64,000 nt of DNA, taken from NCBI GenBank assembly GCA_028554795.2, contig CM068838.1, positions 89,581,944 through 89,645,943 of the forward strand. Reading direction: 5' to 3'. Positions 1 to 64,000 of the stretch are shown here, piece by piece. Made by a program: the position numbers and the translations under genes. Position 1 is the first letter of the stretch. Each line of letters begins with the position of its first letter. The notes beneath the pieces are model-generated. The model did not search any database and was not told the DNA's origin. It was given only the letters and a program-made list of their open reading frames with translations. This DNA comes from Sinohyriopsis cumingii (taxonomy: Eukaryota > Mollusca > Bivalvia > Unionida > Unionidae).

Positions 1-1195
1 AAGAAGCGGAAGAAGAAAAAGGAGGAGTTTAGTCTCTCTTAACAAGGGTGTCACCCAAAACGGTATAGATACGGCTACATCTTGGGGAATGAGATACGTA
101 ATCGCTGTAAAGAAAAAGACAACGCTGTTCTGACTCGAGGAACGAACTTTTTATTGAAATGATTGATCTGTATCATACTACATTCTTGAGATACATCAAT
201 GACGTCTTTAAAATATATTTAAAATATACGAAATACATATAAGATTACCCTTTTCCTTCGAGCTTTACAACTTCATACATTTATATAATTTCTGCCTTTT
301 AGAATACATTACAGATAATTAAATCTCGTTTAACTTCATGATAGCCAATGAGTATAAAATTCAATAGTTGCGATTAATGCAACAATCAATTTGAAGAAAG
401 GTATTTTACTAAATTTAAAATAGAATAGTAATTTGGAAAAGGTTACTAAACATTACTCATTATTACTTAAAGAATCTTTTGTTTCCAAATTAAATCTAAA
501 CATGTTGTTGGTGGAGAATTCATCTTTTACAATAATACATACCATAAATACAATTAAACATTCCATTTTATTATAACATAAAATATAAAGAACTCGCACA
601 AATGTTGAAAAATATGAACTTTACCGTTAAAATTTCAAATAGTAACAAGTGCCCATTCTTTAAAGAAGCTTACGAACACAGACGATTCTTGCCTGTAAGG
701 AAAAGACAGAGCTGTTCTGACTCGAGGAACGAACTGATTCTGCGTAAGTCTGCTTCTTTATTTATAAGTAGTTTTTGTTTTCGCACAGTCCAGTCAGAAC
801 AAGGCTCTCGACTTTTTCCAGGAAAACTGCGTGAATTATCTACGTAACTGATTCATTATTGATTTAATAATTTGCCTGTTTAGCTTCCCACCAAATCTAA
901 ATTGCTGACCTTTAGATACAAGCGAAATGTATTTTATGGATTTCTGCACCTGCTCGTAAAGCGCTATCTTTATAAAATACCATACAGTTATATTACACAA
1001 GTAGATACAAATAATCTCAGTATGTGTTAGTGGAAAATTACTTTCAATATAATTTAATGAAAACTTACTTTTAATACAATTTAGAGAAAATTGCAATCTT
1101 AATACTTTTACTCAAACATTCTGTCATAATATCAGTAAAGAAAATATAGTCCAAGACTGTCTTAATTGTTAATACGGTTCTAAAACAAAAGTAAG
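1..1195. other. AT-rich stretch, no gene recognised
   Basis: I see no supported gene. A stretch of about 38 bases containing the motif gctgttctgactcgaggaac occurs at about 111-150 and again, with few changes, at about 697-735, so part of this stretch is duplicated. The short open frames here have no recognisable motif. Confidence 0.5.
1037..1104 (-). repeat. Single-arm copy of the palindrome repeat found at 4342-4514
   Basis: This stretch matches, with a few differences, the complement strand of the palindrome at 4342-4514, from its loop (ctttcaata) out through one arm (aacttacttttaatacaatt, then ttagagaaaatt). Here only one arm is present, so no hairpin forms. Two occurrences about 3.3 kb apart show that the arm is a dispersed repeat. 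Confidence 0.7.
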
Positions 1196-1482
1196 AACAA
1201 GTCTTTCACTGTCCCGTAAAGTGTGCTTGTTTATAGTGATGTCTAGCACAGGGGCATCATGCCGCAGACACGTAGCATCATGTCTCACCCAGTCACATTA
1301 TCCTGACACCAGGTCGACCATTCCTAACACTAACTTCTTAATGCTGTGCGCCTAGGGAGACAGCTGATAGTACCATTTTTATAAGACTTTAATAAATCTT
1401 TGGCATGACTCGGTCGGGCTTCGAGCCCGCGTTATTCTGCATCCGAGGCGGACGCTCTAACTACTTAGGGCACCGGAGCGGT
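1196..1482 (-). mobile_element. tRNA-derived SINE, family A, copy 1
   Basis: Read on the minus strand, the element starts with a tRNA-like head near 1482: an A-box-like GTAGTTAGAGCG and a B-box-like GGGCTCGAAGCCC. It continues into a body shared with copies at 34934-35247, 41048-41322 and 63688-63885 (the gccgcagacacgtagcat and cagtcacattatcctgacac blocks). The 3' end is divergent and has lost the (CA)n tail of the other copies. A SINE depends on a LINE for movement; the partner was not identified. Confidence 0.75.
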
Positions 1483-2112
1483 ACTAGCGTTTATGCATGC
1501 TCGCTATTTATGAAACGTTTGCAAATGAGTTTGTATTAAAAAAAAAGAGTTGATGTTCAATCTTTGCTGTGCACATAACCTATTGCAGAGAAATCTTTCA
1601 ATGTAGTAGAAACCGCATAATTCCTGTAACAGGTTTGAAACGAACAGGGCCATATTTGTAGCTGCATCTGTTACCGTATAATCAAAATGGTAGGTAATAA
1701 TGAAGTTAAAACATGGTTCCATCTAAGTCAGTAGCCTCAGTCTGTTAATGACTGGAGAACAAGTTCTGGTGTTTTTGTCTGCATAGGATGCTGGATGGAG
1801 AACTATTTTCTCCTGTAGGAGAAAAAGAGAGTCAGATAAAATGTTCTCAAGACCAGGGATATGACGGAATTGGAGCAGAATATTCATAAAGAGGCATAAA
1901 GGGATAAGACGATGAATTAGAGGAGTCAGTAAACAGATTAATTATATTTGAGTTTAACCAGCCACCTGGGGCACAATGGGACCTACCATTGAAAATGGCG
2001 CGAAAAAGGTATAGGGACAATGGGATTTTAACATGGGAAGGCCACTTGGGGTACAATGGGAATTTAACATGGGTGACGTTACGGTATTGAGGCCACTGGG
2101 GTTAATGGCAAG
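1483..2112. other. No gene; degenerate G-rich repeats at the right end
   Basis: No supported gene. From about 1960 to 2110 there are loosely repeated phrases (gggacaatgggattttaaca, tacaatgggaatttaacatg, ggccactt/ctgggg) suggesting an old tandem or satellite-like block leading into the inverted-repeat arm at 2113. Confidence 0.45.
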
Positions 2113-2400
2113 AGTGTTACAAGCGGCAGCCTCAGTTGATCTCAATAAGTGCTACTTTTAGAAAGTATGGGAAACTTTATGTTAAATGTTTATAGGGTAA
2201 AATGGGTTTATAGGGACAAGGGGTTTAATTGAGACAAACAAAACACACACAAACAAACAAATATTTATACAACACAAAGACTAAACATTTTTGGCAAGAG
2301 TAGAAGAGAATATATTTTCTAGGCAGGCGAGTGATCCTGAAAAGCGCTGTTTGGGTTCTTCTCTTGTGTAAACTCCTGTGGAAAAACCTAGTATATATTT
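2113..2400 (+). repeat. Left arm of a large diverged inverted repeat (partner 4515-4895)
   Basis: The plus strand here matches the minus strand of 4515-4895 in the same order: a gttacaagc-gc block, gggaaactttatgttaaatg, tttatagggt, gacaaacaaaacacacac, then ggcaagagtagaaga and gctgtttgggttcttct. The right arm is longer because it carries extra copies of a ~24-bp agggtttata unit and a (GT)n run. The arms are about 290 and 380 bp and are separated by about 2.1 kb. Confidence 0.75.
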
Positions 2401-2530
2401 ATAGCCTCGACTTGTGGGAAAATCCTATGGAAGATTCTGGTATATATTTATAGCCTCAATTTTGTTTGAAAATCCTATGGAAAAACCCTAGTATATATTT
2501 ATTGCCTCAACTTCTTTTAAAATTCAATGG
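2375..2530. repeat. Tandem repeat, ~56-bp unit, about 3 copies
   Basis: Three successive units share cctagtatatatttatagcc followed by tcaact/ttg and aaaatcctatggaaaa. The same unit recurs at about 3795-3870 (same orientation) and at about 4215-4330 (opposite orientation), so it is a building block of the 2.1-4.9 kb repeat complex. Confidence 0.75.
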
Positions 2531-2545
2531 ATAAACCTAGAGAGA

Positions 2546-2548
<3 letters not shown>

Positions 2549-2618
<70 letters not shown>
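2549..2618. repeat. (TA)n microsatellite
   Basis: An essentially pure TA run of about 68 bases lies immediately after the 56-bp tandem units. Confidence 0.95.
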
Positions 2619-2621
<3 letters not shown>

Positions 2622-3635
2622 CTGCGGGCTCTAAACCTGTAATATGATGAATGGGGAGGATGTTTTTTATGTCATAAATTTAACATGTTTGTCATGTCAA
2701 TGAATATAAACATGGTTATGTATAAAGAAATGTATAGATCATGACTAACCTTGATATCTGTATTAAACCGTTCATGTTGTATGTCAAGTGTGATTGCCGG
2801 TTATGTTGCAACAAATGTCATCGAATTCAACCTCGCACATCGTTAAATACTCACAAAATCTTCTGGAATCTTATTTATATTAATTTGTCACACCCAGAAA
2901 TATATTTATCACACTTAAATTCCCATCGAAATCATTATTTGAATAGCACTAAGCTCGATGACTCCAACAACTGACATCACGAAAATACGTCTGCAAGCAA
3001 GATGGCCGCCACTAAATCACATGACCGGTTCCACACAGTCAATTTGTCCAAGTTCACATTTTTTATTAAGTTTCACTGGTTGATTATAAATGCTGGCCTT
3101 CTTTTATAAAGTATAAATATGTTTTGAATATTTAATAGTGTATTCTTCATTTGTATGCAGGTCAATATATTATCAGCGTTCATCGGTAGTTGTGTACTCT
3201 TCACCCAAGCTTAACTGTCTTGGTTACGACTTCAAGTACATTGACGTTTGACGGACACTACATAATACGTTATGGTTATATATTTGCTAATGACAGAGTG
3301 TAAACGGACAAGTGATGATAGTTAAATTGTATATTAACCCTCGGTTTGTGCTGCTGGTTGTAGAGTATCTGTTCGGCACCATCATACCTGTTCGGCGTCC
3401 CGGACATGCAATGATTGGTTAAATTGACGTCATGACTATTTTCCGAAGAGTATAGATGGGAGCGAAATTCGAAATTCGGCAGTTAGCTATCAACATTAGC
3501 GCCTCTATCAACATCTCTCCACCAATTAAAAAGAGCAACTTTATTGGATGACATCACAAAGCTCATAGATACTTATAAAAACAAGACAAGTCTACGAATT
3601 TTAATTTCTTTATTATCAAAAATAGACTAGAATTA
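2619..3635. other. No gene recognised
   Basis: AT-rich unique-looking sequence without a supported open frame, RNA gene or repeat that I can identify. Confidence 0.4.
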
Positions 3636-3661
3636 TACACACACACACACACACACACACA
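3636..3661. repeat. (AC)13 microsatellite
   Basis: Pure AC run of about 26 bases. Confidence 0.9.
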
Positions 3662-3794
3662 TATTATAGCATTTGTGTATTGCATATGTTACACATAATC
3701 AAACACATACATTCATGTTTTAGTCAAATTTCTTGTATTAAGCATCTTATCACAATTTAAAAGTCAAAATAAAAAGGTCCTGACTTTGAGCATT

Positions 3795-4330
3795 ATATAT
3801 AATATTTATAGCCTCAACTGGAGGGAAAACCCTATGGAAAATCATAATACTATATACTCATAGCCTCAAAACGTAGAAGTGTTGGAAGTGGCTGATCTCG
3901 ATTGGTCGGTGACTTAGTAACAGTGTTCGAGTTGACCTCAATATGCGCTAGTCAAGGTAAATAAAGGAAGTTCTTTCTTAAATTGGCCATATAATTGATA
4001 TGTGTGGGGACTAAATTGCCTCAGAAAGGGTTGATATTGTGATTATTGAGCCTATTAACCTTTTCGACAAATATAAACCATTTTTGTGGCTAAAGAGTGT
4101 CCCACATAATAACTCTATGCCCGATTTAACAGTTTCCTATACTTACCGAGCGCATTGAGGTCAAATCGAACACTGCTACTAAGTTTCCGCCCAATTGAGG
4201 TAAGCCACTTCCAACACTGATACGTTTTGAGGCTATAAATATATACTACGATGATTCCAGAGGATTTTCCAACAAGTTGATGCAATAAATATATACTAGG
4301 GTTTTTCCATATTACTTTCCCAAATGTTTA
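3795..4330. repeat. Inverted repeat, arms ~3795-3965 and ~4130-4330
   Basis: The left arm reads tagcctcaaaacgta, agtgttggaagtggct, acttagtaacagtgttcga and gacctcaat. The complement of 4130-4330 carries the same blocks in the same order with scattered changes. Both arms also carry 56-bp units like those at 2375-2530. The roughly 165-bp spacer is unique. This looks like a fold-back structure. Confidence 0.7.
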
Positions 4331-4341
4331 GCCTATAAATA

Positions 4342-4514
4342 TATTAGGACATAATTTTTTAGTACAAGTAATAAGATTGAAATTTTCTCTAAATTGTATT
4401 AAAAGTAAGTTTTGATTAAATTATATTGAAAGTAATTTAATCAAAACTTACTTTTAATACAATTTAGAGAAAATTTCAATCTTATTACTTGTACTAAAAA
4501 ATTATGTCCTAATA
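4342..4514. repeat. Near-perfect palindrome, 82-bp arms, 9-bp loop
   Basis: Bases 4342-4423 pair with 4433-4514. Every pair I checked along the arms is complementary, and the pairing fails only at the loop (4424-4432) and beyond the outer ends. The palindrome abuts the right arm of the 2.1/4.9 kb inverted repeat. A single-arm relative is at 1037-1104. No coding function is suggested; transcribed, it would form a long hairpin. Confidence 0.92.
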
Positions 4515-4649
4515 AATATATGCAAGCTTTTTTCCATAGAGTTTATTCACAACAGAAGAACCCAAACAGCCCTTTCCATGGCCACTCACTTGCATTGAAA
4601 AGATACAATCTTCTACTCTTGCCAAAACAGCTTTGTTTTTGTTTTGTAT

Positions 4650-4690
<41 letters not shown>

Positions 4691-4895
4691 GTTTGTCCCC
4701 GTAAACCCCTTTTTCCTTATAAAACCCTTCTGTCCCTATAAACTATTTTGTCACCATAAACCCTTCTGGTCCTATAAACCCTTTTGTTGCTACAAATCCA
4801 TTTGACCCTATAAACATTTAACATATAGTTTCCCATAGCTACCTCGAGTAGCGCGTATTGAGGCCAGTTGAGGTCAGCAGCTTGTAACAGTTTCA
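4515..4895 (-). repeat. Right arm of the large inverted repeat (partner 2113-2400)
   Basis: This is the complement of 2113-2400 with insertions. It holds a (GT)n run at 4652-4688 and four or five ~24-bp units of the type cctataaaccctt at about 4695-4820. The open frames seen here arise from these repeats and are not treated as genes. Confidence 0.75.
4652..4688. repeat. (GT)n microsatellite
   Basis: Pure GT run of about 36 bases inside the inverted-repeat arm; the opposite arm has a short (CA)n at the corresponding place. Confidence 0.95.
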
Positions 4896-4926
4896 CCATT
4901 CTACCCAGTGAGAATGTCGTGTAGAG

Positions 4927-5065
4927 CAGTGGTGCAGAACCCCCGGCCCGCGAACGTATTCTGTCCGGCTCTAAGGGCAAATTAAAACAACATAGAAATC
5001 TGGCCCGTGAACAGTAATTAGAAAATGCAATCTGGCCCTTGGCCGAAAAAGGTTGAGCACCCCTG
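4927..5065. mobile_element. hAT-type MITE, 139 bp, perfect 8-bp target duplication
   Basis: The ends are CAGTGGTGCAGAACC and, on the other strand, CAGGGGTGCTCAACC: inverted repeats with 13 of 15 matches and the CAGNGG start usual for hAT elements. The flanks are identical 8-mers, gtgtagag at 4919-4926 and at 5066-5073, as expected of hAT insertion. It has no coding capacity, so it would be moved by a transposase in trans. Joining the flanks extends the LINE reading frame of 5074-5600 across the site (…NLYTTF), so the MITE entered an existing LINE fragment. Confidence 0.88.
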
Positions 5066-5073
5066 GTGTAGAG

Positions 5074-5600
5074 GTTGGAGTTCTGTTCTTGACATTTGTC
5101 CTGGAATTGACGAGCTGTACACACTATGCATGTTGTCCCTTCTTCCTTTCCTGAAGCCACACTGACTCTCAGGCAGGTGCCCTTGATTAATGTGATGCAC
5201 AAGGCGATTCAGCAGAATTCTGGCGAGGATGCTGCCAGCTATTGATAGAAAGGAGATGCCCCGATGGTTGTCGTAGGATTGTCTGTTGCCTTTTCACTTA
5301 TACAAGTGAACGATGGACGCATCATTGTTCTCCTGTGGTATAGTTCCTTGCGTCCAAAGTGACTTGAAGAGTGCAGTCCATTTCTGTAATATGTGCGAGC
5401 CTCCGGCTTTGTAGACTTCTACTCGTGAAGCATATGCTTTGCCATTTAACAACAACTCAGTTGCCTACTCAGTTTCCATCATAATTGGAGGATCAGCAAG
5501 TGATATGTTAATTTACTGGTGGGGCCGTCAATCAACAGCCTCATCACTGACAGATGACTTCTGAGTGAGGATGTTGAAGTGTTTCGCCCATTTTTTCAAA
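5074..5600 (-). mobile_element. Non-LTR retrotransposon fragment, N-terminal part of reverse transcriptase
   Basis: Minus-strand translation over several frames gives recognisable reverse transcriptase pieces in order: KWAKHFNILTQ, then HILQKWTALFKSLWTQG, IPQENNDASIVHLYK and GISFLSIAGSILARILLNRL. These are followed by HHINQGHLPESQCGFRKGR and ARQFQDKCQEQN. The conserved ESQCGFR block is shared with the longer LINE at 15700-17650, so they may belong to one group. Stops and frameshifts break the frame, the catalytic YADD region is absent, and the 3' part is interrupted by the MITE at 4927-5065. It is a dead fragment. Confidence 0.85.
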
Positions 5601-6424
5601 ATAGTTTTCCTTTATTATTAGGAATAAAATACTTATATGAAAATATTGAAAACAAACAATAATTATACTTGAAAAATTGTGTGACCAGTTTAATTAACAC
5701 TCTATAGTCATTGCTCGTCGAGGTTCAGTTGAAAGGGGCCTAAATACCATTCAGTTAATCATGCGCATAGCTAGTCTACTGCAACAATTGAATATTCTAG
5801 CACGTGTGATAACAAGGGTTCATATAATTACTATATTGTTGTATTTTTACATACGGGGGCTCGTGTTATTATATTATTTATCTTTGCTCAGTTCTCTGTT
5901 AATCCATGCCTTAATTTAATATATTATGCTATTAATTTACTCCATCCGGGCAATAACACCGTGGTCGATCGTATCCTAAATAACGATAACCAAGAGCCTT
6001 AATTAGTGTGGGAAGATCTAACAGACCCGAAATGTGCAAGCCTTCCTTTGTTCACGCCCATTTTTATATTTGTACATAAAGAATATAATGAGTTTTAATA
6101 TAATAAAGCTTTTTGTGAGTTTACATACATTTAGGCTAACTCATCTTCATAAGTGGATTTTGAATGTAAACAAATGGAAGAATCTTAAAAGTCAAAATGG
6201 TCAGCTAGGTAAAATTGTGTAAGTTTTTTGTCAATACTGTGCAGTTTAGTCAGTGAGTTATATATTGTGTTTTCGAAAACTATAATCATCAATTAAAGAG
6301 GTACTAAATACTTTTATCCCTCTCGACACATGACACGTTTTGCACAACTTTTGTCGCCTTTTTTCGAAACCTGTGTTTTATGTATTAAAAAAAGGATTAA
6401 AATGCATAAAATTAAACCTGATAA
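5601..6424. other. No gene recognised
   Basis: AT-rich sequence. The short open frame at 6034-6222 has no recognisable domain and is not supported. Confidence 0.4.
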
Positions 6425-6550
6425 CAGGGCTGGATTAAGACTTTAGCGGGCCTGGGGCACATGAGAAATGGGGTCCATATAGATCTACAAATACACCCAG
6501 AATGCACGCCTTAAACTGAACTTTAATCTCTGTTACGTTCAGTAATAGAC

Positions 6551-6625
<75 letters not shown>

Positions 6626-6673
6626 CTGGGGATGAGCTGGGCACGTGCCCCCTGCCATCTTAATCCGACAGTG
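6425..6673. mobile_element. hAT-like MITE relic with an internal (TA)n
   Basis: The left end CAGGGCTGGATTAAGA and the complement of the right end CACTGTCGGATTAAGA share the GGATTAAGA core, and both continue into a gcc/gggcac block. The 8-bp flanks do not match convincingly (cctgataa versus tttgacga), so the target duplication is lost or the ends are slightly misplaced. A (TA)n(CA)n array at 6553-6622 sits inside. Confidence 0.5.
6553..6622. repeat. (TA)n(CA)n compound microsatellite
   Basis: About 56 bases of TA followed by a short CA run, inside the MITE-like element. Confidence 0.95.
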
Positions 6674-8609
6674 TTTGACGACATCAGCATTAAGCAAGTA
6701 CAACTAATCTGAATTACCATTATTTCACTAATCACAGACATAGTTACAATGTTGATTTACCTCTGACACCTGATTTTCTTACCTGGCCAGACCTTATCAT
6801 AATAACAAAGCTGTATGAATACACACATCTCGGTAATTGTGAACAGCGTATTATCGGGGATTTACGACTGTTTAATATAACAAATTATGCGCTCAGTGAG
6901 CTACAGACTGATTACGAACCTCTCATTTATCAATATACTGTAAATAACATACAATACAATATACAGTTCAAGAAGTTTTGATTGGACAATCTATTGCTAG
7001 ATAATAGGTACCAAAATACGACCATAGGGAAGATTCCATTGAAGAGCAACAACAATAATATGGTTTAAATCAAGACAACTTCTTATTACTTCTTATCATA
7101 CTGCAATGATTTTGAATAGTATTTTTGTAGTTCGAGAAAGTTCCTCTTTGCTGTAGGTATGGTTTTAGTGGTATTTCCAGTTTTCTTAGAATGTCTCTGA
7201 TTGAGAGGGTAATACTCCTCCTCGTAGTAGTAGTAGTAGTAGTAGTGATAGTAGTAGTTAATGTCTTTCATATGCTGTGTATTTACCGGAAACTACGTTT
7301 GAAATCAACCGGAAGTTTCGATGTAACAAACCTCAGATTACAACTATGTTTTTTTTTTTTTTTTTGTTTTTTTTTTTTTAAATTAGTCTCTACATTTAGT
7401 CTCGGAACTTTCCGCTGTGTCCAGATCCTAATAAATCTTGCACTGATCTGAAGTATTTTCAAAGATGAACTCACGGTGATGTTCGTGTCATGGGTTAACG
7501 GGCATTCATTTGAGAGGATGGACTCTAAACAAAGCAACGTGCAATGGGTCACAAACTGCACTTTCAGAACAGAGCTAGTACCTCATTAATCACTGTGAAC
7601 TGTCGCCAAAAAATATACACAGACAACCACACCATAATGCTTATATTCTAATGAATAAACATTTACCTTCAGTGCCAAGAATGCCTAAATTCAACTCTTG
7701 CATCACCACAAAAATGAGAAAGGAAAGAATTTTCCAAAATATACTGGGCCTACACTCATAGGTGCTGAACGGGAAGTAATAATTGTTACCTGCCTCTAAG
7801 AGGACCACAACCGTAGTTTCTTTAATTCTACATTACTCTTGGGTTATCTCCCTTACCTGAGTCATGCAAAAATGGGGGTTCTCCACATATGTTACGTTCT
7901 ACTGATAGTGTGACAGATGTAAGATGAAGTTACTTGCTTTGCAACAAGTACAAGTTAAAAGAATGTTGGCATACCTCTATCCCAGCATACTGTACTCTGC
8001 CTGAAATTTCTTTACAGGTAGGAAATCGTGCATGATTTAAGCACACATCTGATCAAAATGGCTGTCCCCATGTCCTCGAAAAATTAGCCTGAATTTAGTA
8101 TAAACTACACTAGCTTTGTCCGGTACTTTAAGAGGGAAAGCTAATATTGGCAGTGCAGTCAATACCATCTTCTGAAAGTGCAATGAATGTATTATAAAAT
8201 ATAGAAAAAGTAAAAAAGTATCTCTTTTTTATTTATTTTTATAAATACAATTTACCTTAAAAGTCCAAAACAATGACCAAGAGGAGATAGCAGTATTTTG
8301 ATAGGTGCACATATGATGTAAGGCAAAGTTGTGTATTTTAAAATCCGAATTAAACCCATTAACCTCAAATAAAGGGAATTAAAATTTCTATTAATAAAAC
8401 CTAAGATATACAAGATCTTTTGTTCCAAATACAATAATAACTAGTGAGAAAAACCAGGAAAATATTTTACTTTCAAAATTAAACTCTTTGCATGTTAAAA
8501 AAAATATGTCGAGCGCCACGAATATCATGCATTTTACATGTACGCTGGTAAGTGTTCGGCAACGCGTAAAATATTCTCATGGCAATACTACATTCAATCC
8601 AGATATCAC
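6674..8609. other. No gene; (GTA)n at 7214-7262 and poly(T) at 7349-7380
   Basis: A GTA/TAG trinucleotide array and an interrupted T run are the only clear features. The open frames over them (poly-valine, poly-tyrosine, poly-phenylalanine) are repeat artefacts. Confidence 0.6.
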
Positions 8610-8747
8610 CAGTGTTGCAAGTAGATTTTAACTCTTACCGGTACTGTACCGACCCCCCACGACCCGGTCTTTCTGGTACGACATTACCGGCAATAAATGT
8701 CTTAACGGTAGGGCGTACCTGACCATACCGGCTTACAGGCAACACTG
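8610..8747. mobile_element. Possible hAT-like MITE relic, 138 bp
   Basis: The element starts CAGTGTTGC and ends GCAACACTG, an exact 9-bp inverted repeat. The inside is rich in taccgg motifs, some of them arranged palindromically. The flanking 8-mers gatatcac and tttaccac agree at only 5 of 8 positions, so the target duplication is weak. Confidence 0.45.
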
Positions 8748-8825
8748 TTTACCACTAATGTGATAATTGCCATTATTTTAATATTGGTAAAATCCGAAGG
8801 AGTATAGTCTCAGATTCAGTTTCAT

Positions 8826-8867
8826 TACTACTACTGCTGCTGTTGCTACTACTACTGCTACCACTAC
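8826..8867. repeat. Imperfect (ACT/GCT)n trinucleotide run
   Basis: A degenerate trinucleotide array of ctactactgctgctgttg type. It abuts the SINE fragment at 8868 and gives a poly-serine frame on the minus strand. Confidence 0.8.
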
Positions 8868-8975
8868 TAAGGTTGGTTTGCGAAACAGATGCCAGTAGCT
8901 TCACATGGGTCGGTCGTTCTTCCCGAGTTTTCACGGGTTCTTTCTCCACCAGTTTACTGGCCGCCATGTATAGCT
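8868..8975 (-). mobile_element. Fragment of SINE family B
   Basis: On the minus strand the stretch ctatacatggcggccagta, ggtggagaaagaacccg, gaagctactggca matches the SINE at 34328-34575 block for block. This explains the minus-strand open frame at 8773-8967, which begins with the ATG inside atggcggcc; it is not treated as a gene. Confidence 0.75.
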
Positions 8976-9265
8976 TATCTTCAGCTGAGTATTGGTGCTA
9001 ACAACAACAACAAATGAATTAATGTCTCCTCCAGTCACAGTACATGTATAATCATTTGTTAGATTTAAAATATTGATTTTATTTAAGAAAATTCTGGGTT
9101 GTCTCCCTGTTGGTCCTTTAATATAACCAAATAGGAATCTATATTCAATTGGAGTTATATCCACAACAAGTTTTCTTTCTTCACTTAATGTAGGCTAAAT
9201 TGTAAATAATTGTTCAAAAATAAACTAAACTTCTAGAGTTAGTGGAATATGATCTGAATAAGATC

Positions 9266-9554
9266 TCATATCCCAACGTAGTCCTTAAACTGTTTGCCTA
9301 ATATCCCAACGTAGTCCTTAAACTGTTTGCCTCATATCCCAACGTAGTCCTTAAACTGTTTGCCTCATATCTCAACGTAGTCCTTTGCCTAATATCCCAA
9401 CGTAGTCCTTAAACTGTTTGCCTCATATCCCAACGTAGTCTTTAAACTGTTTGCCTCATATCCCAACGTAGTCCTTAAAACTGTTTGCCTCATATCCCAA
9501 CGTAGTCCTTAAACTGTTTGCCTAATATCCCAACGTAGTCCTTAAATTGTTTGC
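9266..9554. repeat. Minisatellite, 33-bp unit, 9 copies
   Basis: Unit core: atatcccaacgtagtcctta followed by aactgtttgcct. Eight full copies and one shortened copy (about 25 bp, near 9365-9389) are highly similar. The first base pair of each unit alternates between ca and aa. The homogeneity suggests recent expansion. Confidence 0.93.
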
Positions 9555-10212
<658 letters not shown>

Positions 10213-10399
10213 TCTATTTCCACAATACATAAAAAAGTTTCGACCTAATTAAGAGATGAAGTCAAACGTAAAATGAATATGTCTATTATTGCAATATCTG
10301 TTTTATAAAAATCATTGCATATTCTAACAGTCTCCATGTAGAAGATTATAATCTGGTTATCCATTATGTTGATTATGTACAGACAAGAGTTAATGCACA

Positions 10400-10640
10400 T
10401 GCCCTTTACGGATTATTTGGAGGTGAGTTGTTACGGATTATTTGGAACGAGTTGTTACGGATTATTTGGAGGTGAGTGGTTATTGATTATTTTCAGGTGA
10501 GTGGTTACTATTCGTTTCGAAGTAAGTGGTCAATGATTATTTTGAGGTGAGTGATTACTGGCTATTTCGAAGTGAGTTCTTGTTGATTTTTTGTAACTGA
10601 GTGGTTACTGATCATTTCAGGGTGAATGCGTTATAAGAGT
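10400..10640. repeat. Degenerate tandem repeat, ~28-bp unit, about 8 copies
   Basis: Units resemble ggattatttggaggtgagtg followed by gttac, with increasing divergence to the right. Confidence 0.75.
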
Positions 10641-10813
10641 GTAGACGATAAGTTCGTTCCTCTGATCTACACTAGGGAACTACTGTGTTTCCTCGAGCTG
10701 TTGTCAGGTTATCTAACTATTTGCTTTTGCGTTATTATTTCATAATTAATTCTAGTAACCTTGAAGCCAGCTATTAATAACGATTAACATACTAACGAGT
10801 ACTGGAATTTATT

Positions 10814-10949
10814 CAGCATAGGTAAGGGAGAACACTTGCCAGAGCACATGTCCAAACACTTTGTATTGCAAACTTTTCGTGCAGCATAGGTAAGGGAGAA
10901 CACTTGCCAGAGCACATGTCCAAACACTTTGTATTGCAAACTTTTCGTG
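10814..10949. repeat. Perfect 68-bp tandem duplication
   Basis: Bases 10814-10881 and 10882-10949 are identical by eye, both starting cagcataggtaagggag and ending gcaaacttttcgtg. It is either a recent duplication or an assembly artefact. Confidence 0.92.
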
Positions 10950-11289
10950 TTTTTCAAAACCCATTACTTACTTTTAAACATTATGGCATTGTGAACTATT
11001 TGCAAGATTTACCTAACTAAAAATTGCAAGAGTTTAATAAAGGTAGTGGTCCAGTGAACATGAACACTTTTACGTTTTATCACTCTTCTATCAAGGTTTT
11101 AGCCGACTTCATATTCCAATTAAAACAAATTAGTGTACCTATAGCAAGCTATAACTAAAATTAAATGGATCAATTGTTTCACTATTTGACTGGGACATAG
11201 CATACATATGTATCTCTATTGTAAATTATATTTTGGTGGATTGCACGATTGCAGAAGACTTGACTCCTCAGTAATAGTGGTGAACGAAT
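10950..11289. other. No gene recognised
   Basis: Unique-looking AT-rich sequence next to the Gypsy relic; it may contain remains of the downstream LTR, but I could not pair it with another copy. Confidence 0.35.
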
Positions 11290-14200
11290 AAGATAGGGGA
11301 GATAACCCAGCGTGAAACAAGGCACGCTAAATCTGAAGATTATCTCTTCAACAAATACACTACGGCTATGACATCCTGATCATGCATTGCGAATGGTTCT
11401 ATAAGGGTCTAATAATATCCAATGCCATCCTTTTTATTGGAATTCCGGACTTACAGAGTTGCATCGGAACTATTCTCTTTTTGCCTGGTGACTTTTTATT
11501 TGCACATACTTCACATGTATTACGCCTGTCCATAACATTATGCCGTAGTCAAACCGAATAACATCCTTGCCTGTTTTTTATTAAGAAATTATAAAATCTT
11601 TAGCTGGCCTCCAGTTTACAATGGTGGGAAAATGTCAGTACACTTTTCCAAAGATTTAGGGGACAATTGCTTGATAACATCCAGCTTTACCATCACATGT
11701 ATCTCCGACAAAGCTGTCTATTGTGGAACTCAGTTTGCTCCCATTGGACCCATTAGCTTTTAACTTCATTGCTTTGACCTGATACCTCATTCCACCATGG
11801 TCTTATGCCATCACTCACCCAATATCTTACTATGGTAGGGTCATTATCACCGCACTGAGAAACAAGCAGCCTTGATACCGTATATGCCGATACAATTGTG
11901 ATAATTTTACGAACATCACGTACTCATAGCAACTGTTTGTAGCACGTTTTTTCTCATCGTCGTTTCCAATGTCTTCAACATTCGTTTGTCTCCAGCACTG
12001 TCGGCACGGCTTTCTTTATAATGCATCCACATTTCTACGACTCAAGACTGGTCGGTGTATGATTTCAAAATCATACTGAGCCAACATCTCAAGCCATCTG
12101 GCCTGTTGACCTTCTGAATCCTTTTGCGTCATGAGCCAATGAAATGCACTGTGGTCAATAGATTGGTTTGTCTAGCTCTTCCATTTTTACTTGCCAATAT
12201 TCACTCATTACATTAAGGGTAAAAAACGAAGATATACCGGACATCCGATCGAATGAATCGTCTATACTCAGTAGGGGATAAGTGTCCTTCATGGTCATTT
12301 AGACGACTGCCCTCTAGTCAACGCAAAACCGAGTTGTACCATCCTTCTTACGTACACGCCTATGGGCGATGCACAGAACTTTGACGACGGCTCTATGATG
12401 CCTTGAGTCAACATAGTTTCTAAATGATCTCCAATTTCATCTCTTTCATGAATCGGAATTCTACGTAGCGGTTATTTTACTAGTCTTGAATCCCCTTTAT
12501 TTATTTTGTGACGTATTTGATTGGTTCTGCCAAGGTCATCTTTTGATTTAGCAAACAATCCTGAGAACTTGCATAGAAGTTGGTCAATTTTCTTGCATTG
12601 GGCGGATATAAGACCCGTTTTCGTTTCTTGAGATAACTTTTTCAGGTGTTCAGGCAATCGGGTGGATCCATTATAGCCAATAATCTCCAGAACATCATCT
12701 TTGTCACAGGTGCGTAGAGACACGTAATAGTTTTGTTTCGTCGGTAACGTACATGATCCTTAAAGGAATGAAATCATTGGGTGTAGCCCTAGTGAGTACT
12801 TTTACCACCAGAAGTTGCTTATTTTCAATAAACTGGTCATCAAACTCCACAATCCCGGTCGATCCGAGTGAATTGTTATTCCCAACTTTTGTAATTTACA
12901 AAGGATGTTCATTCCGTGCCTTTCTGGGAGCTATATTGTCTCTGAAAATACAAATCTAGCGCATTCCATCGAGTTCGATTTAGTTGCATCATGTGACAAA
13001 ATGATGTCTTAAATAGTCAATTTATGATTCATAAAATCAATTTTGTTTCCTACTCTTTCCTACTCTTTCTAGAAAGATCAGGCCTAACACAGCTTCTGCT
13101 GTCAATCCCATCGTTGCAAAGATAACACTATGCTCATGACGTTTCCATCCGAATGACAAGGTAAATTTTCCTTTTCAGACTACTTCTAGCGGTTTTTCAT
13201 TTGCACACAGAACACTTCCAGTAACCTAATGTAACCGAGGTCGATATTCCTGCGCCATCCTCTCAGAAACACCCTTTGCAATTGGTTGTAACCATATCAT
13301 CTGTATCTATCAAACAATTTACACCCATCCGTGTACTAATACCGTGTACAGATACCGGACGGTACATCCTAGCATCTTTCATCGCTGCCAGGCAAGTTAT
13401 ATTCCTACACCTGGAATCACGGTCCCACCCCTCGCCCTTGGGGTGGGCCGGCTTAGTTTTCCCCGACTGTGAATGTTTAGGCTTACTTTTTGAGCAGTTA
13501 ATTTTGAAATACCATGTTTCTCCGTACTTGTAACAACACTTTCCTTTCCTTCCAATTTTCCATGCAGATGCTGCCTTCACATCGTTAAGTAAAAAGCCGC
13601 TAGTTTCGCAACTTCTCTCTTTAGTTCCTGAATCTCTTTTAGTATCAGACATCATCGTGTTGCGTACGTATCTTCCCAAATCCGTTCGCTGCAGCTCAGC
13701 TATGGTAAATATATCGAGTTCTACACCAATTTCAAGTGCTTTATCAAGGGTTTTAGGTCGTGCATATTCTATTCTTAACCAAAATTCACTGTCAATTAAA
13801 GAATCGATAAATTGTTCCTTCGAAGTGTTTCGAGCCATTCGTCTGGCGCTTTGGGATACGCTTGGCGTATCGCTCTTCCCAATTTTGAGAGTGTTTTATG
13901 GTCCCTTCAAAGTCGGCTTTGAAGCTGCACACTGTAAATTTCTGTGTTTTTTTTAAAAATGCAAATGTTCTTGCGAGTCAGTCCATGATCTTTTTGTAAT
14001 CTTGACTTTCGGATCCAAGCAGCTGTTTAGCATAGGCTCTAAGACTCACTGCCAGATAAAGCCCCTTCTTTTCTTGTTTATATCATGCGCTTGAAAGTCC
14101 ATCAGTGGTTTGGTACCGTCGAACGTGTTTGGTGTCACGAGTTGCCATTTCACTTTATTTTGTTTAGAAAATTCTAGTCTTCTTTTGGGTAGCTTGATTC

Positions 14201-14290
14201 TTTCGTGGGGTCTCGATGGCGTCTTTTGACGTTCAGTTTCGAAAAGTCTGCATGTATTCTTTCCGATTTCTCTCTCCATTTCCCAAATTT
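11290..14290 (-). mobile_element. Dead Ty3/Gypsy LTR retrotransposon, gag-pol relic
   Basis: Reading down the minus strand: gag near 14279-14046 (TPNTFDGTKPLMDF); the gag C-terminus at 13838-13640 (SKEQFIDSLIDSEFWLRIEY); a decayed zinc knuckle (CCYKYGETWYFKINC); and an aspartic-protease-like GVNCLIDTDDMVTT in which the DTG triad has become DTD. Next come the protease-RT linker at 12723-12472 (LPEHLKKLSQETK, DDLGRTNQIRHKINKGD) and the start of RT (GVYVRKKDGTTRFCVDYRA, then a SEYWQV block). The frame then jumps to the end of RNase H near 12150-12040 (GQQARWLEMLAQYDFEIIH). Integrase fragments follow (CEVCANKKSPGKKR, GIPIKRMALDI). The RT core with the YxDD motif is missing, and there are many stops. 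It is non-functional. Confidence 0.88.
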
Positions 14291-14399
14291 GCTGTTTAAT
14301 TATTTCTTGTGCATCATTATAGAAGATACTGTCTGTGATTGCGCCATTTTCATTTATTCATAAGATTTTCCAGGGTTTCAGCTGCTTCTCAAAAGAATA

Positions 14400-14600
14400 A
14401 TCCCGCCGCTGTCACCCAATTGTGTTGCATGCAACCTGGTCAAGATATTCAGTGGACTCTATAACACTAACCAAGCTTCTAGATTTACTCTAATGTCTTT
14501 ATCCTCTCTGTATATTTTCCTGACAGTGCCATTTTACAACCCCAGGCAAGATCACAAGGTCGTTGATTTTAAATCTGAAGCCAATAGCCCAGTTCGATAA
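14400..14600 (-). mobile_element. Possible primer-binding site and LTR remnant upstream of the Gypsy relic
   Basis: Upstream of gag on the minus strand is ATTGGGTGACAGCGGCGGG, placed where a tRNA primer-binding site would follow the 5' LTR. The sequence beyond it (14425-14600) would then be the LTR. No second LTR was found for comparison, so the boundary is inferred. Confidence 0.4.
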
Positions 14601-14648
14601 TATTATTTACCTCCCTTAAAGAGTAACTGCAAAGTTATCATTCTTGCA

Positions 14649-15273
14649 ATGAGCGTGCATAAGTCACTTCCGTCGAGCATTGTATCAACGGATTTACACA
14701 AAGGAAGAAGCGATCCATCAAATTTAAACGTTAGCAATGCTACAATTCTCGACCTGAGGCTATTTTTAAGAGACCTAGGTGTACCCGTGTCAGGTACTAA
14801 AAATGAACTAACTGAGCGAGTGAGAAGTGCGCAAGAAATAGGAAAAACACGGTTGCAAGATGTTGAGGAATCGCGACGAAAATTTCGCAAAAGAATGTAA
14901 GCTTGAACGGCTGGTGTCGCCGTTAGCAGAAAAAATTCCAGATTTGTCGGCGCTCAAGTCCGGGTGGTCAGACGACATAACATCAATTCCATGTGTTACA
15001 AACAATGACCTTTACAATTATTAGCAGGACATTTAATAATAAGCCACTTGGTGCAACAAGGCAGTTAAAAGCGAAAGTGAAAAATGCTGACAGACATTTA
15101 GAGTCAGTGAAATTCTATGAAATAGAAAGGACTTTGTCTTACTGTTATGTGGAAACCCTTGTGATGACATCAACTCCAACTCAGAAAGAGAAGAACAATG
15201 ACTATGTTGTGTGGGCCTGTATGTCCAAAATAACTGGTCATGTTCATGCAGCTGGTTGTGATTGTGAGGCATG
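14649..15273 (+). pseudogene. SAP-SWIM-YqaJ family gene, exon A, broken
   Basis: From ATG 14649 the frame encodes a SAP-like segment (DLRLFLRDLGVPVSGTKNEL, about residues 36-60), a DNA-binding fold. After a frameshift near 14880 it continues as KLERLVSPLAEKIPDLSALK and SGWSDDITSIPCVTNNDLY. A second shift follows, then KPLGATRQLKAKVK, RHLESVKFYEIERTLSYCYV and TGHVHAAGCDCEA. The last block supplies the CxC of a SWIM zinc finger. The exon ends at a consensus donor (atg|gtaagt, 15273/15274), exactly inside the SWIM motif, and exon B at 19410 supplies the rest. At least two frameshifts make it a pseudogene here. The family is multi-copy in marine invertebrates, from memory; its biological role is unknown. 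Confidence 0.82.
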
Positions 15274-15699
15274 GTAAGTAGTATTACGTATGTAGTCATT
15301 TCTGGTTAAATTTGTACAAATATTTCATTTATATCTATTAATAGACATTTCTTGTATATTAAATTAATATTTACTTATCGTTCTGGTCTTTACTTGTAGC
15401 AGGAAAACATGAACAACAATCATCACCGCCTTTTCTGAGTTTATTGAGGTATGTTTTAGCTTCAGCTTAAAGAAATAAGAATACCATTGTGATTTAAAAA
15501 CTATAACATATTGATGGGAGAGTTGGAAATATAATAGTTAATCAATACAATTGGACTGGAAGAATGTGAGGTATATATTGTATCATGATTCTTGATTCCT
15601 TCTTCAAGTTTTCCACTAAAAGCTCAAATTGTTGTGCATTGACACTACCACGATAGTGTACCACATGATTAACACTGTCTCTGGACATGAAGAGTATGC

Positions 15700-17650
15700 A
15701 TATATAGCACCACTGAAGTCTGCCACAGGCGATACCATCCACAACAAGGGCAAGCAGATGGAGCGTTGGGTGGAATACTACTCCGAACTGTACTCCAAAG
15801 AGAACCACGTGACCAATGACGCCCTCAACGCCACTGAAACCCTCCCTCTCGTGGCCGAACTGGACGAGAAACCTACTGTAGACGAACTAAAGAAGGCCTT
15901 AGAGAAACTGTCCCTAGGTAAAGCCCCAGGGAAGGATGGCATCACAGCAGAACTCATCAAGTGCGGATGTAGCGTGCTGCTCACACACCTGCACGACCTC
16001 CTCTGCCAGTGCTGGGACGAGGGTGCAGTGCCTCAGGACATGAGAGACGCTAACTTCATAACCCTGTACAAGAACAAGGGCGACAGAAGCGACTGCAACA
16101 ACTACAGTGCATTTCACTTCTCAGCATCGTGGGTAAAGTTTTCGCACGAGTCATCCTGAACAGACTGCAGACGCTTGCTGACAGAGTTTACCCAGAGTCG
16201 CAATGCGGGTTCCGCGCAGAGACGTCCACAATCGACATGATTTTCTCTGTCAGGCAACTGCAGGAAAAATGCAGAGAACAACACAGACCCCTCTTCCTGG
16301 CCTTTATGGACATCACCAAGGCATTCGATCTGGTCAGCAGAGACGGACTCTTCACAATCCTGGCGAAAATTGGTTGCCATCCAAAGCTGCTAAGCATGAT
16401 CCAGTCCTTCCACGATGACACGAAAGGCACAGTGCAGTACAATGGCTCAACATCCGACACCTTTGACATCCGCAGTGGAATTAAACAGGGCTGTGTCCTT
16501 GCCCCCACGCTCTTCGGCATCTTCTTCGCAGTCTTGCTCAAGCACGCCTTTGGGACGTCCACAGAAGGGATTTACCTGCACACACGATCAGACGGCAGAC
16601 TGTTCAACCTGGCACGACTGAAGGCAAAGAGCAAAGTGCGTGAAGTAACCATCAGGGACATGCTCTTCGCAGACGATGCTGCTCTATCCACCCACACAGA
16701 AGCTGAGCTTCAGCGCCTGATGAACCGCTTTGCTAAAGCATGCGATGAGTTTGGGATAACCATAAGCCTAACGAAAACAAACGTGATGGTTCAGGACGCG
16801 GACCCCCCCCCCCAAGCATCATCATCAACAACTACGAACTTGAGGTGGTGAGTCAGTTCATGTACCTCGGTTCTACCATCACCAACAACCTCTCACTCGA
16901 TGCTGAGCTCAACAAGCGGATCGGAAAGGCATCAACAACTCTCTCCAGGTTGTCGCCGATAGTGTGGAACAACAGCATGCTGACCCTGAACACTAAGATC
17001 ACCGTGTACCGCGCATGCGTTCTAAGCACTCTCATGTACGCCAGTGAAACCTGGACTCTGTACGCCTCACAAGAGAAAAGACTGAACGCCTTTCACATGC
17101 GATGCCCCCGACGCATACTCGGGATCACCTGGAGCGATCGAGTAACAAACAACGAGGTGCTCGAGTGTGCCAAGATTCACAGCATGATCACACTCCTGCG
17201 CCAACGCCGCATCAGATGGCTGGGCCATGTACGTCGGATGGATGACGGACGGATCCCAAAAGACATTCTTTATTCGGAACTCGCCTCTGGCAAAAGGTCG
17301 ATCGGACGGCCACATCTCCGCTTCAAGGATGTCTGTAAGCACGACATGAAATCCCTTGATATCGATGTCAACACCTGGGAAGAGCTCGCTCTAGACAGAT
17401 CAAGCTGGCAACATGCTCTGATCACTGGTCTGAAAGCCGGAGAGGACAAGCAACGCTTGCTAGCTGATGAAAGACGATCGCAGAGGAAGAAGAAGCAGCT
17501 CCAACTAACACCTGACGCAACCTTCAAGTGCAGCAAGTTCAGCATGGACTGCCATTCCCGCACTGGACTACTTAGCCACAGCAGACGCTGCACAACCACC
17601 AACCGGGACTTCTCTCATGGGCGCAGTTCCATCGTCTCTCGAGACTAACG
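15700..17650 (+). mobile_element. Non-LTR retrotransposon, 5'-truncated, reverse transcriptase and C-terminal region
   Basis: Three frames join into one LINE protein. The first (to about 16110) has KPTVDELKKALEKL, GKAPGKDGITAELIKCG and DANFITLYKNKGDRSDCNNY. The second (16104-16806) has SLLSIVGKVFARVILNRLQ, ESQCGFR, FMDITKAFDLV (motif A), GIKQGCVLAPTLFGIFFA and the catalytic FADD at about 16665-16676, where YADD is more usual. The third (16806-17648) has FMYLGSTITNNLSLDAELNK, RQRRIRWLGHVRRMDDGR and a C-terminal finger-like [14 protein letters not shown] with one expected Cys replaced by Phe. Frameshifts lie near 16108 and in the C-run at 16801-16812. There is no endonuclease domain, so it is 5'-truncated and dead. 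The clade is uncertain (RTE/jockey-like). Confidence 0.92.
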
Positions 17651-17656
17651 GATGCC

Positions 17657-17658
<2 letters not shown>

Positions 17659-17748
<90 letters not shown>
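17659..17748. repeat. (TA)n tail of the LINE
   Basis: A 90-base TA run begins about ten bases after the LINE stop codon, consistent with a simple-repeat retrotransposon tail that later expanded. Confidence 0.9.
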
Positions 17749-17751
<3 letters not shown>

Positions 17752-17884
17752 CTTATCTTGTATGTATATACCTTGACAGACTACGAGTACGACTGAAACA
17801 TGTCACTTAACTTACCTGACAAAGCTGAATCCTCAATAAAATGTTGAAAAATTAAGTAATTCTTGTTTATATCGCTCAACACTA

Positions 17885-18060
17885 TTGATATCATGGGGAT
17901 ATAATTTGGCCTGAGGGGTATGAATTGGCCTAGGCCATAATATACCCCAGAGGTATAAATTTTCCCAGGCCATAATATATACCCGGGTATAATCTAGCCT
18001 AGGCCGCTTTAACCCCAGGTATACTCTGGACTGGGGGTATAATATTGCCTGTTACACCGG
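17885..18060. repeat. Degenerate array of palindromic ggggtat...atacccc motifs
   Basis: Repeated phrases such as ggggtatgaattggcc, aggccataatatacccc, gggtataatctagcctaggc and gggggtataatattgcct alternate in orientation, giving several overlapping imperfect palindromes built on ggcctaggcc centres. Confidence 0.65.
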
Positions 18061-19117
18061 TACTCGCCATTTGCGTTAATAGTCACATGACTTTACAACT
18101 GTCAAACAAAGACATCGGAAGTCCAATAGTCATGTGATATCAACAACAAACTCCTTTTTAATGCCTTTGTACAAAGTTTAAATTATATTAAATTAAAGTC
18201 TCAAACCTTTCATAAAAACCAGAAAGAACATATAATTATCAACATATTTATTTCGAGAACAACTACAAGAAACTTGGCCAGTCTGATTCATCAACAGAGT
18301 TGTCTGGTTGCCTGCTTCGTATGCTTCCTGCGTGAGAGAGCACATGTCAACGTGGTAGTCACGTGATACAACAAAACTCCGGAAGTAGGTCTCGGAATAA
18401 ATATAGAGAATTTTGTGCTCTTTCGTTTTTGTATTTTTATTGCAACCAGTATACGACTTTCATTTAATATTTTTTTCTACAATATTTGAAAATGACGGAT
18501 GTGAGATTATGTGTGCTCGTGCGATTAGCAATCGAAATCGCTAGTACCAGCTCAAATTTCATCAGCGCATTAGTTTTTTCGTCTTTCAGCAGATTGAAGA
18601 CATAACGATTTAATACTCGCATTTTCTGAGAAAATAAATAATTTTCATCTAAATTTTATGCAGGTATAACTCGATTTAAAAACGTTTAAGTTTGCTGGCC
18701 CATCCGCCAAGTGGCTATGCTTTAACGCCACCATGTTCTCTTCTTGTGATGCTAGACTGGTTTTCATACCTTCCATATAAAAAAAAGATACGGATATCGT
18801 AATGTCTCTGAAACAAAAAGTCTACGAGAGAAATCTAATCCTCTGAGCGTTTGGATTGTCTCAACAAATATATTTATGGCAAGCACCCAAATGATCTATA
18901 CTGTAACCTCCTAATAATGTTCTGGTTAGAACTCGATAAATTTAACTCACGATCAGATCAGTTACGACACAATTACGTAATTGTTTCGGGCGTCAAACTG
19001 TGGAGGAAAATTCCCTGGATTTTCCCGACTTTCGTCAATATTTGCAAAATTCAAGGACTTTTCACGGTCGGGAAAAAAATTATCATTTCTTCCGACTTTT
19101 GTCCCGATTTCCTGATT
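18061..19117. other. No gene recognised
   Basis: Intronic sequence of the pseudogene with no supported feature. The open frame at 18851-19282 runs into the tetranucleotide repeat and is not a gene. Confidence 0.4.
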
Positions 19118-19188
19118 ATATGTATGCATGTATGTATGTATGTATGTATGTATGTATGTATGTATGTATGTATGTATGTATGCATGTA

Positions 19189-19259
<71 letters not shown>

Positions 19260-19272
19260 ATGCGTGCGTGTG
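19118..19272. repeat. (ATGT)n(GT)n(GCGT)n compound microsatellite
   Basis: ATGT units, then about 45 bases of GT, then GCGT units. The poly-Cys/Val/Met frames over it are artefacts. Confidence 0.95.
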
Positions 19273-19409
19273 TTTTATATAAATAAAACAAAATTTATTA
19301 CAAATGGAAACCTGTGTCTTAGTTCAAAGGATTGCAAAATCTGTGAGTGTGTCATGCAACTGTTGCTCTGTTTCCTTTATTCGTTATCTGTTATTCTTCT
19401 TTTTTCCAG

Positions 19410-20540
19410 TGATGGAGAAGCCTGAAACCATGTAGCAGCCTTACTCTACGGAAAGTTGTCATGACAGAAAAAAGAAAGACAGACTTGATGCTTCAACCTC
19501 AAAAGGGTGCCTCTGGAACAAGCCACGAAGCCAGAAAGTTAAGTCCAAAACAAGACCTGATATTCAGGAAACAAACATTCTGTGGATCCATCAAAGAAAA
19601 AAGCTTTCAAACTTCTGATGCACAAATATGAAACATACAAAATACACCAAAACCTGTAACTATGCAGACCTTAAGTGATAAACTTCAAAAGTGTAATCCA
19701 CATGCAGGATTTTCAGTTGCTCATTCTGAAACACTTGAAATATATAATTTTATGTACCATAATGGTGTTAACTTAAACATTTATGAACAAACAGTTGCAT
19801 TTTAAAGTTACCTGTAAAAACTTTCTGTAAGTGCAGATGACTCCAAAGCTATTGAGTTAAGAACGAGAAAACAGTCCAAGAGCACAGAAAGGAATGTTGC
19901 TAGAAGTGGCCCATTAACTTCGTCAAATTTTTGGATGATTTGTAAAAAGCTACCCAACACTCCACCCAACTCCGTCTTAAATATAGTCATGGGATACTCA
20001 AATTTCACATGTGATAGTATGAAATAGGGCAACAGTCATGAAGCAGCTGCACGTAGGTTTTATGTTAAGGACTGACTCTCAAAGCACAATGGGATATCGG
20101 TAAGATTGTCTGGATTTATAATCAATCCCAAATTTCCACACCTGGGTTCAAGTCCCGATGGACTAGTTAATTGTTCTCTTTGTGAAGATTCAAATAGAAT
20201 TTTAGAAATTAAGTGCCCTTATAAATATAGGACCATGTCACCAATTCTGGCAGCAAAATGCAGGGACTTCTTTTGTACTGAGCGTGACAGACAGTTACTA
20301 TTAAAAAGAAGTCATTCATATTATTATCAGATGCAGGGACAACTTGCAATTTCACAATATAAATGGTGTGACTTTTATGTGTGGACCGTAGAAGTACGTT
20401 AAGTTGAACATATTTTTTTGACATTGAATTTTGTGAAAGTATGGTGGCCAAGTTGAATGAGCTTTACCTCTATGCAGTTGTCCCTGAATTATTTACAAGA
20501 CGTATTAAACGTGGGAAGGATTTAAAACCATTTAGGTGAT
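19410..20540 (+). pseudogene. SAP-SWIM-YqaJ family gene, exon B (SWIM end and YqaJ nuclease domain), broken
   Basis: After the acceptor the frame reads DGEA-stop-NHVAALLYGKLS. This completes a SWIM finger, but the third zinc ligand Cys is a TGA stop. A frameshift leads to DRKKKDRLDASTSKGCLWNK. The YqaJ-type nuclease/recombinase region follows: DSKAIELRTRKQSK, GPLTSSNFWMICKKLP, FIINPKFPHLGSSPDGLV and ILEIKCPYKYRTMSPILAAK. It continues with RSHSYYYQMQGQLAIS and WCDFYVWTV, ending KRGKDLKPF before a stop near 20540. The catalytic Asp of SPDG and the Glu-Lys pair of EIK are still present. Several stops and shifts (for example near 19455, 19800, 20026 and 20400) make it a pseudogene. Confidence 0.85.
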
Positions 20541-21350
20541 GCATAATTCAGTACTGTCAAAACAATCAATGTCTGTGTTAGTTGGATACTTTAAAAAAAA
20601 AAAAGAAAAAAAGAATTGAAACAGTATTTTCAGATTTTGTATGCTGTTCAATTTATGTTCCCTTAAATAGTGATTTCTAGAATAAATTTATGTGTGCATT
20701 ATATTAAAAACCATTAAGAACAAGGACCTGTTGTGAGATGTGGTTACTATCAAGGTGCATGAATAGTACTACTTCAATACATCTTGCACTGAGTAAATGT
20801 AGAGAGGGATATTCATAATAATACATTTTACGTACTAATTAAATCAAAGTTATGTGCACATCTTTTCTAATTTTCATGATTATTTCCACAATAACCTGAC
20901 ATAAAGTTCATACCGATATTGCTATATTTTATGTAAGAATCCATTTATATAAAAATTAGCTATTTTAAAAGTTTAGTCTTGATTTGGAGTTTTGCGCTCA
21001 GGAGATTGATAATTATTATTCATGGTTGCGGCTGAGAAAGCATATAACTCGTATTGCTTCACCTCCCCCTTTAAATGGGGATGTATGCCATGCGTTCCTG
21101 TGTCTGTCTATCCACAGAGCACATACAAGAAATAGTAATCCATTCAGTAAGTAATTATCCTAGTAAAACGCTTGCCACACCATCATGATATTAACAAATA
21201 AATTTGTAACAATGTATATCCTTTTATTCATATAAACAACAGTAAATTATTAAAAATATTTAATTAAGTACTTAATGGATACAGTTAAATTGCATCTAAA
21301 TCACATGTAAACTATTTATTGTCATCTTTGGTATTTTTTCATTAAAACAG
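20541..21350. other. No gene recognised
   Basis: AT-rich sequence with an A-rich run near 20592-20612 and no supported frame. Confidence 0.4.
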
Positions 21351-21354
21351 GTAT

Positions 21355-22697
21355 TATAATCATCCAGTATCGGTGGTGGTTGTAGATTGGACAACTCAGC
21401 ACATAACTTATATATCTTACTTAGTTGTCCAGACATTGTTATTGGTATAGTACCCTGCAAAATCTGAAGATTTTTACTCGTTCAATTGCCATTTCAACAT
21501 AAATCCTAAGGTTGGCTATTCGCCGAGTCTCCTCCACTTCTCTACGTGTAAATCTTTTGTGTTTAAACAGTGGTATTATCAACTGGAGTCCTCTTGGTGT
21601 TGTCATATTGGCAATTACAAATCCTTTGTCTGCTATAATGGCATCTCCACGTTCACAGAGGTCTAGAATTCAACATGATCGTGTAATTTGCTTGTCACTG
21701 ATGCTTCCAGCCCAAAGCTCAGACACAAAAGTTATTATTCCAGATGAACTTATTCCGAGCAATACTTTCTATGTCATGTGAGATTTGTAGTGTGAGTAAA
21801 TTAATGATTTGTTGATCAAAGACTATGGAATTTCTGTATAAAGTTCAGTGCAGTCAATGATTACATGTGTTTGGGGATATGCTGTTCTAAATTTATTAAG
21901 CATTGTTCTTTCAACCACTGACTTGATTGGCCGGGTTAATAGAACTGACAACTTTACGTGTAGGCAATCTATCCATTTATTTATGATAACTGAGCATGTT
22001 TACTTAGAGATGTGAAATCTGGCAGAGATATCTCCAACAAGAAGTCCCAGACGTAACCACATCAAGACTACAACAAAATCATCAATTACTCGAAGTTTTC
22101 GCGGACGTCCTTTTTTCTGTCCAGAACCTGTTCTTGTTGTCTGAGATTATGTATCATCCATTTCATCAAACAGTGCATGATATGTACCAGCATTAGGCAG
22201 TCCATTATAAAACAGTACAGCTGAATCTTTGTCAGCAACGTCCTCAAAAGCAATATCTGGCAGTTTACATTGAATTCCGACATCAAACTTCTTGACCATA
22301 TTTGAGTGCTGATCAAATAGCTCAGTCAGAGTTAGTGTTGACACAGTTTTCACTGTTGTTTGTGCTGCTGGTTCTCTTTTAATAACTTCCCTGATTGTAT
22401 TTCCTTCATTAACTAACTCTGTTGTTTGCTCACATTTGTCTAACAATTTGGACAACTGGTCATAATTATATTATCCACAATAGTCATGTAAATGCAGGGA
22501 CACATAGGGTAGATTCATATCTAACTTTAAAATCCTTGACTCAGTCTCATCACTGTCATCAATCTCCATTTTGATTTCATGTGATTGTGTAATGTCATCC
22601 TTCAAAATAATACTTTCAGTTTTTGTAGGAAAGTACAACTCAGTGTAATCTGGCTTGTCTGTTGACTCTGACATATGTGAAAAGAATAAGAAAATAC
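21355..22697 (-). mobile_element. THAP-DDE transposase (ISL2EU/IS4EU-like), exon 2 with the catalytic region, dead
   Basis: From an acceptor near 22675 (polypyrimidine tract, then atgtcag) the minus strand reads a linker (YTELYFPTKTESIILKDD), a helical stretch (SKLLDKCEQTTELVNEG), then KKGRPRKLRVIDDFVVVLMW and LRLGLLVGDISARFHIS. The DDE core follows: YPQTHVIIDCTELYTEIP (first Asp), GIITFVSELWAGSISDKQIT, GDAIIADKGFVIANM (second Asp), and EETRRIANLRIYVEMAIERV (the Glu region). It ends GTIPITMSGQLSKIYKLCAE and LQPPPILD. In-frame stops (for example in FHISK-stop-TCSV, TEIP-stop-SLIN) show that it is inactive. Confidence 0.85.
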
Positions 22698-23039
22698 TTG
22701 TGAACAAGTTTTATTGAAGAAATATCTATTATACCAAATTATTGCAGTTTTACTGCTTGACAATCCAGCTGAAAAATCCTGGCCATCAGCTTAATTCATC
22801 AGTCATTTCTCCCCCCCCCCACCCATTGTTGTCCAAATAAGGAGAAATATAAAATATGTAGCTACATTAAAATGAACTATTCCTACAAAATGACATTTTA
22901 ACATTAATCCGATTTGTCCTTAGCGTATTGACATTTCATTTTAGGCACGTTTTGATGTTTTATCGTGAATCAGCCTAGTTTTGGACATAAGCATATAAGC
23001 ATAACCATATATCGAAAAAACAGAACATTTATCAAACTT

Positions 23040-23335
23040 ACAGATGATGTTCCAAATAATGTTTTGTTTGAGTGAGTCTGGAAGACTGAAGGGACAGTGT
23101 GTTGAGAAGTCATCCGACCATTCACCAAGTGTGTTGAACAAAGCTGGTATTGGCGTTGAAATGGAAGTATTTCATCACTTTTTTTTTACACGTTTTATCC
23201 ATCTTTTCCGAACTGTTACATCTAAAGGAAATTTGTGCAGAACAATTGATTGCCCATCAATTATTTGTCCGCGGAAATTTGAACAAACGGAGCAGCAATG
23301 CCTCTTTTTCTCGCATGATATTGGTACGCTAGCCA
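23040..23335 (-). mobile_element. THAP zinc-finger exon of the same transposase, dead
   Basis: The minus strand encodes CCSVCSNFRGQIIDGQSIVL and HKFPLDVTVRKRWIKRV. After a one-base shift in an A-run at about 23180 it continues KSDEILPFQRQYQLCSTHLV and NGRMTSQHTVPSVFQT. This gives the C2CH pattern of a THAP domain (CSVC, then CSTH). The exon ends at a donor tcatct|gtaagt near 23043, so the transposase gene had an intron of about 350 bp before the exon at 22697. The start codon is not clear. Confidence 0.8.
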
Positions 23336-24424
23336 CTGTTGGAAATTGCTCCCCGAAAGTAGCGGTTTATACTTTTCTTATCGTCGGCAATGGAGAGCAC
23401 GTCGTCAAGGGACGTAATTTCAAGATGCAATTGCCGATGAATATGTTCCTGCCAGCTTTTGTTCTAATCAGATCATTTTCTCCAGTTTGCGGTGCTGCAA
23501 GATAAACACTGACCTCGTGTGACCTCTATCACTTAACAAGCTAGCTGTGGGAACTAATTACAATGTCAACAAAGATACTTTGCTACAAATGTATAAGACG
23601 TTTGTTATTAAAATGAACCAATATGGCGGAAGGTCTGTAATAATTTTTTTCTGTACATAGCAACTTTCCTTTCTGTAAGTTATTTATCGAACTCCTCTAC
23701 AGCAATTCCAGATGCAAGTTTGTTTCGGTGTATAGCATCAGACCCATCTGGTTTAAAACTGCCGTTTAAGTCAAATCTCTTGAATCTAACCATCGAATAA
23801 GACGACATTAAAAAATGAACAATAAATTCACTTATTTCTCGAAATAGGACGTTACAAAACAAATAGGCAAACATTCAACTGAACATTAAGAAAAAATCCA
23901 ATTGAACACCTCCTCTAGAATCTAATCCTTTTAGGCGCCAATTTTCTTCAAATCCATCATTGTCAATCTGCAGATTAAAAACTAAGCTTATCTGCTGAAT
24001 TATTACAAACAAAATAAATAATAAAAATTTTGGGAAAAAGATAAGCGTAAAGATTCACCGTTCATGTCATAAAATGTGAATGCATTTCTGCGTACACAGA
24101 TTTTAAATTGGTTTGCAGTGATAGCGTTGTTAAAGATGCTGGAAAGTAATATCTGGGTGCATTGTTCTAATGGAAACGAGTCGAGGTATATGTCCGATTC
24201 GGCATTCCAAATTGCTGCCTGCGCAGCAGCTTGACGCCAGCTTCGTTAGAGTGATGACTAAGTTTGCATTATACATTTTTATTTAACTCTTTGTTGCAAG
24301 AGTTATGCGCGTTACATACGGCATTTTAAGGAATATTAATTGTCTGTTTCTTTCTTCTTTTTCTCTTGCATTCCATATCAAAAATCGTGATTATATTTTT
24401 CTGAATAGGTAACATATAACATTT
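23336..24424. other. No gene recognised
   Basis: Flank of the THAP transposase. I looked for terminal inverted repeats by eye and did not find a convincing pair. Confidence 0.35.
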
Positions 24425-24426
24425 TA

Positions 24427-24478
<52 letters not shown>
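24425..24478. repeat. (GT)n(GA)n microsatellite
   Basis: GT run followed by about 35 bases of GA. Confidence 0.95.
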
Positions 24479-24481
<3 letters not shown>

Positions 24482-26499
24482 TGCTGGGAAAATACCCTAA
24501 ATCCTGAGTGTTAACAAAAACGTAATCTTTACACACATTTCACCTACATATTTCGCTGTTCGTTTTCCGACATGCAAAGGACAGGTAGGACATGGTTATA
24601 ACACTAATGGTTTGGGTGTTGGAAGAATTAATGACTGCAATAAAATGTTTTGAATATAGTCTTTTCCGTGCAATGCAGATTTTGCAGGCAAGATATGTAA
24701 TTTATCTACAAGCTTCCTTTTATAATATGTCTCTATATGTATATGTGTGTGAATGTGTGTGAGATAGAGAGAGAATTTTCGTCTAAATTATTTGTTCTTT
24801 TACACATAACAGATTTATGCACAAAACTATCCAGTTTTATTAACACTGAGACCTATTTTACATTCTTCATACTTTCATTACAAGTTTTGCATCTTTATGT
24901 TTTCTTTTTTCCGCCATTTCCATTGACTGTTTGGGGAAAACAAAGATCCCAATTCAACTGATGTCAGTCGGGCATGAACATGAATATATGACATACATTT
25001 TGAAGTGTTATTAATTATGTAATACCAAGTAGATGGTGTATTCCTTTTAAATCAATGTGCATTACCAATAAAATAAATAAAATATTGAGTTATGAATACA
25101 CATTTTCTGTACCACTGGCATATCAGTCAGAATTGGTATCAAAGTTGTTACAGGTATTCGTATCTCTCTTGAATATATATGTGTAGTTGTGTTCGATCGA
25201 TCGATTGATCAATTTCTGATGTAAATATATATTTCGATTCAATATATGCCACACATATCATTGGTATCAGAGCTGAGTAAATGGGAAAAATCACAACTGA
25301 TCAAACGTAGTATATAAAGAATAACAAAGCAGCAACACTAAACAAACAATTTAACAAGATGAAAATGCTCCAAGCACGCTATCACACACTCACACCATAT
25401 TCTTATAAACAATATTAAACTTAACATAGTATGCAAAAACAATCAAACATTAACTCGTTGAATATGGACTAGGTGTAGGAAATATGAAAGCATTATTTTG
25501 TGATCAAATGTTGAGATTCTGACGCGGATTATGTGAGTGGCAGTTTGTTTGAATGAACATTGAACGCCAGTTTAGCTTTCTGTCTTTGCGTCAAAAGACG
25601 AACAATCCATGACTTTGTTTTTTCTTCAGTCTTTAACTTTGCTTTTTTCTTTTTAATTTTTTGTACTAATTTTGAAAAGTAGCAAAACTATTATACAGCA
25701 GGAACAAATATCATATTTGCTTTCTTAGATGTATTGTACCAAAAAATGTGATATTTTTGTTTTATTTTTGTTACTAGAGCGGCCAGACCAGGAATTTTTT
25801 GGAAACATGCTTATGGACATTGACATTTCTTTTCATTGGTAGCATTTGTTTCCATTGGCATTTGTTTTCATTAGCATTTGTTTTCACTGGCATTTGTTTC
25901 CAGTATCCAGAAGACTAAACATCGATGCATATTGTTAGTGTTGCACAAGAAAATATACATATCACTGTTGTTAAACGAAGAATAGGTCTACACGGGTATC
26001 TTTTTTTAAACGAAGAGGTTTAAATATTGAATGCTTTGCATTAAAAGGTCCTGTAAGCTGTATTCAACAAGGGTGTAAATGTTCCTCAACTTCAACATCC
26101 AAATACCAAACAAATCTGTCGGAAAAAAGAAAAGAAAAAACTTATTGAAACTTTGATAGTTACGGAACTGTTGGCATTGTAGTACGATCGTAATCTCAAT
26201 GACAAGCTAATAAAACTGTTAATACTTCCCATAATGTACAAACAGCAGTCAAACATATTTCATGGCACTGGAGTAAAATGACAGTCTCACAACCTTTGAA
26301 TAGCACGTATGTTTCCTAACATCGTATCTGACAGCTTTCGAAAGCCGTCACTCAAAAAATATAAATGTCCCTTACGTTAGGATGATGGGAAAGAATCACG
26401 TCAAAGGCGTAGGAATATTTTGCAGTTTTTGAACTTATGCGACTAAAATTAAGTATGAAACTCATTTTTTGTGGTCCTATGATATTTTGTCACTATTGT
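24479..26499. other. Downstream flank of TMEM26; no other gene seen
   Basis: This contains the presumed 3' UTR of TMEM26, which ends at an unknown point, and otherwise AT-rich sequence. A repeated cattggcatttgttttcatt-type phrase lies at about 25835-25900. Confidence 0.4.
25761..25766 (-). terminator. Candidate polyadenylation signal for TMEM26
   Basis: An AATAAA hexamer on the minus strand lies about 730 bases beyond the TMEM26 stop codon. It is one of few matches downstream; use is unproven. Confidence 0.25.
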
Positions 26500-27126
26500 T
26501 TATGAACGACATATCATTCCTTTAGGGTTGTGATTATCGTGGCCGCCACTCTTATGATGAGGGACGTTATGCGGACAGGTTGTCGAATTCCCGACACATT
26601 CAAGCTGTCCGCTTTTTCGCAAGCGTTGCAGATTATTCATGTTTGGAATACTTCCTCGAAAATCGGGTACCACATCCATCCCTTTATCTCTGGAGTTACT
26701 TGATGATCTCATTCCGATTACATTTAAATCCTGGATGCTACATCCTGTCATGATCGAGCTGAAGCGCAACCTTCGCTTTCTACGTTTTGAAGCTTCCGAC
26801 TGCACGACACACAGACGGTACATCAAAAGAATAATCACTAAAGAATTTTTAGAAGTGAAAAACATGTTGGTATAGCTGACAATTTTGTATTTAAATATCA
26901 AGGTGAGTCTGATCAAAAGAAACGGAAGGTCCTGCATGGCGATCGAAGCCAAAATGCCGTAAATTTCCGGACTACAGCAGTCATCTTTACCTTCCGTGTC
27001 GATAAACATGGGGATACCAGAATGATCAGGGCGCGCCCTGGTGGCCGTCAGAACAAGTGTGAACTGGAATAAACTCAGTGTCCAGAATCCCAAGACCAGA
27101 TAGCACAGCAACCGATTGTATCTCAC
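26500..27126 (-). CDS. TMEM26: TMEM26 exon 4 (C-terminal transmembrane segments and tail)
   Basis: The acceptor cgtcatttcag ends at 27127, and the exon starts in phase 0 with VRYNRLLCYLVLGFWTLSLF (residues 192-211). It covers a transmembrane segment at about 198-217; a loop with paired cysteines (DDCCSPEIYG, about 239-248); another membrane stretch with the family block IAMQDLPFLLIRLTLIF (about 253-269); and a last one with FFTSKNSLVIILLMYRL (about 280-296). A basic, Ser-rich cytoplasmic tail (EASKRRKRRLRF onward) runs to the stop at 26500-26502. The upstream codons of the longer open frame to 27204 are intron and are excluded. The conserved order QD-PF-RL and KN-V---YRL is as in vertebrate TMEM26. 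Confidence 0.9.
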   Translation of the reverse strand: MRYNRLLCYLVLGFWTLSLFQFTLVLTATRARPDHSGIPMFIDTEGKDDCCSPEIYGILASIAMQDLPFLLIRLTLIFKYKIVSYTNMFFTSKNSLVIILLMYRLCVVQSEASKRRKRRLRFSSIMTGCSIQDLNVIGMRSSSNSRDKGMDVVPDFRGSIPNMNNLQRLRKSGQLECVGNSTTCPHNVPHHKSGGHDNHNPKGMICRS

Positions 27127-27299
27127 CTGAAATGACGAAACAAGAAATTCGCTGAATGATATGTCTCGCCTGCTCCGTTGTGGGATAAATCCTAAACCCT
27201 GCATATTAATTAGACTAAGAAAATTAGATACATGTAATCTTAACAGTAGGTCAATAGATGATTAAGATACCAAACCAATGGCTGAGCGAATTCAAAATC

Positions 27300-27720
27300 T
27301 TAACGTGATCACTTCATGCCACTGTGACCTACTTTTGTGTATGGTAAGTGATACTTTCCACGATGAACACACCCATCAAGTGTCATAACTGTACATATAA
27401 CAAAATCAGAGAAACTGAAATAATACAAATACTTACCATCGGTCACTATGACAGTGGTAAGTAGCACATTCCATGATGACCACATTGTCAAGTTTCATGA
27501 TTGTGACATAGTAAATAAGCTAAAATCAAAATCACAATTGTCAGAGCGTGAGAATGGGGTCTCTTTGACCTGCTTATGTAATCAACCTATGGTGAGTAGT
27601 TCCTTCTTAGGCGAATAAGCCCATCGAATTTTATGACCTCACATACTACGGTGATAGAGCAATGGAACTAACTGGCAAAACATTAACATTTACGCTTACG
27701 ACGACTATGACGTCGTCCAA
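27300..27720. repeat. Degenerate dispersed repeat, about three diverged units
   Basis: Phrases of the type atggtaagtgatactttcca, cacccatcaagtgtcat, agtggtaagtagcacattcc and gtcaagtttcatgattgtg recur at roughly 120-bp spacing, as does tatggtgagtagttccttc. The rightmost unit leads into ataagcccatcgaattttatg. They look like diverged copies of one unit that I associate with marine-invertebrate interspersed repeats. Confidence 0.55.
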
Positions 27721-28589
27721 AAAGTGATTACCATCCCTCCCCTGCGACAAAAAATAGAACGAAAAAAAGTTTTGAGTTCACAGTGCGTCCCCAAGGGTCA
27801 GAATAAAATCAGAGATATCTATATCACATCGGCTGGCAACTGGTCGACAGATCCAATCAAAGCAAATTTTTAGTCATTTGAAAGCTACAAAGATTTATAT
27901 GCACAAATTAGGAAAGTTAAAAGTAAATTTAAAGACATTATTGTTCTAAACATGAACACAAAACTCTATTTTGAATTAACCTGAACCTATACTCTGTCGT
28001 AGCTCTCAAACTCAACAACATCAGGCAATCATTCCTATTCCTTAGTTCTGATGACTCACAGAAAAGATAAACATTTGAAAATATTTTAATGGTCTCTTGT
28101 ACAACAAAATAATAGTAATGGCTTGCAGTTTTGTTGGAATACAAATTCTGACGTTCGTGCCGCACATTGAGATATTCATTTGGGTTGTTTTGCAGCACTG
28201 AAAAATGATACTGATATAGTCTTTTAAAAAATTGATTCCTTCAAATGTTTTATAACTCATTTATTTTATTTATGGCACTAGACACCTTTAAAATGTTGTG
28301 TTAATAAAAGTTATTTTGAAAAATGTCGATTTTTCTTGTCTTGTTTTTGTTTTGTTGTTTTTTTCTCCAAAAACCTCTTCATTGTTTAATAAACTTCATT
28401 TTATTTCCAAGTCATCATTAATATAGAAAATAGTTATTCCTATTTATTTAAAAATGTATTTTATCTGAAGATGAATGTTACGTTAGATGTACTTTATTAA
28501 TATTGAAAGAGAGGGTGTTATGCACTATTAAAAGCAGCTAAAGCGACTAAATTGGTAATGTGAAATGATGGGTTATCTCCACTGAAAAC

Positions 28590-28594
<5 letters not shown>

Positions 28595-28666
<72 letters not shown>
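28595..28666. repeat. (GT)n(GA)n microsatellite
   Basis: GT run then about 38 bases of GA, inside TMEM26 intron 3. Confidence 0.95.
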
Positions 28667-28667
<1 letters not shown>

Positions 28668-28766
28668 TTTAAAATGACTGTTAGATTCGAGCCAAGCTCT
28701 TAAAGGCTGGAGAATAGCAAAAATGTCTAAATTGTAGACCACGGAAAAAAAAACATCAGTTAATTA

Positions 28767-28994
<228 letters not shown>

Positions 28995-28995
28995 C

Positions 28996-29024
28996 TATAA
29001 TAATAATAATAATAATAATAATAA
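28996..29024. repeat. (TAA)n microsatellite forming the exon 3 acceptor region
   Basis: About nine TAA units immediately upstream, in transcript sense, of TMEM26 exon 3. Confidence 0.95.
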
Positions 29025-29026
29025 CT

Positions 29027-30113
29027 GTCACGTTTGCTCAGCCCCAGTTAGTAAGCCGTGTATAAACAAAGATATTATTACAAGCCATGGTTTGATGTCA
29101 TAACATGTCGAAGGCTAGAGTTAATCTCTTACGCAAGGTTACCGTGATCAGAGAGACTACCCGGCATCTTGAATCGACACAGGCGTTAGATCGAGCGATT
29201 TCCCAACTATGTGTTACAGCTTTGTCCAAAGATCAGAGGAGCCCGCGAGGAACGGGACGTGTTCAAAATCCGTCCCCACGTGGACAGACGGCGAGAAGGA
29301 CATTGTCCGTTAAGTTTGATTGGATCGAATCAAAGCGACATCCAATGAGACGGAGGGTGTGATAACAATTTCATACCGAATTATAACTTCTAACTATCAA
29401 GCGAAAATTTAGCCTCACCTAGGAAGATTGCTGAGCAATACAGGGCTACTCCGAGAGAGCCATTCGTAATTTGGCGGTAAAACGAAGAGAGGAGATTCTA
29501 AGGAAAGACAAAGCTTCGTAAAGGAAGTTTTTTGGGGGACAGAACTTCCGGTTCATATAAGTCCCGAGTCTCTAAGAGGGGAGACGGAAGTGAGACTAGC
29601 AGAGCAGTCGGAGATGACAAGTCTAGTCGTAATAGAGAGTCGAGGAGGAGGTGGAAAAGGAGTCGAGAAGGAGAAAGTGGAGAAGGAGAAGGAGTATCGA
29701 GTAGTCGGTGGATAGAAGGATATTGGAGAAAGTTGGGAGGAAGAGGAGAAGGAATTGGAGAAATACGAGAGAAGATTACACAGATGAGTATAATACAAGG
29801 ACAGGTGGAAAGCTATCTTACACTACTAATCAAATGATGCAATAGGCTAGAGAGTACTTGGGAAATTTTAATCATTCGATTATTAAATTGTCATTAAATT
29901 GTTATTCGTTGACTTTCACTTTTTTTGTATATTCAATAATTTAACCGACGACATTGCTGACTGTTGGGGGGTCGGAGCTTTACATCCATCTTTCACTAAT
30001 TTAACTCCCAGTCAAAATCGAGCCTGGGTGGGACTTCTATAATAATTTAAATAAATATTGGAAGCACCCCACCCCACACATACCACAGTGACGGCATAAC
30101 ATCTCCGTCACGC
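29027..30113. mobile_element. Possible solo LTR or other insertion inside a (TAA)n microsatellite
   Basis: A block of about 1.09 kb with higher GC and purine-rich segments lies between two (TAA)n arrays (28996-29024 and 30115-30138), as if it had split one microsatellite. It can be read as TGTCACGTTT...CTCCGTCACGCA, giving TG/CA ends, with an inner stem gtgacgg/ccgtcac near the right end. A clear 5-bp target duplication cannot be recognised in the repeat context. Open frames at 29105-29362 and 29532-29837 (Arg/Glu/Gly-rich) have no recognised domain. Confidence 0.35.
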
Positions 30114-30114
30114 A

Positions 30115-30138
30115 ATAATAATAATAATAATAATAATA
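30115..30138. repeat. (TAA)n microsatellite
   Basis: About eight TAA units on the right side of the 29027-30113 block. Confidence 0.9.
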
Positions 30139-30878
30139 GTAATAATAACATGAGTAACTAAATTAGGCATGAGATCGCTAATGTGACTGATAACCTCGTA
30201 GCATTTGAAAGCAAGAGCAGATTCCAAGAAATCAGGGTTAGTACGATGGCGATTGTAAAAAATTATTCTAATTTTGTTGATTGTTTGGAAAACAGTTGTT
30301 TTGGGCTTTCTCTACTTTCGTATCTTCATCCATATTTTACAACAGATGAGCATAACTTGCAATAAAATGAAATACATTTGAGTCAGCGTGAGTTTTGATT
30401 ATTTTGAAAGATTTAAATAAATTTTAAAAATTATGTCGTTAGGAATATTGTTCTATTAGATAATTGCTCATTATCACTGATATGGATTTGAAAGGACATT
30501 AGGTCAAGCTTCTGTCAAATGAGGCGAAGTTCATTTGAAAGGTTTTTGAGAGGAAGTAACTTAAAGGTTTTTCTGCTTTAGAAACGACAGTCAGCCATAT
30601 TTGGTGGTGGATCGCATTCATAGATGCGAATTTGAAACGCCTTAATGCCAAATTCTCTACAAAAAATGTAGTCAAATTTTGACATAATACGAGAGATAAA
30701 GAGAGGAATCTTATTTACATCTCATATACAAAACAGTACAAGGGGATTCCCACGGTAAAGGAACATATGAAAGTAACATAGTGCTACGAAATGGCTATAG
30801 ACAGCCTGTAAAATGGACACATAGATCGTACGTCTCAGTGACATAGAAACTAGGAGTAAATCCCCATAAACTCAGCGG

Positions 30879-30915
<37 letters not shown>

Positions 30916-31073
30916 AAAAAGGCACTGAACCTACGCCTATCGTAAAAGCAATATTCTTCTGTACAGCAAGAATATTACGCAGTCATAGAAATTTAAGGCC
31001 ACAGAAAGCCAATCGACCTAATGATAGGATGAGACCAGTCTAATATACTACCATAAGGCCTGTGAGACAAGAT

Positions 31074-31106
<33 letters not shown>

Positions 31107-32540
31107 AATAATAATAATAATAATAATCGTCGACGTCGTCTTCATCATCACATGGAAGAATATTATTATTAAATCTTGGTGAAACTCCGTACTCAATGGA
31201 AAACGGAGAAATCATCTATGAGTAAAGGTATGTAAAACAAAACTCTGAGAGGTTTACTTCAAGGTCTACAATACCGTATTACGTATGAAGCATCATAAAA
31301 TTAATTTTTGTGTAATAAACTCAGAAAGCGTGCTTTAAAAACGCATATTTTAACTCACAGAAGAGAAAATGAAGATAATTAGTGCACACATGATCGCTGT
31401 TTTACGGAAAATGCTCAATATTTTTTTCTCCAAATTCTTCCGGTTATAAGTTGGATTTTTGTATGTGGCGTACTATCGGGAGTCCCTCAAGCCAAGCTTA
31501 TGTGATGATAATGGCTGAATTTAGTGATAACTCTCGCGAAATTTTCGGTTGATTAGTCATTCTTATCTTCGTCTTTTCAAAAAGGTAAGGCCTTAGAAGA
31601 CAACCAACGTAAAACGATTCTGATCTCAATGAGGTTAGGACGTACACATTTCGGCCTGAACGAGACAAACATCGTGTGCATTACGTCAATACTTCCACGT
31701 CTCTCTCATTCAATTATATAAATCTGGGAATGATTTGGCGAGACCACTATTGTGCACCTATTTAATTAGCTTTATGATGGAACTTAAATTATGACGGTTA
31801 AAGTGCAACAAATAATCCCGACCAAGTTTTTAGATAGACTATAAATTCTACTAGTGATTGAGCTACAAAGCGGGCAAAACAGCCATTCTTTTCATAACTA
31901 GCGCACAGTATTGAAGAACACCTTCATTGTTATGATATGCATCATCTCATCGCACTGAAAGAATCCTAGACGAATTTCACATGTCCCTCTTAACCTTTCT
32001 CTTATTTCAATGTTGGTATGGAAAAATCATCGCCTGTACGTCTACGGCAAGGAGCAGGCTATTACAGTAGCCTTGTTGCTGGTTAAGAAGCCCTTGGTGG
32101 GAGAACTCCTGTCCTTAAATAAATACACAATTAATCAATGACTCAATCTGATATTTCCATCAATCTGTTTGCAAATAAGGCAATGAAATGGGCGTATTCA
32201 AAACAAGCATTAGTAGTGCATTTAACCCCAATGTATATTTAGTTCCTGGTTTGTTTGTAAAACAAATATGCGCTTGAGAGTTATTTTTCAGACAGATACG
32301 GACTTTAACACTCTAATAGCACAAAAAGTAGTAAAACTTCAAAGTTGGTATCTTTATTCCATCTCTATAAAACCCGTTTCTCTCTCAACTGGTACATATA
32401 ATAATGCCCATAAAACTCATGTTACTCAGTCTGTTGGAATATATGACAATGACAAAAAAGTGACAAACTCCGATATTGTATCTGAAGATTTGTTTAAAAA
32501 AATATATCAAATGTACTCTGTGAATACAGTGTAGATGTTT
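30139..32540. other. Intron 2 sequence: poly(A) and (CAA)n(TAA)n, no gene
   Basis: A nearly pure A run at 30884-30912 and a compound trinucleotide array at 31071-31127 are the only clear features. The short frames here are unsupported. Confidence 0.5.
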
Positions 32541-32556
32541 TAAAACTTTAAAGGTG

Positions 32557-32704
32557 ATGTATGTATGTATGTATGCATGCATGTACGTACGTACGTACGT
32601 GTGCGTGCGTGTGTGTGTGTATGTATGTATGCATGTACGTACGTACGTACGTATGTATGTATGTATGTATGTATGTATGTATGTATGTATGTATGTATGT
32701 ATGT
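32557..32704. repeat. (ATGT)n / (ACGT)n tetranucleotide array
   Basis: ATGT units with several ACGT and GCGT variants, ending about 16 bases from the TMEM26 exon 2 donor. It explains the Tyr/His/Thr-rich and Cys/Met/Tyr-rich frames on the two strands. Confidence 0.95.
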
Positions 32705-32720
32705 TTTCTGAAATTCTTAC

Positions 32721-32898
32721 TCCCAGTGCCTCTATGTTGACGCTAAGGTCCTCAGTAACAGTACTGAGGTTGGCCGATAGCTGTACAGTAGTGTTGAGAT
32801 TCTGTCTGAGCTGGATCCGACGCTCCATAGCATGTAGCTCAAGGAACCAGATCGCTGGCACCACGCTGCCCAGGTAGAAAAACACGCTGGGGCAAAAC
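32721..32898 (-). CDS. TMEM26: TMEM26 exon 2
   Basis: Residues 64-123. The acceptor tttttctaaag ends at 32899; the first base completes the Trp codon split at the end of exon 1, giving KWFCPSVFFYLGSVVPAIWF and then LELH. This aligns with the KWFSPAIFLY and PSLWLLELH region of vertebrate TMEM26. A third transmembrane segment lies at about 67-84. The following loop has two N-glycosylation sequons (NTT near residue 99, NLS near 107), as the vertebrate loop also does. The donor is ctggga|gtaaga at 32720. The longer open frame running into the tetranucleotide array is intron. Confidence 0.92.
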
Positions 32899-33082
32899 CT
32901 TTAGAAAAAGTAGATGTATTAACTGACTATCAATTTGCCAAGCCATAAATAAAAAAGAAAGAAAGAAAAGAAAAAAAAAGAAAGACTGGATGAGTTTCAT
33001 TTTCGCATTAAATTCATTTAGAGTGTTTTTACAATCAGTTGAGCCACAAACAAGTCATACAACTGATACAAATTATTTGTGT

Positions 33083-33220
<138 letters not shown>

Positions 33221-33409
33221 CGCACTTTTACGCCATTGGAGCTATTTTGTATGAAAATTATATTCCCGTGAAGGAAAATATTAGACGCAACATTATTCAC
33301 GAAAGCACACTATGTTAGCCATAGATAATGTTTTCACCCCTAAAATTAACGGTATGAAAGAAAATGTTGGTGCTCATCATCCAGGACCGCATTCGAATCT
33401 GACAACAGG

Positions 33410-33431
33410 GTTTTTTTTTTTTTTTTTTTAC
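33410..33431. repeat. Poly(T) run
   Basis: A T run of about 20 bases. The adjoining sequence to about 33570 is GC-richer and could be part of an unclassified repeat. Confidence 0.8.
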
Positions 33432-33660
33432 AATTTACAGTTAATTACTGTGAAGGCCCGTATGTTCGAGGAAGAAGTCACAACCTAGTGTTGGCCGGGG
33501 TGTCGTGTCCTCTCGAGCCGAGAGAATGCCGCAGTTGACAAGGGATCTAGTTCCCATCTCTACGTCTACCCATACATTTGAGTTTATAAAATTTAACGTT
33601 ACGCAAGCAATATGCTGACAATTGCACGTTAAGAATAAACTAAATGTACAGATAAAAAAT

Positions 33661-33771
33661 TACCAACATGAACTGTCACTTATTTTTTTACCAACATGAA
33701 CTGTCACTTATATTTTTACCAACATGAACTGTCACTTATATTTTTACCAACATGAACTGTCACTTATATTT
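33661..33771. repeat. Tandem repeat, 28-bp unit, 4 copies
   Basis: Unit accaacatgaactgtcactt followed by atattttt, four nearly identical copies. Confidence 0.92.
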
Positions 33772-34250
33772 GCATGTACTGACTGATCCTTATGTTAGAA
33801 CTTGTTTACAGAAAGTGCCATTGAAGGGCCATATCGCTACGCTAATTAGCTCCCACCCTTATGTTGCATCAGTATATGAAATATATGGCATTTATCTGCT
33901 AATTAGTATGCTACATACGCATGCTGAATGCGAGGTGGTATACAAATTGCTTACTCCAAATACATTCATATTCTTGCGTGAGTCATAGGCAATTTCTCTT
34001 GCTTTATTTTGTTTTAGATGATCTTGGAAGATAATGACCTGAACATCCTACATATTTTAATTATGTACATCCTGTTGCAAGTCTATAAGATATTACCCAC
34101 ATTAATATAACTCATAAAACATAATGAATCAATAGAAACCCCCCCACACTTCCGATGATGTGCAAACGCCTATATTAGTCACATGGCGAAAAATGCACAC
34201 GGTGTTCAGAAGTTGCGGCCACAGTAACAGCATAAAATTTATTTCCTTAC
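33772..34250. other. No gene recognised
   Basis: The open frame at 33752-33988 overlaps the end of the tandem repeat and has no recognisable motif. Confidence 0.4.
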
Positions 34251-34740
34251 AAGTAATGTCCGTGATCTAGTAGTCAAATACGTCATAAAAAAAGTATTCC
34301 CAGTCCGGTAACGTTCTTGGTCTGCTTGTTGTTGTTGTTGTTGTAGGGTTTAACGCCATTTTTCAGCAGACGATAGGCTATACATGGCGGCCAGTATTAA
34401 TGGTGGAGGAAGAACCCGGGAAAACCACGGAAAGAACCACTGACCCACGAGAAGCTACTGGCAAGCTGTCTCACATACCCACATTGGCCGAATCGGAGAC
34501 TCGAACCCACGCAGATGGAGGTGAGATGGCAATGATCCGTAACGGAGAGCGCTTTAGATCACTCGGCACCCCGTCTGGTCGTAAAAATCGTTACAAATAT
34601 ATTCCGTTATGTCCGTGGTCTGGTAGTCAAAAACGTCATAATGTGTCCGGTAACATCCTTGGTCTGGAAGTCAAGAAACGTCATAAAATGTATTCCCTGT
34701 CCTGTAATATCCTTGGTGTGGAATTCAAGAAACGTTTAGC
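34251..34740. repeat. Tandem repeat (~55-60-bp unit) interrupted by a SINE
   Basis: Units of the type gtccggtaacatccttggtc, tggaagtcaagaaacgtcat, aaaatgtattccc occur at about 34255-34327 and again at 34596-34740. The SINE at 34328-34575 lies between them, having split the array. Confidence 0.75.
34328..34575 (-). mobile_element. tRNA-derived SINE, family B
   Basis: On the minus strand: a tRNA-like head (A-box-like TGATCTAAAGCGCT, B-box GGGTTCGAGTCT), a body with cgtgggtcagtggttctttc and tactggccgccatgtatag, and a 3' end aaatggcgttaaaccctaca with (CAA)n. A truncated copy is at 8868-8975, and the SINE at 38966-39190 shares body blocks. The ggcgttaaaccc tail is common in mollusc genomes, from memory. 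Confidence 0.82.
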
Positions 34741-34898
34741 GTGTTGAAATTGCGGAAGTGTGTCTCCCAGGCAAGTCATTTTAGTTCAACTGTCTAGGCG
34801 ACGTATATTTTGCTATGTTCTGGTGTGCCGTAGACAGGATTCAACTAAGGTCATAAATAAGGTAGGCCTGAATGAGGCAGTCGTGGGTACAAAACCAT

Positions 34899-35247
34899 AT
34901 ATATATGTGTGTGTGTGTGTCTGTGTGTGTGTGATTTGGATTTTTAACATAGCTTTAACAAGTTTTCAGTCATATCACTACAATGTCTGCAGTGTGTCAG
35001 TTTATAGCAATGTTTAACACTGGGGTATCATGTCGCAGACATGTAGCGTCATGTCCCACCTAGTCACATTATCCTGACATCAGGCCGACCGGTCCTAACA
35101 CTAATCTCTTAATGCTGAGCGCCAAGTGAGACAGCTTCTAGTACCATTGTTGTAAGTCTTTGGTATGATTCGGCTGGGGTTCAAACCCGCAACCTCCCGC
35201 ATCCGGGGCGTACGTTCTAACCACGCAGGCCACCGAAGTGGCGGGTA
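34899..35247 (-). mobile_element. tRNA-derived SINE, family A, copy 2, with (CA)n tail
   Basis: On the minus strand the head ggtggcctgcgtggttagaa (A box) and gcgggtttgaaccccagcc (B box) leads into the family A body. The 3' end runs through aaaaatccaaatcac into a (CA)n tail, seen as (GT)n at 34899-34933 on the plus strand. It is the best-preserved family A copy in the window. Confidence 0.85.
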
Positions 35248-35856
35248 GCAATTCAGTGAATAGCGATATCTATAATTGTGTATATTCATTCATTATTTAA
35301 TTCAAGTTTAGAAACCAAACAAAAAGGTTTATTGATCAAGCCAGCTGATAGAGAGTGTTTGATAACAATAGTGTTGTAGGCAGAAAGAAGTTCTTGTTAG
35401 CCATCATTTTTTTATGTTGGTAAGATTTGCCTGCACATATTATACGTTACTTCCATAACATTTAAAATATGAAAGTACATGTTAGCTATTATTGTATACA
35501 TTGGGAAAAAACATTTAAATCATTTGTGCACCATTTTGCAGATATTTGGCAATTATTGTTTATTATAAAACCTGTGACTTTCACCACCCCACCCCCGTGT
35601 TTATAGCTAATAAGAGATATTAAACATTGCTGTGTGTAGGTCAGATACGGTACTTGTCTGATATGCTCGATATACCACATTGCAGAGCCGTCTATCGAAA
35701 TTTAATTTGCTCAACTTCTGCAGAATCATCTTGTGCATCTTGAAATTAGTCCCATGCAGCAGATGAATTTAACAGAAGTTTGGTGGAAAACAAGGCAATT
35801 GCAACATATGCAGTGTAATTTAAAATAAAGTATCAGGTAGACGCATAAACGTAAGC
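35248..35856. other. No gene recognised
   Basis: Intronic AT-rich sequence with no supported feature. Confidence 0.4.
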
Positions 35857-36300
35857 CAGGGTCGGATCCAGGAATATTGTTTACAAGGTGTGTAAACAGG
35901 TAAGCAAGGGGCCTAAGGGGTGGAGCCCCCTATTGATCCGGTGGATTCGCCACTGGAATCTCCAATATTTTGAGCGTTTCCAGAGCATAGTATAGCCATA
36001 GAATAACCATAGTATAACCACAGTATAACCATAGTGTAGCCACATTATAACCATAGTGTAACCACAGTATAACCACATTATTACCATAGTAAATACCTAG
36101 TATAACCATAGTATAACCACAGTATGACTACACTATATCCATAATATAATCATAGTATAACCATTTGGCCATCTAACTGTACAGAAACTTACTCAAGGAA
36201 ACGTTCTGGTTGTTTCGAGCTCATTTTCATTGTGTGGGTGGGGTTGTAGTGCCCCGACTGGCCGCACCAACCCCCTTCCACATTCCTGGATCCGCCCCTG
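35857..36300. mobile_element. hAT-like non-autonomous element, 444 bp, with an internal minisatellite
   Basis: The left end CAGGGTCGGATCCAGGAAT and the complement of the right end CAGGGGCGGATCCAGGAAT match at 18 of 19 positions and have the CAGGG start of hAT elements. The flanking 8-mers (acgtaagc and tccttttc) do not match. Inside, 35985-36165 is a minisatellite. There is no coding capacity. Confidence 0.75.
35985..36165. repeat. Minisatellite, ~11-bp unit
   Basis: About 16 copies of ccatagtataa with variants (ccacagtataa, ccatagtgtag), confined within the hAT-like element. Confidence 0.9.
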
Positions 36301-37160
36301 TCCTTTTCCAGTTCTATAAGATAAGACTACAAGATGTTAAGTTTTTTGGGAGAGAGTATTCTAGCTGTTTTGTTATTTGATTCGACGAAGCTGTATGAGT
36401 TAGCGAGGGAATTTTTGTATTTACACTGGTATATGTTATGCCGAGCAAATCTGAAATGACAATTAACTATTGTTTATTGCATTGTGTGTGTAGAAATTGG
36501 TAATTTCAAACCGACGTCGTCACTGGCATTCAACCAATCAAACACCGCTATCTGACTCATTCGAATAAATGATTGACTTTGTTTTTACCGTTGTCTTTGA
36601 TAGTAAAGAAAATCCTTCATGCCTACTATTAAAAAAAAAACCTTAATATTTATTACCAATAACATTTTAAAATGTGTGTTATTTTGAAAAATTCTCCGAT
36701 GAAGAAATTAGACTGTTATAATACAAGATGAACGATAAGACATGAGTAAACCATATAGCGCCTAAGTGAAAATCATCAATAAGAACTTCAGATCTTTAAG
36801 AGGTACTACAATTGTACTCATGCTGTGGCTAACTGATAAGGTAAGCATTTTACGACAGTGGGGGTATTTTAATTGTATGTGCCCCCTGCAGGCTCGGGGA
36901 TATAAAATGTACCCGATGCGTCCTACAGCATGCCTTTTTGATGACTAATGAGAAAAGAACTTAGCTCACTGATTAGCATTCAGATCTTAGGATGATCAAG
37001 ATAGACATCTTTTCTTTGTGTGAGGAGTTTGTCATCGTATCAGTTCCTCTGCGAAGTGGTTACCATGTCTGTCCGTCTGTTATTGTTTTGGTTTTTAACG
37101 CGCGTGTCTATGCATCCGTCAGTCCGTCTTTTGTGCTCTCAAAGATCGTTACAATTTATA
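36301..37160. other. No gene recognised
   Basis: Intronic sequence. Short frames at 36766-36948 and 36992-37189 lack recognisable motifs. Confidence 0.4.
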
Positions 37161-37284
37161 GGTTACTGCATTTGTATGGGAAAATATGAACGAGTTTTGG
37201 GATGGAATACTGCACGAACTTGGGAGTGCAGTATATCCTTCCGACAAAACGAGTTCATATTTTCCCATAACAAAGGCAGTAACC
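37161..37284. repeat. Imperfect palindrome, ~55-bp arms
   Basis: Left arm: ggttactgcatttg, tatgggaaaatatgaa, cgagtttt, actgcac. The complement of the right arm reads ggttactgcctttgt, tatgggaaaatatgaa, ctcgtttt, actgcac. The loop of about 10 bases is gaacttggga. It may be a fold-back element; no target duplication is clear. Confidence 0.85.
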
Positions 37285-38965
37285 TTTTTTTTCATTTTTT
37301 TATTCTACCTAAGGTTTAATTATATAAACACAATACACTACAAGAAACAACGTAAATGACTGTATGCCGCATTCCAAACTAAATACACAAGCGCATATTC
37401 ATCATTACACAAATCAACATTATTACTGCGCACATAACTCCGCCCAGATAAATTTAAACTTAGTCGCGCGCTCGACATAACTTTCGAAAGAAAATGGCGT
37501 GCCTAGTTAAAATTGAAATTTGGAGTCACATTGTGAATGAATGTGCATTGCAACAACAATTCCATTTGATCTGGAATGAATAGATTTGGGTATTTTTCTC
37601 GATTCTAGGAAATTTCGTGATTACTGACTAGATTTGTATGTGACGATTCCACATGAAATACGTGAGATTTAATAAGTTAGGGAGAAGCGTGTTGACATCT
37701 GCAAATGTGTTTCTGTTTCTGTCATTGAATGTTTGAAATTATAATGTAGGAAAAATATGAAGTCTTTCAATTGCAATTATCAAAAGGACGTTATGAAATT
37801 TAATGCTTATTTCATTTTGAGTGCAGTAAGGAGGATGCAGTTGCACTTATCATCGAAATTACAGCACAATTTCGAAATGTGTAATCCAGATTGAGAACCT
37901 ATGACATGGCTCATGTAATTCGGATTTGCAGAATTAAGAAAATACATTTTGAGGAAATTCAGGATGTAAAACTGTAAGTATATTTTATTTTGCCATTCTT
38001 ATCACCAGCTAAAGAAGAGAGTATATGACCTGTCACTTGTATGTTATTTGTCTTGCGTCTGTTATATAATGTAGCTAGCATAAATTCGTAACACTGTATC
38101 AACGCGGAATGTGCCAAATCAGCTGGTATGCGGCAGTTCACGAAACATCTGATTTAGTTCATTCAGAAACAAATTTAAACAACCACAACGTAAAGAACCT
38201 CTTACGATAGTGTACATGATTTGTGTTCAAAATCAAAAGTACTGGCGTCTGCATCCATTGTTTGTTTACAATAGAAAGTAGTTCCTTTATGCACGTGAAT
38301 GCTATATGTGTATTGTCGCGCGAGTTCAGTATCGGGTAACATTGAACGATTCTGACAATGTAAAGTTAACGGGGAAAAAATGAGCATATAATAAATTCAT
38401 TTTCCTATCTTCCTACCTACATATCCAACCATCCATCAATCAATCAATCCACCAATTTATCAATGAATATAAAACATTTTCTATTATTTTATCAATAATT
38501 CAAGTAGTTTGTAATGGCCCCAAAAGACTTATTGTCCAAATATATGAACAAAATTTATTGTATGTTTTCCAGAAACGGGAAAAAATGATAATAAAATATT
38601 AATCGTTATTGACACGAAGTCCACTTCGTCTAAAATCTTAGCTGATAACAAGCTAAATAAATTCGTAACCTAAGTTTATATATGGGCAATAAATCAGAAT
38701 ATTATCGACGAAGTGAATTCTTCTAACAAATAAAACCGTCCAGATATCCTGAAATGAAGGTTTTCCTGGTATTAATAGAAAAATAAACAATTGTTCACGC
38801 TGGCCAGGAAATCTTCTAAAATCTTCTATACGGATGAAGTGACGAACAAAATGATTTTTTTCAGCAGCGACGGGTGGCAAGTTATTTAAATCGTTTGTCT
38901 TTGAGTTTCCGATTCTTAAATGAATGCTTTATATGACATTTATGGACATTTTTAACTATTAATGA
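37285..38965. other. No gene recognised
   Basis: Intronic AT-rich sequence; only short simple motifs (atccatcaatcaatcaatcc near 38430). Confidence 0.4.
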
Positions 38966-39190
38966 AAGTCCAGGGTGAGCGAGTGGTCCAAGGCGCTTGG
39001 AATTACATCTCATCTCGGTCTGATTGGGTTCGAGTCTCGGGCTCAGCCAAAGTGGGTAACATTTCCCGAAGATTACCGTGGGTCGGTGGTTCCCCCCAGG
39101 CCGTTATCCGTGTTCTTTCTCAGCCAATCTTCCTCAGCCAAATTTAGTGGCCGTCATATAATGTCCCGTCAGACCCATAATAAGAACAAT
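38966..39190 (+). mobile_element. tRNA-derived SINE, family C (related to B)
   Basis: The head gtgagcgagtggtccaaggc (A box, Leu/Ser-tRNA-like) and gggttcgagtctcgg (B box) are followed by body blocks shared with family B: aagtgggtaacat, cgtgggtcggtggtt, gtggccgtcatataatg. The end is truncated or diverged before the usual tail. Confidence 0.78.
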
Positions 39191-39229
39191 ATGTAATGAT
39201 GCTATATAACACACATTGCAAAAAACACA

Positions 39230-39610
39230 GTTTGTTGGTGTGAAGTTTACTGGCTTTTGTGGTATTTACCGGCATAATGTCATCGAAGAATGTCACATAA
39301 CGTGCACTTTAATAACGACTTTGCATGCGAAATTTACCGGTTTTGTGAAACTTACATGTTTTGTGACATTTACGGATTTTTGTGACATTTACAGGCCTTT
39401 ATGCCATTTACGGGCTTTTGTGACAAGTACGGCCTTTGTGACATGTATGAGGTTTAGTGATATGTACGGGCTTTTATGATATGTACGGGGTTTAATGACA
39501 TGTAAGGGCTTTTGTGACATGTACGGGGTTTAGTGACAATTACGGGCTTTTGCAACATGCACGGGCCTTTGTGACATTTACAGGCTCCTGTGACATTTAT
39601 GGGCTTTACA
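39230..39610. repeat. Degenerate tandem repeat, ~19-bp unit, about 18-20 copies
   Basis: Units resemble tacgggcttttgtgacatg, with drift at both ends. The open frame at 39216-39479 is an artefact of the array. Confidence 0.85.
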
Positions 39611-41000
39611 TACTCCAACTGCCTTGGTACGAAATAACCTACTTGTGTTACTGTGCCTTAAAAACATACACCTAACCCAATCAAGAGAAATCTTTCTGAG
39701 TAAAAAGAACTCTTAAAAAATAGTTTTTTTTCTTCTCAGTAATAAATATATTACAAAAACGAGGAAGGAGTGAACAGTCAGAATCACACTCAATGCGATA
39801 AACTTGACGAGAATACTTGTCCATGCTTTTTAGTAATGTTGTTGCAAATATTCCAAGTATACAGGTACGGAAGTCATACTTGTACTCTACAGTTTGTTAC
39901 ACAGGTGTATATTTTCATGACAGGTACATGTAAGATAAAAGCTTCTGAAGTGCTACATAAAGGATTTTATACAAATAATTAGGGTTTCACATTTTGTTTC
40001 ACAATGCTTTCGTAAAGAAAAGGTGACATTTAATGTTTATGTTGTATGCACTTGTCAATCGTTAAAGATACCCGCATTCACATGGGAAACATAAAGTCAG
40101 TGAAGATGCTCTTTCTACCTTTCACTCTATTTCGAGTTGCCACGTACAACTAGCTGACGAAAATCTACTATGCTGAACAAATTAGAGTCCATAGACCAAT
40201 CAAAGAGAAGAAAATCATAAACTTGTTTCTTTAATGACGTATCTTTATCCATTAGAGTGTATTTTTGTTATAAGTTACACCCGTTTACTTCCTTTGTACT
40301 AATTTCACATCATTGAGCCATAGCCTTTATTAATACCCATTGAATGTTACTAGCTTGGTCTGCCCAGTGGTACAGCTGTTCAGTCCGTATTTTCGTATCA
40401 CACACCAAGTCTGGAACTACTAAGGTGTTTTCTTGGACGTCGGCGCGTAGATATGTTCTGACGCAGTGAATCAAAGTTTTATACATACGAATTCCTTTTT
40501 AATTTCATTCATACAGTATAGGTTTAAAAAAAAAATATTTACGGAGTGCGACAGCGGGGCTATGTAATATATAAAAAACTGAAGTCGAGTTTTGTTCTGA
40601 CATGAACAGAAGTTTTCCATTTGTTTTCCAAACATATCTTGATTTAAAATATTGAAGGATTGGGATGTAACAATGGAACAGATACTTTCTTGACAAAACA
40701 ACATGCGTTTCGTTGATTCGATTATTTATTCATGCATTACAGTTGACGGTTTTCCCAGCTGAAACGCCAATTTATTGTTTTAAGATTTGCTAGCAAGTCA
40801 TTGTTCATTTCATTCCCAGTTATGCTATGGTGAATTAAGTTTCAACATATGTAGACAATACTATATTCATTATGCTGTTTGGATATTACTAGCACGTGCT
40901 AGTGAAAAGATTGCATAATAAGTTTTCATGACGTGCTTTCATTCCGAAAAACTGACACAAGCATGCCATGACCAAAAAAAAAAATCTTCGCCAAAAGCAA
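39611..41000. other. No gene recognised
   Basis: Intronic sequence without a supported feature; short frames at 39770-39982 and 40471-40704 have no motif. Confidence 0.4.
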
Positions 41001-41048
<48 letters not shown>

Positions 41049-41322
41049 TTTGGATTGTTGACGTTGCTTTAACAATTTTTCGGTCATATCACTACGATGT
41101 CTGCAGTGTGGCAATTTATACTGATGTCTAGCACTGGGGCATCATGCCGCAGACATGTAGCATGCTGTCCCACCCGGTCACATCATCCTGACACTAGGCC
41201 AACCAGTCCTAACACTAAGCTGTTGGTACCATTTTTGTAAGTCTCTGATATGACTCGGCCGGAGATCGAACCCACAACCTCCCGCAACCGAGGCGCCAAA
41301 AGCGACCGTAGCGTTGCGCGTA
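41001..41322 (-). mobile_element. tRNA-derived SINE, family A, copy 3, with (CA)n tail
   Basis: The minus-strand body matches copies 1 and 2. The B-box region ggttcgatctccggccgag is recognisable but the A-box end is truncated or rearranged. The tail appears on the plus strand as (GT)n at 41003-41047 followed by gatttggattgttgac. Confidence 0.82.
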
Positions 41323-41404
41323 TTCATTCATCAGTACATACTATAAGTACCATTCTATGATCATGTTGTGACTGACTATCTGAAAAATAAATCACACTGT
41401 TCTT

Positions 41405-42170
41405 TACTATCAACTCTCAATAATAATTCTATCAACTCTCAACATATACTCTTAACATGCTATCAGCTCTCAACACCTACTCTTAACATGTTATCAGCCT
41501 TCAACACCTACTATTAACATGATATCAACTCTCAACACCTACTCCTAACATATTATCAGCTCTCAACAACTACTCTTAACAGGCTATCAACTCTCAACAC
41601 CTACTCTTCACATGTTATCAGCCTTCAACACCTACTATTAACATTATATCAACTATCAACACCTACTCCTAGCATATTATCAGCTCTCAGCAACTACTTT
41701 TAACAGGCTATCAACTCTCAACAACTAGTCTTAACATGCTATCAACTCTCAACAACTGCTCTTAGCATGTTATCAGGTCTCAGTAACTACTCTTAACATA
41801 TTACCAGCTTTCAATAACTACTTTTAACATGCTATCAACTCTCAACAACTAGTCTTAACAGGCTATCAACTCTCAACAACTAGTCTTAACAAGCTATCAA
41901 CTCTCAACAGCTAGTCTTAACAGGCTATCAACTGTCAACAGCTAGTCTTAACAGGCTATCAACTCTCAACAACTGCTCTTAGCATGTTATCAGGTCTCAG
42001 TAACTACTCTTAACATATTACCACCTCTCAATAACTACTTTTAACATGCTATCAACTCTCAACACCTACAATTAACATGCTATTAAATCTCAACATCTAC
42101 TCTCAACTACCACTCTAACACGTAAGTCAGCTCTCAAGAACTAGTCTTAACATGTTATCAACTGTCAATT
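41405..42170. repeat. Minisatellite, ~31-bp unit, about 24 copies
   Basis: Units of the form taacatgctatcaactctca followed by acaactactct, with sub-variants (caggctatcaactctc, tattatcagctctca) that alternate in blocks, indicating higher-order structure. Confidence 0.92.
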
Positions 42171-45129
<2,959 letters not shown>

Positions 45130-45209
45130 ATCTCAAATGGGTAATGATTTAATATTAAATTTATTCAACTCGCTTCATAAATTCAATATTAAAGCGTTAC
45201 CCGTTTGAG

Positions 45210-45287
<78 letters not shown>
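45130..45287. repeat. Hairpin (35-bp arms) next to a (TA)n microsatellite
   Basis: The left arm 45130-45164 (atctcaaatgggtaatg...) pairs with 45177-45211 (...cattacccatttgagat type) with about five mismatches and a 12-base loop. A 75-base TA run follows at 45213-45287. Confidence 0.85.
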
Positions 45288-45290
<3 letters not shown>

Positions 45291-45689
45291 TAACGATGTA
45301 TTCAAACTTTTAACACATGTTCTTAAGTTTGACAATTTTGTATTCAACAAACAACACTTCCCTCAAATTAATGGAACTGCAGTGGATAGTACAGTGAAAC
45401 GTTTGCATGCCAATAGTTGCACGTGAAGAAGGCTCGGGCAAAAGCTGCTTAACATGGCAACTTACAAACATATAAGCCGGTGTAGATTAATTGATGACAG
45501 AAAATCAAAATGGTTTCTAGATGTACAATTAAGAGTTATTATTTGTTTGAAATTAGTTGAAACTTTACGCCGAAGACATAAAATGTATTACAACCCCAAG
45601 CAAATTTATACCTTTATTCAATATTATATATTAATACCGGGTCAACTTCCGATTCAAACTACCGTTGTTTTTTTATAGTTAGAACACTA

Positions 45690-47230
45690 ACATAAAGGAT
45701 CAAAAGCAGACATCATATATTTTTAGTACCATCAAGAACAAGTTACATATTAGCATGATATCCAGAATTTTTTTAAAGATTATTTTAATTTTATTTGTTC
45801 CCCTTTTTGTATCATATGGGCTTGAAATATTTGCACACAGTTGAAAATATATGGGAAGAGTGGATCTCCCTGTTTACATCCTCTTTCAATACCAAATCTA
45901 GTACAGACTTGATGATTACACAATGTTCTTTTTTTTCTGATGAAAGCAGTTGTCTGATGTATCATTAGCTTTTGTAGAGAATCATAACTTTAAAAATACA
46001 TGGTTATGCATTTGTTTCGGTGCTTTCTCAAAATGAATGAAAAGTAGTCCTGAAATAGAATGTGTTTTTGGTGTTCAACATCAAATCATACAAGGTTATT
46101 AAATTCTTTACATATCGTTCTTTTAGAACTCTTTGTTAGATCAAAATGTATAAATGTTGGGAGCGCAGATTTATTGCTACTTGCAGTTAAGTCTGATACA
46201 TTTAGAAGTTAAGTGATTTCCAATTTAAATTAGATTGCTTAGGCCAGATAACACAGTATATGTGGTTCTGATAACCTACTGACCCTATTTTCCCCTGCCG
46301 ACACGACCATTTGGGTGGGGGAGTCGGGACAAGAAAAAAGTAACAAAGAGATACAGCTATGAAATAAATTTTCCAGTTATTTTCTAGTTTGTGTTTTATT
46401 TAAATCTCTGGACAGACCAATCCCCTACCCCACCCCACCCCCCCACCCCCAAGAAAAGAAGAAAGGTTGCAACCGACCTATCTAACCTAAATTTGTTTTC
46501 ACTGTAACCAGAACCACACATATGTTTTTATCAGGATTTGGAATACATAGAATAACTTTTTCTTGTTGTGCAGAAAGAAGACAATTCACTAAGTTCATGG
46601 CCGTCACTGGAACGTTTCCAGTCTACAGTTTTAAATTTAACATTATACATTGCATCCATGAGATCCTAGGTTTGTTCATTATGCATTCATTTTGTAGAGC
46701 ATGTGCAAAATCTTTATACATCATAGAACCATAAAAGGAATATTTATGATCATCGGTCAATCTTGATAATTAATTACCGTTTCAAGATTGACTAGATCAA
46801 CCTCACGATTTCGATATAAATTCATCTTAAATAATTTTGCTTTGGATCAAGCTAACGGTTGGAATCCACGCTAATAAGTACATAGTCTTTTAAAAATGCA
46901 ATATAGGAAAAAATCTAAACTTATATTTGGTCCATAACATTTAATATGAGCAAATATGTAGTTTCAAATGGTTAAATCCGTGATAAGCTTATTATCCGTA
47001 ATAGCTTTGTTCATTCCATGCAGAGTGAACTAGAAATTATTATTAAATAACATAAGTACACCTCTTAAATTAGCAGAGGATGACCTATTATCAACTTCAT
47101 ATCCCCAGGTTGTCTTAATGAAATTGATCTATTTTCAGCAATATGTGAATTTTTAAAAATATGCATTGAACACATTTTATTCTTTAAGAAAATTAAATGC
47201 ATCTCTTCTTTACTTTTATCTCCCCAAAGC
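45690..47230 (-). mobile_element. L1/Tx1-like LINE relic: endonuclease and reverse transcriptase pieces
   Basis: Minus-strand fragments in order, over shifting frames. Endonuclease-like: TTWGYEVDNRSSSANLRGVL and MLFNNNF (about 47120-47020), then IKCYGPNISL (about 46925). Reverse transcriptase: FIHFDLTKSSKRTICKEFNN (about 46160-46100), GLLFSFDFEKAPK (about 46050-46010), and RFGIERGCKQGDPLFPYIFN (about 45905-45846). The catalytic YADD block is not clear. Many stops and shifts; dead. It is a different clade from the LINE at 15700-17650. Confidence 0.75.
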
Positions 47231-48451
47231 ACGGCAATTTAATGTAGCAAAATTGATTTGTATATCGCTGATTTTCTCAATAGGCACATTTATAACGTTT
47301 AACATGTACAATATAAAAAAATACTGTTACTAATGTTGGTGGCGATCTGGACGCAAACAATGATTGACGTGTCATAGCAGAATGAGATCAAAGACGAGAT
47401 TAAAAACGAGAACTGACACGTTTGAACATCCAGTAATGTGTAACACAAACAGAGACAGAACGAAGAAAACAGAACAGAAATTAAGAACGATCTATAGAAG
47501 AAAAATTGGTACTACACCATCAACCTGATTACAGAATAAATTGACTATTGATGAACAAGCGTTTTGAGAAAAGATTTTTTTTTATTTTAAAAAAAAACAA
47601 CATTTTTGTAAGTATTCAAAAGCTCAGCTGAATACTGGAAATGATAGTCAAATGTTTCTGTTGGAAGTAATGTTCAACTCTGAGAACGTATTTATAAAAC
47701 CGCTCAATGAATTAATTACGGTCAATCGGAAATTATGTATTGGGAACTCGATGGAATATCTTGAGAAATATGACACGACATCGACATCAACAGTAATAAC
47801 AACAACAGAAGACTATTTTAATGAGTATTTGGCACGATATTTGTTGTTGCTAAGAAAAAATTATGAAACAGTGGCCTAGTACTAGGAATGAATCACAAAA
47901 TAAATTTTAATTATCCGAGTCTATGGCGTGAGTATAAATGATGTATTGTCGCTGTATCATTCAATTATCCTGCAATAGATACTTCTGTCGCTGTTCTTCC
48001 TAGCGTTTGAAATTGAGACAGAGATGAAGCACATAACTGGAGTTAAGACGTACTAAAAATCCATTCTGCTCTCAATAATGTTCAACGGTCATCATCAGTC
48101 ATTCTTGGTATTCCTAGTTACGACGTCATAAACATCTATTCTACTCTCAATAATGATCAACAGTAATCATCAGTCATTCTTGATATTCTTAAGGAAAAGA
48201 CGTCGTAACACCTGCCCGAATGACTTGATAACTAGCCGATATCGTTTTTTTCTTTACATCAGAAATATCGTATTGAAGAAAAAAACCAACAACAGCAAAC
48301 AAAACAATGCACACACCCAACAAACAAAACAATGCACACACGCATTAGGTCAATATTTACTGGGTCGGAATATTGCATGAAATACCTTACGGCATTAGGC
48401 GCACCAAACCATGCGTGGGTTGTAGAAAAACATAGTCAAGCATAATCACTC

Positions 48452-48452
<1 letters not shown>
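47231..48452. other. No gene recognised
   Basis: The frame at 47652-47879 has no motif. A phrase around tctcaataatgatcaacagt and atcagtcattcttg occurs twice at about 48070-48185. Confidence 0.4.

Positions 48453-48539
<87 letters not shown>
48453..48539. repeat. (TA)n microsatellite
   Basis: About 85 bases of TA. Confidence 0.95.
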
Positions 48540-48541
<2 letters not shown>

Positions 48542-48605
48542 CAGTCTGAAGAAGTAATAAAGCAAAACCGGTCACACATTTTACGTGTTGGTGTTGTTTA
48601 CATTG

Positions 48606-52179
<3,574 letters not shown>

Positions 52180-52355
52180 GATGTAAACGATCCTTATAAC
52201 GCATATGCCGATAGCATTATTTGTATCATTCATATTTATGCCGTATGAAAGATTCTTATAAGGTATATGCCGTTAGCACTATTTGTATCATGCATATTCA
52301 TGCAGTGTAAACGATCCTTATAACGCATATGCCGATAGCATTATCTGTATGCAAT
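52180..52355. repeat. Tandem repeat, ~66-bp unit, 2.7 copies
   Basis: Units share gtaaacgatccttataacgc, atatgccgatagcatta and tttgtatcattcatattta. The first and third are nearly identical and the middle one is diverged. Confidence 0.88.
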
Positions 52356-52815
52356 GTACTCGTGGTCGTTCCATCCTCCCTCTTCGCTGTCTGTCCGTCT
52401 CTTTCTCATAATAAAATGATTGTTATTTATGCATAAAGAGGGTTGAATCTATCTTGGAGAACTTGTTGTTTAAACCAAATTATTTCTTTAATATGGCAAT
52501 AAAATATGTTTGAGCTATAGTTTATTATATCGCTTAAAATATCACAAGAGAGCGATCGGTTTTATATTCTGTAAAGAACTTATAAAATATTATTGCTATT
52601 TCTGTTTCGCTTGTGCAGTCATTAGTTGTTTCTTCTTTTTATTCTCCTTTTTTCACATGTAAAATTCGTTGTATCTAAAATGAACACAAATCAGACCAGG
52701 GTTCTAGTACCTTCGTCAGTTACGCGTTCATTGATTCATTTTATTCATCCTTTAGATACCGTGTTCTTACCACTTCTAAACATGCATAAAAAAGAAAGTG
52801 CTATTTTGTACTTAC

Positions 52816-53006
52816 CATTTCCATTCTTTTCCATTCTTCCATGTTAATGTAACCATCGTTTCCACCAGTAATCCAACCAGAGTTCCGCATAGATACCAGT
52901 TCCAGAACTGTCGTGTCACCATGTGCAAACGCCATATTGCTAAAAGTCCATGACAAGCAAATATAATTCGGACTAGCAAGGCACGCACAACATTTATTAA
53001 ACCCAT
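52816..53006 (-). CDS. TMEM26: TMEM26 exon 1 (N-terminus, two transmembrane segments)
   Basis: ATG at 53006-53004 in good context (ggcaATGG); an in-frame TGA lies three codons upstream, so this is the start. It encodes MGLINVVRALLVRIIFACHG onward: transmembrane segment 1 at about residues 5-25 (ending AIWRL, as in the vertebrate protein), segment 2 at about 35-55 (WYLCGTLVGLLVETMVTLTW), then KNGKEWKW running into exon 2. The donor is aaatg|gtaagt at 52815; two bases of the Trp codon are left for exon 2. A longer open frame in another phase over the same bases is a shadow. Confidence 0.92.
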
Positions 53007-54020
53007 TGCCAATCAATTATTGAAATCGCAAGACAGATATCGTACATAATAAATGACTGTCGGATAACTAAGCTGGAATTAATGACGAATTAACATAGCA
53101 ATTTTAATCATTATGCAAATGTTTTGTCGGTTAGATGTCGCATTCCATATCATGAATACAAGTGCATAAGGAAACTTCAGAAGACTGAAAGACACACACA
53201 AAGTCAAGAAAACAACGTTATCGCAAATTTGAAACGAATGACATTGAATTGCTTCTACCTTCAAGCATTCTCTTTAATACATCGATAATAAGTTTTCCTT
53301 ACTTCCTGCTAGTCACGTGCATTAAAATAAAATTGCGGAATTAATGTCTCACATGGTCAATGACTTGACATCTTTTCAAAGACATGTTTGCAAATTTCGT
53401 ACAAAAGAGCAGAGAAGAAAACAAGAATTCCCCAAAGTTTCATTACAGCGATTAATCCAACACTTGTTTTATTTATCCCAAGTCTTCTTGAAAAGTGGTC
53501 GCAAAAAGTAAAATCTGGAAGAGAAATCAGTGCAGATATAAGAGCACCATCACTATTTCTGCAATATGCGTCTTTTTCGACTCACTCTTGGCCCACTTGC
53601 GGCAAATAACACGCAATGTGACTAGAATATTTTCATGGGAAGCCGGCGGAAAATAACACGCAATGTGACTAGAATACTTCCATGGGAAGCCTGCGAGACT
53701 GCCCTGACTGCAGGCTTTAGAACACATTCGTTTACCTCTGTAGGCTTTTCAACATCAATTTATACGGCAACGGTCAATCCCAAGTGGATACAGCAGACTC
53801 GAGTATTCACCTAACACAACGCGCGATCGGGAACTCACATACGATTGAGAACCGGGGAAAGGTAACAAGACGAAACAACTAGGTTCGTGTTTTTATTTGT
53901 GTTTTAGTTCTATTTACTTATCACATCCAATATTTGTCAGCGGACTAAATACACAGAGGATGTTAATTGTACAAGCTGATTTTCACGCAAATATTACCTG
54001 GCAAAATTAACTGCATTTAA

Positions 54021-54024
<4 letters not shown>
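53007..54024. other. Upstream flank of TMEM26; 47-bp tandem duplication at about 53602-53690
   Basis: No promoter motif was convincingly identified. At 53602-53690 the phrase aataacacgcaatgtgacta, gaata, catgggaagcc occurs twice in tandem with few differences. Other frames here are unsupported. Confidence 0.5.

Positions 54025-54063
<39 letters not shown>
54025..54063. repeat. (CT)n microsatellite
   Basis: About 38 bases of CT. Confidence 0.95.
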
Positions 54064-54067
<4 letters not shown>

Positions 54068-56650
54068 GTGCCAAATTGCAGGTGATCAATCAATTCCTTT
54101 ACTTTGCTTAAGGTTTGAAATAGAGAAATTTTGTTTGACTGAGAGATGGTATTTGGCTGTTATTTCTAATCATTCTATTAGTACATATTCACGTGTAACT
54201 AAATCATGTAAAGAAATGTCGGTTTCTTTTTACAGTTATTCCTCTAGTTCTATGAACAAATTTCTCAATGCTCCTCTTTGCTTTGTACAAAAATATAAAT
54301 TTCTCTTTGGTGACAATATCAATCAAATTCTTTAGTTAGTACTGTTTTTCTTGAAGTGTCATGTTTGCATTAAAATGAATGAAGATTAAACAGATTAGCA
54401 AAAAGATGATACTTCAATCAACAAAAATTTCATACTTTAAACCTTATGGACATAAAGTGAAAGGACTTTCGTGAATAAAATAACAATGAAAATGCTGTTT
54501 TCAAAAGCATTATGCTGAAAAGGTCGATTTTACTTGTGTTCCCAATAAAAATTTTCCCATAGAATTCTTTATTTATTCCATGTCCTATACCGCTTACCCA
54601 GCCATCCCGATCGGATGATCAGCTCGATTCATCACCTGCAGTGTGGCACATCTGCTGGAAAGGGATATGTTTTTGTTGAAATTTATAACGTTATATTCTG
54701 CAGAGAGATTTATCAAATATTGCAAATAAAGTAATGAGTGCCAAATCCGTTGGGCACAATATTTAACTGTTTTTAATTTTATTTCATAATACATATTTTA
54801 AAAATCTGCAAAATCAACAGTTTATGTGTGACGGATTAGCATCAAGAAATAAATAGAAGCAGGACACTGTGAACTTATGAAGCATGTTTTTTCCCGCCGT
54901 CTTGTTTACCCTTCTCAGGTTTCCGATCACATACGAGTTCCCGATTGTGGGATATTCGAATAGAGTTTTGCCTCTTAAACAGACAGCAACACATTTTTTA
55001 AAAACAACTTAGCCAAAACGTGCAGTATATGTCCTAACCTGATCTGAGTTTGACCCAGTTTTAGAAACTTTATCAAAATGTCTTCTCAGAGATTTGGATT
55101 ATCTTGTTTTTATTATTACTCAAAATAGCTAAAACAGTTACCAATAACATTTTACTTTAAAAGCTATTTGCCTGTGGATATTTTTACTGCCTAAAATTAT
55201 ATACAGGTTTTGTTTAGCTTTAGGAAACAATTTAAATATCCGGTATGGAAGAAGATTTAATAGTTCTGCGTTAATACACAGTGCCTGCTGAATGTTCAGT
55301 AAATAGATAATTGTTCCCAAACAACCAACCAAACAAATAAAGATACAAAAATCGGAGCTCAATATAGAGAAATAAAATTGAGTCTCAGCCAATCAAACGT
55401 GACTTTTACTTAAAAGCTGAGTCTCAGCCAATAATTAAACGTGACTTTGATCAGTATGGTTTATGTGATTGGTTACTAAAAGTCGCAAACCAAACTACAT
55501 GTTCGAACGTTTGATGATATCCAGTAATGATTAAAGTTTGATGATATCTCCAAAAACAAATACAAAATTGTGTATAGAAAGGCGTTCGTCTCCATAGTTT
55601 TAAACGTACGGCATTTGAACAAACCGGTATTCGAAACAATCATATATTGTTGAATGAAAATATATAATGTGGGAGTGGAATAAAGAACATATTCAGAATT
55701 TGATGAATGTTTCGTCTTACCTTCATGCAACCATTTCTCTAAAAGTATTGTTACAAGCAAAGGGCCCTTACGTGACCGAGAGGTTGTCAAACTACGGCGC
55801 GATTCTCGCTAGAAATCATAAGTTTACCCCAACTTTCCAAAGACTTCCATACAACTTCAGTTGTAAATTAGAGAGCCCAACGTGTCCATTCTATACCTAA
55901 ATTTTACTCTAATTAATGTAAGACCACAGATAAAACAACCTGCCAAATATATATCAACCGCACATCTGCATAGTTTATCTTCATCATGTTTCCGTACCGC
56001 CAACCGTTCACGCCTTAGAAAATGTACGAGTATCCCCTAACACTGGGAACTATTTTAACTCCGCAACCTTAGGGCAGTATGCTTTCCATGCACATTTCGC
56101 CAATATTACTGCACCACATTTGCCCCCATGGCGACATAAACAGTATCTGCCAAGTCCCTTCTTATTTATTCCCTTGTGTAATTTACCGGTTTCCGACCGT
56201 AAATACTGCCACTGCAGTCACACCTCCAATGTACACAACTAGATTTTAATATGGACTATATGGACAGGGACATTCATTCGGTTTTGGCCTGCATTCACTA
56301 CTATTGAACCATGGCATCATGGAAACTCACTTACACTTCACTCCGTGATGTTTGCTCCTAATAATTGGCTAATTATTTCGGGCTAGGAATATTTCCATTG
56401 CGCCGAATTCTAATAATCACACAAGTAATCACACACATCTAAGAATTCCTCAAAACGGGGCGCTATAACCAAATGCGCATACTCCATATTTATTACAGTA
56501 TAATTAATAAATTAATATTTAATAATAAAATTAATTTAATAATATAATTTTGCTGTTCTTCTTTAAGTGCTTATGGATAAATAAGTACAAATGTACTGCA
56601 AGTACGTGAGTAATTAAGTAAGACAGTAAGTACAATGTCAGCAGAGGAGT
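54064..56650. other. No gene recognised
   Basis: AT-rich intergenic sequence. A short direct repeat (ctgagtctcagccaat, acgtgactttt) occurs at about 55380 and 55419. The frames at 54066-54335, 55476-55790 and 55667-55900 have no recognisable domain. Confidence 0.4.
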
Positions 56651-57135
56651 ATGTATGTATGTATGTATGTATGTATGACTGACTGACTTTCTTTATTTCC
56701 TGTTAAGAAAAGATTTCATTCAGTTAATTTTTCGTTAATACAAAAAAGATAGGAACATAGCTTGACATTAATGGACTTACAGTATACTATATATATACAT
56801 ATATATACATACATACATACACATACATACATATGTATATATACACATATATACACACATATACATATATAAACACATACACACATACATATATTCATAC
56901 ATATATACATACATACACACACATACACATACACATATATACATATATACACATATGCATACATATATATACACATATATACATATACATACACACATAT
57001 GCATGTATGTATGTATGTATTTATGTATGTATGTATGTATGTATGTATGTGTGTGTGTATGTATGTATGTATGTATGTATGTATGTATGTATGTATGTAT
57101 GTATGTATGTGTGTATGTATGTGTGTATAAATGAA
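56651..57135. repeat. Tetranucleotide complex: (ATGT)n, (ACAT)/(ATAC)n, then (ATGT)n
   Basis: ATGT at 56651-56686; ACAT/ATAC-type units at about 56795-57000; then ATGT/GTGT units at 57001-57130. The last two blocks are complementary in sense, so the region can fold on itself. The long Tyr/Ile/His/Thr and Cys/Met/Tyr/Val frames are artefacts. Confidence 0.93.
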
Positions 57136-58500
57136 CGTATGTTTAAGAAAGACGACTTGTCGATTAAGCAGGCACTGAACCATTCCCGCTATCACAATAT
57201 ACACAGCGTAATATATTGTTCAATCTGCAAGCAGTAGACATGTTTCGAATCAAACTTCAGATTTTGTCGACTATACTAGGCTGTTCCATCCATCAGGGCG
57301 TTACCTCACCCGTGTAATCACTTTCAGACATTTCTTATGTACCTGTATATTTTAGTATAATGTTGGAGTATCCAATAAAGTGGCACGGTGTCCATTCTTG
57401 ATTCGCTAAATCTGAAAATATAACTTTTTAAAGGAAATCTAACAAAAGAATAAGGATTTCAAATCATTGTGAACGTGCATTTTGTAGAGAGAAGGCGTAT
57501 GCCGATTAGAATCCATCATTTTTGCTCAGCGCAGAAAGCCTCATGCGAAATAAAGGATGTCAGTACAAGTATTAGAAAACCATATGCACCACACGTTTTC
57601 CTCACCGCTTTTTTTTCAGGTGAACATGTCAGTTTATCCTAATTGTTACAGTTTTTATGTGTTTGTTAAGTATAAAAGTCTATATAGGCCATTGTTTGCT
57701 TCTGCAGCCATTCGTTGTTGACTTGCTGGAATGAAATCTAACTCTTTTCTGCTTGATATTATTGACTATTTATTTACGTTAAAACAAGATTAATGACTGC
57801 AATTTGTTGGGGTCTTTTATCCGTGTCTAGTTTCGTCATCAAAGACATATTTTACATATCTTTCAAACAGTATTAAAGACGATAGTACCAATCTTGATAG
57901 AGCAATCCTGATGATATCGTTTGAACTCTAATCAAAGATGCATTAACGGAATCTGCCTAACACAAACTCTAACAAATAATAATAAATTATAACAGTTTCG
58001 TCTTTCAGTACATAATGTAATTCCTATTTCTCTCGTACATATACTAATAACAGACATTTGCTTGGCATTATAAAAACAAAAACTAAGAACTAAAATGGAC
58101 GCCTTCAAAAGTATTACAGCAGACGAATTTACTTTTAGTTATTATTATATAGTTTCGGTGAAAGTGATATGTAATCTGTTGGTATCGCTTCAAAAGAATA
58201 AAAAGCCTGAGTGAAGTTCTTATTATCAAAAGTTAAGGAGCATATGGAAGCATTAGAGAAGTCGTAAAATTTTGGATAAACTCTTGTAATGTTGAAACAT
58301 GATATTGATTTTATAGGTGCATGTGAGTCATCTCCCTTATACAACATCATCTATGTTTAAACCTTAATTTTGATTATGTCAGCATGCGTCTGCTATGCAT
58401 GTCTGAATCAATGTATCTGCCATTGCCAATGTCAAGGTTGGCTTTACAAATATGTAGTGACGTAGTAATAGAACGATATAAATATGCTTAATAGCATTTG
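57136..58500. other. No gene recognised
   Basis: Intergenic AT-rich sequence with no supported feature. Confidence 0.4.
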
Positions 58501-58504
58501 ATCT

Positions 58505-58908
58505 GATTTGACATTGAAAGGACTTGCCGGGTTTATGTCGATAGGACTTTTCCTGGATTGAAATTGAATGGACTTGCCGGGTTTAACTCGATAGTACTTC
58601 TCCTGGTTTGAAAAACTGAAAGAACTCGTCGGGTTCAAATCGATAGGACCTGGTTAGACATTGAACGGACTTGCATAGTTTAAATCGATAGGACTTTTCC
58701 TGTTTTGAAATTGAAAGTACTATCAGGGTTTAAATCGATAGGACTTTTCCTGGTTTGAAACTGAACGGACTTGCAGGGTTTAAATCAATAGGACTTTTCA
58801 AAGTTTGGAACTGAAAGGCCTATCAGGTTTTAAATCGATGGGACTTTTCCAGGATTGAAATTGAAAGGACTATCACAGTTTTAATCGATAGGACTTTTCC
58901 TGGTTTCT
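58505..58908. repeat. Minisatellite, ~57-bp unit, about 7 copies
   Basis: Units contain gacttgccgggtttaaatcg, ataggacttttcctggtttg and aaattgaaagg, with moderate divergence. Confidence 0.9.
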
Positions 58909-58919
58909 TAACAGTGCTA

Positions 58920-59155
58920 GCTGATGTAGCTCAGCAGTTCTGGCGTTGAACTTTACAAGAATGGTGCAGATTTGATTCACACCATTCGATCAGCCCAGAT
59001 CAATTACCGTGACGTGCCCTTGGGCAAGGGATATTGCTCTACTTGCCTCGGAACCTTCAGACTGCTACTGAGAAACACTATCACCACACCCTTGAGACGA
59101 GCCAAACATTAACGGGAATGGTGGTGCTGAATATTGTTAACCCCTACGGGATGAA
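58920..59155 (+). mobile_element. tRNA-derived SINE, family D
   Basis: The head gatgtagctcagcagttctg matches a tRNA A-box region; the B box is degenerate (gcagatttgattcac). The body has gtgcccttgggcaaggg and ttgcctcgg, the type of conserved central domain seen in several metazoan SINEs. It lies between two minisatellites and has no clear tail. Confidence 0.65.
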
Positions 59156-59274
59156 ACATTTTTTCTAGTACATGATGTTCAATACAGAAGACACTATTAA
59201 GGAAACTCCGAAAATATTATTTAAAGTAAATTTAATTAAATCAACTAAGATCTTGAGCACTGTTTGTAAGGTAA

Positions 59275-59720
59275 CACTTTAAAACCTCTTCACAATTAGT
59301 GGCGTCAGCGACATCGTAACGTCAGCGATGCCGTTAGCACTATTTGTAAGGAAACCCCTTAGAACCTCTTCACAACAACTGACGTCAGCCACACCATTAG
59401 CACTGTGTGTAAGGTAACCCTTTAGAACCTCTTCACAATTAGTGCCGTCAGCGACATCGTTAGCACTGTGTGCACGGTAACCGTCTAGGACCTCTTCACA
59501 ATAAGTGACGTCAGCGATGCCGTTAGCACTATGTGTAAGGTAACCCCGTAGAACCTCTTCACAACAACTGACGTCAGCCACACCATTAGCACTGTGTGTA
59601 AGGTAACCCTTTAGAACCTCTTCAAAATAAGTGACGTTAGTGACACCGTTAGCACTGTGTGTAAGGTAACGCTATAGAACCTTTTTACAATTAGTGGCGT
59701 CAGCGACATCGTTAGTCAAC
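59275..59720. repeat. Minisatellite, 63-bp unit, about 7 copies, open on the minus strand
   Basis: Unit: agaacctcttcacaattagt, gacgtcagcgacatcgttag, cactgtgtgtaaggtaaccc. Because 63 is a multiple of three, one minus-strand frame (59581-59279) stays open and encodes a 21-residue repeat (CCEEVLRGYLTHSANG type). There is no start context, splice or homology support for a gene, so I treat it as non-coding. Confidence 0.9.
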
Positions 59721-60601
59721 TATTTGTAAAATGTATCGGATGTCTCGGTTGAATACATGTTGTTTCGTCATACTGATATAGCATTATTCAAATGAAAGTG
59801 GAGAAAAGGAAGAAAAAATTAAGTGTCTTTAACTTTTTACATAAAGTTTGGTATAAAACAACAATCAGACCACTGAAAAAGAGAACTATTAATTTCACAT
59901 GTTCATGAAAAATTGTAATGTTTCAAGTCCAATATTCGATTTTGTCGCCGACAGTTTTAAACAGGACAAGCAGTTGTCAATTCTTGACACGAAATTGAAA
60001 TTAAGAAAAGTGTGCATTCACCTAAATTGAAAAACATGGTTGAAATATAATTCTAAAATGCTGAATGAGCAGCAAGAGGAATAACCACCCAGGAGTATAT
60101 CATAAGAAAAGATATTGAAATCAATATTAAATCATTGAAATCTGTAAATTCTAAACCTTAATAAAGAAGATACATTGACAGAAACTAACAGGTGTAGAAG
60201 ATAAGATAGATATTATCATAGTAATTTGATCTTGATTGCTTGATGACGTCGGTTTCTCAACATCAGAAAATCCGGGCCATTACGAGATGCGAAGCATCCA
60301 GTCATGATCCCAATTTTCTGTTGCTGACAACACACAACTGAAAAAAAGTAATTTAGTAGCATTTCAACCTCTTTAATATTAACTTCATCTTCAATTATAA
60401 ATCGAATTCAATTTTGATCAGATGATGTGCGTATGAATATCGCGACTTCATGAATAAAGGTCATTAATTACCGTCTTGTTTGAAAAAGTGGTGCTACGCA
60501 ATCAGAAAAGGTCGGTATCGTTTTCCTACCTCTGTGAAATGACAGTAAACTTTTTTTACTAAAACAGTTGATAGGTATATAATAAACGATGGTATTGATA
60601 A
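59721..60601. other. No gene; left flank of the 2.4-kb transposon
   Basis: Unique-looking AT-rich sequence that ends with the TAA target-site copy at 60599-60601. Confidence 0.5.
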
Positions 60602-60720
60602 CACTGGACAACAAATTTTTACAAAAGTCATGTTACTGAAATAAAATTAGTCAATTCTTATCAATTTTTATGTGCTGAACACGAATATGACAGTCAAATT
60701 GCAAAATTGGCTCTAGTTTT
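60602..60720 (+). repeat. Left terminal inverted repeat of the 2.4-kb transposon
   Basis: Outer 12 bp plus a conserved inner block near 60668-60720. The middle part is more diverged and differs in length from the right end by about ten bases. Confidence 0.8.
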
Positions 60721-60818
60721 TTTGTAATCTGCAAGAAATTAATGTTTACATAACGAAATGCATTCCAATAGTAAAAGGTCAACTGTAATAGCCTACCTAT
60801 AAAAAATCAAGTCATTGA

Positions 60819-62507
60819 CTACATCTTAGATTTCTTCGCCTGTCTCTTGTACAGCTGTTCGGGAGCATCTCTGAGGAGTGTCCAGCAGTAGTCAGCCAGC
60901 ATTGTAGTGGACCATTTTCCCTGGTATCTTTGTTCCATTGTTGCGATATCTTGATGAAAACGTTCGCCGTGTTCATCACTAACAATACCACAGTTGCTAG
61001 GAAAGAAATCCAAATGGGAATGAAGGAAGTGAATCTTTAGAGACATATTGCAGCCAAGTTTCTTATACTTCATCAACATGTCTTCTACTAGTTCCTTATA
61101 GTTTTCTGCCCTAACATTTCCGAGGAAGTTTGCAGAAACTAGGCGAAAAGCATTCCATGCTTGTTTCGCGTCACCTTCCAGCAAGTTGTTGAACCGGTCA
61201 TCTTTGAAAAGCTCTCGAATCTGAGGACCCACAAAAACTCCCTCTTTAATCTTTGCTTCGCTGAGTCGAGGGAATTTTTCATGCAGGTATCGGAATGCTG
61301 GCAAAGTCCGGTCAATGGCTTTCACGAAGTTCTTCATCAAACCTAGTTTGATGTGAAGGGGTGGTAGCAAGATTTTCTGAGCCTCAACCAGAGCTGGGTG
61401 TTGGATATTCTTCTCTCCAATGGCTACATTCTGCCTGTGAGTCCATTCCTTCCTCATGTAGTGCATTTCCCTTGCTCGGCTATCCCACTCGCATAAGAAA
61501 CACATGTATTTTGTATATCCTTGCTGCAGTCCCATTAAAAGGGCAACTACCTTCAAATCACCACAGAGGTGCCAGCTGTACTTGTTATACTCAATGGAAT
61601 TCAGTAGCTGCCTTAAGTTATCGTATGTCTCTTTCATGTGGACAGCATACGCTACTGGAATAGATGGAAGAATGTTTCCATTGTGCAAAAGCACAGCCTT
61701 GAGACTCAGTTTCGAAGAGTCCACAAATAGTCTCCATTCTTGTGGGTCATGAGTGATTTTTAAAGCATTCATGAGGCCCTCAATATCGGAACAGAATATC
61801 AGATTACTTTCCTTTCTGAAGAAAGGCTCCAATTGCTGGTGGCGCTTTCGATATGCAGTAATTGTGACATCTTCTTCTAGAAGATTCCATTGTTGGAGTC
61901 TTGATCCTAGCAATTCTGCCTTGTTCTTTGATAAGTCCAAATCACGAATCAGGTCATTTAGTTCTTCCTGTGTTATTCTGTGTGGGGTTGATGATGCACC
62001 ACAGTGAAAATCTGGATCACTGCATGCTGATGGACCAGGAGAAGAACAGGTCGACTCACCTTTGTCTTCGTCAGATGAATCAAGAGAATATTCTGCTGGA
62101 TGTTCTGGAATAGGAAGTCCCTCACCATGTGGAACTGGTCTCAATGCAGACGGAATGTTTGGGTAGACTATTCTCGACTTCTTTCGCTTCGTTATTCCGC
62201 CGGAAAGAGGAGGAACCAAGCAGAAGTAACAGTCATTTAGGTGGTTGCTTGGCTCTCTCCACACCATTGGGACTGCAAACGGCATTGATGACCTTTTGCA
62301 ATTCAACCACTGTGAAAGCTGTGTTGTACATGTAGCACAGCATATATGCGGAGCCCAAGGTTTGTCTTGGTCACCAACCTTGCATCCGAAGTAAAGATGA
62401 TATGCCTTCTTCACTTGAGAATTGATACTTTTCTTCTGGTTGGCAAATGTCACTTCCCCACAAATATAGCAAAAATTGTCCGCGGTATTAACACACTTTC
62501 GAGGCAT
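60819..62507 (-). CDS. Orphan-family protein, probable transposase of the 2.4-kb element
   Basis: Intact frame of 562 codons from ATG 62507 (gcaATGc) to the stop at 60819; the basic start MPRKC is typical of the family. N-terminal zinc-ligand candidates: C5, C13/C16 (CYIC), H54, C56/C57/C60 (HICCATC), C93/C96 (CYFC). An acidic/Ser linker spans about 138-175. A helical region (about 180-240) includes LLGSRLQQWNLL. The larger domain contains WRLFVDSSKLSLKAVLLHNG (about 258-277), HLCGDLKVVALLMGLQQGYT (about 313-332), CFLCEWDSRAR (336-346), PPLHIKLGLMKNFVKAI, and HSHLDFFPSNCG followed by VSDEHGERFHQDI (about 497-521). D263, D317 and E512 or E515 are candidate acidic catalytic residues; this is inference. 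I know near-identical proteins as uncharacterised multi-copy genes in cnidarians, aphids and other invertebrates. The TIRs around it suggest a transposase. Confidence 0.85.
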   Translation of the reverse strand: MPRKCVNTADNFCYICGEVTFANQKKSINSQVKKAYHLYFGCKVGDQDKPWAPHICCATCTTQLSQWLNCKRSSMPFAVPMVWREPSNHLNDCYFCLVPPLSGGITKRKKSRIVYPNIPSALRPVPHGEGLPIPEHPAEYSLDSSDEDKGESTCSSPGPSACSDPDFHCGASSTPHRITQEELNDLIRDLDLSKNKAELLGSRLQQWNLLEEDVTITAYRKRHQQLEPFFRKESNLIFCSDIEGLMNALKITHDPQEWRLFVDSSKLSLKAVLLHNGNILPSIPVAYAVHMKETYDNLRQLLNSIEYNKYSWHLCGDLKVVALLMGLQQGYTKYMCFLCEWDSRAREMHYMRKEWTHRQNVAIGEKNIQHPALVEAQKILLPPLHIKLGLMKNFVKAIDRTLPAFRYLHEKFPRLSEAKIKEGVFVGPQIRELFKDDRFNNLLEGDAKQAWNAFRLVSANFLGNVRAENYKELVEDMLMKYKKLGCNMSLKIHFLHSHLDFFPSNCGIVSDEHGERFHQDIATMEQRYQGKWSTTMLADYCWTLLRDAPEQLYKRQAKKSKM

Positions 62508-62620
62508 TGCTGTTCTTTATTGTACGTAAATGGATAAAATAATAAGTTTTATGTAACAGTAGCTTGAACTGTCTCGCACAACGTCTAAAATATTTTAAAT
62601 GCTGAACCTATCTGATTGGG

Positions 62621-62752
62621 CTTTATATAGTACACTGCTTACGTCAGCTTCAGCAGCCGCCTGGCATTAGTATAATAGGCCTACACATGTATAGTACACT
62701 GCTGACGTCAACTTACTTCAGCAGCCGCATGGCATTAGTATTGCATTGCATC
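62621..62752 (-). promoter_or_regulatory. Candidate promoter of the transposon gene: TATA box and duplicated CRE-like block
   Basis: On the minus strand CTATATAAAG (62630-62621) lies about 115 bases before the ATG. Upstream is a tandem duplication of about 65 bp (62624-62689 and 62690-62752) sharing tatagtacactgct, acgtca, cagcagccg and tggcattagtat. One copy has a full CRE palindrome tgacgtca at 62703-62710, the other a near match (ttacgtca). Use is inferred. Confidence 0.5.
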
Positions 62753-62891
62753 AGAAAATGATGCAATCAACTGTAGATGATGTGAGCATGATGGTATTAT
62801 GCAATGTTACATCATTATTCCGGATGTTGCTGCAGTCCTACTGGAGAAATTTACACAGTGAAACATAGAAAATGAGGTATATGAATATCTT

Positions 62892-63001
62892 CAAAACGAG
62901 AGCCAATACAAATTTTTCACGGTTATATTCGTGCTCGGCACACCAAAATACTACAGATTAGGGCCTTTTCAAGTCAGTAATGATTTCACTGTTGACCAGT
63001 G
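62892..63001 (-). repeat. Right terminal inverted repeat of the 2.4-kb transposon
   Basis: The complement begins CACTGGTCAACA at 63001 and contains the inner block gtgccgagcacgaatat near 62950-62934. It is followed outside by taa (63002-63004). Confidence 0.8.
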
Positions 63002-63004
63002 TAA

Positions 63005-63687
63005 GAGCTTCATTAACTGATACCCGAAGAAATATACTTTTTAACTGTATTTTTTGTTAATGGCACTATATACTGGCGTTTGAATATCAATGAATTCGCT
63101 TCTTACAAAAAGTGGAGTACAAAATTTAGATATAAAATATAGAATAGTGTACTTGCTGATTGTATTGTGATAGAGAACATAGGAAATGTCTGTGGTAAGA
63201 ACAAATTATATTTCCATGTATTCCTTGTGGGGAAAACATGCTTGAAAGATAATTCAAACGTACTGAAGGAGCAGTACATTCATTGCGAATAATTACCACT
63301 GAAATAATAGAATCAACACCTTCTTTAAAATGGCTGAATCAAATGACCAATTTTAACAGTTCTGAATGGAGACCTTTTTAATTGAGAAAATGATGACGAT
63401 CTTGTGTGAAAGATGGCAGTTTTAATAATTGCATTATCTCAGACAATGGGAAAGTCACTTAGCTCCAATATAGCTTGCTAATAGCGTTAAATTACCACCA
63501 CCACCACCCCTTTAAAAACCCCAACAAAACAAAGGTACACGTAAGAAAGAAAAGTTATACGGACTTATGATGGTTCACCTAGCAATTAGTGGCCTCAAAG
63601 GAACAACCTACAGGCGACTGGTCATTAACTCTACGTTGAAAGACTCTGATGACCGAGTATATCTTTTCCTTATGATGGTCCTAAATA
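63005..63687. other. No gene recognised
   Basis: AT-rich flank with no supported feature. Confidence 0.4.
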
Positions 63688-63885
63688 GTTTAAGGAAACG
63701 TCACTTGGCACTCAGCATGAAGTAAGGATAATGTGATTGGGTGGAACATCATGCCACATGCTTGCGGCATGATGCACCAGTGCTAGACCACTTTAAATTG
63801 CCGACATACAGACATCGTAGTGAAATCACTGACAAAATATAAAAGCTACGCTAAAAATCCAAACACCCACACACAATTATACACG
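63688..63885 (+). mobile_element. tRNA-derived SINE, family A, copy 4, 5'-truncated
   Basis: Plus-strand body with cacttggcactcagcatgaa, ggataatgtgattgggtgg, aacatcatgcc and ctacgctaaaaatccaaaca, ending in the short CA-rich tail cacccacacacaa. The tRNA head is missing, so this is a 5'-truncated copy in the opposite orientation to copies 1-3. Confidence 0.75.
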
Positions 63886-64000
63886 ACATATACATGGCAC
63901 ATAAAGCATAGGGTCATTACAATACAATGAAATATAAAACACGCATGGCACATAATGCACAGGGACATTACCATTGTTATGTATATTTGATTTAATTTAT
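63886..64000. repeat. Short direct repeat at the window end
   Basis: The phrase tggcacataaagcatagggt, cattacaatac recurs as tggcacataatgcacaggga, cattaccatt at about 63894-63925 and 63947-63978, a ~53-bp period duplication. Confidence 0.7.

Follow-up and report, generated by a model that had tools for sequence, protein, structure and literature searches.

RAG1 is the enzyme that cuts antibody genes. Chapaev3, a group of DNA transposons credited to Kapitonov and Jurka 2008 (as cited in PMC4411706), has been placed with Transib and RAG1 (PMC4411706), and these have been grouped as CMCT (PMC12730594). According to PMC4079192, where Merrow, Garfield and Conan are given as Chapaev3 families, these elements begin with CAC and end with GTG, duplicate a TWA target that lies between A and T, and usually have one exon; the insertion between A and T is described there as constant, and the transposase of Garfield_BM comprises 556 aa and shows the motifs C(2)C, LH and H(4)H. 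Chapaev3 fragments have been listed for a blowfly (PMC3630058), and the term CMC-Chapaev-3 is already in use in two fish genome papers. The target duplication of Transib is 5 bp long (PMC7204232), and a CACTA core is expected in the terminal repeats of CACTA/EnSpm elements (PMC1636069).

Here, we describe a complete 2.4-kb transposon at positions 60602-63001 of a 64,000-nt stretch of Sinohyriopsis cumingii DNA, referred to as the window. We are highly confident that it represents an intact, autonomous cut-and-paste DNA transposon of the Chapaev3 type, belonging to the CMC/Transib/RAG1 clan. The left end reads CACTGGACAACA from 60602 and the right end reads TGTTGACCAGTG, with its last base at 63001; the terminal inverted repeat measures 12 bp with one mismatch. 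A first-pass annotation of this DNA had reported CACTGG-type inverted ends with TAA on both outer sides, an inner inverted block of about 55 bp and a single open frame of 562 codons without lesions. The ends and triplets were borne out by the window sequence and the frame, which terminates at a stop codon at 60819-60821, by the ORF reading, while the inner block measured about 57 bp and scored above shuffled sequence (local alignment score of 45, whereas 2,000 single-base shuffles reached at most 29). The coordinates are collected in Table 1. Two direct repeats within the element, upstream of the transposase gene, are possibly promoter or transposase-binding repeats. Elsewhere in the window, overlapping open frames at 15620-17648 (+) resemble pieces of a non-LTR reverse transcriptase in translation, and simple-repeat tracts at 18839-19425, 32385-32900 and 56716-57237 give open frames of repeating residues.

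Table 1 Features of the transposon in window coordinates
Feature	Position	Strand	Basis
Left target-site duplication, TAA	60599..60601	.	sequence reading
Left terminal inverted repeat, CACTGGACAACA	60602..60613	+	sequence; exact 31-bp left end 4,856 times in genome
Left subterminal inverted repeat, ~57 bp	60664..60720	+	local alignment
Transposase gene, single frame, 562 codons	60822..62507	-	ORF, alignment, predicted structure
N-terminal domain rich in Cys and His (codons 1-143), ZAD-like in the model, with a weak profile match to the RAG1 N-terminus	62079..62507	-	
Two direct repeats, 25-26 bp, offset 64-68 bp	62626..62741	.	repeat scan
Right subterminal inverted repeat	62893..62949	-	local alignment
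Right terminal inverted repeat, CACTGGTCAACA on complement	62990..63001	-	sequence reading
Right target-site duplication, TAA	63002..63004	.	sequence reading

In the genome to which the window belongs (2.9 Gb, 1,138 contigs), the copies examined are spread over many contigs and each carries a duplication of its own. The first DNA search returned 36 matches, the majority spanning the whole element at 99-100% identity, and 35 of these 36 copies kept both ends (CAC...GTG). As a copy number the figure of 36 was rejected, since the search skips very common words and exact counts run to thousands: across the genome there are 4,856 exact matches to the 31-bp left end and 4,758 to a 35-mer internal to the gene, the reversed control being 0 in both cases. 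By arithmetic, the element would make up about 10-12 Mb of the genome. For each exact sequence, the places checked were the first 100 listed, all of them within 55 Mb of the start of contig C1. The internal 35-mer lay at the expected distance from 86 of the 100 left ends and was absent there for 14; the left end, in turn, was missing at the expected distance for nine of 95 internal 35-mer matches up to 52.3 Mb. L100, the single one inspected of the 14 left ends without the 35-mer, had no right end where expected, and shortened copies may be present among the others. When ten left ends were taken at roughly even steps among the 100 listed, nine showed a right end near 2,400 bp with a matching duplication (the tenth was L100), and most copies in that part of the contig thus look full length. 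Among the copies examined, we found neither homologues in conserved synteny that lacked inverted repeats and duplications nor flanking repeats unrelated to the gene.

A perfect 3-bp duplication was read in 62 of 64 copies overall. By sample, it was present in 34/35 copies from the DNA search (those of the 36 that kept both ends), in 19/20 copies from the protein search of the genome, which have intact frames because they were drawn from its best rows, and in all nine copies with both ends among the ten evenly stepped left ends. The remaining one of the 36 copies (L039/L049), in which the left 8 bp are replaced, was excluded from the 64 readings, as was L100. The exceptions were L048, with unequal outer triplets (TAA/TTA), and L088/L089, whose right flank is shared with a neighbouring inverted copy. 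L048 also carries a short internal deletion. At G000:C18:54558949-54575428 (L086-L089), two copies of opposite orientation lie about 14 kb apart with the same 12 right-flank bases, one of them without a matching duplication, in an arrangement suggestive of recombination between copies or of a local inverted duplication. The perfect duplications were TWA in 44 of 62 cases and other triplets in 18; A was found at -4 in 49/64 and T at +4 in 52/64 copies (the last nine copies counted by eye). The TWA duplication and the flanking A and T, together ATWAT, are preferences here, not rules. The joined flanks of L017 and L035 aligned without a gap across the junction to element-free related repeats containing a single target copy; these matches represent paralogues of the insertion site and not the locus itself. 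A comparison of the joined flanks of L026 with L023 was discarded, the alignment being broken at the junction.

The mean difference from the majority sequence amounted to 0.25% among the 36 copies of the first DNA search, which are not a random sample, and 141 of their 158 variable sites were private to one copy. Together with the frames and coding changes given next, these figures bear the signature of a recent burst, and the earlier view that the copy is young is supported. Frames of 560 codons or more were retained in 26/36 copies. The protein search of the genome detected an internal stop in one of 77 scored places; these were the best 77 of 9,587 loose candidates and are therefore no guide to the average copy. 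In the coding sequence, 39 changes are synonymous, 88 are nonsynonymous and 6 create a stop, against neutral expectations of 24, 71 and 5%; changes after insertion look neutral, being close to these fractions. These data bear on the reading of the gene as a domesticated transposase of the host with incidental flanking repeats, which would fit the intact frame. Given thousands of copies, duplications at 62/64 of those read and near-neutral coding changes, we regard this explanation as extremely unlikely.

The protein itself matched no Pfam family at E<=10, and PDB sequence searches with it and with a full-length profile gave unrelated matches only, at E of 1 or more. A protein search found relatives in diverse animals, the named records being from frog, firefly and moth; all three are annotated as uncharacterised or hypothetical, and a further search from the moth relative P0103 revealed no additional named host among the matches listed. 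No relative was confirmed when viral contigs and prokaryote genome contigs were searched with the family profile, and the predicted structure had no match at E<=0.001 in a viral structure library. D263, D317 and E512/E515, which the first-pass annotation had put forward as a DDE site, were invariant in an alignment of 86 sequences, as were C336-x2-C339, L384-H385 and H493-x4-H498. This alignment was used instead of ad hoc loose motif patterns, which matched 178 homologues unevenly (114 to 178/178). The best PDB matches of the predicted structure were RAG1 and Transib, with 10-16% identity in the structural alignments. The model comprises an N-terminal zinc domain (residues ~1-143) and a predicted RAG1-like catalytic core fold, as in Transib (~175-555). 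The protein has the appearance of a CMC/Transib-type DDE transposase, in support of the earlier assignment as a transposase.

ZAD is a dimerisation module of zinc-finger transcription factors. The N-terminal domain of the transposase was modelled as ZAD-like, and an N-terminal 'Chapa' zinc domain has been described as common to Chapaev3 and RAG1 (PMC4411706). That the Chapaev3 zinc domain, the arthropod ZAD and the RAG1 N-terminal zinc region are one and the same domain is a tentative proposal, against which we lean slightly. The N-terminal profile matched the RAG1 chain 21wb_A at E 1.6, as the second of two matches, with Cys/His ligands in register, and RAG1_imp_bd was matched weakly by 3/21 members (best E 0.087), the window protein not among them. 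Counting against the link, an unrelated FYVE-domain chain ranked above 21wb_A, hhalign of the N-terminal profile with a RAG1 fragment gave 3.3% probability and no support, and a phmmer search with the N-terminus of P0103 retrieved neither a ZAD nor a RAG1 chain. A literature search returned no paper with both whole words ZAD and RAG1, broader surveys being judged by title and the start of the abstract. If true, the proposal would mean that a single module carried by transposons connects Chapaev3 and the V(D)J recombinase with transcription factors of insects. It would also bear on the origin of RAG1's non-core region, which is missing from Transib according to PMC7204232.

A transposase dimer would bind both the terminal and the subterminal repeats and pair the ends; dimerisation or end binding is the probable role of the N-terminal zinc domain. 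The element would then be excised by hairpin-type chemistry of the RAG/Transib type, its active site being RAG/Transib-like by prediction, and inserted by a 3-bp staggered cut at ATWAT.

The analysis supplies a likely identity for a protein family with no Pfam match and with named records annotated as uncharacterised or hypothetical, and the predicted structure would put a Chapaev3-type transposase beside RAG1 and Transib. It also shows that the element recently multiplied to thousands of copies, which in the examined part of one contig are mostly full length.

CACTA/EnSpm transposases carry a tnp2-type domain. The element shares with this group a CACT start, a 3-bp duplication and the same wider clan, but it has CACTGG instead of CACTA ends and no tnp2-type domain match: the window protein lacks a Pfam family, as noted above, and a tnp2-type family is not among the 25 of 32 families listed for the 86 sequences. 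The ATWAT preference and protein size also fit Chapaev3, and we consider membership in CACTA/EnSpm highly improbable. In PMC12730594, 5'-CAC..GTG-3' termini with 3-bp duplications are taken as EnSpm-consistent, and under this broader definition the ends alone would fit EnSpm as well.

The first-pass annotation had suggested a new or poorly described CACTG-type group, and a literature search found no paper combining CACTGG with transposon, TIR and TSD. The claim is not supported, since the features match the published Chapaev3 group: CAC...GTG ends, a TWA-type duplication of 3 bp with A before and T after it, a length of ~2.3-2.4 kb, a transposase of ~556-562 aa in one frame, DDE residues with C(2)C, LH and H(4)H, and relatives in diverse animals. 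If the element instead represented a new superfamily or major group of CMC type alongside Chapaev3, it would have to share ends, duplications and motifs by chance. The missing Pfam family, the non-strict TWA and the fact that Chapaev3 is known here by description, not by sequence comparison, speak for such a group; each Chapaev3 diagnostic tested (ends, duplication, size, motifs, single frame) agrees in kind, and we judge such a group improbable. The most fitting reading is a new family within the known Chapaev3 group, compared by published description only. Transib, RAG1 and RAG1L differ from the element, which has a 3-bp instead of a 5-bp duplication, CACTGG ends and no second gene; the 3-bp duplication speaks against membership in Transib. 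Compared with published Chapaev3, TWA is less strict in this element, whose copies number in the thousands and, in the parts examined, are mostly full length.
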